This document shows, piece by piece, positions 1 to 64,000 of a DNA stretch of 64,000 nt (positions are counted from its first letter, which is position 1; each line of letters opens with the position of its first letter). The DNA is from Deltaproteobacteria bacterium (GTDB taxonomy: Bacteria; Desulfobacterota; Dissulfuribacteria; Dissulfuribacterales; DYLC01): the NCBI GenBank assembly GCA_028695735.1, contig JAQVIJ010000001.1, positions 237,081-301,080 of the forward strand, given 5' to 3'. Below the pieces are notes generated by a model. The model was given only the letters and a program-made list of their open reading frames with translations. It was not told the DNA's origin and ran no database searches. A program made the translations under genes and the position numbers.

Positions 1-788
1 ATGACATCCGGCAGATAGACCTGTTTTATAAACCCGCTTACCTCCTCCACCAGCTGTTTTACCCAATAGAGCCGCTCCATATTTAGAGTCGCCTCGTTGG
101 CTGGATTGATGGCGGCGGTCACTCCACCCACGGAGAGATTTTGTATGTGCGGGTTCTTGCCGGAAAGGATGGCCAGGGCCTGAGTGGCCTTGCGCTGATA
201 ATCCAATGCCTCCAGATAGTGGGAAACCGCCATGAGATTGGCCTCAGGCGGAAGGTGCATGGCAGCATGTCCCCAATAGGCATTGGCAAAAGGGCCTAAT
301 TGACCGCTGTCCACCAGGGCCTTGACCTTGGCCTGAACCGCCTTGAAGCGCTCAGGGCTGTTGTTGGGCCACTCCGACAGGGTGGAGGCCAACCCCGCGG
401 TCTTTTTGGAATCTGCCTGTAATGCCGAAACCACATCCACCCAGTCCAGGGCGGAAAGCACATAGAAATGGACTATGTGATCATGGAGGGCATGTAGGGA
501 GACAATGAGATTACGGATATACTGGGCGTTTAGAGGTATCTCCATGCCCAGGGCGTTTTCCACGCAACGCACGGACGCCAGGGCATGCACCGTGGTGCAG
601 ACACCGCAGATGCGCTGTGTAAAGAGCCAGGCATCCCTGGGATCCCTGCCCTGCAATATGTTTTCTATGCCGCGCCACATCTGACCGGATGACCAGGCGT
701 TCTTTATCTGGCCGTCAGAAACCTCTGCATCTATGCGCAGGTGCCCTTCTATGCGAGTGATTGGATCAACAGTGATCTTGGTACCCAT
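1..788 (-). CDS. [NiFe] hydrogenase large subunit (N-terminal part, runs off window edge)
   Basis: Reverse translation from ATG at 788 gives MGTKITVDPITRIEGHLRIDAEV...RICGVCTTVHALASVR, the L1 (RIEGH) and L2 (RxCGxC) motifs. RBS GGAGG upstream; directly downstream of the small subunit gene. Truncated at base 1. Confidence 0.95.
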   Translation of the reverse strand, partial: MGTKITVDPITRIEGHLRIDAEVSDGQIKNAWSSGQMWRGIENILQGRDPRDAWLFTQRICGVCTTVHALASVRCVENALGMEIPLNAQYIRNLIVSLHALHDHIVHFYVLSALDWVDVVSALQADSKKTAGLASTLSEWPNNSPERFKAVQAKVKALVDSGQLGPFANAYWGHAAMHLPPEANLMAVSHYLEALDYQRKATQALAILSGKNPHIQNLSVGGVTAAINPANEATLNMERLYWVKQLVEEVSGFIKQVYLPDV

Positions 789-799
789 ATCTTACCTCC

Positions 800-1930
800 T
801 CATTCCTTGCTCTTGTCATCAGAAGCCTGAGTGGAAGCAGCAGGCTTGGCGCAACAGGATGACCCCTTGCCCAGCCGCCTTCCGATACCCACTGCAGCAT
901 GCACGCCTATGGCAGCGGCAGCCACTCCCAAAATGGTCTTGCCAGCGGACTCTGCGCTGGAAACAACGCCTCTATCCCCTGGAATGGCCACACTGGGAAG
1001 CCTCTCATAAAACGGGGTCATGGTATCCCAGAAATTGGGCTCCGTGCAGCCGACACAGCCATGCCCCACACTTACAGGCCATACGCCCACATCGTTAAAG
1101 CGCACTGCCGGGCAATTGGCATAGGTTTCAGGGCCTTTACAGCCCACTTTATAGAGGCAATAGCCCTTTTTATGGCCTTCGTCCCCGAACTTCTCCACAA
1201 ATCTGCCTTCATCGAAGTGGGCGCGGCGCTCGCAGTGGTCATGTATCTTGCGGCCATAGGCAAAAAGCGGCCTGCCCAAAGAATCGGTTTCAGGAAGGCG
1301 TTTGAAGGTGAGGAAGTGCAGGACCGTGCCCAGGAAATTTATGGGGTTCGGCGGGCATCCGGAGATGTTTACAATGGGTTTGTCGTGAATGATGCTGTTT
1401 ACACCCACAGCGCCTGTGGGATTGGGGGCTGCGGCCTGAATGCCGCCGTATGTGGCGCAGGTACCTATGGCAATGATGGCAGCTGCCTTGGGCGCCACCT
1501 CTTTGAGGATGGAAAGCGCTGTGCGGCCTCCGATCTTGCAATAGATGCCGCCGTCCTTGGTGGGAATGGCGCCTTCCACCACACATACAAACTTGCCGTC
1601 GTACTTGGTGATGGTGTCGTGCAGGCAGGTCTCGGCCTGACGGCCCGCGGCAGCCATTACCGTCTCATGGTAATCCAGTGAGATGATGTCCAGAATCAGA
1701 CGGCCAATGTCAGGATGAGAGGCGCGCAACAATGCCTCGGTGCAGCCGGTACATTCCTGAAAATGAAGCCAGACCACCGGCGGCCTTTGGGGGGATGCAG
1801 CCGCTTCGACGATTTGAGGGACCATCTCTGAGGAAAGACCCAACGCAGCGGCGGCCATGGTACAGGCCTTGAGAAAGCTGCGTCTGTCCAGAGTGGGATT
1901 CAGGTCAGAGAGATGAAGATTGCGGGACAT
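800..1930 (-). CDS. [NiFe] hydrogenase small subunit, Tat-exported
   Basis: Twin-arginine motif DRRSFLKA; CTGCTEALLR and GTCATYGG motifs; C-terminal hydrophobic helix; adjacent to large subunit. Confidence 0.95.
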   Translation of the reverse strand: MSRNLHLSDLNPTLDRRSFLKACTMAAAALGLSSEMVPQIVEAAASPQRPPVVWLHFQECTGCTEALLRASHPDIGRLILDIISLDYHETVMAAAGRQAETCLHDTITKYDGKFVCVVEGAIPTKDGGIYCKIGGRTALSILKEVAPKAAAIIAIGTCATYGGIQAAAPNPTGAVGVNSIIHDKPIVNISGCPPNPINFLGTVLHFLTFKRLPETDSLGRPLFAYGRKIHDHCERRAHFDEGRFVEKFGDEGHKKGYCLYKVGCKGPETYANCPAVRFNDVGVWPVSVGHGCVGCTEPNFWDTMTPFYERLPSVAIPGDRGVVSSAESAGKTILGVAAAAIGVHAAVGIGRRLGKGSSCCAKPAASTQASDDKSKE

Positions 1931-2143
1931 GATGCCTCCTTTCCGTCTCTTTACGAGACCAAGCGAAATAAGTTACAGACATGCCAACCTAAAAACTCTT
2001 AAATAGAAAATAGCACTCGTTGACAGCCATGTCAATTATTTACCCAAATTCCGTGACCGTAATTAGAATAAAAAGCGATAACCCCTTGCCTGGCCATTCT
2101 TTTTGAATAAGCGATTCATCTATTGGGAAATGCAAAAAGCGCA

Positions 2144-2193
2144 ATACCCTCACCAACCCCTTCTCTTTCGAGAAAAGGGGTTGGTGAGGGTAT
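2144..2193. repeat. Near-perfect inverted repeat (19-bp arms), REP-like hairpin or terminator
   Basis: ataccctcaccaacccctt ... aaggggttggtgagggtat, arms perfectly complementary, 12-nt centre; intergenic. Confidence 0.8.
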
Positions 2194-2248
2194 GCGTGAA
2201 AATCGGGATTTAGCAGAGAGAACACTCAAAAACAGAATTTTTTATGCA

Positions 2249-2635
2249 CTATCTATCTACAAACTCCACGAGAATATTATCAGGCCGCTGACTCAGGTTG
2301 GTAAGATTGACGGATGTCTCGAAATAGCCCTTTGTGCCATGGGCAAACGGTGCGCCGTTGTTCACAGAGGTCTCCACTGCCAAAACCACATCCCCACCCT
2401 TTTTGAGATAGATGATCACATACCCCTTGGCCAGGCTCTGGCTCTGGTTTTCCACATTACCGCTTACGGTCAAAATGGTCTTTTCCGAATGGGAGTATGC
2501 TGTGAGGTCCACTATGGCAAAACGAGGGGAGGCAAAGGTCATGGGTTGTTCCTGAACACCGGCTTCGCCCTGCAGAAAGACAAAAGGCACCACCACACAT
2601 ATAATACCAAGCAATAACAACACAATTTTACGCAT
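2249..2635 (-). CDS. Small exported protein of unknown function
   Basis: N-terminal hydrophobic signal MRKIVLLLLGIICVVVPFVFLQ; co-directional with the exported-protein run. Confidence 0.6.
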   Translation of the reverse strand: MRKIVLLLLGIICVVVPFVFLQGEAGVQEQPMTFASPRFAIVDLTAYSHSEKTILTVSGNVENQSQSLAKGYVIIYLKKGGDVVLAVETSVNNGAPFAHGTKGYFETSVNLTNLSQRPDNILVEFVDR

Positions 2636-2637
2636 AG

Positions 2638-3834
2638 TTATCTCCCCTTTCTGCCGGCCTTAAAAGCTGTACCATAGCTTGCCCTGATGGTATTGCCGTG
2701 GACCTCCTGAATTTTCAGACCTGGTATGGAGGTAAGCATTTCAGCAAGCCTTTGAGTGTTGCAATCCCGCCAGCCCACAAGCAACTCTGCCCTGTTTTGC
2801 AAAAAGCCCTTCTTGTTGACACGAAGGACTCCCCTGATCCCCGATATACTCGTTTGAAGGGCGCTAATTTCCTCAAAAGAGAGGCCATCCACCACCAAGG
2901 CCACCTCATGTTCATTATAACAGGCGTCCAACCAGACCTTGACCACCTTGGATGACAGGTCGTTGGCTATCTTTTTGGCCGCCTCTTGGGATGCCTTTAG
3001 TGCACCTTGCGCAAAACTGATATTGGGGACATTGGCGTCTGCAGAGGCAGTGGCCAGCATGCGGCCTGAGCCAGTCTCATAGAGCTTGGCAGTGAGGAAG
3101 GCGCCATAGGAATGGATACGAGGGTTATAGGGGGCAGGGCCGTTGTCCTGCATCACCAACTGACATGCCACCATGAGCTGCGCCAGATGGGATGCTGCCT
3201 CTACGGCCTGAGTCAGGGCGCTCGCACCCGATTGGGCGGCCAGGGCCACCTGACGCAGCCTCTCTGCCTCCAATGCAGATGGTTCTGCTATGCGAAAGCC
3301 CTTTTCACTTAGAATCTGAACTATGGTCTGCTCTGCTGCGCCCACATCCAGCTGTACACCGCCCATCTCGCTGGTCATGGCCTTTTGCGTCACTGTGACC
3401 ACCAGGGTGGGATAATTCATCCGGGGCAATACATGGGCCAAAGCAGTTATATCGTCCGCCAAGGCCGCCTCCTCCACCTCTGCCTGAATCACCACCTCGT
3501 AGTCTGTACCGGTTCGTCCCTCGGACAATATCTTGTAATTCTTCACATAACCTTGAACCTTGGTGAGTATCTTGTCCTGAATGACCACATAATTCTCCAC
3601 CAATGTCTCACTGGTGAGCATGGCGCCTATGGCCTGTTCCACGGCCTTTCGCATGGCATCGTTTAGGGCTGTGGTGCGGGCATCCGCCTCGCTTACGCCC
3701 TGAAGGCTGGCCATGCCTTTGGCCTGTACAGCGGCCCATGCCCCCCCTGAAAAGCAGAACAGCATTCCAAAGGCCAGAAGGGCCAAACATAACCTCATAG
3801 GATTAAAGGCAAACAGGGCTGTGCGGTTCATCAT
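2638..3834 (-). CDS. Exported FlgT-N/LPP20-like protein
   Basis: Signal peptide; motif AVEQAIGAMLTSETLVENYVVIQDKILTKVQGYVKNYKI shared with ORFs 6305-7672 and 11681-12427 and resembling FlgT N-terminal domains. Start taken at MMNR after AGAGG. Confidence 0.7.
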   Translation of the reverse strand: MMNRTALFAFNPMRLCLALLAFGMLFCFSGGAWAAVQAKGMASLQGVSEADARTTALNDAMRKAVEQAIGAMLTSETLVENYVVIQDKILTKVQGYVKNYKILSEGRTGTDYEVVIQAEVEEAALADDITALAHVLPRMNYPTLVVTVTQKAMTSEMGGVQLDVGAAEQTIVQILSEKGFRIAEPSALEAERLRQVALAAQSGASALTQAVEAASHLAQLMVACQLVMQDNGPAPYNPRIHSYGAFLTAKLYETGSGRMLATASADANVPNISFAQGALKASQEAAKKIANDLSSKVVKVWLDACYNEHEVALVVDGLSFEEISALQTSISGIRGVLRVNKKGFLQNRAELLVGWRDCNTQRLAEMLTSIPGLKIQEVHGNTIRASYGTAFKAGRKGR

Positions 3835-3845
3835 GTCTTCACCTC

Positions 3846-4484
3846 TCATTTCAGTCTGCGCAGCAACACCGCAACAGCGCTTCTAATGGCCCTGTTGGCG
3901 GCATCGCTCACATCTGCTCCAAATTCCACTGCGCTTCCAGGCACATACTCCAGGGTCTCCACATCCACACAACGCACCTGCACCCCCATGCGCACATGGG
4001 AGCTTCTTTGGGCGCTGAGGCCTGCCACTCGCTCTCCTCCCTCTGCATAGTCATAGACCTCGCCGTAAATCACCTTTTTCGCCCCTAACATGCGCCCCAT
4101 GGAGACGGCTGTAGCCTGGTCCACCATGCCTGCTGAACTCATCCACTGCCGGTCCATTATATCCTTGATGATCTCGGGCTTTTCCTCCACAAAGGTAAAA
4201 CGATTGCTGTCATACAGGGATTCCACCACCATGTTGTGAATACCCATACCCACGGACTTGTCCAGGAGGTGCGGGTAACGCTTGGCTGCCTGTTCAGAAA
4301 GGCCTAATGGAAGGACTGCCACAACTGTTTTGGGCCCGGTGTAGGTGGGCATGGGTGTGGCCTGAGTCAGGGGCTGCGTCTTGGAGGTGGAATCATCCTG
4401 TACATATGTGCCTGCGCAGCCGAAAAAAAGCCAGAGGCACATCATCATCGTTCCCAGTTCCAGTACTTTTTTTATGCCTTTCAT
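3846..4484 (-). CDS. CsgG-like lipoprotein
   Basis: Lipoprotein-type N-terminus (CLWLFFGCAG); TVVAVLPLG...DKSVGMGIHNMVVESLYDSNRFTFVEEKPEI...LGAKKVIYGEVYDY matches the CsgG/TolB-N-like pattern. RBS GGGAGGAAGG. Confidence 0.7.
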   Translation of the reverse strand: MKGIKKVLELGTMMMCLWLFFGCAGTYVQDDSTSKTQPLTQATPMPTYTGPKTVVAVLPLGLSEQAAKRYPHLLDKSVGMGIHNMVVESLYDSNRFTFVEEKPEIIKDIMDRQWMSSAGMVDQATAVSMGRMLGAKKVIYGEVYDYAEGGERVAGLSAQRSSHVRMGVQVRCVDVETLEYVPGSAVEFGADVSDAANRAIRSAVAVLLRRLK

Positions 4485-5380
4485 TCCCTTCCTCCCACTT
4501 TGCACAGGTTGGCCACCGCCTGTTTTACGGCCTTTTGAGTGGCCTGTCCCACTGTAGTCTCGTCAAAACAGATGCGATTGTCTCGAATCTGAAATAGGGC
4601 AGCAAGGGAGGTGGTAGTGGCCTCGCCCTTGGCCACGCCCCGATAGCATGCCCCATCCTTCTCTTCCACCAATACCTCTACCTCCAGCTCTATGGTGGTA
4701 GAGCCGCCGGATATGAAACCAATGGTGCGCACCCGCCGTGTCTTGAAGCCCCTTACAACTACCTTGGCCACGGCATCGCAACCAAAGCGTTCAAACACGG
4801 ACACAGGCTTGGCCTCAGGCACACCTGCCGCCTGTCCGGTATTTTCAGTATTTGATGTCTCTTCCTGCGGTTCCTTTTGGCCATCCTGCATCTTTTCCCC
4901 TTGAGAAGATTCATCTTGAGGCTTAACATCAGGGGATTTAGCGGCTTCGTCAGAAGACACCTGTGGTGAATTACCTTCCTGCACCTTGGCAACATCATTA
5001 GATGGCTGTGGCTTATTTTCAGGCACTTGAGCGACCCCAGCAGAAGCAGACCTCCCCGAAGTCCCTGCGTCAAATCCCTTGCCAAGCCAGCTCAAGGCCT
5101 GAAGCTCGTTTAATTCCTGAAGGACCTCAGGTTTTTCTTCAATGGGTGCGTAGTGTCCGGTATTATAGAGTTCAGTGGCCACCAGATTTGCAATGCCCAG
5201 GGCAATCAACTGATTGCGCCATTCAGGGCTTCCGGTCTCGTCGCGCACATCCACCACCACCAGGCGTTTTAAGCCAGGGGCAGTGTTTGATTCAGCATCT
5301 GCTGCCCATAGATATGGTGCAATCAGGCTGCTAAGACAACAGAAGAGGGTAACCCAAACCCAAAGACATATTCCCTTCAC
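4481..5380 (-). CDS. CsgG-like exported protein with a low-complexity insertion
   Basis: Signal peptide; RLVVVDVRDETGSPEWRNQLIALGIANLVATELYNTGHYAPIEEKPEVLQEL parallels the neighbouring CsgG-like ORF; C-terminal half resumes after a Glu/Ser/Pro/Lys/Gln-rich stretch. Confidence 0.6.
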   Translation of the reverse strand: MKGICLWVWVTLFCCLSSLIAPYLWAADAESNTAPGLKRLVVVDVRDETGSPEWRNQLIALGIANLVATELYNTGHYAPIEEKPEVLQELNELQALSWLGKGFDAGTSGRSASAGVAQVPENKPQPSNDVAKVQEGNSPQVSSDEAAKSPDVKPQDESSQGEKMQDGQKEPQEETSNTENTGQAAGVPEAKPVSVFERFGCDAVAKVVVRGFKTRRVRTIGFISGGSTTIELEVEVLVEEKDGACYRGVAKGEATTTSLAALFQIRDNRICFDETTVGQATQKAVKQAVANLCKVGGRE

Positions 5381-5479
5381 AACGACCTGCCTCTCAAATG
5401 GTATATCAGGGGGGAGACCCTGGTTTATACTCGGTCTCCCCGGTCATTTGACACATCAACATTCCCTCTAACATCACGG

Positions 5480-6241
5480 TTATTTGTGTCTAGCATCTAT
5501 CTCAGCCACGCACTTCTGCACCAGTCTTTGCACCATGGTGTCCAGCGTCACGGTCTTCTGCTGGGATTGAGAGATGCCGAGCACACTGGTGGAGCCGGCA
5601 TTCAACTCCATCTTGTCCTCGAAGTAACCGGTGGCCACCTGTTCACTGGTATTGGCATTCAATATCTTGTAGCGCATGCCGATGATCCACACGCCGGCGG
5701 CATCTTCAGTCCGTACAGAGGAGACGGCTGTGTCTGTAACAGCACCACCACGGCCACCCATCAGGGTCCCTGCAATGGAACCCAATGCAGCGCCATTAAA
5801 GCCCTTTGTGGCCTGAGCCACAGGCTCGGCCTTCAGGATGTCAAATTTCACGAACCACTGAGTGGACTGGAACTTACCCTTTTTGAACTTCTTAAGGGCA
5901 TTGGGGTCTCCCATGTTAACAGCCAGTTTGATCTCGTCCAGCATGGGCCCCAGGTCAGACCTTTCCAATATCTTGAAATTGGCCTTGCTCAATTCCAGCT
6001 CAGCATAATCAGCCACATTGTTGCTGCTCACCTTCTGCGTAAAGGTGGCGTTGTTACTCTTGATCTCACCGGGTATGACCACCAATTGCGGGCCAGGTTT
6101 TGAGGCATTGACATAAGAAATCGGTTGATACATCATCTGGTCGGCCTGCTGGTTGGCCGTCTCAGAGGCCGATTGCTGCGGTGGCACACAGCCTGACAAT
6201 AACAGCGCAAGACAAATCCCCAAAAAACCCATTCGTTTCAT
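5480..6241 (-). CDS. CsgG-like lipoprotein
   Basis: Lipobox LLLSGC; AELELSKANFKILERSDLGPMLDEIKLA and later YKILNANTSEQVATGYFEDKM are CsgG-like. Confidence 0.65.
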   Translation of the reverse strand: MKRMGFLGICLALLLSGCVPPQQSASETANQQADQMMYQPISYVNASKPGPQLVVIPGEIKSNNATFTQKVSSNNVADYAELELSKANFKILERSDLGPMLDEIKLAVNMGDPNALKKFKKGKFQSTQWFVKFDILKAEPVAQATKGFNGAALGSIAGTLMGGRGGAVTDTAVSSVRTEDAAGVWIIGMRYKILNANTSEQVATGYFEDKMELNAGSTSVLGISQSQQKTVTLDTMVQRLVQKCVAEIDARHK

Positions 6242-6304
6242 AACCTTTCTCCTTATTATTAGAATCTTGAGCCCATGAGGCCCAATTTAATACCTGAGGA
6301 TATA

Positions 6305-7672
6305 TCAAAAATTCTTTACAGCCTCTCTTCCTGCACTCGACACGGCTGGAGTGGTGGTGGACAACTGGGCTGTCATGGCCTCCACCTTCTTTTTGGTCTC
6401 CGGGCTCTTTGCCACCTCCTTCAGACGCTCCGGGCTGGCCTGCACAAGGGAGGCGGGAGGCATCTCCTCCATGGCCTTCAGAAGCTCCTGCTTGCCCTTG
6501 CCTGCGTAGGCTATCTCTATCACATCTCCATGGGATGCCGTGAGCCGAAAGGCATTGGCGCCCACCTTGGCATTGAGTGGCTTGAGAATGCCTTCATTTA
6601 CCACTGTGTTAAAATTGCCGCGCAGTCCAGCAAACTCAATCTCGAAAAGAGAGGGGCCGTTGGCCTGAAAATTCCTGAAATCAACATTTAATATGTTCCG
6701 AAGCCCAATAAACTCCTTTTTGAACAGCTCCGCTGTGTCATAGTCAGGCAGCCCTGTGAGTTTGAGCTGATATATGCGGCTTGGCTGCTGAAGATGGTCT
6801 GCAAAGAAGTCCCTGGAGAACTCAGAGCCTATCATTTTGCCGATCTCCTCAACGGCTGCGTCCTCGGAATTCCAGCTCTTTTTCTGTGGGACCTTGTTGT
6901 TGAAGTATATCTCCTCTCCTGTATGTGTATTCACACACTTGACGCTCCAGGAGGTCAGGACAAACTTTTCGATGCGCACACCTGATGCAGGGAGCACATG
7001 ACTCAATCGCTGAAACTTTGCCTCTCCCTCGATGAGAAAATCAGACTGTTTGTCTTTGGAGTTGGTATCATCAGACCAGACCGTATAGCCAAAACCCTTT
7101 ATGTGTTCCTTCAGGACATTCTCTGCAACGCTTGAGCGTTCCTTGATATTGTCTGAACTCCTCTCAGCATCCTTCACAAATATCCGTACAGCAATCTTTG
7201 GATTGCCCTGCTCCTTGATTATGGATATACGCCGTTCTTTGGACAGATCCTGAATTGCGCTTTTGACATCACCTATATACACCTCAGCCTTCATCAGAAT
7301 GTGCATGAATCCGTCTTTACCTAACCAAGGCTCGCTTTCCTTTATGATTTCCTTGATCAGGCCCTGACTTTTTGACAACACCCTGTCATTAATGACTGTG
7401 TAATTCTCAACGAGCGTAGAACTATCCACATATACACCAACCGCCTTTTCTATAATCTGACGCCTTGCATCCTTTCTGAGATCGTCTATCATCAATCCTT
7501 TATCTTTTTTGTAAATCTCTGCGTTTGCATCCACCAAACCCTCAGCTGACACTATAATGGTTTTAGCAGATTCCTTTTCCTTTTGCTTCTGATTGTTTCC
7601 AGTTGCCGCAAGACTGGAACATGCTATCAAACACATAATGAGCAATAAAATTGATTGAATGCGTATTCTCAT
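6305..7672 (-). CDS. Exported FlgT-N/LPP20-like protein
   Basis: Signal peptide MRIRIQSILLLIMCLIACSSLA; RRQIIEKAVGVYVDSSTLVENYTVINDRVLSKSQGLIKE, same motif as the 2638-3834 protein. Internal ATG used as start. Confidence 0.7.
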   Translation of the reverse strand: MRIRIQSILLLIMCLIACSSLAATGNNQKQKEKESAKTIIVSAEGLVDANAEIYKKDKGLMIDDLRKDARRQIIEKAVGVYVDSSTLVENYTVINDRVLSKSQGLIKEIIKESEPWLGKDGFMHILMKAEVYIGDVKSAIQDLSKERRISIIKEQGNPKIAVRIFVKDAERSSDNIKERSSVAENVLKEHIKGFGYTVWSDDTNSKDKQSDFLIEGEAKFQRLSHVLPASGVRIEKFVLTSWSVKCVNTHTGEEIYFNNKVPQKKSWNSEDAAVEEIGKMIGSEFSRDFFADHLQQPSRIYQLKLTGLPDYDTAELFKKEFIGLRNILNVDFRNFQANGPSLFEIEFAGLRGNFNTVVNEGILKPLNAKVGANAFRLTASHGDVIEIAYAGKGKQELLKAMEEMPPASLVQASPERLKEVAKSPETKKKVEAMTAQLSTTTPAVSSAGREAVKNF

Positions 7673-7673
7673 A

Positions 7674-8363
7674 TCATTTCCTCTTTTTAGGGCTGGCCCT
7701 CGTGGGCTCGGGCTGACGGCAGTAGTCATGATATAATTTGGCCACGACCTCATCGGCCTTTTCATTGACGAGTTTCAGGGCGGTACCCACCACATCGCTT
7801 CCTGAATAGGATTCAGATGAGGTGGTGACGGTAGAGAGAATGCGTCCGGAGGCATCCGACAGGGTAAAGGTCATGGTGACCGCCACCTCCTTGACACCGA
7901 TGACAGGATTGACGCCCGTGTGGGCCACAATAACGCCCTTCAGAAGGAAGTTGGCGGCAAGCCTGCGCGCCGCTGTGATGGCGGCATCGGGATCTCCGCC
8001 AAGATAGGCCTCTATCTCGGCCTGGGCTATCTGTTTTTTGATCTGTTCTGGAGTATAGGTCTTGAGCCCAAGGGCACGGAGACGATTGTTGATGGCATCG
8101 AAAAACAGGCCGTAGTTGGACTGATCAGCGCGCATACGGCCACTGGCCTGTTCACCTATCATGATGCCGATCTTTTGATCCTTTAATTTAGACCGGCATG
8201 GTACACTGGTCAGCCATTGAATATGTGCAGCCCGCGCCTCCTCCTGCCCGCGTTCACTATCCTCGGCCTCAGAAAAGGAAAAGGCGTAAGCGGCCACAGG
8301 CAGGAACAGCGCACAAAAAACGATCCATCCAATCCATTTTTGGCTCAATGCACAACCCCCCAC
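7674..8363 (-). CDS. Exported protein, possible CsgG/FlgT-type ABD fold
   Basis: Signal peptide; KIGIMIGEQASGRMRADQSNYGLFFDAINNRLRALGLKTYTPEQIKKQI; co-directional in the cluster. Family assignment weak. Confidence 0.5.
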   Translation of the reverse strand: MGGCALSQKWIGWIVFCALFLPVAAYAFSFSEAEDSERGQEEARAAHIQWLTSVPCRSKLKDQKIGIMIGEQASGRMRADQSNYGLFFDAINNRLRALGLKTYTPEQIKKQIAQAEIEAYLGGDPDAAITAARRLAANFLLKGVIVAHTGVNPVIGVKEVAVTMTFTLSDASGRILSTVTTSSESYSGSDVVGTALKLVNEKADEVVAKLYHDYCRQPEPTRASPKKRK

Positions 8364-8466
8364 TCTCTTAAAAATCTCTTAAAAAATAGAATCAGACTTA
8401 CAGCAGACCCTGGCAATCTCCCTTGGAAAGCTTCCCTCTTGTTGCCCGATGCACAAGAAATCGTCC

Positions 8467-9393
8467 CTATTTCATCATCACAACCGAATTGACATTTGAA
8501 GTCTTTTTGCCTGCCGCTACGTTGGTTATATCCTCCGAACTGGAGACATTCGTAACCGATCTGACCTGTACATTCTCCAGGTCAACACTCCCCACATTGG
8601 CGTTTCCACCAGCAGCCGCCACGTTGACGACGTTTTTTACATCTGCCACATTGGTTACTGAACCCACCGCTGCATTCTTGAGGTTTACACTGCCCAAATT
8701 AGCTGTGGAATCGGCACCAATGGCCACGTTCGTACTGCGCTGCACATTGGCCACATTGGTGACCGAGCCGCTTACAGAAGACCCTTGAATATTGGTGGAG
8801 CCCACATTGGCTACCGCCCTGCTGCCTGCCGCTATGTTGGTTACCCCCTGTATGTTGGCCCTGTTGGTTACACTGCCTCCCACAGAGGAGTTTTGTATGT
8901 TGGTGGAGCCCATATTGGCCACAGCCCCCTGGCCCATGACAATGTTCTGAGAATTCCTCACATCGGCTATATTGGTAACACTACCTTTAACGGAAGAGCC
9001 CTCTATATTGGTGGAGGCCACGTTGGCGGTACTGCCTGCACCAGCGGCTATATTGGTAACACCGCGCACATTGGCCTTATTGGTGACCTTGCCCTTGACC
9101 TGAGAGGAACCTATGTTGATGGAACCGAGATTGGCCTTGGTCCCCTGGCCCATGGCAATGTTCTGGGCATTTTTAAGGTCCGCAATGTTGGTCACATCAC
9201 CCTTTACAGAAGAAGCCGCAATGCCTACGGAGGCAGCCTTGGCCACATTACCGGCGCCGCCTGCCGCTGCATTGGTAACATCCGCCACAACCGCCTGATT
9301 GGTTATATCGCCTGAACCGGTCTCTGCAGCGAATGCAGCAATACTCACACTCAAAGACACAATGCCAATCAGAATCAAGACATTAAACTTCAT
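8467..9393 (-). CDS. Exported 36-residue-repeat protein (candidate beta-solenoid/amyloid-like)
   Basis: Signal peptide MKFNVLILIGIVSLSVSIAAFA; recurring unit SSVKGSVTNxADVxxxxNIAxGxxxxANxGSxNIx. RBS GGAGG before the ATG at 9393. Confidence 0.8.
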   Translation of the reverse strand: MKFNVLILIGIVSLSVSIAAFAAETGSGDITNQAVVADVTNAAAGGAGNVAKAASVGIAASSVKGDVTNIADLKNAQNIAMGQGTKANLGSINIGSSQVKGKVTNKANVRGVTNIAAGAGSTANVASTNIEGSSVKGSVTNIADVRNSQNIVMGQGAVANMGSTNIQNSSVGGSVTNRANIQGVTNIAAGSRAVANVGSTNIQGSSVSGSVTNVANVQRSTNVAIGADSTANLGSVNLKNAAVGSVTNVADVKNVVNVAAAGGNANVGSVDLENVQVRSVTNVSSSEDITNVAAGKKTSNVNSVVMMK

Positions 9394-9440
9394 ATATAAC
9401 ACCTCCGCACACAGTCCCTGCGACACCAAGAATCATTGCA

Positions 9441-11021
9441 TTATTTATCCGATAGATCCGACGACCTATCGGAAAGTATCTTGTAACGCCGCAGGATATC
9501 AGGCCCTCTTCTGGATGCCTGCTCCCTATCAAGAATCAATCTATGCCCCTTACTGTCTTCGAACACATGAAATGCGCCCTTGTTGTTTTCTATCGCAGCT
9601 ATTACATCATTCAAATTACCTACATTGACTCCATTTACTGAGACAATAACTCCATCTAAGTATGTATGGTAACCTATATTGACATCATCAGCCAAAACTT
9701 TAGCCAGAATCACCACCTGCTTAAGCTTTTCAGATGGTTCACCATTTTCATAATAATTCAATAATTCAACCGGTGAATTTATGCGCCAATTGTCTTCATC
9801 TCCATATTCCTTCAGATAATTCAGAACAAGTGGAGTAAACACCAAACCTCCATATATATAATAAGTCGGCATATGGTCATACTGCATATTCGGCACGAGC
9901 CTTTCCATGCCTATGGCCTTGGTAAGAAGAATCGTAAAATGCTTCCTCTCACCATTGCGAACTATATCCACATTTACAGTATCCCCGATATGCTTCTGTT
10001 GCCAGATATATCCCAAAAAGGTCCTTTCGCCACGCCGGAACTCCACTGTGCCGTCCTCTTCAACAGCATATCCATCCAGCGCCACCACCACATCATCCTG
10101 AAAAATCAAACCCTCGGCAGGTGAATCAGGGAAAACCTTATTGACCAATGCGCCTGTTTCGCCAGGTTTCAGCCCAAAACGCTGTAAAAGGGCGGGATTT
10201 TCCATTTTTTGCATCTTGAGACCCAGCTCAGGGGTGCCGTGAAAGACCCCGTCCTTTTCAATATCTTGTAAAAAATGCTTAACGATGGAAGCCGGTATGA
10301 TGTATCCCACATTTTCAAATCCACGCTTCAGCATACCCTGGAATGCGACACCCACTACCTCATCACCCTTCAAAACAGGCCCGCCGCTGTTTCCGATATT
10401 GATAGAGGCATCGATCTGGCAGGCCAGCAGATATGCGCCGCTATGATTATAAACGATATGCTCTATGCGCGAGACCACTCCTTGAGTGATTCCCAAGCGG
10501 TCACCTCCCGCAGGGAAACCATACACCCCCACCTCATCACGAATTTCAGGCAGACTGCCTATGCGCAGCGGCACAATACCCTTAAAAAAATCTTCATCCT
10601 CAACCCTGAGCAATGCGAGGTCGGTTTCATGGGCTACATGTTCCACTCTGGCGGTATATTTGCGGGCCTGACCTGATTTTCGCACCTGCACAAAGGTCTG
10701 CCATGCAACTACATGGGCATTGGTCAGAATACGGTTGCCCTCTATAATGAAACCAGAGCCCTGCATGGATTGTTGCCCCTGCATCTGCCATGGTTCATGA
10801 AAATTTGCAGGGTTATAGGTGGAATAGACCTTTACGACGGCATCTTTTATGCTTTGAGCCTTGTCAAGGCTCAGACCTGTGGCCGCACAGGCATTTCCTG
10901 ACAGGCAGGCCGAAACCGGCAACAGCAATAGGACAATGGTGACGGCCGCAACGGCCCGAAGCATGCCCATACAGGCCACCGGCATACAGACAACCACCCT
11001 AAGAAAGAGGCTCGATATCAC
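9441..11021 (-). CDS. Exported trypsin-like serine protease with PDZ-like region (HtrA/DegP-like)
   Basis: Catalytic motifs TNAHVV (His), ETDLALLRV (Asp), GNSGGP (Ser); PDZ-like segments after the protease domain; N-terminal hydrophobic segment. Confidence 0.85.
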   Translation of the reverse strand: MISSLFLRVVVCMPVACMGMLRAVAAVTIVLLLLPVSACLSGNACAATGLSLDKAQSIKDAVVKVYSTYNPANFHEPWQMQGQQSMQGSGFIIEGNRILTNAHVVAWQTFVQVRKSGQARKYTARVEHVAHETDLALLRVEDEDFFKGIVPLRIGSLPEIRDEVGVYGFPAGGDRLGITQGVVSRIEHIVYNHSGAYLLACQIDASINIGNSGGPVLKGDEVVGVAFQGMLKRGFENVGYIIPASIVKHFLQDIEKDGVFHGTPELGLKMQKMENPALLQRFGLKPGETGALVNKVFPDSPAEGLIFQDDVVVALDGYAVEEDGTVEFRRGERTFLGYIWQQKHIGDTVNVDIVRNGERKHFTILLTKAIGMERLVPNMQYDHMPTYYIYGGLVFTPLVLNYLKEYGDEDNWRINSPVELLNYYENGEPSEKLKQVVILAKVLADDVNIGYHTYLDGVIVSVNGVNVGNLNDVIAAIENNKGAFHVFEDSKGHRLILDREQASRRGPDILRRYKILSDRSSDLSDK

Positions 11022-11715
11022 CGACGCCGGAAATCTTCTTTATTATCTTGGGGTTACCCCTGTATTGCACGGTCCCAGCCCCATCTACGGTGACATCCAG
11101 AAGTTTCACGGCGTGCACCACCGCCTCTCCAGCGCCGGTCATTTTAATGAATACATCATCAGCCCTAAGCCCCTCAGCCTTCACATCACCCGCACCCTTC
11201 ATATCTATCTGCAACCTTTGAACCCCACCTGAGAGGAAAACCGTACTGCTTCCGTCCATATCAAGGGTCAGATTATCCTTCAGGCCCTTCACATCAATAT
11301 CATTTGAACCATCCACCCTCAGCCTGTCCAGATGGACCATGGAAACCTTTACGGTCATGGGCGCACTTGTGCAGACTGAACGCCTTGTTCGAATGTAAAG
11401 GGTATCACCATCCACCTTGGTCTGAATATGAGGCACAATGTTCTCATCTGCTTCGATGGTAAGAGAAGGGGCGGACCCCGCCAGGATCTTTATATCGAAG
11501 GCCCCATCCGCCTGAATTTTAGAGACCGTTGAAGACATATCCCTTTTCTCTACCCTGGATACACCATTTCCCTCCACACAATTATTGCCTTGAATCACCA
11601 CAGCCATTCCATGAAATGGGAAAATCAAAAAACAAAGCAGGCAAAACGCGGTACAAAATACCCGTACCCCGTAATTCCCTTTATTTCTTCTGTTTGGATT
11701 TGCCGAAGTCATCAT
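10999..11715 (-). CDS. DUF2807 / head-GIN domain exported protein
   Basis: VSKIQADGAFDIKILAGSAPSLTIEADENIVPHIQTKVDGDTLYI...VDGSNDIDVKG...GAGDVKAEG pattern typical of GIN-domain autotransporter-adhesin-like proteins. Confidence 0.8.
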   Translation of the reverse strand: MMTSANPNRRNKGNYGVRVFCTAFCLLCFLIFPFHGMAVVIQGNNCVEGNGVSRVEKRDMSSTVSKIQADGAFDIKILAGSAPSLTIEADENIVPHIQTKVDGDTLYIRTRRSVCTSAPMTVKVSMVHLDRLRVDGSNDIDVKGLKDNLTLDMDGSSTVFLSGGVQRLQIDMKGAGDVKAEGLRADDVFIKMTGAGEAVVHAVKLLDVTVDGAGTVQYRGNPKIIKKISGVGDIEPLS

Positions 11716-12427
11716 CCTGGGCCCCCAAACCTTCAACTTCTATCATATCAGTATCCGACACGATCTTCTGACCCAACATATCCGACACATCACGCACATT
11801 CAAAACCATCTTGATGTAGGCATCGCCATTGGACTCCCATCCGAATTCTGTAATTTCAGCCAGAAAGAGTGTGGCCATAACCTTGGTGCGCACCACATCG
11901 GACTTTAACATATAATTTTCCACAGATGTCTCGCTCTCCAACTGGAACCCCACCAGCTGCTTCATAAGCTGCTTGTAGGCATCGATCTCAGCTGCACGCA
12001 ATGCCTTGAGAGGGCCTGCCTTTGATGGCGTGGATGTGCCGAAACCAACTCGTCTGAAGACCTTGTTGTTCAAGGGAATGACATCACCATTGACATTGGT
12101 TATCTGATCCAATGAAACACTGGCAACCGCCTTGGCGATATCCTGCTTGGGATCGTATGTAATCTCTTCGAATTTCACCCCTTTGAGCATGGCAGCGGTC
12201 TTGGACTCGGTCTTGCCCTCAAAATTTGCAGCCACCAGGTCCCTTACCTCTTCGGTAGCCCGCAATTTCAAACCATAGACGGTTTCCACCAGGGCACGTT
12301 CAGCGGTGACGCGAGCGGCATTGATGCTCATGATGCGGTTATTGCCGGCAACAGCCAGATTGGATACACATAACGCTGCTAACACCATCGCAATACTTAA
12401 GATCTTATGGGGAAATGATTGGCGCAT
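11681..12427 (-). CDS. Exported LPP20/FlgT-like protein
   Basis: Signal peptide; MKQLVGFQLESETSVENYMLKSDVVRTKVMATLFLAEI shares the G-x(6)-ET-VENY motif with two other ORFs in the cluster. Confidence 0.65.
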   Translation of the reverse strand: MRQSFPHKILSIAMVLAALCVSNLAVAGNNRIMSINAARVTAERALVETVYGLKLRATEEVRDLVAANFEGKTESKTAAMLKGVKFEEITYDPKQDIAKAVASVSLDQITNVNGDVIPLNNKVFRRVGFGTSTPSKAGPLKALRAAEIDAYKQLMKQLVGFQLESETSVENYMLKSDVVRTKVMATLFLAEITEFGWESNGDAYIKMVLNVRDVSDMLGQKIVSDTDMIEVEGLGAQDDDFGKSKQKK

Positions 12428-12950
12428 GGAGTTCCTCCTCTCTTATTGGAGTGGCAATCTGCCACCTGGATTTGTCATGATTAGTTAAAACGTAACGGCT
12501 TCCCAACCCGATGGACTCGTTTTTTACTTCTATCAAGCCTTGGGCCTGTATGTGAAATACGGGCCCAATGTCTTGCAGTTCTTCCCTTTTTTTTTCATAT
12601 CTTGTGGCCGTCTTTTTCTTTTGTGTGCCTGCTATATGGGCAGTTTTTCCCTTTATAGCAGGCTGTGATTGTGATATGTGGGGCAAGCGGATTGCTCCGC
12701 TGCCCTGCCTGACCTCCTGTTCAGTCACTCGAACCTCCGCCACTCCGTTTACATATCGCACATCTCCTTTGACGGAGATATGCCCGTCTTTGGGAACGGC
12801 TACCTGCGACAACGCCTTTGCGTTCAAGTCATTTAATTCCTTCACGGAATTATCGACCATAACCCTGTTCCCTGCATAAGCGGCCACAGACACAGAAAGG
12901 AACATGGCTGAGACCAAGAGTTGCACCGAATGTCTTTGAAAGATTTTCAT
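12405..12950 (-). CDS. Exported protein of unknown function
   Basis: Signal peptide MKIFQRHSVQLLVSAMFLSVSVAAYA; overlaps the next gene start; no recognised domain. Confidence 0.55.
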   Translation of the reverse strand: MKIFQRHSVQLLVSAMFLSVSVAAYAGNRVMVDNSVKELNDLNAKALSQVAVPKDGHISVKGDVRYVNGVAEVRVTEQEVRQGSGAIRLPHISQSQPAIKGKTAHIAGTQKKKTATRYEKKREELQDIGPVFHIQAQGLIEVKNESIGLGSRYVLTNHDKSRWQIATPIREEELHAPIISP

Positions 12951-12956
12951 GTCAGT

Positions 12957-14360
12957 TTACCAATCTGAATCACTCAGTATTCGGCCAATGGCCCTTGTAC
13001 TCTGAGTAGTAGGCCTTGCAGAGGCCGGCTGGGGCGCTGGAGCTGCCGCAACCGAAGCCTGGCGAGGCGCAGGCTGAGAAGCCGCCTTTGGAGCCGCTTG
13101 CATAGTGGTTTTGGGAGCAGATGCCTGTGGAGCTGGCGCTGCCTGAGGGGCAACTGCTACAGGTTGCTGTTGCGGAGCTGGCGCTGCAGGGGCAGGCTGA
13201 GGGGCTGCCTGTGCCTGTGGCACCACATCAGGCATCACCGCAGGACCACCCGCAGGTGCCTGACCGCCCGCAAGCATCAGTCTTCTTGCATAGGCGTTAT
13301 TGTCTATGGGAATAGTCATGTAGATCTTTGTCGCTGTCTCAACATCTATGGAGGGCCCGGCATTGGGGTTGAAGGTCCGCAGGGCATTCAATGTCCTTTG
13401 GTCCATAACGCCGTTCACTGGGACATCGTGACCATGCAGGAACAGCCATTCCTGCACCGCAGCTATGCGGTCCGGTTCAGACATCCTATAAAAACTCTTG
13501 GCGAATGCGGTCATAACCACATCATCCGGTAAGGCGTCATCGCCGAGCAGCCTCCAGTAAGGCAGCACCAAATGCTTGCCCACAATCTGTATCATACTGG
13601 CCTCCACCAGCAGACGGACGGCTGCATGGCGCCCCTGCACCTTTTTGATTGAACCCTTTCTGCCGAAGGATGCCCCGAAAAGTGTAATACCCAACTCCTT
13701 CTCCGCCATGGCCTTGTGTACCTCAATGCTGTTGGTGGTGTTCATTCGAGGGATACCTGCCATTGTTTTGAAATTAACAAGATTGAAATCCAACGTGATG
13801 CGTGAAAGCCCTGTTTTGTCCTCGTCTCTGTAATCAAATCCAACCTTGCTGGAAAGGTGCTTGGACACGTTAAAATCCGCCTCCATGCTGGCGTCATTGC
13901 CCTTACCCCTTGTTTCAAGCCCCCTGTCAAATTCAGTGATGCCACCAGTTACCACCACATCAGGAATCATCTTTGCATCAAAACTGGAGTATCCTGTCAC
14001 CATATTATTTTGTATAAAGGCAGGGTCATAGGGGATGTATATGACGTTTCCTCCAATGGCATTGAGGGAACTCTTGATCATCTCCGTGATATCACGGGGG
14101 ATCTCTCCACCAGTAGAACCAGAAGTGCCGGTATTGTCGCCGATGGGGTTGGCTTGTATCTTGAGCGCTCCGGTCCCGTATATCTCGGACATCAATCCCA
14201 GGTCCGAGAGGGCCTTGGTATAGGAAGTAACCTTTACCTGCGGCCCTGTCTCAGGCAGCTGGACATCCACCTTGGCAGGGTCTTCACATGACGCCAATAA
14301 AAAAAATGCGGCCAACACCAGCAATGGCCAACCTTTTCTCCCCTTGTTGGAATATATCAT
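12957..14360 (-). CDS. CsgG-like lipoprotein with peptidoglycan-binding-like segment and Ala/Pro/Gln-rich tail
   Basis: Lipobox FLLASC; CsgG-like body (IPDVVVTGGITEFDRG...ITLDFNLVNFKTMAGIPRMNTTNSIEVHK); AAVQEWLFLHGHDVPVNGVMDQRTLNALRTF resembles PG_binding_1; low-complexity C-terminus. Confidence 0.7.
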   Translation of the reverse strand: MIYSNKGRKGWPLLVLAAFFLLASCEDPAKVDVQLPETGPQVKVTSYTKALSDLGLMSEIYGTGALKIQANPIGDNTGTSGSTGGEIPRDITEMIKSSLNAIGGNVIYIPYDPAFIQNNMVTGYSSFDAKMIPDVVVTGGITEFDRGLETRGKGNDASMEADFNVSKHLSSKVGFDYRDEDKTGLSRITLDFNLVNFKTMAGIPRMNTTNSIEVHKAMAEKELGITLFGASFGRKGSIKKVQGRHAAVRLLVEASMIQIVGKHLVLPYWRLLGDDALPDDVVMTAFAKSFYRMSEPDRIAAVQEWLFLHGHDVPVNGVMDQRTLNALRTFNPNAGPSIDVETATKIYMTIPIDNNAYARRLMLAGGQAPAGGPAVMPDVVPQAQAAPQPAPAAPAPQQQPVAVAPQAAPAPQASAPKTTMQAAPKAASQPAPRQASVAAAPAPQPASARPTTQSTRAIGRILSDSDW

Positions 14361-14391
14361 AACGTCCCTCTCATTTTTTTGAGTCTTATAT

Positions 14392-14730
14392 TTATCTGTC
14401 TGTTACTACAGTTTTTTTGCCATGTCCTTCATCTATGATGTAGATATCTCTAATTTTTGAGCCAGCACCCACCAGGACGCTGTTTATATTGCCGCCCGTA
14501 GCTGCTGTTGCTGTATCTGTAGCGCTGGCCTTGCTGCCCCCACCTCCACTGGCAGCCGCCTTTGCCTTCATCTTTATGAAACTGATATTCTTTTCACTTT
14601 GGAATACCTGATCGCTTTTACTGATGGAGTCATCTGTATATTTGGAGATACCATCATCCATGTCATCCGCCATAGCAATGGATGCCCCAGCCAGAAAACA
14701 TAACCCTATTACTAACCAAAATACCTTCAT
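14392..14730 (-). CDS. Small exported Ala/Gly/Thr-rich protein
   Basis: Signal peptide MKVFWLVIGLCFLAGASIAMA; low-complexity AAASGGGGSKASATDTATAATGG core. Internal ATG at 14730 preferred over the ORF start. Confidence 0.6.
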   Translation of the reverse strand: MKVFWLVIGLCFLAGASIAMADDMDDGISKYTDDSISKSDQVFQSEKNISFIKMKAKAAASGGGGSKASATDTATAATGGNINSVLVGAGSKIRDIYIIDEGHGKKTVVTDR

Positions 14731-14816
14731 GTCAGGCTCCTGAAAGATATATATTAGGTAAGGGACAATATGCCCCTTACCTAATTCCATTACTGAAGCT
14801 TAATTCTCACACAAGC

Positions 14817-15644
14817 CTACTTTATGTCAACAGAGGCCATATCCGCTGTATTGCCAATACCCATAGCGACATTGGTTGCACCCTTGACATTGGCTTGATT
14901 GGTCACAGTGCCTTTTACATTGGAATTCTCGATATCCACCGAGCCCATGTTGGCCTTGTTGGCAATACCCATGGCAACATTGGTCGAACCCTTGATATCA
15001 GCCTTGTTGCTCACTGTGCCCTTAACATTGGATTTCTCGATGTCCACCGAGCCCATGTTGGCCTTGTTGGCAATACCCATGGCAACGTTGGTCGAACCCT
15101 TGATATCAGCCTTGTTGCTCACTGTGCCCTTGACATTGGATTCCTCTATGTTAACCGAGCCCATGTTGGCCTTGTTGGCAATGCCCATGGCAACGTTGGT
15201 CGAACCCTTGATGTTGGCCTGATTGCTCACTGTACCCTTGACATTGGATTTCTCGATATCTACCGAGCCCATGTTGGCCTTGTTGGCGATACCCATGGCG
15301 ACATTGGTCGAACCCTTGATATCAGCCTTGTTGCTAACTGTGCCTTTTACATTGGACTTCGCGATATCTACCGAGCCCATGTTGGCCTTGTTGGCAATAC
15401 CCATGGCAACGTTGGTCGAACCCTTGATGTTGGCCTGATTGCTCACCGTGCCCTTGACCTTAGAATCCTCAATGCCTACAGAGCCAACCCTCGCTTCATT
15501 GGCGATGCCCATGGCGACGTTGGTTGTGCCCGCCACATCCGCCTTGTTGCTCACCGTACCCTTCACATCAGATGCTGCAAAGGCCATGGAGGAACTTACC
15601 AAAAGAGCTGCCAAAACAAGAATCATTTTACCTTTCATTTTCAT
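14817..15644 (-). CDS. Exported 36-residue-repeat protein, 7 near-identical units
   Basis: Signal peptide then 7 units of NVKGTVSN(K/Q)A(D/N)IKGSTNVAMGIANKANMGSVDIE(K/N)S; paralogous to the 8467-9393 protein. Confidence 0.85.
   Translation of the reverse strand: MKMKGKMILVLAALLVSSSMAFAASDVKGTVSNKADVAGTTNVAMGIANEARVGSVGIEDSKVKGTVSNQANIKGSTNVAMGIANKANMGSVDIAKSNVKGTVSNKADIKGSTNVAMGIANKANMGSVDIEKSNVKGTVSNQANIKGSTNVAMGIANKANMGSVNIEESNVKGTVSNKADIKGSTNVAMGIANKANMGSVDIEKSNVKGTVSNKADIKGSTNVAMGIANKANMGSVDIENSNVKGTVTNQANVKGATNVAMGIGNTADMASVDIK
14820..15569 (-). repeat. Tandem 108-bp repeats (about 7 copies) inside the repeat-protein gene
   Basis: 108-nt units recur with high identity (e.g. ttggccttgttggcaatacccatggcaac[a/g]ttggtcgaacccttgat); encodes the 36-aa repeat. 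Confidence 0.9.
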
Positions 15645-15852
15645 GTTACTCCTTTTTAGTTTTTTGTTTTTTTATATTAAAAACAACTACTGCCGCCTCT
15701 CCATCCCATCCATACATTTGCTGGACCGAAAACAAATGCCAAGGACAACCAGGAGAGAATATCTTCAAAATTGATTCAGCTAAAAACAAACCCAAGCCTC
15801 AAAAAAAGAACATCTTGCCTCTGTACCCTCTTACCCCCTTTCCGGTCCCGTA

Positions 15853-15903
15853 TTATAGTTAAACAAAATTCAAAAAGCATTCTTTAATTTTGTTTAACTA
15901 TAA
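15853..15903. promoter_or_regulatory. Long perfect inverted repeat, candidate operator or attenuator
   Basis: ttatagttaaacaaaatt - 15 nt - aattttgtttaactataa (18-bp perfect arms) in the intergenic region between divergent genes 14817-15644(-) and 16062-16859(+). Confidence 0.55.
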
Positions 15904-16061
15904 AATAACAACACAAAAAAAATTGTCAAGAGATATTTACAACCCTGATAAAAAATAATTTATTTTTATTTACAGAATAGCAGTCCAGTGCAAAAAAATC
16001 TTCAAAATTAGTTTGACAGCATCCTAAGCTTATGTCAAGAAAAAAATGAAAGCGGAGCATT

Positions 16062-16859
16062 ATGAACATGCTGACCATCCTCAAAAGAAAAAGTGAAGCC
16101 CTTCAGCTGGCCAACACCCCGTTTCTTCATCTGCTACAGGAATTGATGGTAACAGGGCGACACCCTGCCATATGGCAACAGACAGCACGTGACCTGCTTT
16201 ACAAAATCATCGGCCACATAGCCATCGAAGAAGGCATGAAGGCCTTCAGCTCACGGGAAGACGAAGAAAAACTCAAAGAACATCTGCCCTATGCCATCTC
16301 AAACGCCCTGGACGAACTATCCCACAAGACACTCGGGCTCGCCAACACCAGAATGGATCCCGCTACGCAAACGACCGTCCTGTTTCTGTTCTTCAAGATT
16401 GTCGAATGGTTTGGGCAGAACTACAACAACCTATGTATTTACGGAGAAAAACCGGATGATGAGGGGTACAGGATGTATCAGACATGCAGAAACAAGGTGG
16501 ATATCGTAGCCGAAAAGGATGAAGTATGGCTTGAAATGGACGCCATTTGTAGAGAATGCGGCTACCCAGGACTTCTGGAAAACTCGATTTACGGCTGCAA
16601 GACATACTCGGCACAGGCGCTGTTGAGTATTCCATACAATCTCTTTTTTGAAAAAACAGTCCTCCAACCTGCGCCGGGAACAAGACAAGATCTGAAAACT
16701 AACCTCCTGGTCACCGCGTTCACCAAAACAGCGGACATCACATCAGTAGGAATTCGCTGCGACCAGCCGGAAAAGGATACACTCAACCATAACATCTATT
16801 CCACATTAGAGAAAAACATCCTGCGCTTTCTGAGAAAAAAACTCGAGGGTGCGGCCTAA
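16062..16859 (+). CDS. Hypothetical protein
   Basis: 265-aa ORF, plausible RBS (AGCGGAG), intrinsic terminator right after the stop; no recognised domain. Confidence 0.6.
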   Translation: MNMLTILKRKSEALQLANTPFLHLLQELMVTGRHPAIWQQTARDLLYKIIGHIAIEEGMKAFSSREDEEKLKEHLPYAISNALDELSHKTLGLANTRMDPATQTTVLFLFFKIVEWFGQNYNNLCIYGEKPDDEGYRMYQTCRNKVDIVAEKDEVWLEMDAICRECGYPGLLENSIYGCKTYSAQALLSIPYNLFFEKTVLQPAPGTRQDLKTNLLVTAFTKTADITSVGIRCDQPEKDTLNHNIYSTLEKNILRFLRKKLEGAA

Positions 16860-16861
16860 AA

Positions 16862-16899
16862 AAAACGGGTTGTGCGCCAAAATCCGCACAACCCGTTTT
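16862..16899. terminator. Bidirectional intrinsic terminator
   Basis: aaaacgggttgtgcg / cgcacaacccgtttt, perfect 15-bp arms, A-rich/T-rich flanks, between convergent ORFs. Confidence 0.85.
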
Positions 16900-16928
16900 G
16901 CACAATCTCACATCGAACAGATCAAGAG

Positions 16929-17345
16929 TCAGACACAGCCCTCACAAGAAACCTTGCAAGGGGTATCTGTGTCCTGCAAAGAGGACATCTTCTCGAACTT
17001 GGCCTTGCAATTCTGACGCACCTCACAAGGACAATTGGCGATTTCCCAGCATGGCACCAGACATAAAAGGCGTTTCAAACCCGGCATACTTATGCCCTCA
17101 TCATGTATCATGGAGCGCAGACAGGCGATCCAATCCATATCATTTTGTGAAAACAACCTTCTTGGCCCCACATACGAAGGCTTTATGAACCCCTCGGCCT
17201 CGTACAGCCGAAGGGTTCGAGGGTGTACATTCAGTATTCGGGCAGCCACTCCAATTGGATATATGGGCGTAGATGGGTCAGGAGTCGAGCCGCGGACTCG
17301 ACTGGCTGTATCGGATTTAGATATGTCTCGTTCTCGTGGCTTCAT
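16929..17345 (-). CDS. MerR-family transcriptional regulator with Cys-rich C-terminus
   Basis: IYPIGVAARILNVHPRTLRLYEAEGFIKPSYVGPRRLFSQNDMDWI is a MerR HTH; C-terminal CWEIANCPCEVRQNC...CKVSCEGCV. Confidence 0.85.
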   Translation of the reverse strand: MKPRERDISKSDTASRVRGSTPDPSTPIYPIGVAARILNVHPRTLRLYEAEGFIKPSYVGPRRLFSQNDMDWIACLRSMIHDEGISMPGLKRLLCLVPCWEIANCPCEVRQNCKAKFEKMSSLQDTDTPCKVSCEGCV

Positions 17346-17432
17346 TCTCAGTTCACTCCTTTGTTGCCTGATCTTATTCCATCAGCCGCATGACAACTGA
17401 CACACAGAGCCATAACCAGATTCAGTGTGGTG

Positions 17433-18623
17433 TTAATGGGACTCGGACACATGGCCTCTGAAGAACTTTTCTCCAATCAAGAAGGCCATTGCGCATAAGC
17501 TAAGACCACTCAATGTAACCATGACCTCATGCAGAGAAGGAGAGTATGAGAAATAATGAGGAATACCAACCAGATCCCCTAACTCATGGAAGTGAGGGAC
17601 TATCTGGCCTACGACTACTAAGTCGTAGCGCATTACAAAGATACCGGTCATGCAAAGGGCGCCGGCTATAAACATGGCCTTCATATCCTTGGCCTTTACC
17701 AGAGAGATGATGGCAAACGGCAGGAGCATGCCCAGCAGGACCTCGCCACCCCAGAAATTCAGGGCGTAGTCGCCGGTCAAAATCGCCTTCATCGCCTCGA
17801 ACTTTCCTGGAGGTTCCCCAGCCACGCCCGAAAGCACCTTCCATGTGGTAAAGAACATTATGATGACCATCAACAGTGCGCCGAGCTTGCCAGTGGCGGA
17901 CAGGGCATTCTTCATGGAATCACTCATCTGCCAGCCGTTGGCCTTATAGGCAAGCCATGTAAAGAACAAAATGGCAGCACAACCGGACATCATGGCGGAG
18001 GTTATGAAATAAATGGGCATATATGGGCCGTGCCAGAATTCCCTTGCACCGAGAAGGCCAAAAACCGCACCGAGATTGCTGTGCGCCGCCACACCGGCTA
18101 CAACCCCCATCAGACCAAACATGGCAGCCTGTTTGTGCCTGCCGACCTGCAACAAGGCGAACTCAATGAGCATGAAGAAGAGATATGCGCCGTACAGGGT
18201 GCCCATCCACCAGATATTAGATGTGAGATTCGGGGTCAGCACATTGTAGATAGCCATACGCCAAGGGCTTTCGATCTCAAAGGCTATCACCATAAAACCG
18301 CTTATAATGGTAGCGATGGCCAGGAAGACAGAGCGTTTTGCGATGGGCATGAAGGTTTCATTGCCAAAGACGTGACCTATAGATGAAACAAGACACAAAC
18401 CGGTGGACGTAACGACGAAGAAGACATAAGTAGAGATAAGAAGGCCCCACGGCACTTCACGAGTAACTCCGTAGGTCTGTTCATGACCTGCGAAAAAGGC
18501 ATGAATACCAAAGGCCACCCCGACCGCAGTCAAAAAACCAAAAAATGCAATGGCTGCGTTGTAAGACTTGGACGCTGTGGAAACCAAACCACCTTCTAAT
18601 ACCCCTGTTTTTACCTCGGACAT
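17433..18623 (-). CDS. NrfD/PsrC-family polytopic membrane protein (quinone-interacting subunit)
   Basis: Multiple TM segments with NrfD-type pattern (GLLISTYVFFVVTSTGLCLVSSIGHVFG). Start MSEVKTG with RBS AAAGGAGG. Confidence 0.8.
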   Translation of the reverse strand: MSEVKTGVLEGGLVSTASKSYNAAIAFFGFLTAVGVAFGIHAFFAGHEQTYGVTREVPWGLLISTYVFFVVTSTGLCLVSSIGHVFGNETFMPIAKRSVFLAIATIISGFMVIAFEIESPWRMAIYNVLTPNLTSNIWWMGTLYGAYLFFMLIEFALLQVGRHKQAAMFGLMGVVAGVAAHSNLGAVFGLLGAREFWHGPYMPIYFITSAMMSGCAAILFFTWLAYKANGWQMSDSMKNALSATGKLGALLMVIIMFFTTWKVLSGVAGEPPGKFEAMKAILTGDYALNFWGGEVLLGMLLPFAIISLVKAKDMKAMFIAGALCMTGIFVMRYDLVVVGQIVPHFHELGDLVGIPHYFSYSPSLHEVMVTLSGLSLCAMAFLIGEKFFRGHVSESH

Positions 18624-18682
18624 AACAAACATCCTCCTTTAATAAATAGATAGAATAGACTTTAGACGGAAAAACGAACTAC

Positions 18683-18802
18683 TTAAATGTACTCACCCCA
18701 TTCCTTGGCTTTCTCCTTGAGAACGGGCTTGATCTTCAGGTCATAAAACGTATGAAGAGCAGTACAACTAATCCACAGGACGAAAAAGATTATACCTTTC
18801 AT
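18683..18802 (-). CDS. 39-aa single-TM small protein
   Basis: Reverse-strand reading MKGIIFFVLWISCTALHTFYDLKIKPVLKEKAKEWGEYI*, RBS GGAG seven bases upstream of ATG; immediately upstream of the NrfD-family gene. Below the ORF-track length cutoff. Confidence 0.6.
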   Translation of the reverse strand: MKGIIFFVLWISCTALHTFYDLKIKPVLKEKAKEWGEYI

Positions 18803-19599
18803 TTTTAACTCCTTTGATCACCAGTAGCGGCTGGTTCGAAGGTACACAACAAACAACATGTCATTTTTTATGGCCGGCAAGAAACTTTATGAATCCATTG
18901 GAAGTCCCTCCCTTATATGACGAGATATTTTTCATGATTTTGAAAATAAATATGGAAATTGAAATTGTCAAGAAAAAAATAACATCCATACTCTCCAAAA
19001 GATACATTTTTAGATTTTACACAGAAGCAGCTACTAAAATGGCGCAAAATATGCCTAATAATAATGCCTGTTATCAGGACAACTGGGGCCCGTATTAGAC
19101 AAAACATACAAACGGGAAGTAGGCTCATCTAATGACATTTTTGAACAAAAAATTAAAAGATAAGGCTAACTTATTGTAATTAAAGCAAATAATTACAAAA
19201 TGGCCGCACATTGTTACAATTTGAAACTCATTAAAACGAGAACAAAACCATAAATCATAACGCAACACGTTTTACGCCATGCTCATCACACAGATGGGCT
19301 AATTTTAAGCCCATGTCTTTTTATATTGTCTGTCTTATTTTATTGAGAAGATAGGACATTACGGCGTAGGCAAAATACAACTATCAGGTTTAATTGACAT
19401 AATTAAAATAAACCGACTAAAATTGCAAAATTGGCACGTTGCTTGCTTTGAGTAAATGCGTATAAACGGAAATATTGCCTCGGACAGCAACATCCGTTTC
19501 AATACAGGACGAAAACATATGAGGACAGGTGGCGGCCTGTCCTCACCTTCTTCTTCAGTTTTTTCAAAGACATCTCGAAGTCAGGCTGTATTCCACAGG

Positions 19600-20433
19600 C
19601 TATACAATTGGTGTGGCATTTTGCGTGTCGTTATTCGGCTTCTTCAGGCGCGGCATAAAGGTATCGGCCATCCAGACCAGCAATATCCCCAGTTCATAAA
19701 GCAGGATGAGTGGCACTGCCATCAATATCTGGTTCACCACGTCAGGCGTAGGCGTCAGAATTGCAGCCACTATAAAGGCTATTAGGATTGCATAGCGCCG
19801 CCATTTTCTCAGCCATTCAGCCCGAACAATACCCATCATCCCCAAAAACAGCATGAAAACAGGCAATTCAAAGGCCAGGCCAAATGCCAGGAGCAGGTGT
19901 ATGGCAAATGACAGGTATTCCGTGATGTTTGGCATGAGCCTCAGGCCTGCACCACTGTAGCCGGCAAAAAATCCAAAGGCCGCCGGAAACACCACAAAAT
20001 ACCCGAACACTCCGCCCCCGATGAAACACAGGCTGGAAATAAATGCCAGCGGAAGGACGATACGTTTTTCGTGGCTGTAAAGGCCGGGGGCTATAAACGC
20101 CCATATTTCGTAAAGGATTACCGGAGAGGACAGAAATATGCCGCATACGAAGGCAAGTTTCAGGTATGCAAAAAAACCTTCTGAATATGCCACGAAGATA
20201 ATGTCCGAACCCGTTGGCAGGACCTGTTTCAAAGGCCTTGCAACCGCATCGAATATGGGGTCGATGAAATAATAGGCCACTCCGAATCCCACAGCCAGTG
20301 CAAGAATGGAGTGTATGAGCCTTCGCCGTAATTCTACAAGATGTTCGTTTAGGGGCAAACCCTGCCCTTCTTCGTTTGAATCCAAAGGCCCTTCACTGTT
20401 AGACTCACTGGGCGACGGCTGTTCAAAAGTCAT
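19600..20433 (-). CDS. tatC: Sec-independent protein translocase TatC
   Basis: LPLNEHLVELRRRLIHSILALAVGF and FELPVFMLFLGMMGIV motifs; six-TM pattern. Confidence 0.95.
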   Translation of the reverse strand: MTFEQPSPSESNSEGPLDSNEEGQGLPLNEHLVELRRRLIHSILALAVGFGVAYYFIDPIFDAVARPLKQVLPTGSDIIFVAYSEGFFAYLKLAFVCGIFLSSPVILYEIWAFIAPGLYSHEKRIVLPLAFISSLCFIGGGVFGYFVVFPAAFGFFAGYSGAGLRLMPNITEYLSFAIHLLLAFGLAFELPVFMLFLGMMGIVRAEWLRKWRRYAILIAFIVAAILTPTPDVVNQILMAVPLILLYELGILLVWMADTFMPRLKKPNNDTQNATPIV

Positions 20434-21541
20434 AAAGCCACTGTTCCCTGCTCAGAATACGAGCCCCGACCTCCTGCACCACGGCCATATTCTCCAGGCG
20501 GACCCCCCCCTCTTCCGGAAGATAGATACCGGGCTCCACGGTCACCACCATGCCAGCTCGCAGGTGTTTCAAATTCCTTGGAGAAAGCGAGGGCCGCTCA
20601 TGCACGGCCAGACCCACGCCATGGCCAAGGGAATGGACAAAATATCTGCCGTAACCTGCCTTTTCTATCACTTGTCTTGCCATCCCGTCGGCCTTTTTGG
20701 CCGTAATGCCTGAAGTTATGCCGGCCTGGGCAGCTATCTGCGCCTGCCGCGTAACCCTGTATATCTCACGCAACAGGGGCTTGGGTTCCCCCAGGAAAAT
20801 GGTTCGCGTCATATCGGAACAATAACCGTTCACCTTGGCGCCCATATCCACTATGACAGCATCGCCTTCCATCAACACCCTTTCCGTGGGCTGTGCATGA
20901 GGCAGGGCTGCATTGGGCCCGGAGGCCACTATGGGATTGAATGAAGGACCGTCACCATATCTCCAGAGACCGGCGATGATCCTGGCAGCTATCTCTTTTT
21001 CGGTCACGCCGGGCCGCACAACTGCATGAATCTCTTCAAAAACACGCTCCATGACGCGCACAGACCGCTCAATGGCGCATATCTCTTCCTCAGACTTGAT
21101 GCTGCGCATGGCCTCGACACGGCCACCAAATTCCACAAAAGATATTCCGGGCAATGCCTTACGCATGGCATTCATGCGTTCACAGGTAGTGTATTCAGGC
21201 TCATAGGCAATGCCTTTGACGCCGTTTGTGGCCACGAGTTCAGGCAGAATCTGCATCAGGCCCTTTTTATATACAATCACCTCGAAGTCCCTGGCCTGTT
21301 CTCTGGCCTGCGTCTCATAGCGGCCATCGGTCAACAAGAACAATCTATTCCCCAATATAAACAACGCCCCGGAAGATTCGGTAAGGTCAGGGTCTTCTGC
21401 AGTAAACCCGCTGAGATATCTGCGATTTTCCGGAGAAAACACCAGAAAACCGGCCTTGCCCAATGCGCGAAGCTGCAATCGTATGCGTGTCAGACGATGT
21501 AAAAACGGACCTTTGTTTTCAGCACGCTCCGCATTACTCAT
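20423..21541 (-). CDS. M24 family Xaa-Pro aminopeptidase
   Basis: VDMGAKVNGYCSDMTRT, HSLGHGVGLAVHE, VVTVEPGIYLP motifs. Start MSNAERAENK at 21541 preferred to the upstream extension through a repeat. Confidence 0.9.
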   Translation of the reverse strand: MSNAERAENKGPFLHRLTRIRLQLRALGKAGFLVFSPENRRYLSGFTAEDPDLTESSGALFILGNRLFLLTDGRYETQAREQARDFEVIVYKKGLMQILPELVATNGVKGIAYEPEYTTCERMNAMRKALPGISFVEFGGRVEAMRSIKSEEEICAIERSVRVMERVFEEIHAVVRPGVTEKEIAARIIAGLWRYGDGPSFNPIVASGPNAALPHAQPTERVLMEGDAVIVDMGAKVNGYCSDMTRTIFLGEPKPLLREIYRVTRQAQIAAQAGITSGITAKKADGMARQVIEKAGYGRYFVHSLGHGVGLAVHERPSLSPRNLKHLRAGMVVTVEPGIYLPEEGGVRLENMAVVQEVGARILSREQWLYDF

Positions 21542-21568
21542 AATATATCTCCTTGCACAGATTTCTTG

Positions 21569-21597
21569 CCCTGTCTGCGTGCAACGCACAGGCAGGC
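21569..21597. repeat. Small palindromic dispersed repeat (copy 1)
   Basis: cctgtctgcgtgcaacgcacaggcaggc, also found in the elements at 24130-24294 and 48491-48636 and (2 mismatches) inside cbiD. Confidence 0.8.
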
Positions 21598-21661
21598 CGG
21601 CTCGGGCGAAAGATGCCTCACAGGAGGAGAATTTCGTTTGTGCAGACACAAGGGCCTGCCC

Positions 21662-24106
21662 CTACTGCCCCGTCTGACCGTTCTCAGGCTGTTTCTCACC
21701 TTTTTCACTCCCGAATGCCTTGGCCGCCTGGGCCAGTTCCTCCAATCGGGCATCTACTCGAGCAAACACAGACCCCTCTGTCCAGCGGCCATCCTCCTCC
21801 AATCTGCCTGCCGGCAGACCGGTCAGCAGCAGCAACCCCTCTTCCACGGTGGAAATAGGCCAGATATAAAACTTTCCGTCCCTGACAGCATTTACCACGC
21901 GCTGCTTCAGCATCAGGTCCTTTACATTCGCCTCAGGTATCAACACCCCCTGTGTTCCGGTCAAACCACGCTGATTGCACAGGTCGAAGAAGCCCTCTAT
22001 CTTCTGGTTTACTCCGCCGATGGGCAACATCTCGCCCTTCTGGCTCACCGCTCCGGTCACGGCCTTCCCCTGATCCACAGGCGCATCGGCCAGGGCGGAC
22101 AACAATGCAAAAAGCTCCGCTCCTGATGCCGAATCGCCGTCCACCATGCCATAGTTCTGCTCGAAACAGAGGGTGGCCGAAAGTGTAAGCGGTCTTTTAC
22201 GTGCAAATCGGGAACGCAGATACCCCGCCAGGATTATGACCCCCTTGGTGTGTATATTCCCGCTCAGGGATGCCTCCCGTTCGATATTCACCACTCCGTC
22301 CTTGCCGAGGGCGATATTGGCCGTAATGCGGGACGGCTTGCCGAATGTGTAATCACCAAGGTCATAGACCGCCAGGCCGTTCACCTGACCGGTCACGCTG
22401 CCGGTAGTCTGCACCTTCAAGACATCTTTTATCAGCAACTCCTGAATGCGGTCCTCCACCAGACAGGACCTGCGAATCTTTTCATCTATGGCCTGCTGGA
22501 CATGAATATCCGATACCTGGGCGGCATCGGCCTGTCGCGCCCAGAAATCCGCCTCTCGCAGGAGATCCGCCAACTCCAGTGTCTTTAGGGTCAGCTTTTC
22601 CTGGGAGCCGGCCAGTTCCAGCCCATACTCTATCAGACGGGCGACGGCCGTGTTGTGAAGCGGCAAAAAAACATCTCCCCCGGCTATGCCGCACAGGACC
22701 CCGAGAAAATCTTCCAGATTCTCTGTTGTCAGCGGCATATCCGTTTCCATATGCGCCTTCACCTTGAAAAGACTACGGAAATCCTCATCGTAGTTATACA
22801 GAAGCTGATAGAGATACGGATCTCCAACGAGTACTATCTTTACCTTCAGGGGAATGGAGCCCGGCTTGAGCGTCTTGGTGGTAAACAGACCATACTGCTC
22901 TCCTGGGTCTTCAATCTCCAGTTTTTTGTCACGCAAGGCCCTTTTCAGCGCCTCATAGGAAAAGGGCCACTTGAGCAGGTCTATGGCCTTGAGGATAAGG
23001 AATCCACCGTTTGCCCTGTGCAAGGCGCCCGCCTTGATCATGGTGAAATCCGTAAAAAGGGCACCCATCTGCGCCCGTTTTTCCGCGGCTCCAAACAGAT
23101 TTGGATAACTCGGGTTGCTCTCTATGATCACCGGCGCACCACGAGTGGCCTCATTATCCACTATGACATTGACCTCATACTGCATGAAGGACGGCGCCAT
23201 ACCGGGAAACGGGAACGGCGTATGCACCGCCGCCTTCGGCCTGAAATCATCCATGTTCTTGATTACGTCCTCCCTGCAATCCGCCAAATAACCCGCAAGC
23301 ACCTCATGCTCGCCATATTTCTTCACCAAATCGGCCATCACCCCGTCACAGGTCTGCCCCACCAGCTCCCTATCCAGGTCCCTGAGTCTCTCACTGACAC
23401 CCTGCTCCAGTTGGTGAACCTTGCGCATGGCCGCACCCATCTCCTTATGCAATTCCTGCGAGATGTCCTTGAGTCTTTTCTGTTCCTCCTCCGAGAGCTT
23501 GGCGATATCCTCAGGGGTCATAAAACTGCCGTCAGGGTTGTTGGGAATAACCATCATGCCAGACTGATCGGCCTGAAGGCTGAAGCCTTTTTCAGCGACC
23601 TTTTGCTCCAATTCCTCGAATATCCGGTTCCTGTCCTGATTGAAACCGCGTATGACATCTTCTTTTCTCGTGAGATAGGTCTCGCCCTCGAACACCTTTG
23701 GTATGTGCAACCGCAGATTTTCAAGGAAATCGGCCATTTCTTTTTTGAAAACCCTTCCCATACCCTTGGGCAAACGCACTGCAAGAGGGGCGTCCGGATC
23801 CTTGAAATTATAGACATAACACCAGTCATACTGCTTCTGGCCGTTGCCTTTGGCCACATTCTCCACATATTTTATGGCCATATCCAGCAGCCCTGTCTCC
23901 TTCGGCCCGGCTATGTAGATATTAAAATCAGAGTGATTCACGCCCAGGCCGAACTGCAATGCACGGCCAGCCCGTTTCTGCGGCAAGACAGGCATGTCCT
24001 TGCGCGGCCACTCCTGAAGGATTTCAAAGCCCAGTGTGCCGGGATCGATCCTCCGACACAATTCTTCGGGCGACAATGCCCTTGGTATATCCTGTTGTGA
24101 TGACAT
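21662..24106 (-). CDS. Lon-like ATP-dependent protease
   Basis: C-terminal Lon proteolytic signature MVDGDSASGAELFALLSALADAPVDQGKAVTGAVSQKGEMLPIGGVNQKIEGFF; N-terminal AAA-type region. Confidence 0.9.
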   Translation of the reverse strand: MSSQQDIPRALSPEELCRRIDPGTLGFEILQEWPRKDMPVLPQKRAGRALQFGLGVNHSDFNIYIAGPKETGLLDMAIKYVENVAKGNGQKQYDWCYVYNFKDPDAPLAVRLPKGMGRVFKKEMADFLENLRLHIPKVFEGETYLTRKEDVIRGFNQDRNRIFEELEQKVAEKGFSLQADQSGMMVIPNNPDGSFMTPEDIAKLSEEEQKRLKDISQELHKEMGAAMRKVHQLEQGVSERLRDLDRELVGQTCDGVMADLVKKYGEHEVLAGYLADCREDVIKNMDDFRPKAAVHTPFPFPGMAPSFMQYEVNVIVDNEATRGAPVIIESNPSYPNLFGAAEKRAQMGALFTDFTMIKAGALHRANGGFLILKAIDLLKWPFSYEALKRALRDKKLEIEDPGEQYGLFTTKTLKPGSIPLKVKIVLVGDPYLYQLLYNYDEDFRSLFKVKAHMETDMPLTTENLEDFLGVLCGIAGGDVFLPLHNTAVARLIEYGLELAGSQEKLTLKTLELADLLREADFWARQADAAQVSDIHVQQAIDEKIRRSCLVEDRIQELLIKDVLKVQTTGSVTGQVNGLAVYDLGDYTFGKPSRITANIALGKDGVVNIEREASLSGNIHTKGVIILAGYLRSRFARKRPLTLSATLCFEQNYGMVDGDSASGAELFALLSALADAPVDQGKAVTGAVSQKGEMLPIGGVNQKIEGFFDLCNQRGLTGTQGVLIPEANVKDLMLKQRVVNAVRDGKFYIWPISTVEEGLLLLTGLPAGRLEEDGRWTEGSVFARVDARLEELAQAAKAFGSEKGEKQPENGQTGQ

Positions 24107-24129
24107 TTCGTTACTCCTTTAGAAAGCAT

Positions 24130-24294
24130 TGAAAAATTGCCCTTTCGCTCACAACTGCGTTGCTCGTCGGCGAAAAATGCTCACATACCTGTCTGCGTGC
24201 CTGTCTGCGTGCAACGCACAGGCAGGCAGGGGGTATGCTCCGCTTTTTCGCCTTTCATCGCGCCTTGTTCTCGAACGAAAATTCTAATTTTTCA
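24130..24294. repeat. Dispersed MITE/REP-like palindromic element with nested small palindrome (copy A)
   Basis: tgaaaaattgccctttcgc...gaacgaaaattctaatttttca, with internal ggcgaaaaatgc/gctttttcgcc arms; highly similar to 48491-48636. Confidence 0.85.
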
Positions 24295-25299
24295 TCATTC
24301 CTTTAGTTTTCCAAGATGACGATACGCCTGCTCGGTCGCCATTCTACCCCTTGGCGTGCGATGCAGATAACCTCTCAGAATCAAAAAAGGCTCATGGACC
24401 TCCTCGATGGAACCCTTTTCCTCTCCAACCGCGGTGGCTATGGTTTCCAGCCCCACAGGGCCGCCGCCGAAACGATCTATAATAACCTCCAGAATCAGAC
24501 GATCCATGCGGTTCAGCCCCTCCTTGTCAACATCAAGAATAGTCAAGGTGGTTTCGGCGACATTTCGAGTGATGACGCCGTTTCCTCGTATCTGAGCGAA
24601 ATCACGCACCCGGCGCAGCAGGCGGTTGGCTATGCGTGGAGTGCCGCGAGAACGCCGGGCTATCTCCATAGCCCCGTCAGACTCGATCTGAATGCGGGAA
24701 ATGGCTGCGGAACGCATGATGATCTCACATAGCTCCTCGTCAGAGTAGAACTCCACACGCATGGAAACCCCGAAACGGTCCCGCAGGGGAGGGGTCAGCA
24801 AACCGGCCCTGGTGGTCGCTCCCACCAGCGTGAATCGAGGCAGGTCTATCTTGATGGTCCGGGCGCTCGGACCCTGACCTATGACCAGATCCAGCTGAAA
24901 ATCCTCCATGGCCGGATACAGTATCTCCTCAACCGTTGGAGACAGCCTGTGTATCTCATCTATAAAAAGCACCTCGCCTGGGCCAAGATTGGTCAAAATA
25001 GCGGCCAGATCCCCTGCCTTCTCGATAACAGGACCGGAGGTGGAACGAAAACCCACTCCCATCTCCTGCGCTATGATGTTTGCCAGGGTGGTCTTCCCAA
25101 GGCCGGGATGGCCATGCAGCAGGACATGGTCGAGGCTTTCCCCTCGCGCCTTCGCTGCCTGAATAAAAATGGCGAGATTGTCTTTGAGCGGCTTCTGCCC
25201 CACATATTCGGACAGCCTTCGCGGACGCAGCCCGGGCTCTGCCACCCGGTCATCGTCCAACAGACGGGCATCAAGTGAGGATGGTGTGCATTCTTCCAT
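24295..25299 (-). CDS. ruvB: Holliday junction DNA helicase RuvB
   Basis: [48 protein letters not shown]. Confidence 0.97.
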
Positions 25300-25303
25300 G
25301 GCG

Positions 25304-25912
25304 TTATGACTTGTTCAGCGGAGACAGCAGGTTGAGCGCCTGTTTCAAAATCCCCTGAATATCCGCTGCTGCATTCAGGGACACCGCCTCCATGACAGCC
25401 CTCTCGGCGTCCACCTCGCGATAGCCCAAATTGACCAAAGCGGAAACCGCATCCCTGGCCGCAGCGCCGGTTGTCTGCGCCACAGGCATGACATGAACGG
25501 CATCGAGAAACCGCTTGATCTTGTCCCTGAGATCCAGGCAGATACGTGCGGCGGTCTTTTTCCCTATGCCATGAATGGACTGAAGGCGCTGGGTTTCATT
25601 GTTCGCTATATGCAAAAAGAGTTCACGGGGCGGCAGTATGGACAGGATGCTCAAGGCCATTTTGGGGCCGACACCGGAGACGGAGATGAGCATTCGAAAG
25701 GCGTCCCTCGCCTCTATCGTATCGAAACCATAAAGGGATATGCCGTCTTCTTTCCATGAAAGGTGTGTGAATATCACGGCTTCCTCGCCCATGGCCGGTA
25801 GTCTGGACAGACTGGAGACAGGCATCTGAAGCTCGTAGCCCACACCGTTCACATCCAGGGTCAAGCCCTGCTCCCAATATCTGTGCACCCGGCCCCTTAT
25901 GAAATCGAACAC
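25304..25912 (-). CDS. ruvA: Holliday junction DNA helicase RuvA
   Basis: [12 protein letters not shown]...GVGYELQMP...[12 protein letters not shown]...[19 protein letters not shown]. Confidence 0.96.
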
Positions 25913-26421
25913 TCACACACCCCCGCGACATTTTCACATGCATTCAGCGGCCTGGAATTGGCATGACAGATGGCGACTGCCAGGGCGTCGGAGGCGTCCT
26001 GGGCCATAGGCTGCTGAGTACCCAGAATCAGCCTTACCATTTGCCTTACCTGCTGTTTTTCCGCCCTGCCATAACCCACCACGGCCTTCTTTACGGCAAT
26101 GGGCGTATATTCATAGACCTGCATGGCTCCGTGTACGGCGGCCAGCAGGGCGACCCCTCTTACATGGCTCAACACCAGGGCGGAACGCACATTCACGGAC
26201 TGGAACACGGTCTCCACCGCCGCATCCGTGGGATGCAGTCTCTGAATGATCTCCTGCAATGCCCCATAAAGCCGCTCCAGTCTTGCTGCGAGCGCTGCAT
26301 TCGAGGCAAGACGTATCACTCCAGTCTCCACACAGGACAGCCTGTTGCCCAGTACCCGCACCACTCCATATCCGGTGGCAAGGCTTCCGGGGTCTATGCC
26401 AAGAATGAGCCCGTTCTTCAA
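25897..26421 (-). CDS. ruvC: Crossover junction endodeoxyribonuclease RuvC
   Basis: LILGIDPGSLATGYGVV; AAVETVFQSVNVRSALVLSHVRGVAL; DASDALAVAICH. Confidence 0.96.
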   Translation of the reverse strand: MKNGLILGIDPGSLATGYGVVRVLGNRLSCVETGVIRLASNAALAARLERLYGALQEIIQRLHPTDAAVETVFQSVNVRSALVLSHVRGVALLAAVHGAMQVYEYTPIAVKKAVVGYGRAEKQQVRQMVRLILGTQQPMAQDASDALAVAICHANSRPLNACENVAGVCECSIS

Positions 26422-27174
26422 TCAGCCGCCCACCTTTTCCATGATAGCGTCAGGGATATCGAAATTGGCATAGACATTCTGAACATCGTCATTGTCCTCC
26501 AGGGCATCCATGAGCTTTACGATCTGTGCGGCAACATCTTCATCTTCAATTGTAACGGTTGTGGACGGCACCATGGTGACCTGAGCGGAAAGCATGGGAA
26601 TACCCTGTTTTTCAATGGCCTCCCGTACGGCCTCAAATGCCTCCACGGATGTATGCACCTCCCATTCTGTATCCGCATCCTGCATGTCGTCGGCTCCGGC
26701 GTTCAGTACCAATTCCATGAGGGTATCCTCGTCCACCCTGGATTTTTCAATGGTGATCAGCCCTTTCTTGGAAAACATCCATGCCACACTGTTGGGTTCA
26801 CCCAGGCTCCCCCCCCGTTTGGAAAAGATATGCCTTACATCGGCTACAGTCCTCTGACGATTATCGGTCATGGATTCCACCAGCACGGCTATGCCGCCAG
26901 GGCCGTAACCTTCATAGGTGATCTCTTCATAATTTGAGCCCTCCAGACCGCCTGAACCCTTTTTGATAGCCCTTTCGATGTTATCCTTCGGCATGTTCTC
27001 GGCCCTGGCCGCAGCCACTGCCGAACGCAATCGGGGATTGGCTGCCGGATCCCCTCCACCGAGCCGGGCCGCAACAATGATCTCCTTGATCAGCTTGGTG
27101 AATATCTTGCCACGCCTTGCGTCCTGCGCGCCCTTCTTGTGCTTGATAGTACTCCATTTTGAATGTCCTGACAT
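26422..27174 (-). CDS. YebC/PmpR family regulator
   Basis: [32 protein letters not shown] signature; start at internal ATG 27174. Confidence 0.97.
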
Positions 27175-27295
27175 GAAACAACCTCCATTTAAATAATATC
27201 TACGGGAAACCTTGAACAAACCCGACCCGTTTACATACTGAAAAAATCCGTTTCAACCGGAAATGGCTTATTGGGAAACCCAAGGTTCCCTACGG

Positions 27296-28252
27296 CTACT
27301 GCGAAAAAATATCGTACTTCTCCACCAATTTCACAGGATGATAGGATAATTTGGCCTGTCGCAGGCCGTCAACCCCCAAATCCTGCTCCCGATTGACATA
27401 TCTGTACCCAACCCCATCCCGGCGCAAAAACTCCCAATTTATGGCCTGATACAGCCCAGGCACACCGGCCACGGCCTTTTCCACATGAATGACCAGCGTA
27501 TCCGGATTCAGCGCCTCCGCCAGCGTCAGGGCGACAATCTCTCCATTCATGCGAATAACACCGCCTTTCAGGCCAAGAACATGAAAAAAGGCCAACATGC
27601 GGGAGACAGCGCATTCTTCACTGGAAAGGCTTAAGTCCTTTTCACATTCCTTTTCATTGCACCATCTGTCTGCAAATACCTGGCACTCTTGAATGAGTTC
27701 GTTACGGGTATGACTTCCAAGGGAGATATATTCATATTCATAGGTCTTGATAAAGGCATTGAGATGGTGTTTTTTCTTATGGTAGCGCCTGCCGCTCAAT
27801 GCAATCAAGTCCTGAATCTCGTATAAATAATCGAAATCATCCCGATCAGGCCGGACAGCCAATCCAAATGCGTCCGCCTCTTGTTGAATCGTTTCAGCCA
27901 GGTCTTTGCAGCACCTCTCAATCACCAGAAAAGGCTGCGACACCTCCGTTGAATCCCTCAGAAAATCCCTACAGCCCAGCACGGCGGCCAAGGGGTCCCC
28001 TGTCCACAGCGGTTGCAAAAAACTAATGGCATTTCCCCTCCCCTTGCGGATTATCAATGCATCGTTCAGACGCGACAGCCTGTAATCATAGGTTTTTGTC
28101 CATGCAAAGAGGTTGGTGAAGGTATATTCGGAACAGACAGGCGGAAATACGACGGCTCGAGAAGCAAACATCACTCGATGCCTCAGGCCGATGGGCTCGA
28201 AATCCGGAAATGCCGGCACAGCATCGAAAGATACCGGCGTATCGTCATTCAT
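27296..28252 (-). CDS. DUF2156 (LPG synthetase C-terminal-like) domain protein
   Basis: SEYTFTNLFAWTKTYDYRLSRLNDALIIRKG; DFDYLYEIQDLIALSGRRYHKKKHHLNAFIKTYEYEY. Confidence 0.8.
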   Translation of the reverse strand: MNDDTPVSFDAVPAFPDFEPIGLRHRVMFASRAVVFPPVCSEYTFTNLFAWTKTYDYRLSRLNDALIIRKGRGNAISFLQPLWTGDPLAAVLGCRDFLRDSTEVSQPFLVIERCCKDLAETIQQEADAFGLAVRPDRDDFDYLYEIQDLIALSGRRYHKKKHHLNAFIKTYEYEYISLGSHTRNELIQECQVFADRWCNEKECEKDLSLSSEECAVSRMLAFFHVLGLKGGVIRMNGEIVALTLAEALNPDTLVIHVEKAVAGVPGLYQAINWEFLRRDGVGYRYVNREQDLGVDGLRQAKLSYHPVKLVEKYDIFSQ

Positions 28253-28343
28253 TCGGCCACCCTCGTGATTCTTGCCGTAACAGGACGAACAACCAGGTTC
28301 GCCACTACTGGAGTAACGTCACATATTCGCCTGTCCCAGTTAT

Positions 28344-30650
28344 TCATTCCTGTTCCTCCTGTTTGTACTTACAACCCTTTGCAGGGCATTTCAGGTATTT
28401 TCTGCCGTCTTTCGTATATTTGACCACCAGAAGAGGGTTGTTGCAGATGGGACACGGCCCCTGAACAGGCTCGTCCCAGAGGGCGAAATCACATTCAGGA
28501 TACCGGTTACATCCATAGAAAAACTTGCCCATGCGGGACCGTTTTTTGACCAGCATGCCACCGCAATCCGGCTTCGGGCATGGAATGCCAAGGGATATGG
28601 GCCGTGTATTTTTGCAGGCCGGATAGTTGGAACAGGCCAGAAACTCGCCGAAACGCCCCTTTTTGATGACCATAGGGCTTCCGCATTTGTCGCAGACCTC
28701 GGAAGAAGGCCTGTCCTCCGCCGGCGCATCCTTGACCATCACAATTTCACCCTGTTCATTTCGCGTGAAGTTACTGGTATTCCTGCACTCCGGATAGTTG
28801 GAACAGGCCAGAAACTCGCCGTTTTTGCCGTATTTTATCACCATCTCGCCGCCGCATTTCTCACATACGATGCCGGTCTTGATGCCATCACGCTTCAAGG
28901 AGACCATCTGCTCGCGCGCATTTTCCAGGGTATCCTGAAAACTGCCATAGAATCCCTTCAAGGTTTCAAGCCAGGAAACGGTCCCCTCTTCCACTGCATC
29001 CAGCCGCCTTTCCATGTCTGCGGTAAAACCCACATCCATTATCTGGGAAAAATGCCTGACCAGCAGATCCACCACCAGCATGCCAAGTTCCGTGGGATGG
29101 AACTGGCGCTCCCGCATCTCCACATAGTCCTTGTTCTGAATATTGGAGAGAATAGCAGCATATGTACTGGGCCTGCCGATTCCGTTTTCCTCCAATGCCT
29201 TTATGAGACTGGCCTCGGTGTAACGGGGCGGCGGCTGAGTGAAATGCTGCCTTGAAATCAACTCCTTCAGGGTCAGGACATCCCCTTCTTTCAGCGGAGG
29301 AAGCACCACCTTGCCTGCATCGTCCAGGTCCACTTCGGCTGCCGGGGCGTTTTCCTGCCTTTCCGCAGTCTCATCCTTCTTTTCGGTGTAAATAGAGGTA
29401 AATCCAGGAAAACGCATGACAGTGCCCGTTGCACGCAAGCCGTAATCCCCGGCGGTTATATCGATCTGGGTCTGGTCCAAAACAGCCGGCGACATCTGGG
29501 AGGCCACAAAACGCTTCCAGATGAGTTCATACAAGGCCATTGCATCCCTGTCTAAAAGCCCCTTGAGGGCCTCCGGATGACGCCACACAGAGGTGGGACG
29601 AATGGCCTCGTGGGCATCCTGGGCGTGTGCGATCTTTTTATGGTGCACAAGATTGGTCTCGGCATACTCCTTGCCGAATTCCTTCAGAATCCACTCCCGG
29701 GCCTCGGTGGCCGCTTCCTGACTGATGCGGGTGGAATCCGTTCTCATATAGGTGATGAGCCCCACAGGACCCTCAGCGCCCAATTCCACGCCTTCATAAA
29801 GCCCCTGTGCCACAGCCATGGTCTTTTTGGCACTGAAACGCAGCCGCCTGGCCGCCTCCTGTTGCAGAGTGCTGGTGATGAAAGGAGGAGGCGGGTTCTT
29901 TTTGCGCTCCTTTTTCTGCACTCTGACCACCTGAAACACCGCCTGCTTCAAGGCGGCCTCGACTCTACGTGCGTTCTCTTCCTTATTCAAGGTAAGCTTT
30001 TTGGCCTTGTGAGAGATCACACGGGCGGAAAAGTCAGGCGGCAAGGCCGCTTTCAACAGGGCATCCAGCGTCCAGTATTCCTGGGGCGTAAAGGCCTTTA
30101 TCTCCTTCTCCCTGTCACAGATAAGCCGAAGGGCCACGGACTGCACCCGGCCTGCAGAAAGCCCTCTTTTGACCTTGTCCCACAATATAGGCGAGATCTG
30201 ATACCCCACAAGCCTGTCCAGAATGCGCCTGGCCTGCTGGGATTCAAACCTGTTTTGGCTCAATTCGCCGGGAGAGGCCATGGCTTCCCGAATGGCCCGC
30301 TCGGTGAGTTCATGAAAGAGCACGCGATGAAACTGCTGTTTCTTCTTTCTGTCCCTGAGTTCGTTGGCCAGATGCCATGCAATGGCCTCGCCCTCACGGT
30401 CAGGGTCAGGCGCCAGATAGATGTGTTCCACTTGCGCAGCCTGTTGTTTGAGCTCCTTTATAACCTTGGCCTTGCCGCGAATCACCTCATATTCAGGCTC
30501 AAAGTCCTTGTCTATCTCCACGCCCAGCCGATTTTTAGGCAGGTCTTTGATATGCCCCACAGATGCGGCTACATTGAAATCCTTACCCAGATATTTCTTG
30601 AGGGTGCGCACCTTGGTGGGCGACTCCACTATCACCAGTCCTTTTGCCAT
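28344..30650 (-). CDS. topA: DNA topoisomerase I
   Basis: MAKGLVIVESPTKVRTLKKYLG; YMRTDSTRIS; C-terminal CxxC zinc-ribbon repeats. Start at internal ATG. Confidence 0.97.
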   Translation of the reverse strand: MAKGLVIVESPTKVRTLKKYLGKDFNVAASVGHIKDLPKNRLGVEIDKDFEPEYEVIRGKAKVIKELKQQAAQVEHIYLAPDPDREGEAIAWHLANELRDRKKKQQFHRVLFHELTERAIREAMASPGELSQNRFESQQARRILDRLVGYQISPILWDKVKRGLSAGRVQSVALRLICDREKEIKAFTPQEYWTLDALLKAALPPDFSARVISHKAKKLTLNKEENARRVEAALKQAVFQVVRVQKKERKKNPPPPFITSTLQQEAARRLRFSAKKTMAVAQGLYEGVELGAEGPVGLITYMRTDSTRISQEAATEAREWILKEFGKEYAETNLVHHKKIAHAQDAHEAIRPTSVWRHPEALKGLLDRDAMALYELIWKRFVASQMSPAVLDQTQIDITAGDYGLRATGTVMRFPGFTSIYTEKKDETAERQENAPAAEVDLDDAGKVVLPPLKEGDVLTLKELISRQHFTQPPPRYTEASLIKALEENGIGRPSTYAAILSNIQNKDYVEMRERQFHPTELGMLVVDLLVRHFSQIMDVGFTADMERRLDAVEEGTVSWLETLKGFYGSFQDTLENAREQMVSLKRDGIKTGIVCEKCGGEMVIKYGKNGEFLACSNYPECRNTSNFTRNEQGEIVMVKDAPAEDRPSSEVCDKCGSPMVIKKGRFGEFLACSNYPACKNTRPISLGIPCPKPDCGGMLVKKRSRMGKFFYGCNRYPECDFALWDEPVQGPCPICNNPLLVVKYTKDGRKYLKCPAKGCKYKQEEQE

Positions 30651-30720
30651 ATTGTATGCCTCATTATTCAAAAAATCTCTTCAGGAACCCTCGTTCCCAC
30701 CTGCATTCCATAATTTGATA

Positions 30721-31863
30721 TCACAAACAGCATCTGTACATCTGGCCCGGCATGGCCTCCACCAGGTCCTTGAGCTCCAACTGCAACAATATGACACTCA
30801 AATCCGAGATCTGAAGGCTGCATAGTTCCGCCAGTTCGTCTATGTGTACGGGTTGCGATGAAAGTCTATCCCATACCAGCTTTTCCTCCGGAGTCAAGCC
30901 GTCTATTGCTATTCTATGCAAAGAAAACGCCTCATTCAGCACAGCCTGCCTGCCCACGGCCGCATGCCCGTCCTCACGGCCCCTGCAAGCAAGCCCCACC
31001 TGAAAAAGTATCTCTTCAACATTCTCCACCAGGACCGCGCCCTGCCGGATGAGCCAGTGCACACCGGCGCTGCTTGGGGTATGGACGCTGCCTGGCACAG
31101 CCATCACCTCCCTACCCTGTTCCATGGCATACGAAGCGGTTATGATGGTACCGCTTTTTCTGCCTGCCTCCACCACGACCACGCCCAGAGAAAGCCCGCT
31201 CACCACGCGATTGCGGATGGGAAAATTTCGGGCCTCAGGCGGTGTTCCTGGTGGAAATTCACTCAAGATCAGGCCGTTTGTCTGCATCTTTTGCAAAAAC
31301 TCCCTGGAATGCCTGGGATACCACACGTCCAGACCGCAGCCCTTGACCGCTGTGGAGACCCCTCCCGCCCTCAACGCCGCCTCATGTGCGGCAGCATCTA
31401 TGCCCACGGCAAGCCCTGAGACCACATTTACACCGTTTCGGGCAAGGTCAGCGGCAAACTCATGAGCCACCCTCTGGCCATAGACGCTGCATTTTCGGGC
31501 CCCGATGACCGCTACGGCAGGCCTTTTAAGTATGGAGATTGCCCCGCTGCCATAGAGGATCACCGGAGGATTGGCGATTCCCCTGAGACATTCGGGATAC
31601 TCCTCGTCCCAGTAGGAAATCGCCCATGTCCCCGTCCTTTCAAAAATACGCCAGGACGCCTCCGCCTCACGCCAATCCGGACCTGCGGATAGCAGGGAAA
31701 CCGGACGTGCGGGCAGCCAATCTGCGTGCTCATGCCAGTTTTTGACCTCCAGAACCGCCTCCGGTGAACCCAACCGCTCCACCAGACGGCGCAGGGTAAG
31801 GTTTCCGACTCCACGAATATGCTGAAGGGCTATCCAGGCCTTGATAGAGGATTCCGTCAACAT
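30721..31863 (-). CDS. dprA: DNA processing protein DprA
   Basis: Rossmann region AVIGARKCSVYGQRVAHEFAADLARNGVNVVSGLAVGIDAAAHEAAL; SGTIITASYAMEQGREVMAVPGS. Confidence 0.95.
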   Translation of the reverse strand: MLTESSIKAWIALQHIRGVGNLTLRRLVERLGSPEAVLEVKNWHEHADWLPARPVSLLSAGPDWREAEASWRIFERTGTWAISYWDEEYPECLRGIANPPVILYGSGAISILKRPAVAVIGARKCSVYGQRVAHEFAADLARNGVNVVSGLAVGIDAAAHEAALRAGGVSTAVKGCGLDVWYPRHSREFLQKMQTNGLILSEFPPGTPPEARNFPIRNRVVSGLSLGVVVVEAGRKSGTIITASYAMEQGREVMAVPGSVHTPSSAGVHWLIRQGAVLVENVEEILFQVGLACRGREDGHAAVGRQAVLNEAFSLHRIAIDGLTPEEKLVWDRLSSQPVHIDELAELCSLQISDLSVILLQLELKDLVEAMPGQMYRCCL

Positions 31864-31866
31864 TCT

Positions 31867-32175
31867 CTACTTGCCGGCCTGCACAAACGCCTGAAAGGCC
31901 TCATGGAAAAACTGCGTGACAGCACAGAAGGCCGCAAAATAAGCGGCCCAGCGTACCATCTGTGGAAAACTGGCCTCGTATTTGAACACCTTTTTTGTAA
32001 GACCTACGATGATGAGCACCGTAGCTATGCTGTATATGCTGTATGCCCAGAGGTGTTTGGCCATTACGATGATGACCTCGTTTACCGGGCCTTTGCGCAC
32101 GGTAAAAAACAGGGTAATAAAAACAGCCAGGAGGATGTGCTGAATATCCTGTCTTGTCCACTTATTTTGAGACAT
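31867..32175 (-). CDS. Small membrane protein
   Basis: 102 aa with three apparent hydrophobic segments; directly downstream of divergent promoter region; no family recognised. Confidence 0.5.
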   Translation of the reverse strand: MSQNKWTRQDIQHILLAVFITLFFTVRKGPVNEVIIVMAKHLWAYSIYSIATVLIIVGLTKKVFKYEASFPQMVRWAAYFAAFCAVTQFFHEAFQAFVQAGK

Positions 32176-32230
32176 ATGGCTATATTTGCACCTTTCTTTT
32201 TGTTAAACTATACACTAAAATCAATCTAAA

Positions 32231-33220
32231 ATGGATTCCTCAAAAAATAAACCGTTAACATACTGCTTCGGCCCCGTGCCGTCCAGAAGACTCGGCCTGT
32301 CCCTTGGAGTGGACATACTGCCCCACAAGGTCTGCAATCTGGACTGCATCTACTGCGAATTAGGCCCGACCCTGCAAAAAACCTGCAAAAAAGACCGCTA
32401 CAGGCCCATAGAGCCCATTCAGGAAGAGCTGGAGGGACTGCTGAAAAGGGGGATTCACTTCGACACACTCACCATCACCGCATCCGGCGAACCCACCCTG
32501 CATGAAGACCTCGGCCGATTGGTCTCCTTTGCAAAGGATGTGCTGAAAATAGGCCGGCTGGCCCTGCTGACCAACGCCACCCTTCTGAGCGACCCTGATG
32601 TGCGAAATGCTGTGGCGCAAACGGACATTCTGCTCCCATCCCTCGATGCAGCCAGAGAGACCTCCTTTCGCAGGGTCAACAGGCCGTGTCAGGAACTCTC
32701 GATTCAGCGCATCATTCAGGGCCTGCACGACCTGCAACTCGAATACAAGGGCAGTATGTGGCTGGAGGTGCTGCTGGTCAAGGGCATAAACGATGCACCA
32801 GAAGACATAGACGCCCTCAAACAGGCCGTCAACTTCATTCAGCCTGCGAAGGTGCAGCTCAACACAGTGAACCGTCCTCCCGCTGTGGAATGGGCCAAGC
32901 CCCTTTTCCTGCAGGAACTCCAGGCGATTCAAGGGGCATTGGGCGGCAACACCGAGATCATCGCTGACTTCCGCATCAAGGAACGGGGGCCTGCCGTGTG
33001 GACCGCAGGCGACATCTCAGCCATGCTGACCAGAAGGCCCATGGATATTCATGCGCTTATGTCGGTCACGCAACTGGATTCAAAGACACTGAAAGACATG
33101 CTGCAAGACATGGAAGACACGGGCATGCTTCAGCGTCGCATACTGGAAGGGAAGACCTTTTATTTCATTTCAAACTCGGCGGAATTGCCACGGCGTCCTG
33201 TGGATGCCTCACAACAATAA
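32231..33220 (+). CDS. Radical SAM protein
   Basis: YCFGPVPSRRLGLSLGVDILPHKVCNLDCIYCELG: radical SAM CxxxCxYC pattern. Confidence 0.85.
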   Translation: MDSSKNKPLTYCFGPVPSRRLGLSLGVDILPHKVCNLDCIYCELGPTLQKTCKKDRYRPIEPIQEELEGLLKRGIHFDTLTITASGEPTLHEDLGRLVSFAKDVLKIGRLALLTNATLLSDPDVRNAVAQTDILLPSLDAARETSFRRVNRPCQELSIQRIIQGLHDLQLEYKGSMWLEVLLVKGINDAPEDIDALKQAVNFIQPAKVQLNTVNRPPAVEWAKPLFLQELQAIQGALGGNTEIIADFRIKERGPAVWTAGDISAMLTRRPMDIHALMSVTQLDSKTLKDMLQDMEDTGMLQRRILEGKTFYFISNSAELPRRPVDASQQ

Positions 33221-33247
33221 CTGCTGAAGATTACAATATCAAAACTT

Positions 33248-34783
33248 ATGACAAAGAAAACCCATTCAAAAAACTCACAGATCATCATAAACGTGGACAG
33301 CAGGGAGGAGATAAGGGCCGCCCTTCTGGAAAACGGCAGGCTGGAGGCCTTTCAGATGGAGACCACCGGCGCCTCCCAGACCCGGGGTAACATCTACAAG
33401 GGCCGCATCACCAACATAGAGCCGTCCCTTCAGGCCGCCTTCGTGGACATCGGGCTCAATCGAAACGCATATCTGCCTTTGGATGAGATACATCCCGACT
33501 ATTACGGCTATGAAAAGGATTCATCCAAGGTCATCTCCCTGATCCCCAAGGGGACCGAGGTGCTGGTGCAGATCGCCAAGGAGGAGACTCCGCTCAAAGG
33601 CCCCTCCGTCACCACATATCTGAGCATACCGGGGAGATACCTGGTCCTGATGCCGGGTTCGGATCAGTTAGGGGTGTCCCGCAAGGTGGAGGATGAAGAG
33701 GAGCGCAAAAGGCTCAAGGACATCCTGTCAGAGGCCAAAAGGCCGGAGGGCGTTGGCCTCATAGCCCGAACAGCCGGAGTGGGCATCGCAAAAGCGGAGA
33801 TCAAAAAAGACCTCTCATATCTCATCCGCTTCTGGAATATCCTCAAGAAAAAGGCCCAATCCGCCCCGACCCCATCGCTCATCTATCACGACAGGGAACT
33901 CATCACCCGTTTTCTGCGCGACCACCTGAATACCGATGTAACCGAGATACTGGTGGACGACCAGACAGCCTTTGCAGCCATCAAGAACTTCCTGCACATC
34001 ATCTCTCCCAAACAGGTCTCCTGCCTCACGCTCTATAAGGGCGAACTGCCCATATTCTCCCATTACGGCATAGAGGCCCAGCTGGAGAGCATATTCCACA
34101 AAAAGGTGGAGCTGCCGGCAGGCGGCTATATCTTCATAGAACCCACCGAGGCCCTGGTCTCCATAGATGTCAACTCCGGCAGAAATATTCGCGAAAAGGA
34201 CATCGAAGACACCGCCCTGAAGACCAATCTGGAGGCAGCGGAAGAGATCGCCAGGCATCTCAGGTTTAGGGACCTGGGCGGCATAATCGTAGTGGACTTC
34301 ATAGACATGCGCTCCAATTCCTACAGGCAGCGCGTAGAAAAACACATGAAGGAATGCCTGAAGCGGGATAAGGCCAGGTCAGAGACCTCCCGCATCTCCA
34401 AATTCGGACTCATGGAGATAGTCAGACAGAAGATCGGCTCTCCCTTACAGGTCACCAGCTTCATGACCTGCCCCTGCTGTAACGGCCGAGGCATTTTACG
34501 CTCCACAGAGTCCCTGGCGCCCGCCTGTATCCGGCGCATTCGCGAGGTGCTTTCCAGTGCAAAAAAGCATGGTAGTAAGACCATCACGACCCTTACCATA
34601 GATGCTCATCCTCATCTGGCCCTCTATCTGCTCAACAACAAGCGCACGGAACTCTGCTCCATAGAGACGGAATACCAGGTGCGCATCGTGGTAAACGGTG
34701 ATTCATCCGTGGAGGTGGATGGCTTTCAAATCTCCACCACATATGAAGAACCCCAGCAAGAAGGCAAAAATGTAAAACGGTAA
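33248..34783 (+). CDS. rng: Ribonuclease E/G family
   Basis: GNIYKGRITNIEPSLQAAFVDIGLNRNAYL S1-like domain; SIDVNSGRN and IVVDFIDM catalytic motifs. Confidence 0.93.
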   Translation: MTKKTHSKNSQIIINVDSREEIRAALLENGRLEAFQMETTGASQTRGNIYKGRITNIEPSLQAAFVDIGLNRNAYLPLDEIHPDYYGYEKDSSKVISLIPKGTEVLVQIAKEETPLKGPSVTTYLSIPGRYLVLMPGSDQLGVSRKVEDEEERKRLKDILSEAKRPEGVGLIARTAGVGIAKAEIKKDLSYLIRFWNILKKKAQSAPTPSLIYHDRELITRFLRDHLNTDVTEILVDDQTAFAAIKNFLHIISPKQVSCLTLYKGELPIFSHYGIEAQLESIFHKKVELPAGGYIFIEPTEALVSIDVNSGRNIREKDIEDTALKTNLEAAEEIARHLRFRDLGGIIVVDFIDMRSNSYRQRVEKHMKECLKRDKARSETSRISKFGLMEIVRQKIGSPLQVTSFMTCPCCNGRGILRSTESLAPACIRRIREVLSSAKKHGSKTITTLTIDAHPHLALYLLNNKRTELCSIETEYQVRIVVNGDSSVEVDGFQISTTYEEPQQEGKNVKR

Positions 34784-34805
34784 TGGTTTATTTTTCGAGG
34801 CAGCC

Positions 34806-35900
34806 ATGAAACTCCAATTAGACATACCCGAATTTCTGGAAACACTGGTGCCATATCCCCCTGGCAAGCCCTTGGATGAGCTTCAGCGGGAATATGGCGT
34901 GACCAATGCCATCAAACTGGCCTCCAATGAAAATCCCATCGGTCCATCGCCCAAGGCGATTCAGGCCATTCAAGCCCATCTTTTAAGCCTGCATCGCTAT
35001 CCCGATGGAAGCGCCTACTACCTCAAAAAAAGACTGGCCGAACTACATGGGATTTCCCAAGAAAACCTGGTGATAGGAAACGGTTCCAACGAGATCATCG
35101 AGCTCTTGACTCGTGTGTTCATTCGGCCTGGCCTGGAGGTCGTCAGCAGTGAGCCCAGTTTTCTGGTGTATAAAAAGGTCACACAGGCCGCAGGCGGCGT
35201 AAACCGCATCGTTCCCCTTAAAAATAACCGCCACGACCTAAAGGCCATAGCCCAGGCCGTCTCCAACAGCACGCGCCTCATCTTTCTGGACAACCCCAAC
35301 AATCCCATGGGCACAGTCATAGATTGCAAGGGGTTTGAGGCCTTTCTTGCAGACCTGCCTGCCCATGTAGTGGTGGTGCTGGATGAGGCATACACCGAAT
35401 TCGTCAGGGAAGAGACTCCATCCGGCCTGAATTACATGAAAAAAGACGAACGGGTGGTGGTGATGCGCACATTTTCCAAGGCATACGGTCTGGCAGGCCT
35501 GCGAGTGGGTTATGGAGTCATGCACCCAGTGCTGGCCTCTTTACTCGACCGGGTCAGACAGCCATTCAATGTAAATGCCGCTGCCCAGGCCGCTGCCCAG
35601 GCCGCACTTGATGATGCAGAACACCTGAAAAAAACCCTTGAAATAACCTGGTCAGGCATGGCATATCTAACAGACGAACTGACACAGATGGGGCTTAGTG
35701 TGTTGCCGAGTCAGACCAATTTCTTGATGGTGGATATGGCAATGGACGCTAAAATGGTTTATGAAAGGCTGCTGCGGCTTGGGGTCATAGTCAGGGCCAT
35801 GTCCGCCTACGGGTTCCCAACATATATCCGCATAACCGCTGGCAGGCCTGAGGAAAATGAACGGTGTATAAAGGCTGTTAAAACCATTCTCAAGGGATAA
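34806..35900 (+). CDS. hisC: Histidinol-phosphate aminotransferase
   Basis: KLASNENPIGPSPKAI, GNGSNEIIELL, DEAYTEF, RTFSKAYGLAGLRVGYG. Confidence 0.95.
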   Translation: MKLQLDIPEFLETLVPYPPGKPLDELQREYGVTNAIKLASNENPIGPSPKAIQAIQAHLLSLHRYPDGSAYYLKKRLAELHGISQENLVIGNGSNEIIELLTRVFIRPGLEVVSSEPSFLVYKKVTQAAGGVNRIVPLKNNRHDLKAIAQAVSNSTRLIFLDNPNNPMGTVIDCKGFEAFLADLPAHVVVVLDEAYTEFVREETPSGLNYMKKDERVVVMRTFSKAYGLAGLRVGYGVMHPVLASLLDRVRQPFNVNAAAQAAAQAALDDAEHLKKTLEITWSGMAYLTDELTQMGLSVLPSQTNFLMVDMAMDAKMVYERLLRLGVIVRAMSAYGFPTYIRITAGRPEENERCIKAVKTILKG

Positions 35901-35903
35901 CAT

Positions 35904-36269
35904 ATGTCAAGACCTCCAAAATGCCGTATTGTGGAACAGGCGCCGGTGGCCACCTACTTCAAGCCGCGTGGCATCCCCATGAAAAACCTGGAGGAGAAGA
36001 TCCTCACAGTGGAACAATTGGAAGCCGTACGGTTATGCGATCTGGAAGGCATGGGGCAGGAAGACGCCTCCCTGAAAATGGGCGTCTCACGCCAGACCTT
36101 CGGCCGCATTCTGACGGAGGCCAGAAAACACATAGCCGAGGCCATAGTTACGGGCAAATGCCTGCGCATCGAAGGTGGTCATTACCAGTTCGCGGAGACG
36201 GCTGGTACAGGGCAGAACGCCCCCTGCTGTTGCAACAGGAGACAGAATAAAGACATCAATGACACATGA
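35904..36269 (+). CDS. DUF134 putative DNA-binding protein
   Basis: MSRPPKCRIVEQAPVATYFKPRGIPM...LTVEQLEAVRLCDLEGMGQEDASLKMGVSRQTFGRIL. Confidence 0.92.
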   Translation: MSRPPKCRIVEQAPVATYFKPRGIPMKNLEEKILTVEQLEAVRLCDLEGMGQEDASLKMGVSRQTFGRILTEARKHIAEAIVTGKCLRIEGGHYQFAETAGTGQNAPCCCNRRQNKDINDT

Positions 36270-37005
36270 CACCACACCCCCTGCCGCCATTGAGCTGCAA
36301 GGTATCTCCAAGACATATATCCGCAACAGTGTCAGGGTGGAAACACTGACCAACATCGACTGCGCCATCGAAAAAGGGGAGCTGGTGGCCGTTGTCGGCG
36401 CATCCGGAGTTGGCAAAACCACCCTTTTGCACCTGATGGGGGCATTGGATCGGCCCACAACAGGCGCTGTCTTGCATTTCGGGCAGGATATTTCAGCATT
36501 GTCCGATGAAGAACTGTCCAGATTCCGCAATAAAACCCTGGGATTCGTATTTCAGTTTCATCACCTGCTGCCCGAGTTTACCGCCCTCGAAAACGTCATC
36601 ATGCCATGTCTGATAGCGGCTATGGACAAGACAGAGGCCGTGAATATGGCAAATGAAATCCTCTCGGAGATGGGGCTCGCCAGCCGCAGGGACCATCGCA
36701 TAGAGGAATTGTCAGGAGGCGAGCAGCAGCGTGTGGCCTTGGCGCGGGCCATGGTCAAGCAGCCGGCCATTCTGTTGGCTGATGAGCCCACAGGAAATCT
36801 GGATGAACACACAGGTGAACGGGTGGCAGAACTCATCTTTGAAATGAACAGACGGCATGGCACCACCACTGTGATCGTGACGCACAACCTGGCCTTGGCC
36901 GCCCGCATGGACCGCATCATAGGTCTGGTAGAAGGCAAGGCCATGGAGCTTTCGCATGAAGAATTGAAGTCCTGGGCGGTGGACAGACAAATGACCGCAC
37001 ATTGA
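36259..37005 (+). CDS. lolD: ABC transporter ATP-binding protein, LolD-like
   Basis: GASGVGKTTLLHLMGALD Walker A; LSGGEQQRVALARAM; ILLADEPTGNLD. ATG overlaps the DUF134 stop. Confidence 0.88.
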   Translation: MTHDTTPPAAIELQGISKTYIRNSVRVETLTNIDCAIEKGELVAVVGASGVGKTTLLHLMGALDRPTTGAVLHFGQDISALSDEELSRFRNKTLGFVFQFHHLLPEFTALENVIMPCLIAAMDKTEAVNMANEILSEMGLASRRDHRIEELSGGEQQRVALARAMVKQPAILLADEPTGNLDEHTGERVAELIFEMNRRHGTTTVIVTHNLALAARMDRIIGLVEGKAMELSHEELKSWAVDRQMTAH

Positions 37006-37031
37006 ACTCACAAGAAACATAAAGGACTAAC

Positions 37032-39785
37032 ATGAAAACGTTTTCGATGAAATCCGGCGCAAAAAACCTGTTGACAGGCCTGATTATCTGCCTGACAGCG
37101 ATTTTGTCCATTGTCCAGCCGTTACATGCAGCGGCTGCGGATACCGAACCGAAGGCCGCTGAATCCTCAAAGGATACCGGCCAAAAAAAGGCACAGGCTA
37201 TCGCCCTTGCAATGGCTCCGCTGATATACATGGGACCGGTGGAGGGTGCCCGCATTCAAAACGACCTCATGGACGGTCTGGGCAGACGCCTCAAGACAGC
37301 AGGCCTGAATATCACCATCCTGTCAGCTGAAGAAAGCGGCGGCACAACCGGAGACCCTACCGAAACCGCCTTTCAGGCAGCGCGGAAAAAGAGAATCAAC
37401 TATCTGATATACGGAAGCATCAGCAAACTGGGCAATGCCTTGAGTGTGGACCTGCGCATGGCCAATGTAACCGCCCGCACAGAGACAGCCACCCTCTATG
37501 CCCAGGGTCAGACATCCGACCTGACACCCCTTCTAAATGAACTGGAACAACAGATCAGGGATTCGCTCAAATCCCTGGACCTGGTGGCAGATGTGGTGGT
37601 GCAGGGCAATCACCGAGTGGACGCCGATGCCATCCGCCAGGCCATCTCCCTGCAGAATCAACAGCCCTTCGATTCCAAAAAGGTCTCGGAGGACATCAAG
37701 GCCATCTACAAACTGGGCTTCTTCGAGGATGTGAGAGTAGATATTCAGGATGGCCCAAATGGTAAGGTGATCACATATCTGGTCAGGGAAAAGCCTGCCG
37801 TGAGAGAGATCAAGATCACGGGAAACAAGATTCTCAAGGAAGACAAGATTCGGGATGCCATAGACATAAAACCATTTACCGTTATTCGGGACAAACTGCT
37901 GCAGGACAACATCAAGAAGATTCAGGCCCTGTATGAGGAAAAAGGCTATGCAGACACCATCATAATACCCATTGTAACCCCGGCAGCCAAGGATACCGCT
38001 GATATCACATTCGACATCAAAGAAGGCGAGAAGGTCACCATCAAATCCATCGAGTTTCAGGGCAACAAGGCCTTCTCCAGCAAGGAACTGAGGGACCTCA
38101 TGGAGACCGGAGAAGAAAAGCCCTTCTGGTATCCTTCCCTCAAGAACATCATGGCCATGATAAAGGGTGATGCCGGCGCCATGAAGTCGGATATGCTGGA
38201 AAGGGATACCGGCCGCATAGCGGCTTATTATCACAACAAAGGCTATGTGGACGCCACAGTGGGTCAGCCCATCGTAAAAAGGGAAGGCAGCAGCATCTAT
38301 ATCACTATTCCTGTGGAAGAAGGAGAGCGCTACGGCGTGGGGACCATCACCTTCAAGGAGGACTATTTCCATGACGATGCAAAGCTTCTGGCCGCCATGC
38401 AACTCAAGGACGAAAAGATCTTCAGCCAGGAGATACTGCGCAAGGACATCCTCAAACTCACAGACATGTATGCGGATGAAGGCTTTGCATATGCAGACAT
38501 AGACCCGAAGATTCGCAAGGACACCGAACGCAAGGTGGTGGACATCCTTATCGAGGTCAAGACAGGCGTAAAGGTCAAGTTTGAACGCATAGAGATCACA
38601 GGTAACACCCGCACCATCGACAAGGTCATTCGTCGCGAACTGCGTGTCAATGAAGACGAACCGTTCAGTGCCACAAACCTCAAGAAGAGCAAGGACCGTC
38701 TGGGACGTCTCGGCTATTTTGAGGACATCAACCTGAATCCCACCAAGGGTTCTCAGGAAGATACCATGAAGCTGGATGTGCAGGTAAAGGAGCGGCCGAC
38801 TGGCACCTTTAGCATAGGCGCAGGTTACAGCTCCGTGGACAAGCTCATGTTTATGGGCGAGATCAGTCAGAGAAACTTTTTGGGCCAGGGCCAAATGCTC
38901 TCGTTTAAGGGGATCCTCGGCGCTGTAACCAACAGGTTCTCTTTGAACTTTGCGGAGCCATACCTCTTTGACACCCAGTGGTATTTCGGGTCAAGTCTCT
39001 ATAACTGGCGGGTGTCATACGACGATTACACCAAGGACAGCACCGGTGCGGAACTGACCTTCGGCTATCCGTTGACCGATGACCTCAAGTTCTTTGTATC
39101 GCCCAGAATGGATTATACCAAGCTCTCTGATGTGAGCGAGAATGCCTCCATCTTCATTCGGGACTCTCTTAATATCCACACCACCCATTCCCTAAGCTTC
39201 AAACTGGCCTATGACACCAGAAATGACTTCTATCTGCCCTCTAAAGGCTGGTACAACACCGTGGCATTTGAATATGCAGGCGGCATGTTGGGTGGCGATG
39301 CAGCCTTCTATAAATGGACAGGGACCTTGAGTTACTATCACCCCATCTGGAAGAGCCTGGTGGGACATGCAAGGGGCGGCATAGGCTATGTGACAGAGGG
39401 TAGCGGCGGCAGGCTGCCCATCTATGAAAAGTTCTTCCTGGGCGGCATCGATTCCATTCGAGGTTTCAAATCCGGTCGTGTGAGCCCCATCGATCCCGCA
39501 ACAGGCGAACGTATCGGCGGTGAGGATATGGCCTTTGTGCAGCTGGAAACCATCTTCCCGCTGATCAAGGACATGGGTTTGAACGGCGTCACATTCCTGG
39601 ATATGGGCAATGTGTGGGGAACAGACCAGGGCTATACCCTGTCAGACATGCGGAAATCCGTGGGTCTGGGCATTCGCTGGCTCTCTCCCATGGGCCCGTT
39701 GAGAGTGGAATGGGGTTATAACCTGGACAACAAGCCCGGCGAGGATAAGAGCAACTGGGAGTTTAGAATGGGAGGCACCTTCTAA
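37032..39785 (+). CDS. bamA: Outer membrane protein assembly factor BamA
   Basis: POTRA repeats (VVVQGNHRVDADAIRQAI, IKITGNKILKEDKIRDAI, IEFQGNKAFSSKEL, IEITGNTRTIDKVI) and C-terminal barrel with GGIDSIRGF. Confidence 0.95.
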   Translation: MKTFSMKSGAKNLLTGLIICLTAILSIVQPLHAAAADTEPKAAESSKDTGQKKAQAIALAMAPLIYMGPVEGARIQNDLMDGLGRRLKTAGLNITILSAEESGGTTGDPTETAFQAARKKRINYLIYGSISKLGNALSVDLRMANVTARTETATLYAQGQTSDLTPLLNELEQQIRDSLKSLDLVADVVVQGNHRVDADAIRQAISLQNQQPFDSKKVSEDIKAIYKLGFFEDVRVDIQDGPNGKVITYLVREKPAVREIKITGNKILKEDKIRDAIDIKPFTVIRDKLLQDNIKKIQALYEEKGYADTIIIPIVTPAAKDTADITFDIKEGEKVTIKSIEFQGNKAFSSKELRDLMETGEEKPFWYPSLKNIMAMIKGDAGAMKSDMLERDTGRIAAYYHNKGYVDATVGQPIVKREGSSIYITIPVEEGERYGVGTITFKEDYFHDDAKLLAAMQLKDEKIFSQEILRKDILKLTDMYADEGFAYADIDPKIRKDTERKVVDILIEVKTGVKVKFERIEITGNTRTIDKVIRRELRVNEDEPFSATNLKKSKDRLGRLGYFEDINLNPTKGSQEDTMKLDVQVKERPTGTFSIGAGYSSVDKLMFMGEISQRNFLGQGQMLSFKGILGAVTNRFSLNFAEPYLFDTQWYFGSSLYNWRVSYDDYTKDSTGAELTFGYPLTDDLKFFVSPRMDYTKLSDVSENASIFIRDSLNIHTTHSLSFKLAYDTRNDFYLPSKGWYNTVAFEYAGGMLGGDAAFYKWTGTLSYYHPIWKSLVGHARGGIGYVTEGSGGRLPIYEKFFLGGIDSIRGFKSGRVSPIDPATGERIGGEDMAFVQLETIFPLIKDMGLNGVTFLDMGNVWGTDQGYTLSDMRKSVGLGIRWLSPMGPLRVEWGYNLDNKPGEDKSNWEFRMGGTF

Positions 39786-39791
39786 CGGTCT

Positions 39792-40820
39792 ATGGCTACG
39801 GAGCACACACTCAACACATTGGGCAAAATCGCCTCCTTTTTGCAAGGGGAGCTCAAAGGGCCTGAAGACCTCTCCATCACCGGCATTCAGGCATTAAATC
39901 GGGCTGGCCCTCAGGAGATCAGCTTTGCTGTAAATCCCTCATACAAAGAGGCGGTGGAGGCATCGCAAGCAGGCGCCGTGATTCTGCCGCAGACCTGGCC
40001 ATACCCCATCTCCAGACCTGCCATCTTGGTAAAGGATGTCTATCTGGCCTATGCCATGCTGGCAGCCGCGCTGAATGCAAGGGAATTTTGTGCTCAGGGC
40101 ATTGCCGAGCAGGTCACTGTCGGCCATAACTGCCACATCTCACCAGAGGTCACCATTCTACCCCATGTGTACATCGGAAATGATGTAACCATCGGAAATC
40201 GAGTCACCATCCATTCCTTTACTTATATCGGGGATGGTGTAACCATCGAAGACGGGGTTACCATTCATGCCAATGTCACTCTCTATGCAGGCACGCACAT
40301 CGGACAGAATGTCATCATTCATGCCGGTGCTGTCATAGGGAGTGACGGCTTCGGCTATGCCCAAGGGCCTTCAGGCCATGTGAAGATTCCCCAAACAGGC
40401 AGGGTGGTCATAGAGGATGATGTGGAGATAGGCGCCAATACCACCATAGACCGGGCCACCTTTGGCGAAACCCGCATAGGTCACGGCACCAAGATCGACA
40501 ACTTGGTGCAGATCGGCCACAATGTTCAAATAGGGCCGCACTGTATCCTCGTAGCCCAGGTGGGCATCGCAGGCAGCGCCCGAATCGGGGCAGGCGTGAT
40601 GATAGGCGGACAGGCGGGGATTGCAGGCCATATTGAATTGGGGGATGGCGTTAAAGTGGCCGCCCAGTCAGGCGTGGCCAAGGATGTCCCTGCAAAAGAG
40701 ACGGTCTCAGGTTCGCCGGCCATGCCCCATCGGCTGTGGCTGCGCGTAGCAAGTCTTCTGAAAAAACTGCCTGAGATGGAGGCAGGCCTGCGCAGGTTGC
40801 AAGAGAAATGGAAGGAATAA
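39792..40820 (+). CDS. lpxD: UDP-3-O-acylglucosamine N-acyltransferase LpxD
   Basis: Hexapeptide repeats; [47 protein letters not shown]. Confidence 0.96.
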
Positions 40821-40858
40821 GTAATTAAACGGAGACTGCTGATAACGGAGTAATCACT

Positions 40859-41299
40859 ATGTCATTCATCACTTTTAAGGATATACAGGCCATATTGAAT
40901 CTGCTTCCTCACAGATACCCGTTTTTGCTGGTGGATCGCATTCTGGCCTTTGAGCCCGATGTCAGCATCACGGGACTTAAGAATGTGACCTTCAACGAGC
41001 CCTTTTTCCAGGGCCATTTTCCTCAACAGCCCATTATGCCTGGGGTCTTGATTCTAGAGGCCATGGCCCAGGTGGGCATCCTCTTTGCCAAACTGACGGA
41101 TGAAGGCCTGAAGGACAGACTGATGGTCTTTGCAGGAATGGATGAGGTCAGGTTTCGCAGGCCTGTGGTGCCTGGAGACCAGCTTCTCATGGAGCTCACC
41201 CTCATCAAGCGAAAGAGCACCCTCTGGAAGATGGCTGCCAAGGCCACTGTGGACGAACAATTGGCGGCAGAGGCGGTGCTCATGGCAGGCATCAAGTAG
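40859..41299 (+). CDS. fabZ: 3-hydroxyacyl-[ACP] dehydratase FabZ
   Basis: [41 protein letters not shown]. Confidence 0.96.
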
Positions 41300-42052
41300 A
41301 TGGGCCTGCCTGTCCACACCCTCTATGGCATCGGAGTGGGGCCTGGAGACCCCGAACTCCTCACTCTCAAGGCAGCCCGCATTCTAAAAGAGGTGGGTGT
41401 AATCTATGCGGCATCCTCCTCGGACAATGACTACAGCATCGCATACGAAATCATTCGGCCCCATATTCAAGAAAAGACAGACTTCCCCCCTGATAAGGGG
41501 GGATTGAGGGGGGTTGAGGTCTGCCGACTCTCCTTTCCCATGACTCGGGACAAGGCGGCCCTTGAGCAGGCCTGGACCGCCAATGCCTCTGAGGTGCTTA
41601 CGGCACTTAAGACCATGAACGCCGCCTTTGTAACCCTGGGGGATCCCCTCACCTATTCCACATTCAGCTATCTCCTGAACACCATGAATGCCCTGGAAAC
41701 AGATGTCTCATTTCGTGTGGAGATCATTCCAGGGGTCACATCCTACAATGCGGCTGCCTGTCGCTCCATGATACCATTGGTCTCAGGCGAGGAATGCCTG
41801 TTTGTAACCTCAGGGGCCCTGGGTGGCGCCAAGCTGCAGGAGATCGCCCATGTGGCGGATACCATCGTGATGCTGAAGGCATATCGTTATTTCAATCACA
41901 TCTATGACACCCTGGAGGCACTGAATCTCTTGGACCATGCCGTCTTGATCAGCCGCTGCGGCATGGAGGGGGAACAGGTGGTGACTAATCTGCGTCAGTT
42001 AAAGGGCCAAAAACTGCCATATCTCTCCCTCTTACTCATAAAAAGGCCCTGA
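41300..42052 (+). CDS. cobI: Precorrin-2 / cobalt-factor II C20-methyltransferase
   Basis: LYGIGVGPGDPELLTLKAARIL; LSFPMTRDK; GDPLTYSTFSYLL; IIPGVTSYNAAACR. Confidence 0.92.
   Translation: MGLPVHTLYGIGVGPGDPELLTLKAARILKEVGVIYAASSSDNDYSIAYEIIRPHIQEKTDFPPDKGGLRGVEVCRLSFPMTRDKAALEQAWTANASEVLTALKTMNAAFVTLGDPLTYSTFSYLLNTMNALETDVSFRVEIIPGVTSYNAAACRSMIPLVSGEECLFVTSGALGGAKLQEIAHVADTIVMLKAYRYFNHIYDTLEALNLLDHAVLISRCGMEGEQVVTNLRQLKGQKLPYLSLLLIKRP
41477..41516. repeat. Palindromic dispersed repeat in frame within cobI
   Basis: gacagacttcccccctgataaggggggattgaggggggtt; same sequence recurs at 42115 and 42236. Encodes TDFPPDKGGLRG. Confidence 0.85.
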
Positions 42053-42077
42053 TTTTTACAATGATGGTTCGTTACAG

Positions 42078-42276
42078 GGTGATAAGCCCCCTTTTCCGTT
42101 ACATTCATCACTTGACAGACTTCCCCCCTGATAAGGGGGGATTGAGGGGGGTTTTGATTCTGATAACCCCACCCCGGCCCTCCCCTTGTCAGGGGAGGGT
42201 GATAGACCCCCTTTTTCTGTTATATTTATCACTTGACAGACTTCCCCCCCTGATAAGGGGGGATTAAGGGGGGTTG
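42078..42276. repeat. Two direct copies (~76 bp) of a palindromic repeat module, intergenic
   Basis: gtgataagccccctttt..cgttacattcatcacttgacagacttcccccctgataaggggggattgaggggggtt (42078-) and a close copy starting at 42199; a further hairpin ccctccccttgtcaggggaggg lies between. Confidence 0.85.
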
Positions 42277-42302
42277 GGGAGGGGCATTCCCTCTTTCTTC
42301 TT

Positions 42303-43490
42303 ATGACCACCGACAAGGCTCACACAGGATTGCGCAAGGGTTTTTCCACGGGCGCCAGTGCCGCCATCGCGGCCAAGGGGGCTGTCATGCAGCTTTTGGG
42401 GCTTGAATGCAGGCCTCCCATCACCATCAGGTTGCCCGTCGGAAGATTTCTTTCGGTCAGCCCCATTCGCTGGACCAAAGAAGACGAAAGAGGGGTCTGC
42501 GTGGTGATAAAAGACGGCGGGGATGACCCGGATGTCACACACCTGGCCGAGATAGGCGCATCGGCCTGGTGGGAACCGCTTCAGGCCATAAAGGGCGAGG
42601 GATTTTATGAGGAACTGGGACAAGGGCTGCTCATGAACCTGCGGGGTGGCATGGGTGTGGGCACAGTGACTAAGCCCGGGCTTCCTGTGGCCATTGGTCT
42701 TCCTGCCATAAATCCTGTGCCCAGGCGCATGATCTGCGAGGCGGTCTCCTCTGTGCTCACGGCTCTTCAATCAAAAACGGCCGTTTATTCTGAGGCTGCT
42801 CAGCTGGTAGTGGAGATCTTCGTGCCCAAGGGTGCAGAGTTGGCCAAAGAGACCCTAAACCCGAGGCTCGGCATTCTGGGCGGCATCTCCATTCTTGGCA
42901 CCACAGGCATCGTCAAACCCTTTTCACACGGTGCCTACAGGGCTACCATCGCATCCGCCTTAAAGGTTGCCAAGGCCTGTGGCGTGAGACATGTGGTGCT
43001 CTGCACAGGCACCACCAGCGAGACATTTGCACAAAAACACTATGACCTACCGGAAGAGGCCTTTGTCCAGATGGCGGATTATGTGAAATTCAGCCTGGAA
43101 TTCGCCGCTCATTTGGGCTTTGAGCGCATCAGCACCGTGTGCTTCATAGGCAAGGCGCTGAAGATGGCCCAAGGCATGGGCCAGACACACGCATCCCAGG
43201 GTGCTGTGGACATGGAGTTTCTGGCAAAATTGGCCCATGAAATCACAGGAAATGGCTCACCTGTCTGCGTGCCCCGCACAGGCAGCTTGGCGAAGGAACT
43301 CCGACATGCCAACACTGCAAGACATGCCCTGGAGATCCTCAGACGTTCTACCTCATGCAGCGATGTAATAAATGAAATCGGACGACGCATGACAGCGTCG
43401 CTGAAGGCATGGCTGCCTTCTGATATTAAAGTTGTTTTAGAGACCTTGATTTTGGATTTCGATGGCCAAATACTCTTTCAAGGGCTGTAA
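42303..43490 (+). CDS. cbiD: Cobalt-precorrin-5B C1-methyltransferase CbiD
   Basis: LRKGFSTGASAAIAAKGAV; GPTG-like LGILGGISILGTTGIVKPFS; ANTARHALEIL. Confidence 0.93.
   Translation: MTTDKAHTGLRKGFSTGASAAIAAKGAVMQLLGLECRPPITIRLPVGRFLSVSPIRWTKEDERGVCVVIKDGGDDPDVTHLAEIGASAWWEPLQAIKGEGFYEELGQGLLMNLRGGMGVGTVTKPGLPVAIGLPAINPVPRRMICEAVSSVLTALQSKTAVYSEAAQLVVEIFVPKGAELAKETLNPRLGILGGISILGTTGIVKPFSHGAYRATIASALKVAKACGVRHVVLCTGTTSETFAQKHYDLPEEAFVQMADYVKFSLEFAAHLGFERISTVCFIGKALKMAQGMGQTHASQGAVDMEFLAKLAHEITGNGSPVCVPRTGSLAKELRHANTARHALEILRRSTSCSDVINEIGRRMTASLKAWLPSDIKVVLETLILDFDGQILFQGL
43260..43285. repeat. Small palindromic repeat in frame within cbiD
   Basis: cctgtctgcgtgccccgcacaggcag versus the dispersed copy cctgtctgcgtgcaacgcacaggcag (2 mismatches). 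Confidence 0.65.
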
Positions 43491-43496
43491 CTTCTT

Positions 43497-44651
43497 TCAA
43501 TGCCCCTTCCCCATGCCCAGCAACACCAGTCGTTCCAGGGGGATTTCAGGTTTTGTGCTCCATTCACCCTTGATGGCCAGATCCGCCTCTAAAAGTTCCG
43601 GTAGAATGGAGAGCAATCTATTGCGGTCGTAGCGAAAGGCATGGAGGTATGCCTTATAAAGCCCGTAGGGAGGGACCTTTTGAAGAAATTCCAGTGGGTT
43701 GTCCTGAAAAAAGGCCTTGAACCCGGGCAAGACCTGTCTTTCAAAGGCATCGAATCGCAGGTTGCCGGAGGCGGTACCATGCGGAAGGCTCGCAATGAAT
43801 TCACTCATCACCAGCATCTGATTAAAGAAATTGACAAGGCCGTGCAGCAGGAGAATGGCGGATTGCCCCTGTTCCAGCAGGGCGTGAAGGCTCTTAAGCG
43901 CAGTTCCTGCATCGCCCATGGCCATGGCCTCGGTGAGCTGATAGACCTGCTCCATTCTGTGCCTGACCACCACATTTTCAACATCATTCGCGGTGATGAG
44001 CTCCCTTTGGTTCGCCGTTGAGATGAGTTTGTCCAATTCCTTGGTGGCTGCAATGAGGTCTTCCGTGCCAATCGCCTCCAAAAGGGACTGCATGGCCTGT
44101 TTGTCCATACGTTTGCCATGTCCTGCCAGGTAGCTGGAGATAAAATCCTGCATACCTTGCAGCCCCTTTTCCACCGTACCCAAGAATAGAACAGGGCCTA
44201 ACCCACTGAATCCTTTGTAAAACTTAGACCTGCGGTCTAATTCAGTGGTCTCGATTAAAAGCACCATGGATGCTGAATTTAGCCGTTTTATGACGGAAAG
44301 AAGCCCTTCCTGCAGGTTTTTTTCATCGCTTTTTGGAGTGTTATGGAATGCCTGCCTCCTGGTGCTCAAAAAAGGCGGGTCTTTCAGGTGCACGACCTTT
44401 CTGCCGCCGAAGAGGGGCATGGTTTGGAGCAATTCCAAAAGAAGGGCCTGCGAATAGTGTTCAGAATCCAGGACCTCCAAGTTGGTATGCATCTCCTCCT
44501 CTGTGAGCAGGTGTTGCAGGAGTGTCTGCACCACTGGGGCTGTGAATGTCCTTTCACCCGCCAGCACATAGAGGCTGTAAAACCTGCCCTGTTGAAGGGA
44601 TGCCACAAGTGACTGTTGGGTTGAGGGTATGGCTGTGTGAGTATCAGGCAT
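43497..44651 (-). CDS. holA: DNA polymerase III subunit delta
   Basis: FYSLYVLAGERTFTAPVVQTLLQHLL...LFGGRKVVHLKDPPF; LDKLISTANQRELITANDVENVV. Confidence 0.88.
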   Translation of the reverse strand: MPDTHTAIPSTQQSLVASLQQGRFYSLYVLAGERTFTAPVVQTLLQHLLTEEEMHTNLEVLDSEHYSQALLLELLQTMPLFGGRKVVHLKDPPFLSTRRQAFHNTPKSDEKNLQEGLLSVIKRLNSASMVLLIETTELDRRSKFYKGFSGLGPVLFLGTVEKGLQGMQDFISSYLAGHGKRMDKQAMQSLLEAIGTEDLIAATKELDKLISTANQRELITANDVENVVVRHRMEQVYQLTEAMAMGDAGTALKSLHALLEQGQSAILLLHGLVNFFNQMLVMSEFIASLPHGTASGNLRFDAFERQVLPGFKAFFQDNPLEFLQKVPPYGLYKAYLHAFRYDRNRLLSILPELLEADLAIKGEWSTKPEIPLERLVLLGMGKGH

Positions 44652-44743
44652 AGTAAATCATCTCAAGAATGTATTTGACGGAATAGGGCTTGAACATTAT
44701 GATTAGCCTATTTATTTCAAAAAGACAATTCAAGGAGTTGAAT

Positions 44744-45790
44744 ATGCCTGAACCAATAGTGAAGGACAAAAAAAAGGCCGTTGAAATAGCCATGGCACAG
44801 ATACAGAAGCAGTTTGGCCAGGGCGCCATCATGAAGCTGGGAGACAAGAGCGGCGTGGAGGATATAGCCGTCATCCCCACCGGCTGCATGGCCATTGATC
44901 TGGCCACCGGCGTTGGGGGGATTCCAAGAGGCCGCATCACAGAGATATACGGACCTGAATCCTCCGGCAAAACCACCCTAGCCCTACATATAATAGCAGA
45001 GGCCCAAAAATTAGGCGGCATAGCCGCATTTGTGGATGCAGAGCACGCCCTGGATGCCATCTATGCCAGAAAATTGGGGGTCAACATAGATGAATTGCTG
45101 GTGTCCCAGCCCGATTACGGGGAACAGGCACTGGAAATTGTGGACTCATTGGTCAGAAGTGGGGCAGTGGATGTCATTGTGCTGGACTCTGTGGCTGCCT
45201 TGGTGCCAAAGGTGGAGATCGAAGGCGATATGGAGGAACAGCAGGTGGGCCTGCAGGCCCGGCTCATGTCCAAGGCATTGAGAAAACTGGCAGGAAATCT
45301 CAATCGCACCAAGACCGCCCTCATCTTTATCAATCAGGTGCGTGTCAAGATCGGGGCCTACGGGCCCAATCCTGAGACCACCACAGGTGGTGTATCCCTG
45401 AAATTCTATGCCACCATGCGCATGGACATTCGGCGCTCCACTCCTCTGAAAGAAGGAATGGATACCATAGGTAACCGCACCAAGGTCAAGATCGTCAAGA
45501 ACAAGATCGCACCGCCTTTCAGGGAGGCTGCCTTCGATATCTACTATGGCGAGGGCATCTCTCGCGAGACATCCACTCTGGACCTGGCCACTGAGCTGAA
45601 TATCATTGACAAAAGCGGGGCCTGGTACTCCTATCAGGGAGAACGGTTAGGCCAGGGCAGGGAAAATGTACGGCAGTACTTCAAGGCCCATCCGGATATC
45701 CTGGCCAAGATAGAACAGCAGATACGGGAGACCTGCAGCACCAAACCAGTAGCCTTTTCCATAGCAGAAAATCTGCCTGAAGAGGAATAA
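44744..45790 (+). CDS. recA: Recombinase RecA
   Basis: [40 protein letters not shown]; start at the ATG after CAAGGAG. Confidence 0.98.
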
Positions 45791-45842
45791 CAAACCAAAG
45801 CGAATAGACATTTGCGTTACAGGAAAGGAAAAAATTGACAGT

Positions 45843-48482
45843 ATGCACTATCTTGCCGGCGCTGAGATAAGAAGGCTCTTTCTCGAATATTTTGCATCCA
45901 AAGGCCATGAGATCGTACCGAGCTCTGCACTTACGCCCATCGACGACCCAACCCTGCTCTTTACCAATGCAGGCATGGTGCAGTTTAAGCGGGTGTTCCA
46001 GGGAGAGGAAAAACGCCCCTATTCCAGGGCCACCTCCTGCCAGAAGTGTGTAAGGGCAGGTGGTAAGCACAATGACCTGGAAAATGTGGGTTATACAGCC
46101 AGGCATCATACCTTTTTTGAGATGCTCGGGAACTTTTCCTTTGGGGACTACTTCAAGAAAGAGGCCATCGCCTTTGCATGGGAGTTCCTCACAGGGGTCA
46201 TAGGCCTGCCCAAAGAAAGGCTCTGGGTGACCGTGTTTAAGGATGATGACGAGGCGGCCAGGCTCTGGCCTGCCATCACCGGCATTTCAGCGGAACGGGT
46301 GGTGCGGCTGGGCGAAAAGGACAACTTCTGGGCCATGGGGGATACGGGTCCCTGCGGTCCGTGCTCCGAGATACTCATAGACCAGGGCGAGGATGTGGGC
46401 TGTAAAAGGCCTGATTGCCGTGTGGGATGCGATTGCGACCGCTTTTTGGAGCTCTGGAACCTGGTCTTTATGCAGTTTTATCGCTCCAAAGAGGGATTTT
46501 TGACCCTTTTACCCAAACAATCCATTGATACGGGCATGGGCCTGGAACGCATTACAGCAGTGGTGCAGGGCAAGCACAGTAATTTCGATACCGACCTGTT
46601 TGCAGCCCCCATTCGAGCCGTTTCTCAGCTGTGCGGCAAGGAATACGGCAAGGACTCCAGGGTGGATGTGGCCATGCGGGTCATAGCCGATCACGCCAGG
46701 ACCACAGCATTTCTGGGCATAGAAGGCATAGTCCCTTCCAATGAAGGCAGAGGCTATGTCCTGCGCCGCATTCTGCGCAGGGCCATTCGTTACGGCAGGG
46801 CGCTGGAATTACAGCAGCCCTTTATGGCCCGAGTGATTCAGGCGGTTATCGAGGACATGGGGCAGGTATATCCTGAACTCGTGCAGGAAAGCGCTGGATT
46901 GGACCAGGTTGTCACCAGAGAAGAGCTCAGGTTCGGGGAAACCCTGGATTTCGGGCTCAATCTGCTTCAGGACCGCCTGGAGGACTTCAGAAAACATGGC
47001 ATCATTCCTGGAGAATTTGCCTTTAAACTCTATGACACCTACGGTTTCCCCATAGATATACTGCAGGATGTGGCCAAGGAAGAGGGCCTGGCCCTGGATT
47101 CAACCGGGTTTGAAAAGGCCATGCAGGAACAGAGGGAGCGTTCCAAAAAGGAACAAAAATTCACAGCCGTGACGGGCCAAACCCCTTCCATGCAGTTCCT
47201 GAAGGATATGCCGGCCACGGTCTTTCTGGGCTATGACTATCTGAACATCGAATCCCAGATCATAGCCATGATGGATCAGAATGGACAACGCATCGACAGG
47301 CTGAATGCAGGCGATAAGGGTATTATTGTCACGGTCGCAACACCGTTTTATGCGGAATCAGGCGGCCAGCAAGGCGACACAGGCATTATCTCCCACAGGA
47401 ACGACAAGGCATCCGTAACCGATACCACTCGCATATACAACCACACCCTGCACCATGTACTGGTTATCGAAGGAAGCCTGCACTTGAACGAGATGGTCTG
47501 GCTCATTGTAAATGAATCGGAACGCCAGGACACAGCGCGAAACCACACATCCACGCATCTGTTGCATGAGGCGCTTCGGAATATATTGGGTCCCCATGTG
47601 AAACAGGCCGGCTCTCTGGTATCACCTGCAAGACTGCGCTTTGATTTCAATCACTTTTCCCAGCTCTCAGCAAAAGAACTACGCGGAATCGAAGAAAGGG
47701 TCAATGCCTCGATTCGAAGGAATCTGGATGTGCAAACAAGCATCGTCCCCTACAAGGATGCCATACAACAGGGTGCAACCGCCCTTTTCGGTGAAAAATA
47801 TGGGGAAATGGTACGGATAGTCCAGGCAGGCGATATCAGCAAGGAGCTCTGCGGCGGCACCCATGTGAAACGTACCGGAGACATTGGTCTCTTCAAGATC
47901 ACGGCGGAATCCAGTGTGGCATCCGGTGTCAGACGCATAGAGGCCGTCACAGGCAGTCATGCCCTGGAGTGGTTACACTCCCTGGAGGATGTCCTGCACA
48001 AGGCCGCTGCCGCTCTCAAGGCGCCTGTCGCTGAGGTGCCTGACCGCATCGAAAGGCTGAAGGATCGCATGCGGGAATTGGAAAAGAGGCAGGCTGCATC
48101 TGCCGGCAAGGAAGTCGGGCATGAGATTGAAAACGCCCTTCAGAATATGCCCAGAATCAACGGAATAAACCTGCTGGCAGTGGAGGTGCAGGGAGCAGAT
48201 CCCAAACTGCTGCGCGAGTTAGTGGACAGATACAGGGAAAGAATCGGAACAGGCGTGGCTGTGCTGGGGGCCAGGGCCGAAGACAAGGCCTTTTTGACCG
48301 TCTTTGTGAGCAAGGACCTGGTGAATCGCCTGAAGGCCGGCGACATCATTCGTGACCTGGCTGCGGTGATCGGCGGCAAAGGTGGAGGCAGGCCTGATAT
48401 GGCCCAGGCCGGAGGGCCGCTCAAAGACAAGTTGCCGGAGGCATTGGACAAGCTGGAAGCTATTTTGAGAGAATTGATATAG
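45843..48482 (+). CDS. alaS: Alanyl-tRNA synthetase
   Basis: EIRRLFLEYFASKGHEIVPSSAL...LFTNAGMVQFKRVF; CGGTHVKRTGDIG; C-terminal GGKGGGRPDMAQAGG. Confidence 0.98.
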   Translation: MHYLAGAEIRRLFLEYFASKGHEIVPSSALTPIDDPTLLFTNAGMVQFKRVFQGEEKRPYSRATSCQKCVRAGGKHNDLENVGYTARHHTFFEMLGNFSFGDYFKKEAIAFAWEFLTGVIGLPKERLWVTVFKDDDEAARLWPAITGISAERVVRLGEKDNFWAMGDTGPCGPCSEILIDQGEDVGCKRPDCRVGCDCDRFLELWNLVFMQFYRSKEGFLTLLPKQSIDTGMGLERITAVVQGKHSNFDTDLFAAPIRAVSQLCGKEYGKDSRVDVAMRVIADHARTTAFLGIEGIVPSNEGRGYVLRRILRRAIRYGRALELQQPFMARVIQAVIEDMGQVYPELVQESAGLDQVVTREELRFGETLDFGLNLLQDRLEDFRKHGIIPGEFAFKLYDTYGFPIDILQDVAKEEGLALDSTGFEKAMQEQRERSKKEQKFTAVTGQTPSMQFLKDMPATVFLGYDYLNIESQIIAMMDQNGQRIDRLNAGDKGIIVTVATPFYAESGGQQGDTGIISHRNDKASVTDTTRIYNHTLHHVLVIEGSLHLNEMVWLIVNESERQDTARNHTSTHLLHEALRNILGPHVKQAGSLVSPARLRFDFNHFSQLSAKELRGIEERVNASIRRNLDVQTSIVPYKDAIQQGATALFGEKYGEMVRIVQAGDISKELCGGTHVKRTGDIGLFKITAESSVASGVRRIEAVTGSHALEWLHSLEDVLHKAAAALKAPVAEVPDRIERLKDRMRELEKRQAASAGKEVGHEIENALQNMPRINGINLLAVEVQGADPKLLRELVDRYRERIGTGVAVLGARAEDKAFLTVFVSKDLVNRLKAGDIIRDLAAVIGGKGGGRPDMAQAGGPLKDKLPEALDKLEAILRELI

Positions 48483-48490
48483 GGGAACCT

Positions 48491-48636
48491 TAAAAAATTG
48501 CCCTTTCACCCGATAACCGCGTTGCTCGTCGGCGAAAAATGCTCACATACCTGTCTGCGTGCAACGCACAGGCAGGCAGCTCCGCTTTTTCGCCTTTCAG
48601 CGCGCCTTGTTCTCGAACGAAAATTCTAATTTTTCA
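48491..48636. repeat. Dispersed MITE/REP-like palindromic element with nested small palindrome (copy B)
   Basis: taaaaaattgccctttcacc...cgttgctcgtcggcgaaaaatgctcacata...cgctttttcgcctttcagcgcgccttgttctcgaacgaaaattctaatttttca; matches 24130-24294. Confidence 0.85.
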
Positions 48637-48788
48637 AGGCTCCCGCAGGAAAGCCGGCGCACGGCATTCAGGCTGAAACAGACCAGCGCCCCGATATCCC
48701 GAATATCATAATGGCCAAAAATAATGGTTGTAGCACAAACCAGGCCCGTTCCGGCCCACCCCAGAGGGGCACTCACCATGTGCCTGAT

Positions 48789-49448
48789 TCATACTGTGAC
48801 TACATCGGAAAAGAGTTTGGGAGAGACACTGGAATCATCATTCAGGGCAGATGTCCGGCCGGGCACCTGTCTGGCAATGCCCTGTAAAAAAAAATCGCTG
48901 ATCTGTCTCGCAGCGAGATTCACCGTATATTTCTTTTTACTGGACAACAGCCAGAAACGTGACATTTCATCCAATGCCCCGAAAAAGGCACGCTTGAAGA
49001 TGCCTGGCATCACATCCTGGCGAAAGACCCCGGCAGCCTGCCCCTGTCTCACTATTTGAGATATGATATTTAGATATTCAGCAAATTTCTTGTTTCGATA
49101 CTCCTTGATAAATTTACTGCTCTGGCGCAGCTCCACCTGAATGATCTCCGCCAGGTCCTGATTCTCTTCAACAATGTTCAGATGTATCAAGGCAAATTTA
49201 TACAGTTTTTCGGCAGGATCCTCCACATTGGCCAGTTCCTGCTTGACCTTTGCTATGATCTTTCCTATCTCTTCCTCAAAAATTGTTATCAATATGTCGT
49301 ATTTATTGTTGAAATAGAGATAAATGGTGCCGTCCGCCACATTCGCTTCCTGAGCGATCTCGGAAATGCGCGCGTTATAAAAACCTTTTTGGGCGAACAC
49401 CTTTATTGATGCCTGCAGTATTTTTGAATGTTTATCGGCTATTTTCAT
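48789..49448 (-). CDS. TetR-family regulator (FadR/YsiA-like)
   Basis: ISEIAQEANVADGTIYLYFNNKYDILITIFEEEIG; C-terminal EIIQVELRQSSKFIKEYRN similar to fatty-acid-responsive TetR regulators. Confidence 0.85.
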   Translation of the reverse strand: MKIADKHSKILQASIKVFAQKGFYNARISEIAQEANVADGTIYLYFNNKYDILITIFEEEIGKIIAKVKQELANVEDPAEKLYKFALIHLNIVEENQDLAEIIQVELRQSSKFIKEYRNKKFAEYLNIISQIVRQGQAAGVFRQDVMPGIFKRAFFGALDEMSRFWLLSSKKKYTVNLAARQISDFFLQGIARQVPGRTSALNDDSSVSPKLFSDVVTV

Positions 49449-49475
49449 AAGCTAACTCATCACGTACCAAAACGA

Positions 49476-49501
49476 AATTACTGAATATGCATTCAGTAAT
49501 T
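49476..49501. promoter_or_regulatory. Perfect palindromic operator upstream of the TetR gene
   Basis: aattactgaat-atgc-attcagtaatt, 11-bp perfect arms, 27 bp upstream of the start codon. Confidence 0.75.
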
Positions 49502-49633
49502 GCAAGGATAGCGTCATTTGGCAGGACATGCAAGTGGAAAAACGCACAAAAACTTGAGAATAAAAAACTATTGAGAACTTACATCCCGCGAAAAGGAGAC
49601 GTTCCGGTGACGAGGGCTGTTTCGGGCACTCAC

Positions 49634-51142
49634 TCAAGGGGCTTCCGCTAAATGGAAACCTCTGCCGTACAGCACCCGATAACGCCTTGTCTGTTGTCCC
49701 AAAGATATCTCTATATCAGGCAATTCCAAAATCTCATCAAAGGATTGCGCCATGCCCGAAGGGACAGGGTCCTTGCGCTCAAGGACGATGAGGGCGCTAT
49801 GGCCTTTTTTGTCTGCAAATTGAGGCCAGAGGTCGTACTGATTTCTGATTCTGCCGGGTTCTGGCCAGCAGAGCACCTGAGGCTGGCCAGGCAGATAGAA
49901 GGCAAGGACGCTGACGACCTGCCTTCTGTTCGACAGCAGGAAAGGAGGCTCTCCCTGTATTGAAGTCAATCTTGCATGCACCTCCATAGCCAGGTCTTCC
50001 CAGCCCTTGAGACGGGCCGTCATATCCCATTTGCCGCCTGAATATGCACTGGCTGATAACAAAAAAGGCACTGCATGTATAATTACGGCAAGCACAAGCC
50101 CAACGGCCACAGACGGTCTGAACCATGAGATGAGACGGTCTGAGACTCCGGCACTCACCCTATCCCACTCACCTGCGAGCAACAGAAAAAAGGTCAAGCA
50201 AAACGGGGCAGGCCAATTGGCGTTTACATCCTGCCGCAATGCAAGCAGCATGGTCAAAAAAAACGGAAGCGGGCCAAAGAAAAAAAGATAGTGCTCCTCT
50301 ACCCGCAGCCTGTTCCATGCCACGGCCATTCTGCCTGCGGTGAAAATGGCCAAAATCCCTGTAGCCGGCGACATGATGACTATTTGTGTCCCAAGCAGGC
50401 CAAGCAGACCCAAAATGTCGAACACACGGGGTTGCTTCAGGCCTTCAAAATGATGCGCCGTGTGCTGAAAGGTAATCCATTCATGATGGTAATTCCACCA
50501 CAATGTGGGCAGAATCATCACAAAGGCGATTCCGGCTGCCAGATACGGCATGGGCGTCAGAAGAAGCCGTCGATACCGGCTGAACACCATAAAAAGAAAG
50601 GCGCACACACCAAAGGCCACCATGGTCTGCTTGCTGAGCAGACCAAGCCCCACTACAACGCCTGTCAAAAGCCACCAGGCACAACCAGATGATTGTAATG
50701 CCCTCCAGAATACATAAAGACCTATACTCCAGAAGCAGATGAGGGGCGCATCTATGGTCATGATAAATGACATGGCCACCGCACCCGGAGCGAGAGTGGC
50801 AGACAGCAGCGCCCACCTGGCCGCGCGTTCGGAATAAAATTCCCTTGCCAGTTTATAGACAAACCAAAGACCTGTGACACTCAAGAGGGCGGCAGGCAAT
50901 CTCACGCCTGTTTCATTATTCCCGAACAACTTCGTGAAAAGCGCCATGAGCCATGCCACCATGGGAGGCTTGCTGTAATAACCCCACGCCAGATGCCGGG
51001 ACCAATCCCAGTAATACGCCTCATCCGGCGACAACTCAAGGGCCGAAAACACAATAAAAAGGACTTTAAAGGCCAGCAGGCACAGCAAAAAAACCAATAC
51101 CGGCCATTGACGGCCCTGTTCAGACAGTATGTCATGGGTCAT
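49634..51142 (-). CDS. GT39/ArnT-like glycosyltransferase
   Basis: LSPDEAYYWDWSRHLAWGYYSKPPMVAWLMALFTKLFGNNETGVRLPAALLS; polytopic. Confidence 0.88.
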   Translation of the reverse strand: MTHDILSEQGRQWPVLVFLLCLLAFKVLFIVFSALELSPDEAYYWDWSRHLAWGYYSKPPMVAWLMALFTKLFGNNETGVRLPAALLSVTGLWFVYKLAREFYSERAARWALLSATLAPGAVAMSFIMTIDAPLICFWSIGLYVFWRALQSSGCAWWLLTGVVVGLGLLSKQTMVAFGVCAFLFMVFSRYRRLLLTPMPYLAAGIAFVMILPTLWWNYHHEWITFQHTAHHFEGLKQPRVFDILGLLGLLGTQIVIMSPATGILAIFTAGRMAVAWNRLRVEEHYLFFFGPLPFFLTMLLALRQDVNANWPAPFCLTFFLLLAGEWDRVSAGVSDRLISWFRPSVAVGLVLAVIIHAVPFLLSASAYSGGKWDMTARLKGWEDLAMEVHARLTSIQGEPPFLLSNRRQVVSVLAFYLPGQPQVLCWPEPGRIRNQYDLWPQFADKKGHSALIVLERKDPVPSGMAQSFDEILELPDIEISLGQQTRRYRVLYGRGFHLAEAP

Positions 51143-51221
51143 ATCTTTCTCCTCGATCACACGGACTGAATGACACAATCCCGCTGCCGTTCTGCGAAAA
51201 AATCAGCCGGACGCACTGATC

Positions 51222-52151
51222 TCAATGGTCTTTCCATGCAACTACATAAAAAAAACCACCAAACAGGCTGCATACACACTGAACACCAAACAAAAACAAT
51301 CCAAGCGTCAAGGCCTGTTCCTGGGGGATACCCCACACAGCCAGGAGATATACCAGCCCCCCCTCCCTGAGTCCAAGACCGTTCAGACTTACAGGCAACA
51401 GGGACAACAGGGTCACCAGGCTGAGAGACACTGCAACCTGACTGAAGGTCAAGGGCATTTGTATGGCCGAAACGAATACAAAGCCTATCAGAAAGCCCAA
51501 CATCTGAATCAGCAATGAGATAAAAAGGCACCAAAACCAGGCTTGTCTGGATGTATAGAGCAACAAGAGCGGGGAAAAATATTCCGTAAGACCAGGCCAA
51601 CGTTTTGATAGGTGGCTGGACAACAACGGGAAACTCATCATCCCGAGCATCAGAAAACCCACGGAGGACCACAGAAAAAAACTCAACGGGACCGAAAGCC
51701 CCACAACAGGCATCAGGCTGAAAAAGGCGGCCAGCAGCAACATGGCAAACAGACCTATACCGCGATCCAGCAACACACTCAGAATGCCGCGCACATCCCT
51801 GAAACGCCTGGCCAGCATCAGGACACGCACGGCATCTCCGCCCACACTACTCGGCAAAAAAAGATTGGCAAACATGCCCGTAAAATACATGGTCAAGAAA
51901 TGTAAGAAGCCTCCGGAAAAGCCCATAACATGGGCCAGATAACGCCAGCGCTGGGTGCTCAATATCTGGGCCATAAGATACATGAAAATCCCTTCGAGCC
52001 AGACTGTCCAATGCACGCTGCTTAAGAGCTTTCTGATGGTGGAGATATCGGCGCGATACAAAAAAAACACCAGAATACAAAGACTTATACACGCCCTTAA
52101 AAGGAATTTTAAGGTCTTTGATGACCTTGCGGTCTGTTTTTCCAATGTCAT
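51222..52151 (-). CDS. Lysylphosphatidylglycerol synthase-like/UPF0104 membrane protein
   Basis: Polytopic; FANLFLPSSVGGDAVRVLMLARR and SLNGLGLREGGLVYLL motifs. Confidence 0.85.
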   Translation of the reverse strand: MTLEKQTARSSKTLKFLLRACISLCILVFFLYRADISTIRKLLSSVHWTVWLEGIFMYLMAQILSTQRWRYLAHVMGFSGGFLHFLTMYFTGMFANLFLPSSVGGDAVRVLMLARRFRDVRGILSVLLDRGIGLFAMLLLAAFFSLMPVVGLSVPLSFFLWSSVGFLMLGMMSFPLLSSHLSKRWPGLTEYFSPLLLLYTSRQAWFWCLFISLLIQMLGFLIGFVFVSAIQMPLTFSQVAVSLSLVTLLSLLPVSLNGLGLREGGLVYLLAVWGIPQEQALTLGLFLFGVQCVCSLFGGFFYVVAWKDH

Positions 52152-52164
52152 TTAATGGATACAA

Positions 52165-53145
52165 TCAGGAGAGGGAAGACGGGGCGCCACCGCCCACCAC
52201 CTCACGGATGGAATAGATACGCCTGCCCGTTGACTCATAATATGTGCGGACCATGAGTTCCGCCAGAAGCCCGATGGAGATGAAGATCAAACCGGAGATG
52301 ATCAACACGGCAGAAAGCATCAGAAGCGGTCTGCCGCCTATGTCCTGATGATTGAACAGCTTCAGACAGGTGAGATAAAAACCGATGGCCACTCCGCCTG
52401 CAAACATGCCTCCCCCCCAACCCCCAAAGAATTGCAGCGGTCGAGTTGCAAAACGCTGAAAAAACAGCATGAGAAGCAGGTCAAGGATAACGCGATACGT
52501 GCGGCCTATGCCATATTTGCTCTTTCCATGAGTGCGAGGATGATGGTGCACCACCTCTTCCGCTATGCGCACACCGTAAAAATTCGCCAGCACAGGGATA
52601 AACCGGTGCAGTTCACCGTAGAGCAGGAGATTCTTGGCAACCTCGCTGCGATATGCCTTGAGAGAACAGCCATAGTCATGGAGTTTGACCCCTGTGGCCA
52701 TTCCGATTAGGTAATTGGCTATAATCGATGGAAAACGACGGGAGATAAAGGGGTCTTTCCTGTCTTTACGCCAACCGCTCACCAGATCATAACCTTCTTC
52801 AATGACTTCTACCAACCGGGCTATATCCTTCGGGTCGTTTTGTAGGTCGCCATCCATGGACACTACAATCTCACCCCTTGCATGTTCGAACCCGGCGGTC
52901 ATGGCCGCACTTTGCCCGAAATTTCTGCGCAGCATTATGGCGATGAGTTCCGGAATGGATTTGGTCATCTTGGTTAGCAAGACACGGGATTCATCCGTGC
53001 TGCCGTCATCCACTATGATGAGTTCGAATGGACGCCCCATAGGGCGCATGGCCGCCACAATGCGCGACACCAGGGCCTCCAGATTTGCGGCCTCGTTAAA
53101 CACAGGCACCACTATGGAAACATATATCTCCTTGCTACTATTCAA
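52165..53145 (-). CDS. GT2 family glycosyltransferase (DPM/ArnC-like) with C-terminal TM segments
   Basis: VSIVVPVFNEAANLEALV; IIVDDGSTDES; VSMDGDLQNDPKDI; two C-terminal TM helices. Confidence 0.9.
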   Translation of the reverse strand: MNSSKEIYVSIVVPVFNEAANLEALVSRIVAAMRPMGRPFELIIVDDGSTDESRVLLTKMTKSIPELIAIMLRRNFGQSAAMTAGFEHARGEIVVSMDGDLQNDPKDIARLVEVIEEGYDLVSGWRKDRKDPFISRRFPSIIANYLIGMATGVKLHDYGCSLKAYRSEVAKNLLLYGELHRFIPVLANFYGVRIAEEVVHHHPRTHGKSKYGIGRTYRVILDLLLMLFFQRFATRPLQFFGGWGGGMFAGGVAIGFYLTCLKLFNHQDIGGRPLLMLSAVLIISGLIFISIGLLAELMVRTYYESTGRRIYSIREVVGGGAPSSLS

Positions 53146-53171
53146 CTATCCCTCCGATTGATTCAGGCGAC

Positions 53172-53612
53172 TCAAGGATTCCCTGTCTTTTCCAGTCGAG
53201 CCCGCTCCACAACGGCTGTCACGCCGATCTGATTCAGTATATCCACCAGAGGGTCGTGTGCATCCAGACTGTCCCTGCTGGCCTTCAATCTGTCTGTAAA
53301 TCCGTTCAGTAAGGAACTGAAGGTTTCTTTGGCGGAGGTGGAAAAACCTGAGGAGGTTGTCAGTGTCCATTCCATGCGTTCCAGGACATCCAGGGTGTCA
53401 TAGGCATTCTGCATGGCATCGGACCGCGCCGCATCGGAAACAGGGGCAGCGGCGCCGACGGAAGACAAGGGAGCAGCATTCTGTACAGACGCAGGCCCTG
53501 CAATCGACAACTTGGTCAGCAAGTCATCGAAAGAGATACCGGAGGCATCTGAGCCATTGCCATGTCTGGAAGAAACAATGGGCGTATTGGACTGGTTAGG
53601 CAAAATTTTCAT
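53172..53612 (-). CDS. Hypothetical protein
   Basis: 146-aa ORF, RBS AGGAGAAAG, upstream of the che region; no recognised domain. Confidence 0.55.
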   Translation of the reverse strand: MKILPNQSNTPIVSSRHGNGSDASGISFDDLLTKLSIAGPASVQNAAPLSSVGAAAPVSDAARSDAMQNAYDTLDVLERMEWTLTTSSGFSTSAKETFSSLLNGFTDRLKASRDSLDAHDPLVDILNQIGVTAVVERARLEKTGNP

Positions 53613-53723
53613 ATCTTTCTCCTTTAATCTTAAAGTCTGATAAAGTCAATTGACAATAGAACTGAAGAATCTGCCTGTGCAGGCGAATTATCCTGGCAAA
53701 TGCATATTATATGCCTGCATGAT

Positions 53724-54545
53724 TTATTTACTTGCTTTCCAGACCTCGTCCATCTCCTGAATGCCGACATCGGTCAATTTTCTTCCCTGATTTGCAAAAA
53801 ACGCCTCCATTGCCTGAAAACGCGACATGAATGAGCGCACGGCCTGTTTCAATGCCTCCTCGGGATTGATTGAAAGATGCCTGGCCATATTTGCCAGTGT
53901 GAATAACAGGTCCCCAAATTCCGCACGCACCGCAAGGGCATCCCCTTGCTCAACGGCCTGAAGCAATTCCTGCTCCTCCTCTCGCACCTTGTTCCAGACG
54001 CCCTGGACATCGGCCCAGTCAAAACCTGTGCGGGAGGCCCTTTCACCGGCTCGAAAGGCCAATTGCAGGGCAGGCAGGGTCTTGGGCAGGTTCCCCAGGG
54101 CGCTGTGAGTAACGCCCTTATCCTTCGACTCCTGTTCTTTTATGCGCTGCCAGTTGGCTATGACATCGGCTGTTCCGTTTATCTTTGTATCACCGAAGAT
54201 GTGGGGGTGCCTGCGCACCATCTTTCGGGCTGCAATGCCCAGGGCATCCTGCACACGAAAATGCCCCTGCTCCTCGTACATACGGGCCAGGAACAACAGC
54301 ATAAAGAGCAGGTCTCCCAGCTCTTCGGCAACCCCTTCCGGTTTCTCCTCCTCGATTGCATCCAGAAGTTCGTAGGTCTCTTCCAGCAGATATTTCATAA
54401 CAGACTGCGGGGTCTGTTCCCTGTCCCACGGGCAGCCATTCGGGGCCCTGAGCCTTGTAATAATCTCGAGAAGCCTGCAAAGGCCGTTCGCTGCATCCTG
54501 ACAGGCGTCCCGAGTGTCCTCCTCTGCTGTTTCGTACTGTGTCAT
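53724..54545 (-). CDS. mazG: Nucleoside triphosphate pyrophosphohydrolase MazG
   Basis: LRAPNGCPWDREQTPQSVMKYLLEETYELLDAIEEEKPEGVAEELGDLLFMLLF, duplicated EExEL/ELGDLL motif. Confidence 0.95.
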   Translation of the reverse strand: MTQYETAEEDTRDACQDAANGLCRLLEIITRLRAPNGCPWDREQTPQSVMKYLLEETYELLDAIEEEKPEGVAEELGDLLFMLLFLARMYEEQGHFRVQDALGIAARKMVRRHPHIFGDTKINGTADVIANWQRIKEQESKDKGVTHSALGNLPKTLPALQLAFRAGERASRTGFDWADVQGVWNKVREEEQELLQAVEQGDALAVRAEFGDLLFTLANMARHLSINPEEALKQAVRSFMSRFQAMEAFFANQGRKLTDVGIQEMDEVWKASK

Positions 54546-54581
54546 ATATATTGCCGGTTCCTTTTCTCGATGTCTTGCAGC

Positions 54582-57404
54582 CTATTGAATGAAGCCGCTG
54601 TATCCCTCATGCAGGCCGATGGCCTTTTTCTCCATGACCTGCTGCTTCAATTGCGTAAAGGCCCTGGCCCGCTGCATGACCGATGGGATATCCAGAATCA
54701 ATGCAATGGATCCATCACCAAGGATGGTGGCGCCGGCAAAACCAGGTTGATCCGTCAGATATTCAGCCAATGGTTTTATCACGATCTCCTGCTGGCCGAT
54801 AAGTGCATCCACGCCAAGCCCTGCAACAAATTCACCATGTTGCACCATAACCACGAAAAATTTTCCCTGTTCCTGCACGGCCCCTGTGCCCCTGTAAATG
54901 GAAGACAGGCGAATGAATGGCATCGTCTGCTGCCTGATGGAAAACATCTCCATGCCCTCTATGCTGCTGATCTCCTCGGCACGAATCCTGAGGGTCTCCT
55001 GTATGACAGAGAGCGGCACTGCAAAGGTCTGCTGCCCCACCCGGACCAGAAGCGCCTGAATAATGGCAAGTGTCAGTGGAATACGGATCACAAACCGGGT
55101 GCCCTTGCCGTGTGTCGAGGATATCTGTATCTGTCCTCCGATCTTTTCCACATTCCTTCTGACCACATCCATCCCCACACCCCTGCCGGAGGTATCTGAG
55201 ACCTGAATGGCAGTGGAGATGCCAGGCAGGAAGATAAGTTCCCAGACCCTTTCGTCCGGCAAGCCCCTGGCCTGTTCAGCGGACAGGATGCCCATTGACA
55301 CGGCCTTTTGAACAAGTGCATCCCGGTCCAGTCCCTTTCCGTCATCCATTATGGTGATGGTAACGAAGTTACCTTCCTGTGATGCCGACAGCATTATTGT
55401 GCCCACAGCAGGTTTACCCAGCTTTTCACGGACATCAGGGGCCTCTATGCCGTGATCCACACAATTCCTTATGAGGTGCAGCATGGGGTCCACCATCTGC
55501 TCGATTACACGTTTATCCAGGGTGGTATCCGTCCCGGAGATGTCCAATGCCACCTTTTTGCCGAGTTTCTGGCTCAAATCCCTCACCATACGCGGATATC
55601 TGTCGAACAGTTGACCGATGGGCAGCATGCGCATCTTCATAATGCCGTCCTGCAGGTGGTTCAGGATACGGCTCATTGTAGAGGTCTGTTCACCCATACG
55701 TATCATGACGTCCTTGAACGCCTTGAGATCCCTATTGAGCAATCCCTTGCCCAGGAGATAGCGGTGAATGTCCCTCATCTGATCCGACATCTGTTTCATG
55801 CCTGCCCTCAACACCACCAGCTCACCCACATCCCCCAAAAGCTGGTCCACACGGGCCAGATCGATTCTGACCGTCTGGGTTGCAGGTGCTGCGACCTCGG
55901 TCTGCTGCCTGATACCTGACGTCTCCGATGCCTTTACGGCTGACGGCCGTGATATGTCAGCTGATAAAGGCTGCGTTGTCTCCTGGCCAGCCGGCATAGA
56001 CGTCCGGGTGGATTCAGCAGACTGCGCTGCAAGCATATCGTTGAAGGCGTTGTCAAAGGTGCCATCCTCCATGTCACCGGTGGAGATATTGCCTGAGAAT
56101 GGCCCCTCTTCGTGCTCCTCTGCCTCCATAACCTCAGTTGAATCCGATGCAGCCTGTGAGACCTGCATTTCTTTAAGGCCTGTGTCCAGCAGATTGTCCT
56201 GAAACAATCCATCCAACACATCATCGAGCTCGGAAATGCTTCCTATGGATGCCTCTTGCTGCCCACCATGCATCGCCTCGAACTTCTCCATTAGACCCGG
56301 CAGCATCTGCTGCAATCTCTCCCATAGATTTTGAAGTGGACTTGTAACCAGACATGCACCGCTATGACAGGCCGTCAGGGCCTCGGTCAGTCTCTCCATC
56401 CACTCGTCCATGAGCGCCACCACGTCCATGTAATCCATGTAATGGGCTGAACTCCGTATGGCCTCTATGGATTCCTGGCACTCAGTTATCCATGACTCAT
56501 CAGCCACCTCCGGCATTCTGGCTAATGGCATGGATTTTTCTGCAACGAAATCTAAAAAGATGCCGTAGAGTTCCTGATCATCTTCTTCGAGAAAGGCTGG
56601 CAATGACTCAGGGGTTTGTATCAGGATGTCTTCCACCTCTCCGATCAATGGCCTGAACAGGTCCAGCAGGTCTTGATAGAGTTTTTCCAGGTCACTGCGC
56701 GAGATCTCCTCCCCCCATTCCGAGATGGTGCCGCTGTGTTTTTTCAGGGCCTCCAGCAGGTCTTCAATGCCTACATAGTTTGTCATTCGCTCTATGTCGG
56801 AGATGATTCGCATGACCTCTGTTTTAGGGGCAGGGTCGTTTTGCAACAGGGTGGAAAGCTGCCAAAGCATGCCCTTGAGTTCATCTTTATAAATGGACAA
56901 GAGTTCCTCGTCCTCATCGCTTTCACTCACCGCGTCGGAGGTCTGTTCCAGGACCTGCATTTTTTCAGAGTCCTCGACACCTGAAACAGATGAGGACGAC
57001 GCCTCTGTTGCCTTTTCCGCAGGTTGCCTGCCGAATTCTTCAAATCTCGCGTTCAGGCCTGAAAAATCCGTCACCTCCTCACCCTGCGCCTCCAACTCCT
57101 TCAAAAGGGTTTTCAGGGCATCAACCCCCTGAAATATAAGGGCCATGCCTGGTTCGGCGATAGCAGCCTCACCTCTCCTGACGCGATCGAACATGTCCTC
57201 CATGGCATGAGCCAGTTTGGCCATGGATGTGAAACCCATATAACCAGAGGAACCCTTTATTGTATGTGTGTTTCTGAAACAGGCATCCAGCAGGGAACGA
57301 TTGGCGGGATCATGTTCCAGCACCAGAAGATTGTTTTCCAATTCATGCAGATTATCCTCTACCTCGGCCACAAACTCCTTAAGCATCTCCTTGTCAACAG
57401 CCAT
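54582..57404 (-). CDS. cheA: Chemotaxis histidine kinase CheA
   Basis: Hpt HTIKGSSGYMGF; HATPase LIRNCVDHGIEAPDVR, DDGKGLD, GRGVGMDVV; C-terminal CheW-like domain. Confidence 0.93.
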   Translation of the reverse strand: MAVDKEMLKEFVAEVEDNLHELENNLLVLEHDPANRSLLDACFRNTHTIKGSSGYMGFTSMAKLAHAMEDMFDRVRRGEAAIAEPGMALIFQGVDALKTLLKELEAQGEEVTDFSGLNARFEEFGRQPAEKATEASSSSVSGVEDSEKMQVLEQTSDAVSESDEDEELLSIYKDELKGMLWQLSTLLQNDPAPKTEVMRIISDIERMTNYVGIEDLLEALKKHSGTISEWGEEISRSDLEKLYQDLLDLFRPLIGEVEDILIQTPESLPAFLEEDDQELYGIFLDFVAEKSMPLARMPEVADESWITECQESIEAIRSSAHYMDYMDVVALMDEWMERLTEALTACHSGACLVTSPLQNLWERLQQMLPGLMEKFEAMHGGQQEASIGSISELDDVLDGLFQDNLLDTGLKEMQVSQAASDSTEVMEAEEHEEGPFSGNISTGDMEDGTFDNAFNDMLAAQSAESTRTSMPAGQETTQPLSADISRPSAVKASETSGIRQQTEVAAPATQTVRIDLARVDQLLGDVGELVVLRAGMKQMSDQMRDIHRYLLGKGLLNRDLKAFKDVMIRMGEQTSTMSRILNHLQDGIMKMRMLPIGQLFDRYPRMVRDLSQKLGKKVALDISGTDTTLDKRVIEQMVDPMLHLIRNCVDHGIEAPDVREKLGKPAVGTIMLSASQEGNFVTITIMDDGKGLDRDALVQKAVSMGILSAEQARGLPDERVWELIFLPGISTAIQVSDTSGRGVGMDVVRRNVEKIGGQIQISSTHGKGTRFVIRIPLTLAIIQALLVRVGQQTFAVPLSVIQETLRIRAEEISSIEGMEMFSIRQQTMPFIRLSSIYRGTGAVQEQGKFFVVMVQHGEFVAGLGVDALIGQQEIVIKPLAEYLTDQPGFAGATILGDGSIALILDIPSVMQRARAFTQLKQQVMEKKAIGLHEGYSGFIQ

Positions 57405-57463
57405 GATTCCTCCTCGATTCAGCAATGATGGATTTGACTCGCATCTCATTCACCTATAAAAAT

Positions 57464-57805
57464 CTATAGTAAGGACAACAAGCGGTCGTATTCGTCTTTT
57501 CTCAGAAACGCCACTGCGCCAAGGGCCCTTGCCTGTTCCACAATCTCTGCGTCGGAAACCAGGCTCATAAATATGATCTTTGCATCCTGCCGCTGTTTTT
57601 TTATGCGCCTTGCAGCCTCCACACCATCCAGACCCTTCATCGTAACATCCATGATCACAAAATCCGGCAGCAATTCCGCATAGAGCGCAATCGCCTGCTC
57701 TCCGTTTTCGGCCTGACCTATTACATCATGACCACCCTTCAGAAGGACCTCCACTATGCGTTTGCGCATGAAACTCGAGTCATCTACTACCAATATACGG
57801 GACAT
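57464..57805 (-). CDS. CheY-like response regulator
   Basis: RILVVDDSSFMRKRI...DFVIMDVTMKGLDGVEAARRI. Confidence 0.93.
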   Translation of the reverse strand: MSRILVVDDSSFMRKRIVEVLLKGGHDVIGQAENGEQAIALYAELLPDFVIMDVTMKGLDGVEAARRIKKQRQDAKIIFMSLVSDAEIVEQARALGAVAFLRKDEYDRLLSLL

Positions 57806-57846
57806 TCAGCCTCCTATCTTTTTGAAACTACAACAGGCCACAGGGT

Positions 57847-59244
57847 TCACTGCCTTGTCATTAAAATTTCAGCTATCTTTGCAGGGTCGATACTGGCCTC
57901 TTCAAGCTCCAGGGCCGCTATCTGCAACAGGGGATCGGCAAAAATAGCCGAATCCGCATTCTGTAAAAAGATATGCCCTCCATGCGTAACCACCTCCTGC
58001 AACCCGGCCTCCACATCCAATCTGGCGCCGCTCAAAATAAGGACATACAGATTGACTCCATAATATTTCGCAGCATCATTCAGAAAGACATTGAAATCCA
58101 GGGGCGACTCCCTGGAAACAACGGATAAGGACACCGTGTCCTGACGCGCATCAAACCGCCATGTATGTCTCCATGATGCAATTTTACAGGCGTTGCCCTG
58201 AAGAATATCACCATTTTTCATGGCGGACAGATGAAAACAGAAAGATTTGGAGAGATAGTCTGCAAACGGCTGTAGAAACCCCTCAGCCATGTCCTGAAAA
58301 ATCACGACACCAATGCCCTCCAGACCACACAGGGCCGGCAGAAGTCTTTGAATCTCAAGTATTCCGCCCACACCCCCCAAGACCACGAGCAGCCTTTCCG
58401 CCCTTTCCAGGATGCCTCTTTTGTGCATGACCGGCATGCCCCCCTTGGCCCTGCTTATATGTCGTAGAGAGTAATGCCTGACGTCCTGCACATGCCTTTT
58501 AAGCCTTTCTAAACAATCTGCCCACTCTGGTTCGGAAGCGGGTTTGGGCAGATAATCCACTGCGCCAAGACGCAGAAATTCCATAATTTTAGGCAGGGTG
58601 CCTGAGCCCATGGAACTCATAAGCAAAACAGGTGCGGGCGAACGGATCATGATATTTTTCAGCAGCACATCCCCTGCCATAACGGGCATGGTGATATCTA
58701 TGGTCAAAAGGTCTGGCCTGATACCATTCAAAAGCCCAAGGGCTGTCTTGCCGTCAACAGCCTTGCCTACGACCCTTGCGTTACACTGCTCCGTCAAGGC
58801 CTTTTCCAGGACATTGACGAAGAGACGCGAATCATCCACGATCATGACATCCGTTGGCCTGGAATTGGATGATGCAGCCCTTTCATCTGTCCTGCGCATG
58901 GCCTCCATGAGAAGTGCATGCCATGGGGCCTGAATGGTTTTCAGCACATGGTTCGCATCTGTAACAATGAATCTGCCCTCCCTCCAGCAGAGCAGTTCAT
59001 AAAAGGCCTCTTCTCCGCTCTGGGGGTTGCAACCACTTGTTTCAGCATGGACGATCTCACCATCCGTGAAATAGATGGCGCCGTTACCCTTTTGGGACTG
59101 AAAGGATATCTTTTTGTTGCCGCAAGGCACCTGACATAACATCTGAACCAGATCAGGCAGCGATATTCCGGTTAAAATACCGCAAAACCCCTCTTGTTTT
59201 GTATGAATCTGTTCGAGAATCGAAAGCAGGTCCTGTTCAGACAT
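57847..59244 (-). CDS. DUF4388 (PATAN-like) - REC - degenerate CheB-like methylesterase
   Basis: GILTGISLPDLVQMLC..GAIYFTDGEIVHAETSG DUF4388; REC DVMIVDDSRLF..LLTIDITMPVM; CheB-like LLVVLGGVGGILEIQRLLPAL. Confidence 0.8.
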   Translation of the reverse strand: MSEQDLLSILEQIHTKQEGFCGILTGISLPDLVQMLCQVPCGNKKISFQSQKGNGAIYFTDGEIVHAETSGCNPQSGEEAFYELLCWREGRFIVTDANHVLKTIQAPWHALLMEAMRRTDERAASSNSRPTDVMIVDDSRLFVNVLEKALTEQCNARVVGKAVDGKTALGLLNGIRPDLLTIDITMPVMAGDVLLKNIMIRSPAPVLLMSSMGSGTLPKIMEFLRLGAVDYLPKPASEPEWADCLERLKRHVQDVRHYSLRHISRAKGGMPVMHKRGILERAERLLVVLGGVGGILEIQRLLPALCGLEGIGVVIFQDMAEGFLQPFADYLSKSFCFHLSAMKNGDILQGNACKIASWRHTWRFDARQDTVSLSVVSRESPLDFNVFLNDAAKYYGVNLYVLILSGARLDVEAGLQEVVTHGGHIFLQNADSAIFADPLLQIAALELEEASIDPAKIAEILMTRQ

Positions 59245-59285
59245 ATACCGTGGTCACCTTCTGATGCCGCATGGGCAACCGCCCG

Positions 59286-60371
59286 TCAGGACGGCCACGA
59301 AACTATGGAAGACGATAGTTCGGCCAGTGAGCAGGTTTGGGCGTTTTCTATGCGGCCCGCAGCCTCAGCCAGCTCAGGCACAAGACAAGTCTCAGGCGTC
59401 TGCGCCAACACTATACCACCGCACCTGGCCAGTTCCCTGGCCCCCTCCAGCCCCTCGGTCCCATCTCCGGACAGGAATACAGCCAGACCCCTGGGACCGA
59501 AATGTTCGCTTACAGAGTAGAGCAGCAGGTCAAGGCCGCTTTCCATGCCCATAAGCCCGGAACGCTCGTTCAACAACAGGTAGGTGTCCTCGCCCCGATA
59601 TTCCAGGCTGGCCGACTCGGACATACTGACCAGATAGATGCTGCCGGCCTGAAGACGGCTGTCATTCGTCCCCCTCACCACAGGACACGGCAGATATGCC
59701 TTTAGATATTCGGCAAATGGACCGACATACTGGGATGCGACCCCGAGGAAGATCAGGACAGGCGTTGATGGAGGGGAACTCAGATTGGGCAGCAACGACA
59801 GAAGCGAGGCATACCCTCCTGTGGTTGCGCCTATGACCACTATGCCCTTTTCTGGCGCATGGGCTGCTGCAGCCAGGCCTCGAGGCCTTACCTTCAATCG
59901 CAGATAACGGGCTGCATCCAGTCTTACACGCGCCGCCCTCTTGAGTCTGGACTTCAGTATGTTGGCCTGTGCGAGAATGCTGTCGGCCTCGCCGGCATCC
60001 GACCTCGATGGCTTTTGAAAAAAATCCACCGCCCCATACCGAAGGGCCTCAAAGGTAATGCGTGAACCTTCAGCGGTAAAGGCGCTCAACATCAAAACCG
60101 GCACAGGGAATCGAATCATGATATGTTTGAGGGCGGTTATGCCGCTCATGCCGGGCATGTGCACGTCGAGTGTGCAGATATCACAATTGGCCTTGGGCAG
60201 CAGGTTCAACGCCTCCTGCCCGCTCATGGCATGACCGGCGATCTCTATCTCAGGGTCATCCTGAAGCATCTTTTCGATAGCCTTACAGAGCAGGGGTGAA
60301 TCGTCCACAATAAAAACCCGCACAGGCCGTGCGAGGTTGTTCCCAGAATTGATATCCGCATTGCTGCTCAT
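59286..60371 (-). CDS. REC - degenerate CheB-like methylesterase
   Basis: VFIVDDSPLLCKAIEKML..DICTLDVHMPGMSG; GIVVIGATTGGYASLLSLLPNL; AVFLSGDGTEGLEGARELA. Confidence 0.82.
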   Translation of the reverse strand: MSSNADINSGNNLARPVRVFIVDDSPLLCKAIEKMLQDDPEIEIAGHAMSGQEALNLLPKANCDICTLDVHMPGMSGITALKHIMIRFPVPVLMLSAFTAEGSRITFEALRYGAVDFFQKPSRSDAGEADSILAQANILKSRLKRAARVRLDAARYLRLKVRPRGLAAAAHAPEKGIVVIGATTGGYASLLSLLPNLSSPPSTPVLIFLGVASQYVGPFAEYLKAYLPCPVVRGTNDSRLQAGSIYLVSMSESASLEYRGEDTYLLLNERSGLMGMESGLDLLLYSVSEHFGPRGLAVFLSGDGTEGLEGARELARCGGIVLAQTPETCLVPELAEAAGRIENAQTCSLAELSSSIVSWPS

Positions 60372-61564
60372 AATGTCATCTCCAACGGTGCAGAGGTTTC
60401 ATCGGTACGTATCTCCAGACCCTCCTGTTCGGGCAGGGCCCCGGCATGGGAGGATTCCATGGCGGCGTCTGTCACTGTTAATGGCTGTTGCTGCACATCT
60501 TCATTCGCACCAACCGCAAACTTGAGACGGCTGCTGAAGATGTCCAGCCGATTCCAGAGGTCGTTTTCGGTCTGAACCTGAACGGCAGCCCCTGATTCAA
60601 TGGCATGTTTAGTTGCATGGGGGTAGATACAGATATCCGGCGACATGGCCAGACTGACACCACCGGCCTCTGCAACAGCAGCCATCCCCTCTATGCCTGC
60701 GTCTGACGGACCTCCAAAAAGCACCACCAGGGCCTTTTCCCTCAACTTTTCCGCCACAGCCAGCAAGAAGAGATCGAGGTCATCGTTTGGGGCAAGACGA
60801 TAAAAATGCGCCACACCCCGTTCAGAGCAGAATCTCTCCGCTATATCACAGGAAAGATCCTCGAAACCCTCTTCCTGTACGGGCGTCTGCAGCATCCCGC
60901 GTTCATCCACACGAATGCCCCAGGGCACGTGTCTGCTGAGTGCAGTGGCATAGGATTTGAGTACCTCAGGAGGCATGTCATGGATCACAAGAATGGAAAC
61001 CGGCAGAGAGGATTTCAGGTGCATGAGAGTCCGCATCACCTGACCGCAGGCGCCTTTCAATGCCAGAAATATCAACAGGCCGTTTGCACGCCCTGTAACA
61101 GGGACGGGCGATATTACAGGCATTCTCAGACGGGCGCGTTTTATATGCCTGGCATCCACAGTGACAGCCTGTTTCACTGCCATGCAAAGTTGTTCGGCCT
61201 GAGAGTGTATGTCCAGAGAGATGGTGCCCGACGGCTTTTGCAGAAAATCCACTGCCCCCAGCTTGAATGCCTCCAATGTGACTGGTCCATGGCCCCCCAT
61301 GCCGCTGATCATGATGATGGGCTTAGGGTTTTTTACCATGATATATTTGATGGCAGTGATACCGTCCATCACCGGCATATCCACATCCATTGTGATAACG
61401 TCCGGAGACAAGAGCTCAATAGCCTCAATGGCCTCCTGGCCATGGCTGGCCACTCCCACAACATTGATATCCGCATCCCTGGAAAAGATATCCACCAGCG
61501 CCCGCCTCATGAAAGCGGTATCGTCAACTATCAGCACTCTCACCGGATCTTTTGAATTTGCCAA
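60368..61564 (-). CDS. REC - degenerate CheB-like methylesterase
   Basis: VLIVDDTAFMRRALVDIF..DVITMDVDMPVMDG; VIHDMPPEVLKSYATAL; VVLFGGPSDAGIEGM. Confidence 0.8.
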   Translation of the reverse strand: MANSKDPVRVLIVDDTAFMRRALVDIFSRDADINVVGVASHGQEAIEAIELLSPDVITMDVDMPVMDGITAIKYIMVKNPKPIIMISGMGGHGPVTLEAFKLGAVDFLQKPSGTISLDIHSQAEQLCMAVKQAVTVDARHIKRARLRMPVISPVPVTGRANGLLIFLALKGACGQVMRTLMHLKSSLPVSILVIHDMPPEVLKSYATALSRHVPWGIRVDERGMLQTPVQEEGFEDLSCDIAERFCSERGVAHFYRLAPNDDLDLFLLAVAEKLREKALVVLFGGPSDAGIEGMAAVAEAGGVSLAMSPDICIYPHATKHAIESGAAVQVQTENDLWNRLDIFSSRLKFAVGANEDVQQQPLTVTDAAMESSHAGALPEQEGLEIRTDETSAPLEMTL

Positions 61565-61613
61565 GGGTTACCTCCTGTTGCGTTCATAGTAGGGGCTGGG
61601 CCCCGCCATACTG

Positions 61614-62462
61614 CTACGTGGACAACACCTCGTCCCAAGCCCTTTCAATCTCATTCTTTTGTTCCTTCATGTAAATCGCTACCCCTTTTATGATGTCCTG
61701 TGACAATGACAATGTCTTGGGGATCAAAAGCCGATTGTCCACATCCTCTCCATGCCATCCGATCTGTAATTTTTTGCACAATTGATCCGCCAGAAACAAC
61801 ACAGATGCGTGGGCGGTGTACGGGCCGGCGCCCTGGGGTCTGTGATGATAGCGAATGGCCTCGACGAACAATTCGCTCAACTTCCACCGGTGGGCAAGAT
61901 ATGCCCCAATCTCTGTATGTGGAATTCCGGCCTTTTCTTCCGCTGGATAGAGGTTTTTGATGCCATTGTTCGCCTTCAGGAGCTCTCGCATCTCATTTGG
62001 GAAATAAAGACACTGCAAAAAACGGCCGATATCATGCATGATGCCCAGGGTAAATACCTCTTCGGGGTCCATTCCCGGAATATGCTGGGCCAGCTTGTTG
62101 GCAGCGGTAGCCACCGCGACAGAATGAAGCCACAGGTCTTTGGTCTTGAATTCCTCGAAGCCCAGATCACCCGTCACCATGGTTGTAAGGGAGACACCCA
62201 CCACCAGATTCCGCACCTCTGCAAACCCCATGATCACTATGGCCCTCGCTATACTGCTGATCTTCCCGGCCATTCCATAGTATGGGGAATTGGCCACCTG
62301 TAACAGCTTGGCCGTGAGCAAAGGGTCTTCCTTGATAATGGTCTCGATGGTATCCGGCGTCGAAGATTCCTTCGCCAATTCGCTCAATACCTTATTGAGT
62401 GTGTTGGGAATGGAAGGCAGGTCTTGAATGCCGTTTAACCGTTCAACCAAAGACACATACAT
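61614..62462 (-). CDS. HDOD domain protein
   Basis: IQDLPSIPNTLNKVLSEL...DPLLTAKLLQVANSPYYGMAGKISSIARAIVIMGFAEVRNLV; HDxGRF. Confidence 0.9.
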   Translation of the reverse strand: MYVSLVERLNGIQDLPSIPNTLNKVLSELAKESSTPDTIETIIKEDPLLTAKLLQVANSPYYGMAGKISSIARAIVIMGFAEVRNLVVGVSLTTMVTGDLGFEEFKTKDLWLHSVAVATAANKLAQHIPGMDPEEVFTLGIMHDIGRFLQCLYFPNEMRELLKANNGIKNLYPAEEKAGIPHTEIGAYLAHRWKLSELFVEAIRYHHRPQGAGPYTAHASVLFLADQLCKKLQIGWHGEDVDNRLLIPKTLSLSQDIIKGVAIYMKEQKNEIERAWDEVLST

Positions 62463-62699
62463 GTGGCGGGTGCCTCCTTCCCATAAAATCGTTATATAAC
62501 ATATTATTCAGAATTGTTATCAATTATTGCAGATATATTTTTCATTGTAAAACCTTTCGGCAAGAATTTCACTTGAAAAAAATCCAACTACATAATAAAA
62601 AATGAATTGGATTGTGGCAACCAAGTTTCTGAGTAAATTTATAATGTGGCAACCGGCGCATAACCGGTATCTTAAAGTATTTCTTCATGGAGTCTAAAG

Positions 62700-63092
62700 A
62701 TGGGAGACCTCGTTTTAACCACCGCAAAATTGGACGCTATTCGAGCACAGCTGGAGAACAATCTGATATCAGCAGGCATACACTCGGTTTTGATAGTGGA
62801 CAGCGCAGGAAACATAATCGCCAGTTGCGGCGAACACATGCAGGGCATCGACAGCATCTCCCTTGCAGCACTCACGGCAGCCAATTTTGCAGCAACCTCA
62901 CAGATCGCCCGCATCATAGGAGAAGAGGACTTCAGTCTCCTATTCCACAAGGGCAAAAAAGACAGCATCCATTTTGCCAAAATAGGCCAGGATTATATCC
63001 TGATTTCCATCTTCAACGACAATGTCTCATTGGGGGTGGTCCGGCTAAAAGTCACAGAAGTATCCCAGCATCTACACGAATTATTGAATTGA
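62700..63092 (+). CDS. Roadblock/LC7 (MglB-like) domain protein
   Basis: SAGIHSVLIVDSAGNIIASCGE...LAALTAANFAATSQIARIIGEEDFSLLFHKG; followed by an MglA-like GTPase. Confidence 0.85.
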   Translation: MGDLVLTTAKLDAIRAQLENNLISAGIHSVLIVDSAGNIIASCGEHMQGIDSISLAALTAANFAATSQIARIIGEEDFSLLFHKGKKDSIHFAKIGQDYILISIFNDNVSLGVVRLKVTEVSQHLHELLN

Positions 63093-63142
63093 TGAGTCCA
63101 GACAACCACTAACGACACTCTAATATCTGACAGGATAAAAAA

Positions 63143-63757
63143 ATGGCTTTAATCGATCTCAGTAAAAAGGAAGTTCACTGTAAGGTGGTCTATTACGGTC
63201 CAGGCAGATGCGGTAAAACTACAAACCTCATCTATATCTACAATGCCATGAGTGATGCCGCCAAGGGCAAGATGCTGACCATCGAGACCAAAGGCGATCG
63301 CACCCTTTTTTTTGATCTTCTTCCCCTGAATCTGGGTAAAATAGGGGGATTTGACATTCGTATTCAGCTTTATACCGTGCCAGGACAGACTATTTATGCA
63401 TCTACACGTAAACTGGTTTTGAAAGGCGTGGACGGCGTGGTTTTCGTAGCGGACTCCCTGAAGGTCAGAAAGGCAAAAAACATCGAAAGCCTTCAGGACC
63501 TGGCCAATAATTTAAAAGAGCATGGCAAATCCATGGACGAAATCCCCATGGTGATACAATACAACAAACGGGACCTGGTATCCTCTCCCATACCCACCCT
63601 CTCCATTGAAGAAATGAAAAAGGATTTGAATCCTCAAAATAAATGGCCTGATTTCGAGGCATCGGCGGTAAAGGGGGCCGGGGTTTTTGAAACTTTGCGC
63701 GAAATCAGCAAGCTGACCGTTAAATATGTCGCAAAAAAGCATCTGCTGATCAAATGA
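63143..63757 (+). CDS. MglA-like small GTPase
   Basis: KVVYYGPGRCGKTTNLIYIYN P-loop; IQLYTVPGQTIYASTRKLVLKGVDGVVFVADS; NKRDL. Confidence 0.92.
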   Translation: MALIDLSKKEVHCKVVYYGPGRCGKTTNLIYIYNAMSDAAKGKMLTIETKGDRTLFFDLLPLNLGKIGGFDIRIQLYTVPGQTIYASTRKLVLKGVDGVVFVADSLKVRKAKNIESLQDLANNLKEHGKSMDEIPMVIQYNKRDLVSSPIPTLSIEEMKKDLNPQNKWPDFEASAVKGAGVFETLREISKLTVKYVAKKHLLIK

Positions 63758-63809
63758 CGAATACCATGTCCGCACAAAACCCCTCACAAATAAACCAGGA
63801 GGCATATGC

Positions 63810-64000
63810 ATGAACACTTCTGAGAATTCCATAGAACAACTCACGCAAGAGATGGAAAATGCCATCGATTCTCTTTTTACACCAACCAAAAAAATAGAGA
63901 TAGACCCTCTGACCAATGAAATCAAGGCCGAGAATAACACCCAGAGGACCGGGACCAGCCCCTCAGCCTCAGCAGCTCCGGAGATACATGACTCCATCCC
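63810..64000 (+). CDS. Hypothetical protein, truncated at window end
   Basis: ATG at 63810 after AGGAGG: MNTSENSIEQLTQEMENAIDSLFTPTKKIEIDPLTNEIKAENN..., open to the end. Confidence 0.6.
   Translation, partial: MNTSENSIEQLTQEMENAIDSLFTPTKKIEIDPLTNEIKAENNTQRTGTSPSASAAPEIHDSI

Follow-up and report, generated by a model that had tools for sequence, protein, structure and literature searches.

The window analysed here, a stretch of 64,000 nucleotides, carries between positions 2249 and 15644 a run of 15 co-directional ORFs on the minus strand, overlapping or closely packed (ORFs are named below by their lower coordinate where no other name is given). A simple heuristic finds a hydrophobic N-terminal stretch in all 15. 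The preliminary description had listed about 13 such ORFs, tightly spaced or overlapping and nearly all with a signal peptide or lipobox; the spacing and the export signals hold, while the count rises to 15. The lipobox pattern matches in 5480, 6305, 9441 and 12957, a further match in 7674 falls at the first residues and is not a signal, and by eye 3846 shows an F-G-C resembling a lipobox.

The core of the locus is three genes, REP, DDG and PORE. REP-1 (14817..15644), the proposed main cargo, encodes a secreted protein of 275 aa built of 36-aa repeats. It is followed by an RNA hairpin with a 15-pair stem (14753..14785; z -5.9) and by DDG (14392..14730), a small secreted protein with a D-L-D-D-G-I motif. 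PORE (12957..14360) is a lipoprotein with a predicted CsgG fold and a peptidoglycan (PG)-binding-like domain. Three ORFs probably start further in than first called: 14392-14790 at 14730, 8467-9429 at 9393 and 3846-4505 at 4484. No Rfam family was found in the window, and a promoter scan returned 14 sites where 16.1 would be expected, which leaves the site at 15929-15902 without evidential weight.

Conservation of the core and turnover of its neighbours

A scan of GTDB contigs with two peptide patterns gathered 62 loci with PORE, a sampling that skews the set toward close relatives; because the loci also share descent, the counts given here are not independent trials. REP is present in 54 of the 62. 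Where at least 1 kb of contig was available, REP lies within 1.5 kb upstream of PORE in 49 of 57 loci and DDG directly upstream of PORE in 48 of 57; the REP linkage counts use plus-strand matches at E<=1e-12 only; a separate count of REP matches takes in some minus-strand shadow ORFs. Of the eight loci lacking REP, four (L014, L019, L061, L073) offer little flanking sequence on the likely side, one ends 33 bases after PORE (L046) and one holds two repeat proteins by eye (L062), which leaves L023 and L040 as true exceptions in the available sequence. At the other extreme, L087 has the three-gene core alone, making the system directly testable in a small construct.

The system is rare in its phylum. 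PORE occurs in 5 of 247 genomes and REP in three of these five and nowhere else; the other two have short repeat proteins beside PORE (by eye). Carriers include Desulfobulbus-type, Desulfuromonas-type, Nitrospira-type and methanotrophic bacteria, the cultured Methylotuvimicrobium buryatense among them. Neither mobile source considered was retained: REP-1 has no match in 50,697 phage records, and the plasmid search yielded nothing beyond distantly related DUF4384 proteins of Azospirillum and Deinococcus. The REP-DDG-PORE system goes unnamed in present Pfam and NCBIfam models, and no paper on the module was found in the literature searched, which was covered in part.

The remaining genes are more variable. 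P12 (12405..12950), a secreted accessory protein, directly follows PORE in many loci. Beyond it lie F11 (11681..12427), a FlgT-N/LPP20-like periplasmic accessory protein; a GIN-domain (DUF2807) protein (10999..11736; Pfam E 1.1e-33), which 26 of the 57 assessable loci carry downstream of PORE; an HtrA/Deg-like serine protease with PDZ domains (9441..11021; Pfam), present in 11 of 62; and REP-2 (8467..9393), a second, more diverged repeat protein. The distal part comprises C7 (7674..8363), an accessory-cassette member with a sub-threshold LpoB match (E 0.072); a second FlgT-N/LPP20-like protein (6305..7765), with an NCBIfam LipL46 match below cut-off (E 2.1e-7); the lipoprotein C5 (5480..6241); C4 (4481..5380); a short CsgG/LpoB-like lipoprotein (3846..4484); a third FlgT_N/LPP20-like protein (2638..3849); and X1 (2249..2635), a small secreted protein of no family that recurs near PORE in 18 of 62 loci.

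Most of the earlier family assignments in this region were borne out. Pfam confirms the HtrA-like protease and the GIN-domain protein, and both repeat proteins have the proposed period of 36. By sequence profile, the three FlgT-N/LPP20-like proteins, 2638, 6305 and 11681, belong to a single family: iterated searches started from each of them converge on the same 42 proteins, and 2638 passes Pfam FlgT_N (PF16548, 30.3 bits; cut-off 28.8). Four proteins had been called CsgG-like. This holds for 3846, a clear match to PF03783 (33.8 bits; cut-off 20.8), and, by predicted fold, for PORE. Profile evidence alone (E 2.1e-7 against the 3846 family; hhalign 79.8% over 46 columns) makes C4 probably a divergent CsgG-like protein. 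For C5, which gives E 0.046 with PF03783 and has a single homologue, in L015, CsgG-likeness is not established.

The FlgT-like and additional CsgG-like genes are accessory. Accessory cassettes come and go between loci, although the order REP-C7-FlgT-C5 is found again in L015. Since the FlgT family occurs in only 36 of 62 loci, the cassettes vary and C5 is doubtful, the proposal of a single assembly with four CsgG-like proteins and FlgT-like rings at its core is not supported.

Predicted structures of PORE and REP and a hairpin behind the REP gene

The AlphaFold2 model of PORE matches CsgG-family structures at ranks 1-24 in Foldseek (best E 1.3e-9, probability 1.00) and reaches Z 13.8 in VIA. 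Its sequence is more divergent: PF03783 scores 18.2 bits, under the cut-off of 20.8, and a CsgG match at E 0.01 is seen in no more than 4 of 36 members of the PORE family. The lipobox cysteine (Cys25) is invariant in 36 of 36. Besides a disordered linker, PORE has a helical PG-binding-like domain at residues ~268-365. Across the family, this C-terminal domain matches Pfam PG-binding in 9 of 36 proteins and DUF4384 in 4 of 36, and the L087 protein has a TPR-like end by eye.

PORE ends in a tail of the form G-R-x-L-x-x-x-x-W. With only complete ends and proteins longer than 300 aa considered, and a FlgT-family match anywhere in the locus counted, tail motif and FlgT-family gene occur together in 34 loci, the tail alone in 1, the gene alone in 2 and neither in 23; as the loci share descent, these are not independent events. 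In the locus with the tail alone, the contig ends 33 bases on. The association of the tail with F11 is confounded by clade.

The two repeat proteins of the locus show identities of 82% and 36% at lag 36. The REP-1 model is all-beta, with pLDDT 93.1 overall and ~95 or more along the repeats; across the loci, REP proteins have units of 35-40 aa and reach 1453 aa. REP is predicted by modelling to be a long, very regular beta-solenoid; confident solenoid models are common for repeat proteins in general. The REP model has no significant match in Foldseek. Among 13 REP proteins the curlin repeat (PF07012) is absent from the Pfam matches, and the Pfam and NCBIfam matches that do occur (Adap_comp_sub, Arg_tRNA_synt_N, pentapeptide and others) differ between members and were therefore treated as repeat artefacts. 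DDG shows no recognisable relation to the REP units (hhalign 2.8%), and by eye its C-terminal end resembles one partial rung.

Strong RNA hairpins lie behind 41 of 87 REP genes, as against 0 of 55 DDG and 0 of 60 PORE genes, and the position of the 14753..14785 hairpin is kept in many loci. This distribution is expected if the cargo is made in excess. An intrinsic terminator is in general unlikely, because at least 5 T in the 9-base tail are seen in just 7 of 64 strong hairpins; a role in mRNA protection or processing fits better.

A proposed export and anchoring system and its rivals

We consider it probable that the locus represents a third CsgG-superfamily lineage for export and anchoring, beside curli CsgG and the holdfast protein HfaB, with export itself inferred. 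The CsgG-type outer-membrane system for 36-aa repeat proteins envisaged in the preliminary description stood up to its own refuting conditions on fold and on gene linkage: the predicted fold of PORE is that of CsgG, and repeat genes accompany PORE in 54 of 62 loci. Signal peptides would take REP and DDG into the periplasm, and lipidated PORE, in the manner of CsgG, would oligomerise to form an outer-membrane channel, which its C-terminal domain would anchor to peptidoglycan. Unfolded REP would cross this channel and fold outside into stacked beta rungs of 35-40 residues, forming an adhesive or matrix fibre. DDG may serve as cap, nucleator or adaptor linking fibre and pore, in the position of HfaA or CsgB/F, and the hairpin would hold cargo mRNA above pore mRNA. 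F11 probably makes a collar in the periplasm, docked on the C-terminal W tail of PORE, while the HtrA and GIN proteins may act as quality control and surface accessories. The fuller version, an independent PORE family with a PG-clamped channel, one-repeat-per-rung REP fibres of two to dozens of units, a W-peptide FlgT-like collar and a cargo excess that depends on the hairpin and not on a second promoter, is put forward tentatively, with the odds somewhat against it as a whole.

The strongest rival, though an unlikely one, is a holdfast-type anchor like HfaABD, in which the exported proteins attach an exopolysaccharide of separate origin to the cell and form no fibre of their own. By hhalign PORE is indeed nearer HfaB (97.1%, E 7.4e-11) than CsgG (22.4%), and both kinds of locus place a small secreted protein directly upstream of the pore gene, hfa loci also encoding a larger repeat-rich protein. 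However, PORE forms its own clade outside HfaB, with HfaB and CsgG nearer each other than either is to PORE. REP shows no detectable homology to HfaD (0.1%) and DDG no recognisable relation to HfaA (2.9%), repeat-rich and small profiles, respectively, making these weak tests. An unsystematic look at the locus maps noted no polysaccharide genes beside the core.

It is improbable that PORE is a periplasmic lipoprotein scaffold of LpoB or PelC type, with REP proteins as spacers between outer membrane and wall and no export. The PG-binding-like domain would suit such a role, and PelC, TolB and other non-channel lipoproteins have a related fold. Against it, the PORE model has long, paired strands at 135-241, like the CsgG barrel; barrel-type long strands of this kind are not known from LpoB/PelC-type folds. 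At up to 1453 aa, REP would also be oversize for a spacer. That the locus is an outer-membrane ring set akin to Vibrio FlgO/FlgP/FlgT, with the repeat proteins as passengers, is very improbable: in its favour are the three FlgT-like proteins, FlgT structures among the weaker matches of PORE and the P-ring gene that makes the bacterium probably flagellated, but CsgG is the best match of PORE, that P-ring gene (FlgI) is on a different contig (C5), and contig C8 has a further CsgG-family gene amid flagellar-looking genes (by eye).

Comparison with known secretion and surface systems

The Vibrio T/H-ring proteins FlgT, FlgO and FlgP have the FlgT_N domain in common with 2638. Apart from this domain, Pfam recognises no flagellar genes in 2249-15644, and the core module is also found where neither FlgT-like genes nor linkage to the flagellum is present.

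With curli the locus shares a CsgG-fold lipoprotein pore with a lipobox, by predicted fold only, and a secreted repeat cargo predicted as a beta-solenoid; PORE differs in its extra domain. The curlin unit is ~22 aa long, against 35-40 aa in REP, and the REP repeat holds a G-x-G-N-x-A-like piece that we take to resemble the curlin motif. CsgE and CsgF models, which recover control curli loci, gave 0 matches at E<=10 in the ORFs of 66 sources (the 62 loci, three further regions and the window's first 20 kb), and the best genome-wide score for PF07012 was 12.2 bits (cut-off 20.7). The locus is therefore not curli by its components, as had been suspected from the lack of canonical parts. The available text of Dueholm 2012 (PMC3521004) gives a single curli system in Deltaproteobacteria.

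Fap systems use a FapF pore, in contrast to the CsgG-type pore here. The REP unit N-V-A-I-G-x-G-N-x-A-N-M, read by eye in a register imposed by anchoring positions 1-6 to a set pattern, aligns with the FapC logo N-psi-a-a-G-x-g-N-q-Q-N-psi in the accessible part of PMC12392863, where FapC stacks one long repeat per layer with five short strands per repeat. REP too is predicted to have five short strands per repeat, and one repeat per layer is inferred for it. In Foldseek, FapC ranks 20 for the REP model (E 0.15, TM 0.08), and a profile search of solved structures gave two chance-level matches at E<=10 and no solved FapC chain; a relation of REP to the Greek-key repeats of FapC is a lead.

A further close likeness is to HfaABD of Caulobacter, with its CsgG-type lipoprotein, a small secreted protein gene just upstream as with DDG, and, as with REP, an operon gene for a larger secreted protein rich in repeats; according to the portion of PMC6707917 available, HfaB is needed for HfaA and HfaD to reach the surface. 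Membership was rejected on the separate clade, the lack of a detectable HfaA or HfaD homologue and the HfaB model NF037935, which is matched at E<=0.01 by 3 of 36 PORE proteins (best 1.3e-4), far below its cut-off of 300 bits. By sequence comparison the relation to HfaB is distant homology only, and the analogy is retained: PORE ends in PG-binding-like, DUF4384 or TPR-like domains, and REP, unlike HfaD, has regular 35-40-aa units. Such long, regular solenoids are of interest as protein materials. The literature searched describes two CsgG-type export systems, curli and Hfa; a third, if the proposal is correct, would be a dedicated surface fibre or anchor for environmentally important sulfur, iron and methane bacteria.

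Gene order and genomic setting

The source genome of the window (2.22 Mb, 9 contigs) encodes 15 ORFs between positions 2249 and 15644, all on the minus strand, overlapping or narrowly spaced, and each with a hydrophobic N-terminal stretch by a heuristic call (15/15). Under short names of our own, the order in reading direction is REP-1 (a secreted 36-aa repeat protein, 14817..15644), DDG (a small secreted D-L-D-D-G-I protein, 14392..14730), PORE (a CsgG-fold lipoprotein, 12957..14360), P12 (12405..12950), F11 (FlgT-N/LPP20-like, 11681..12427), GIN (10999..11736), HtrA (9441..11021), REP-2 (8467..9393), C7 (7674..8363), a FlgT-like gene, C5 (5480..6241), C4 (4481..5380), a short CsgG-like gene (3846..4484), another FlgT-like gene (2638..3849) and X1 (2249..2635). 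Pfam bore out the preliminary HtrA and GIN-domain (DUF2807) assignments. From the proposed CsgG-like and FlgT-N-like sets, it recovered the proteins at 3846 (CsgG) and 2638 (FlgT_N); PORE itself scored 18.2 bits, under the CsgG cut-off of 20.8.

The flanks encode the small subunit of a NiFe hydrogenase, which has a TAT-like signal (800-1930), and an NrfD-type membrane protein (17433-18632), so that the locus sits between energy-metabolism genes. Upstream of REP-1 lie a divergent ORF without a Pfam match (16062-16859) and a MerR-family regulator (16929-17345), and local control by these is possible.

The PORE lineage and its partners

A scan of GTDB contigs placed PORE relatives at 62 loci; in alignments of three relatives, identity to the window protein is 51-65%. 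By taxon labels, which were counted by hand and may be wrong for metagenome bins, 20 loci are Desulfobulbus/Desulfobulbaceae/Desulfobulbales, 7 Desulfobacter-type, 6 Desulfuromonas-type with Geomonas, 7 unspecified delta, 7 Nitrospira-type, 7 gammaproteobacterial or Methylococcaceae, 1 Sulfurospirillaceae and 7 unspecific. The lipobox Cys25 is invariant (36/36); PG_binding_1 occurs in 9/36 proteins and DUF4384 in 4/36, and the best match of the PORE profile to solved structures was a PG-binding protein (E 0.036). The AlphaFold2 model (36-row alignment, mean pLDDT 76.5) shows four long strands within residues 135-241, then a confident helical domain and a disordered tail. CsgG chains took Foldseek ranks 1-24 against the PDB (best E 1.3e-9), followed by HpaA- and FlgT-type proteins, and VIA gave Z 13.8 against CsgG-type structures; TM-scores are modest (0.27 on query), partly because of extra domains in the query.

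Profiles were compared by hhalign with an HfaB set from Pseudomonadota genomes, whose hfa gene context was inspected, and a CsgG set taken from loci where CsgE- and CsgF-like genes lie nearby. PORE matched HfaB at 97.1% (E 7.4e-11) and CsgG at 22.4% (E 9.4e-4), and HfaB matched CsgG at 99.5% (E 4.3e-23). In a 54-row tree, a branch supported at 99/96 separates HfaB and CsgG from PORE and its distant relatives, although a program warning about long branches that meet makes the exact split less sure than these values imply. The most plausible reading is thus that PORE represents a third lineage and belongs to neither family.

REP is present in 54/62 PORE loci. For 57 of them the contig reaches 1 kb or more upstream of PORE; in 49 of these a REP gene starts or ends no further than 1.5 kb upstream, and in 48 DDG is directly upstream. 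Four other loci (L034, L039, L047, L068) carry REP elsewhere in the locus. A separate region, L087, has REP-DDG-PORE alone between unrelated genes. Across 247 genomes of the phylum, PORE occurs in five (own genome included) and REP in three, all among those five; the other two gave no REP profile hit, but inspection by eye shows that they encode short proteins, each with two repeats of 33-37 aa, in the vicinity of a distant PORE. This distant subfamily (L085, L086; two genomes) also has ABC-transporter-like genes downstream. Presence is patchy, with PORE in 4/60 genomes chosen as relatives (own included). A contig labelled Sulfurospirillaceae (L015) encodes a PORE 59% identical and a REP-C7-FlgT-C5 cassette, much of the window locus, which may reflect recent transfer or mis-binning.

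Proposed repeat cargo and the post-REP hairpin

REP units span 35-40 aa. The best lag was 36 in 47, 35 in 18, 38 in 14, 37 in 9, 39 in 8 and another value in 5 of 101 sequences, a few of which are shadow ORFs. Across 234 units of length 36, aligned with positions 1-6 forced by the anchor, Gly15, Asn28 and Gly32 are each ~100% conserved and Asn19 99%; Cys, Pro and aromatics are almost missing. The REP-1 AlphaFold2 model (mean pLDDT 93.1) has five strands per 36 residues. Foldseek returned no significant match (best E 0.012); VIA aligned the model with proteins of the right-handed beta-helix type, among them an autotransporter passenger (Z 15.8, 186 residues, 3.2 A), and the aligned lengths suggest one 36-residue unit per rung. 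REPs are very short in the Methylococcaceae-type loci (L063-L067, L075), at 98-172 aa; two or three units can be made out by eye, and some of these loci carry two or three gene copies in tandem.

Between REP-1 and DDG lies an RNA hairpin with a 15-pair stem (14753-14785), and 32 of 47 REP-DDG gaps, the window's included, carry one at z<=-2.0. In fixed 100-base stretches 3' of stop codons, strong hairpins (dG<=-20 and z<=-3) follow REP in 41/87 cases, DDG in 0/55, PORE in 0/60, P12 in 1/19, F11 in 7/38 and GIN in 2/25. Eleven Desulfobulbus-type loci with two REP genes have none at that level in the last gap; z<=-3 is reached after the first REP gene in 9/11. Just 7 of 64 strong hairpins carry a T run. 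The element may stabilise or process the mRNA, raising cargo over pore.

Accessory genes and comparison with known systems

Where at least 1.5 kb is available downstream of PORE, F11 follows in 33/57 loci and GIN in 26/57; HtrA occurs in 11/62. The remaining window genes recur elsewhere as cassettes, REP-C7-FlgT-C5 in L015 and C4-CsgG-FlgT in L033 and L072; FlgT-like genes thus tend to be found alongside genes for CsgG-like proteins or lipoproteins. A G-[RK]-x-L-x-x-x-x-W-type C-terminal tail ends 35 of 60 complete PORE proteins: 34 have both the tail and a FlgT-family gene in the locus, one (L046, where the contig ends) has only the tail, two (L017, L022) only the gene, and 23 neither. This pattern suggests docking between the two, although shared ancestry could also produce it. 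In L025, L029 and L035, a P12-like N-terminal segment (matches at 19-21 kb) is fused to a repeat domain that by visual inspection looks SPOR-type, a hint that it may bind the septum or the wall. A further CsgG-family protein of the window's genome (L012, G000:C8:40899-42431, 57.9 bits) has neighbours that, on visual inspection, resemble flagellar fliL, fliO and fliP; a CsgG/FlgO-type role at the flagellum thus seems to be covered away from this locus.

The locus is best regarded as a new form of CsgG-type export system. What the data show directly are the gene set and its order, the predicted fold, the co-occurrence and the hairpin. On the proposed mechanism, REP would be exported through PORE to build a solenoid fibre at the cell surface, the system would be anchored to the cell wall, and DDG would act as a cap or adaptor. 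The searched literature, partial in coverage, yielded no description of the REP-DDG-PORE module. The REP unit resembles the published logo of FapC from the Fap system (PMC12392863); profile search gave no support for REP-FapC homology. The closest working model is HfaABD, in which HfaA and HfaD are reported to need HfaB to reach the surface (PMC6707917).

Follow-up and report, generated by a model that had tools for sequence, protein, structure and literature searches.

A gene cluster pairing a 36-residue repeat protein with a CsgG-fold lipoprotein, probably encoding bacterial surface fibres of a family not yet described

The gene for repeat protein 1 is the first of an ~13 kb operon on the minus strand of the window (the whole 64,000-nucleotide stretch of DNA analyzed). 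It is followed, in order, by genes for a small exported protein, a 467-amino acid lipoprotein, a 181-amino acid protein, a 248-amino acid protein, a GIN/DUF2807 protein, a DegP-like protease, and repeat protein 2. Beyond repeat protein 2 are seven more genes, including those for CsgG/LpoB-like and FlgT_N-like proteins. All 15 cluster genes, from repeat protein 1 down to position 2249, were scanned against Pfam. The features are as follows.

14817–15644, minus strand: repeat protein 1 (275 amino acids), putative fibre subunit; defined by open reading frame, Tandem Repeats Finder, unit census, and AF2 model
15465–15572, minus strand: unit 1 (diverged)
15357–15464, minus strand: unit 2
15249–15356, minus strand: unit 3
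15141–15248, minus strand: unit 4
15033–15140, minus strand: unit 5
14925–15032, minus strand: unit 6
14820–14924, minus strand: unit 7 (diverged; 35 amino acids, with the stop codon at its end)
14753–14785, minus strand: 15-bp perfect stem-loop just after the repeat gene (z about -6), putative attenuator or 3' stabilizer
14392–14790, minus strand: small exported protein, putative assembly factor; conserved, adjoining the CsgG-like gene (39 loci aligned)
12957–14360, minus strand: CsgG-fold outer-membrane lipoprotein, 467 amino acids (AF2 model and Foldseek)
12405–12950, minus strand: 181-amino acid exported protein, no assigned function; conserved in the operon
11681–12427, minus strand: 248-amino acid exported protein; strongly conserved in the operon (E 1e-80 to 1e-117 in other loci)
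10999–11736, minus strand: exported DUF2807/GIN-domain β-protein; conserved in the operon (PF10988, E 1.1e-33)
9441–11021, minus strand: DegP-like periplasmic protease with PDZ domains; conserved in the operon (Trypsin_2, PDZ_2, PDZ_3)
8467–9429, minus strand: repeat protein 2 (320 amino acids as called), eight degenerate units of 34–37 amino acids
2249–8363, minus strand: distal part of the cluster, seven genes
3846–4505 and 5480–6241, minus strand: CsgG/LpoB-like lipoproteins of the distal part
2638–3849, minus strand: FlgT_N protein of the distal part
2249–2635, minus strand: small protein of the distal part; directly upstream of the repeat gene in loci L007, L008, L011, and L047

Repeat protein 1 is composed of a signal peptide and seven 36-amino acid units, with nothing else and no caps. 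Its mature part is 251 amino acids in length (7 x 36 - 1), so that the C-terminus of the protein is the end of unit 7. The corresponding DNA array (14851–15568; period 108, 6.6 copies, 84% matches, score 895 in Tandem Repeats Finder) outscores every other array in the window by far. The sequence-only reading had described seven near-identical 36-amino acid repeats in an exported protein. The seven units and the signal peptide are borne out, as is the near-identity of units 2–6 (pairwise identity 83–96% in nucleotides and 86–100% in amino acids), but units 1 and 7 stand apart, with 61–75% amino acid identity to the other units. The xNxA motifs it pointed out (SNKA/SNQA, TNVA, and ANKA) are real. 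After the signal peptide the protein is devoid of F, W, Y, C, P, and H; aromatic residues are almost absent, and Cys is absent, across the repeat proteins of the other loci as well. The 36-amino acid regularity is not due to chance, as the same period is conserved in dozens of proteins from other genomes. Repeat protein 2 is 47% identical to repeat protein 1 and has a within-protein unit identity of 0.38.

Two Pfam families, Adap_comp_sub ("Adaptor complexes medium subunit", 36.5 bits) and Arg_tRNA_synt_N (30.8 bits), score above their curated cut-offs on repeat protein 1, yet these matches are spurious. NCBIfam matches of the penta, HetL, and histone-like kind are low-complexity or periodicity artefacts, and the pentapeptide repeat A(D/N)LXX scores 23.7 bits versus a curated cut-off of 125, with a period of 36. 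We rejected the Pfam and NCBIfam matches because they cover a single unit-length stretch or fall far below cut-off, and because relatives of the protein match differing, unrelated families. Such names would mislead automatic annotation.

The high nucleotide identity of the units had been taken as a sign of recent expansion or gene conversion. Pooled over units 2–6, dN is 0.039 and dS is 0.477 (dN/dS about 0.08, Nei-Gojobori), and units 3 and 5, whose protein sequences are identical, differ at synonymous sites (dS 0.45). With these dS values units 2–6 are not young, and recent expansion is rejected; gene conversion is likewise mostly unsupported. The low dN/dS indicates that purifying selection on the protein, rather than a recent burst, has kept the units nearly identical. 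Units are more alike within a protein than between species: identity within repeat protein 1 is 0.82 versus 0.68 to the best other species, and the corresponding values are 0.84 versus 0.38 for locus L025 and 0.83 versus 0.54 for locus L049. This lineage-specific homogenization would fit slow concerted evolution of the units.

A single scan of GTDB-species genomes with a profile of the CsgG-like lipoprotein yielded 47 loci, labelled Desulfobacterota, Nitrospirota, Gammaproteobacteria (Methylococcales), and a few others. The system is scattered over at least three bacterial phyla. In 42 of the 47 loci, the CsgG-like gene has a gene for 36-amino acid units just upstream of it; four of the remaining five are cut by a contig end (L006, L010, L038, and L050), and the fifth (L040) has a short upstream candidate left unscored by the profile. 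In the 42 loci an iterated unit profile, built from the window's own units yet reaching Methylococcales proteins of another phylum, found 2–25 units per protein with a period of 36 (mostly 35–40), the number of units differing freely between species. The linkage also holds in reverse: among 396 Desulfobacterota genomes the repeats occur in four, all four of which have the CsgG-like gene, which itself gives strong scores in only about eight of the 396. Occurrence is patchy within the window's own order too (3 of 41 genomes).

Most relatives consist of a signal of ~22 amino acids plus n x 36 residues and stop exactly at a unit boundary. Proteins of the Desulfobulbus type, whose units are ~20–27% alike within one protein, have 35 residues beyond the last scored unit, most simply read as one further, diverged unit; the long genes of L012–L020 and L051 have 48–50. 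In seven loci (L012, L014–L018, and L051) a gene with 9–25 units is followed by a gene with exactly seven units that adjoins the small exported protein, an arrangement that by analogy recalls a variable subunit and a fixed nucleator. Two or three tandem two-unit genes lie upstream of the CsgG-like gene in Methylococcales (L044, 6409–7530; L045, 6599–7530; L046, 4544–5644). A second upstream repeat protein occurs in Desulfobulbus-type loci (L034, 315–872; L036, 328–912; L056, 1–408) and has a GDNNQANAASIAI-type motif, in the form GGNNNQANAASIAM in L056. Small repeat-like proteins are also found near the more distant CsgG relatives L058–L060. Locus L007, from a MAG labelled Sulfurospirillaceae, has nearly the whole window cluster, with the repeat gene preceded by the distal p229, p486, p253, and p128; the cluster may have been transferred horizontally, or the contig may be misbinned.

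The small exported protein (14392–14790) has a mature start of the form DxDDGI and a C-terminus of the form (N)SVxxGxGxxxxDIxIID. The start DLDDGI is conserved, with orthologues in 38 loci, and the C-terminal NSVILGxGxxIxGDIIIID resembles a single solenoid rung. The protein could be a cap, a nucleator, or a pore plug analogous to CsgF. The 248-amino acid protein is weakly related to the FlgT_N-type protein at 2638–3849, and its orthologues also match p403 weakly. The distal part (2249–8363) brings together several envelope proteins of CsgG, LpoB, and FlgT type in one cluster, with low sequence similarity.

The lipoprotein (12957–14360) has a lipobox cysteine, Cys25, that is invariant in 22 of 22 sequences, and its C-terminal part is helical and peptidoglycan-binding-like. 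It matches PF03783 with an E-value of 0.0016 (18.2 bits, just under the cut-off of 20.8 bits). The AF2 model has an overall pLDDT of 66.8, with low values at residues 148–184 and in the tail; a large share of the CsgG-like core and of the helical part, as far as about residue 370, is predicted fairly well. Searched against the PDB with Foldseek, this model has only CsgG pores as its best matches (E 1.6e-5, probability 1.00), among them the pore in its membrane-bound form and complexes of CsgG with CsgF; FlgT is also found, two orders of magnitude behind in E-value. CsgG was retrieved by this comparison of folds but not by a search of PDB sequences with the CsgG-like profile. As a point against an amyloid exporter, the CsgG fold is also present in proteins without a part in amyloid secretion, such as FlgT and LpoB.

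The sequence-only reading had suggested a β-solenoid or functional amyloid and proposed structure prediction of the mature protein. AF2, with eight homologues, gives a β-solenoid (mean pLDDT 91.9, 94–98 over the mature part, pTM 0.85) with one rung per unit. The same strand pattern recurs every 36 residues, each predicted rung having four strands of 4–8 residues. As AF2 is known to fold perfect repeats into solenoids that are false despite high confidence, typically with charged residues stacked in the interior (PMC11795689), we examined the positions of charged residues, with the inward positions picked from the AF2 model itself and from family conservation. Across 406 units, charged residues occupy 0.5% of inward and 34% of outward positions; in the divergent Desulfobulbus-type proteins, the values are 1.3% and 29.5%. 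The segregation of charge even in divergent natural sequences indicates that they follow the in/out alternation of a solenoid. The predicted one-rung-per-unit solenoid, this segregation, and the linkage to a CsgG-fold lipoprotein together lend support to the suggestion of an exported β-solenoid or functional amyloid.

No significant Foldseek match to the subunit model was found in the PDB (best E 0.08), and FapC is absent among the matches listed. The nearest non-significant matches include antifreeze and pentapeptide-repeat proteins. Searches of PDB sequences returned only weak pentapeptide-type repeat proteins for repeat protein 1 and no match for the 36-amino acid repeat profile. In the viral set, a phage protein named "curlin associated" (BFVD A0A6J5M3R0) matches the subunit model (E 4.3e-3, probability 0.85); it is the sole viral fold match with a probability above 0.5 among the matches listed.

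A strong hairpin is specific to the ends of the repeat genes. The 70 nucleotides after the repeat gene have a folding z below -4 in 19 of 45 cases that are not of the Desulfobulbus type. Among other gene ends of these operons the figure is 2 of 136, and among random windows 2 of 200. The long stems vary in sequence between species and keep their place. These features fit an attenuator or mRNA stabilizer that would raise the level of the subunit over that of the export genes.

Two secreted amyloid systems of Gram-negative bacteria have been studied in depth, curli and Fap. The minimal curli repeat is X6QXGX2NX10, about 23 amino acids in length, and the minimal Fap repeat is X15GX4NX3GX6NX7 (PMC3521004, PMC3792158). 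Neither is enriched among 409 units of the family, with 7 matches to the curli repeat versus 5.9 in shuffles and 1 match to the Fap repeat versus 3.2. In the whole genome, PF07012 (curlin) and PF10627 and PF10614 (CsgE and CsgF) are all absent, with a positive E. coli control. The system resembles curli in its CsgG-fold outer-membrane lipoprotein, its predicted uncapped repeat solenoid of variable copy number, and its subunit with, possibly, a nucleator paralogue. It differs in the repeat itself, which in curli is a two-strand arch of ~23 amino acids and here a predicted 36-amino acid rung of four strands.

The resemblance to Fap lies in the rung. Fap has imperfect repeats of 38–39 amino acids with one β-layer per repeat, and the FapC core motif is N-Psi-a-a-G-x-g-N-q-Q-N (PMC12392863). 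The window core N-V-A-M-G-I-A-N-K-A-N matches this motif in register, as aligned by eye; the FapC chain in the PDB has one extra residue before the last Asn relative to the printed motif. The GDNNQANAASIAI-type motif looks closer to the Fap NqQN than the window protein does and is possibly a bridge between the families. As a further likeness, many loci have a pair of paralogous repeat proteins in the operon. The 36-amino acid repeat profile retrieves no FapC from PDB sequences, and a FapC-like probe gave no match in plasmids. Unlike FapC, which has three repeats with linkers, the proteins here have 2–25 units without linkers, and the cluster has a CsgG-fold lipoprotein; no FapF barrel or FapD protease was recognized among the 15 cluster genes in the Pfam scan, which used no Fap HMM. 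The pentapeptide-repeat proteins are also β-solenoids and give weak profile matches through an Ala/Asn-rich periodicity, but the period here is 36 rather than 5 or 20, the proteins are exported, and the inward residues are spaced differently. In anatomy and prediction, the system has the general features of functional amyloids: stacked imperfect repeats, no caps, and, within one operon with them, a putative dedicated exporter of the outer membrane. As far as this anatomy shows, it appears to work like curli and Fap, and by their sequence definitions it is a member of neither.

Three other explanations have to be weighed against a secreted fibre. The repeat proteins may instead form short, SDS-resistant outer-membrane oligomers around a CsgG-like pore that tether polysaccharide or the cell, as do HfaA and HfaD with HfaB of the Caulobacter holdfast. 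HfaB is CsgG-like, HfaA forms heat- and SDS-resistant multimers, and surface targeting of HfaA depends on HfaB (PMC6707917); compared by description only, the HfaABD system shares with the window a CsgG-like pore protein and dedicated surface partners, one of which is amyloid-like (PMC6707917). The Methylococcales proteins, with only 2–3 units in up to three tandem genes, would suit such an anchor. However, many members have 7–25 units and no other domain, and the Pfam scan recognized no polysaccharide synthesis genes in the window cluster, where a polysaccharide holdfast is not indicated. We regard an anchor of this kind as improbable, and a secreted β-solenoid that stays monomeric, serving as a rigid spacer, coat, or adhesin, as somewhat less probable again. 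Many natural solenoids, such as antifreeze proteins, are monomeric, and a monomer would agree with the high-confidence AF2 monomer model and with the antifreeze and pentapeptide-repeat proteins among the nearest, non-significant Foldseek matches. Nearly all relatives, however, lack capping structures at both ends, and linkage to CsgG is typical of self-assembling substrates.

The presence of FlgT_N- and LpoB-like proteins in the cluster, along with FlgT below CsgG among the fold matches, raises the further prospect of an envelope complex related to FlgT/FlgO/FlgP and LpoB, with the repeat protein as a periplasmic scaffold and the CsgG-fold lipoproteins as ring parts rather than a pore. This seems highly unlikely, as the core conserved in 42 of 47 loci is made up of the repeat protein and the CsgG-like gene, distal genes of the FlgT/LpoB-like kind occur mainly in a few loci, and the E-value of CsgG is better than that of FlgT by the two orders of magnitude given above.

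We consider it likely that repeat protein 1 is a self-stacking β-solenoid fibre protein, similar to those of curli and Fap and exported by a CsgG-type pore, and the cluster probably encodes a so far undescribed surface-fibre family of bacteria. We base this on the repeat anatomy, the conserved linkage, the CsgG fold, the absence of caps, the in/out segregation of residues, and the position of the hairpin. The signal peptide would take repeat protein 1 across the inner membrane, after which the protein would be held unfolded in the periplasm and exported through the lipoprotein at 12957–14360, assembled as an oligomeric pore of the CsgG type. Outside the cell, each 36-amino acid unit would form one β-solenoid rung, and since neither end is capped, molecules could stack by their ends to build a long amyloid-like fibre. 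Through the hairpin, the cell would produce the subunit in larger amounts than the products of the secretion genes. Assembly and quality control would fall to the small exported protein, the DegP-like protease, and the GIN protein, and a role as nucleator or tip is possible for repeat protein 2. This scheme of secretion through the pore, fibre formation, and accessory roles is inferred, as is a function in adhesion or biofilm.

A literature search, with subscription journals and preprints outside its scope, found no description of this system. With modest confidence, we lean towards a third functional-amyloid family, which would combine a curli-type CsgG pore and a Fap-like 36-amino acid rung with accessory proteins and a regulatory hairpin of its own, and which would be patchily distributed in Desulfobacterota, Nitrospirota, and methanotrophic Gammaproteobacteria. 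Surveys of amyloids rely on the repeat signatures of curli and Fap (PMC10192328, PMC12392863), and the repeat proteins of the window type fall outside these signatures. The joining of a CsgG-type pore to a Fap-like rung bears on the question of a common origin for curli and Fap, and the long, linker-free, nearly perfect rungs are possible fibre building blocks. As the system is present in a named methanotroph, Methylotuvimicrobium buryatense 5G (L045), and in cultured Desulfobulbus strains (L031 and L033), it is open to experiment. If the proposal is true, it would account for a surface structure of biofilm bacteria of the sulfur and methane cycles that is nameless or misnamed in standard annotation.
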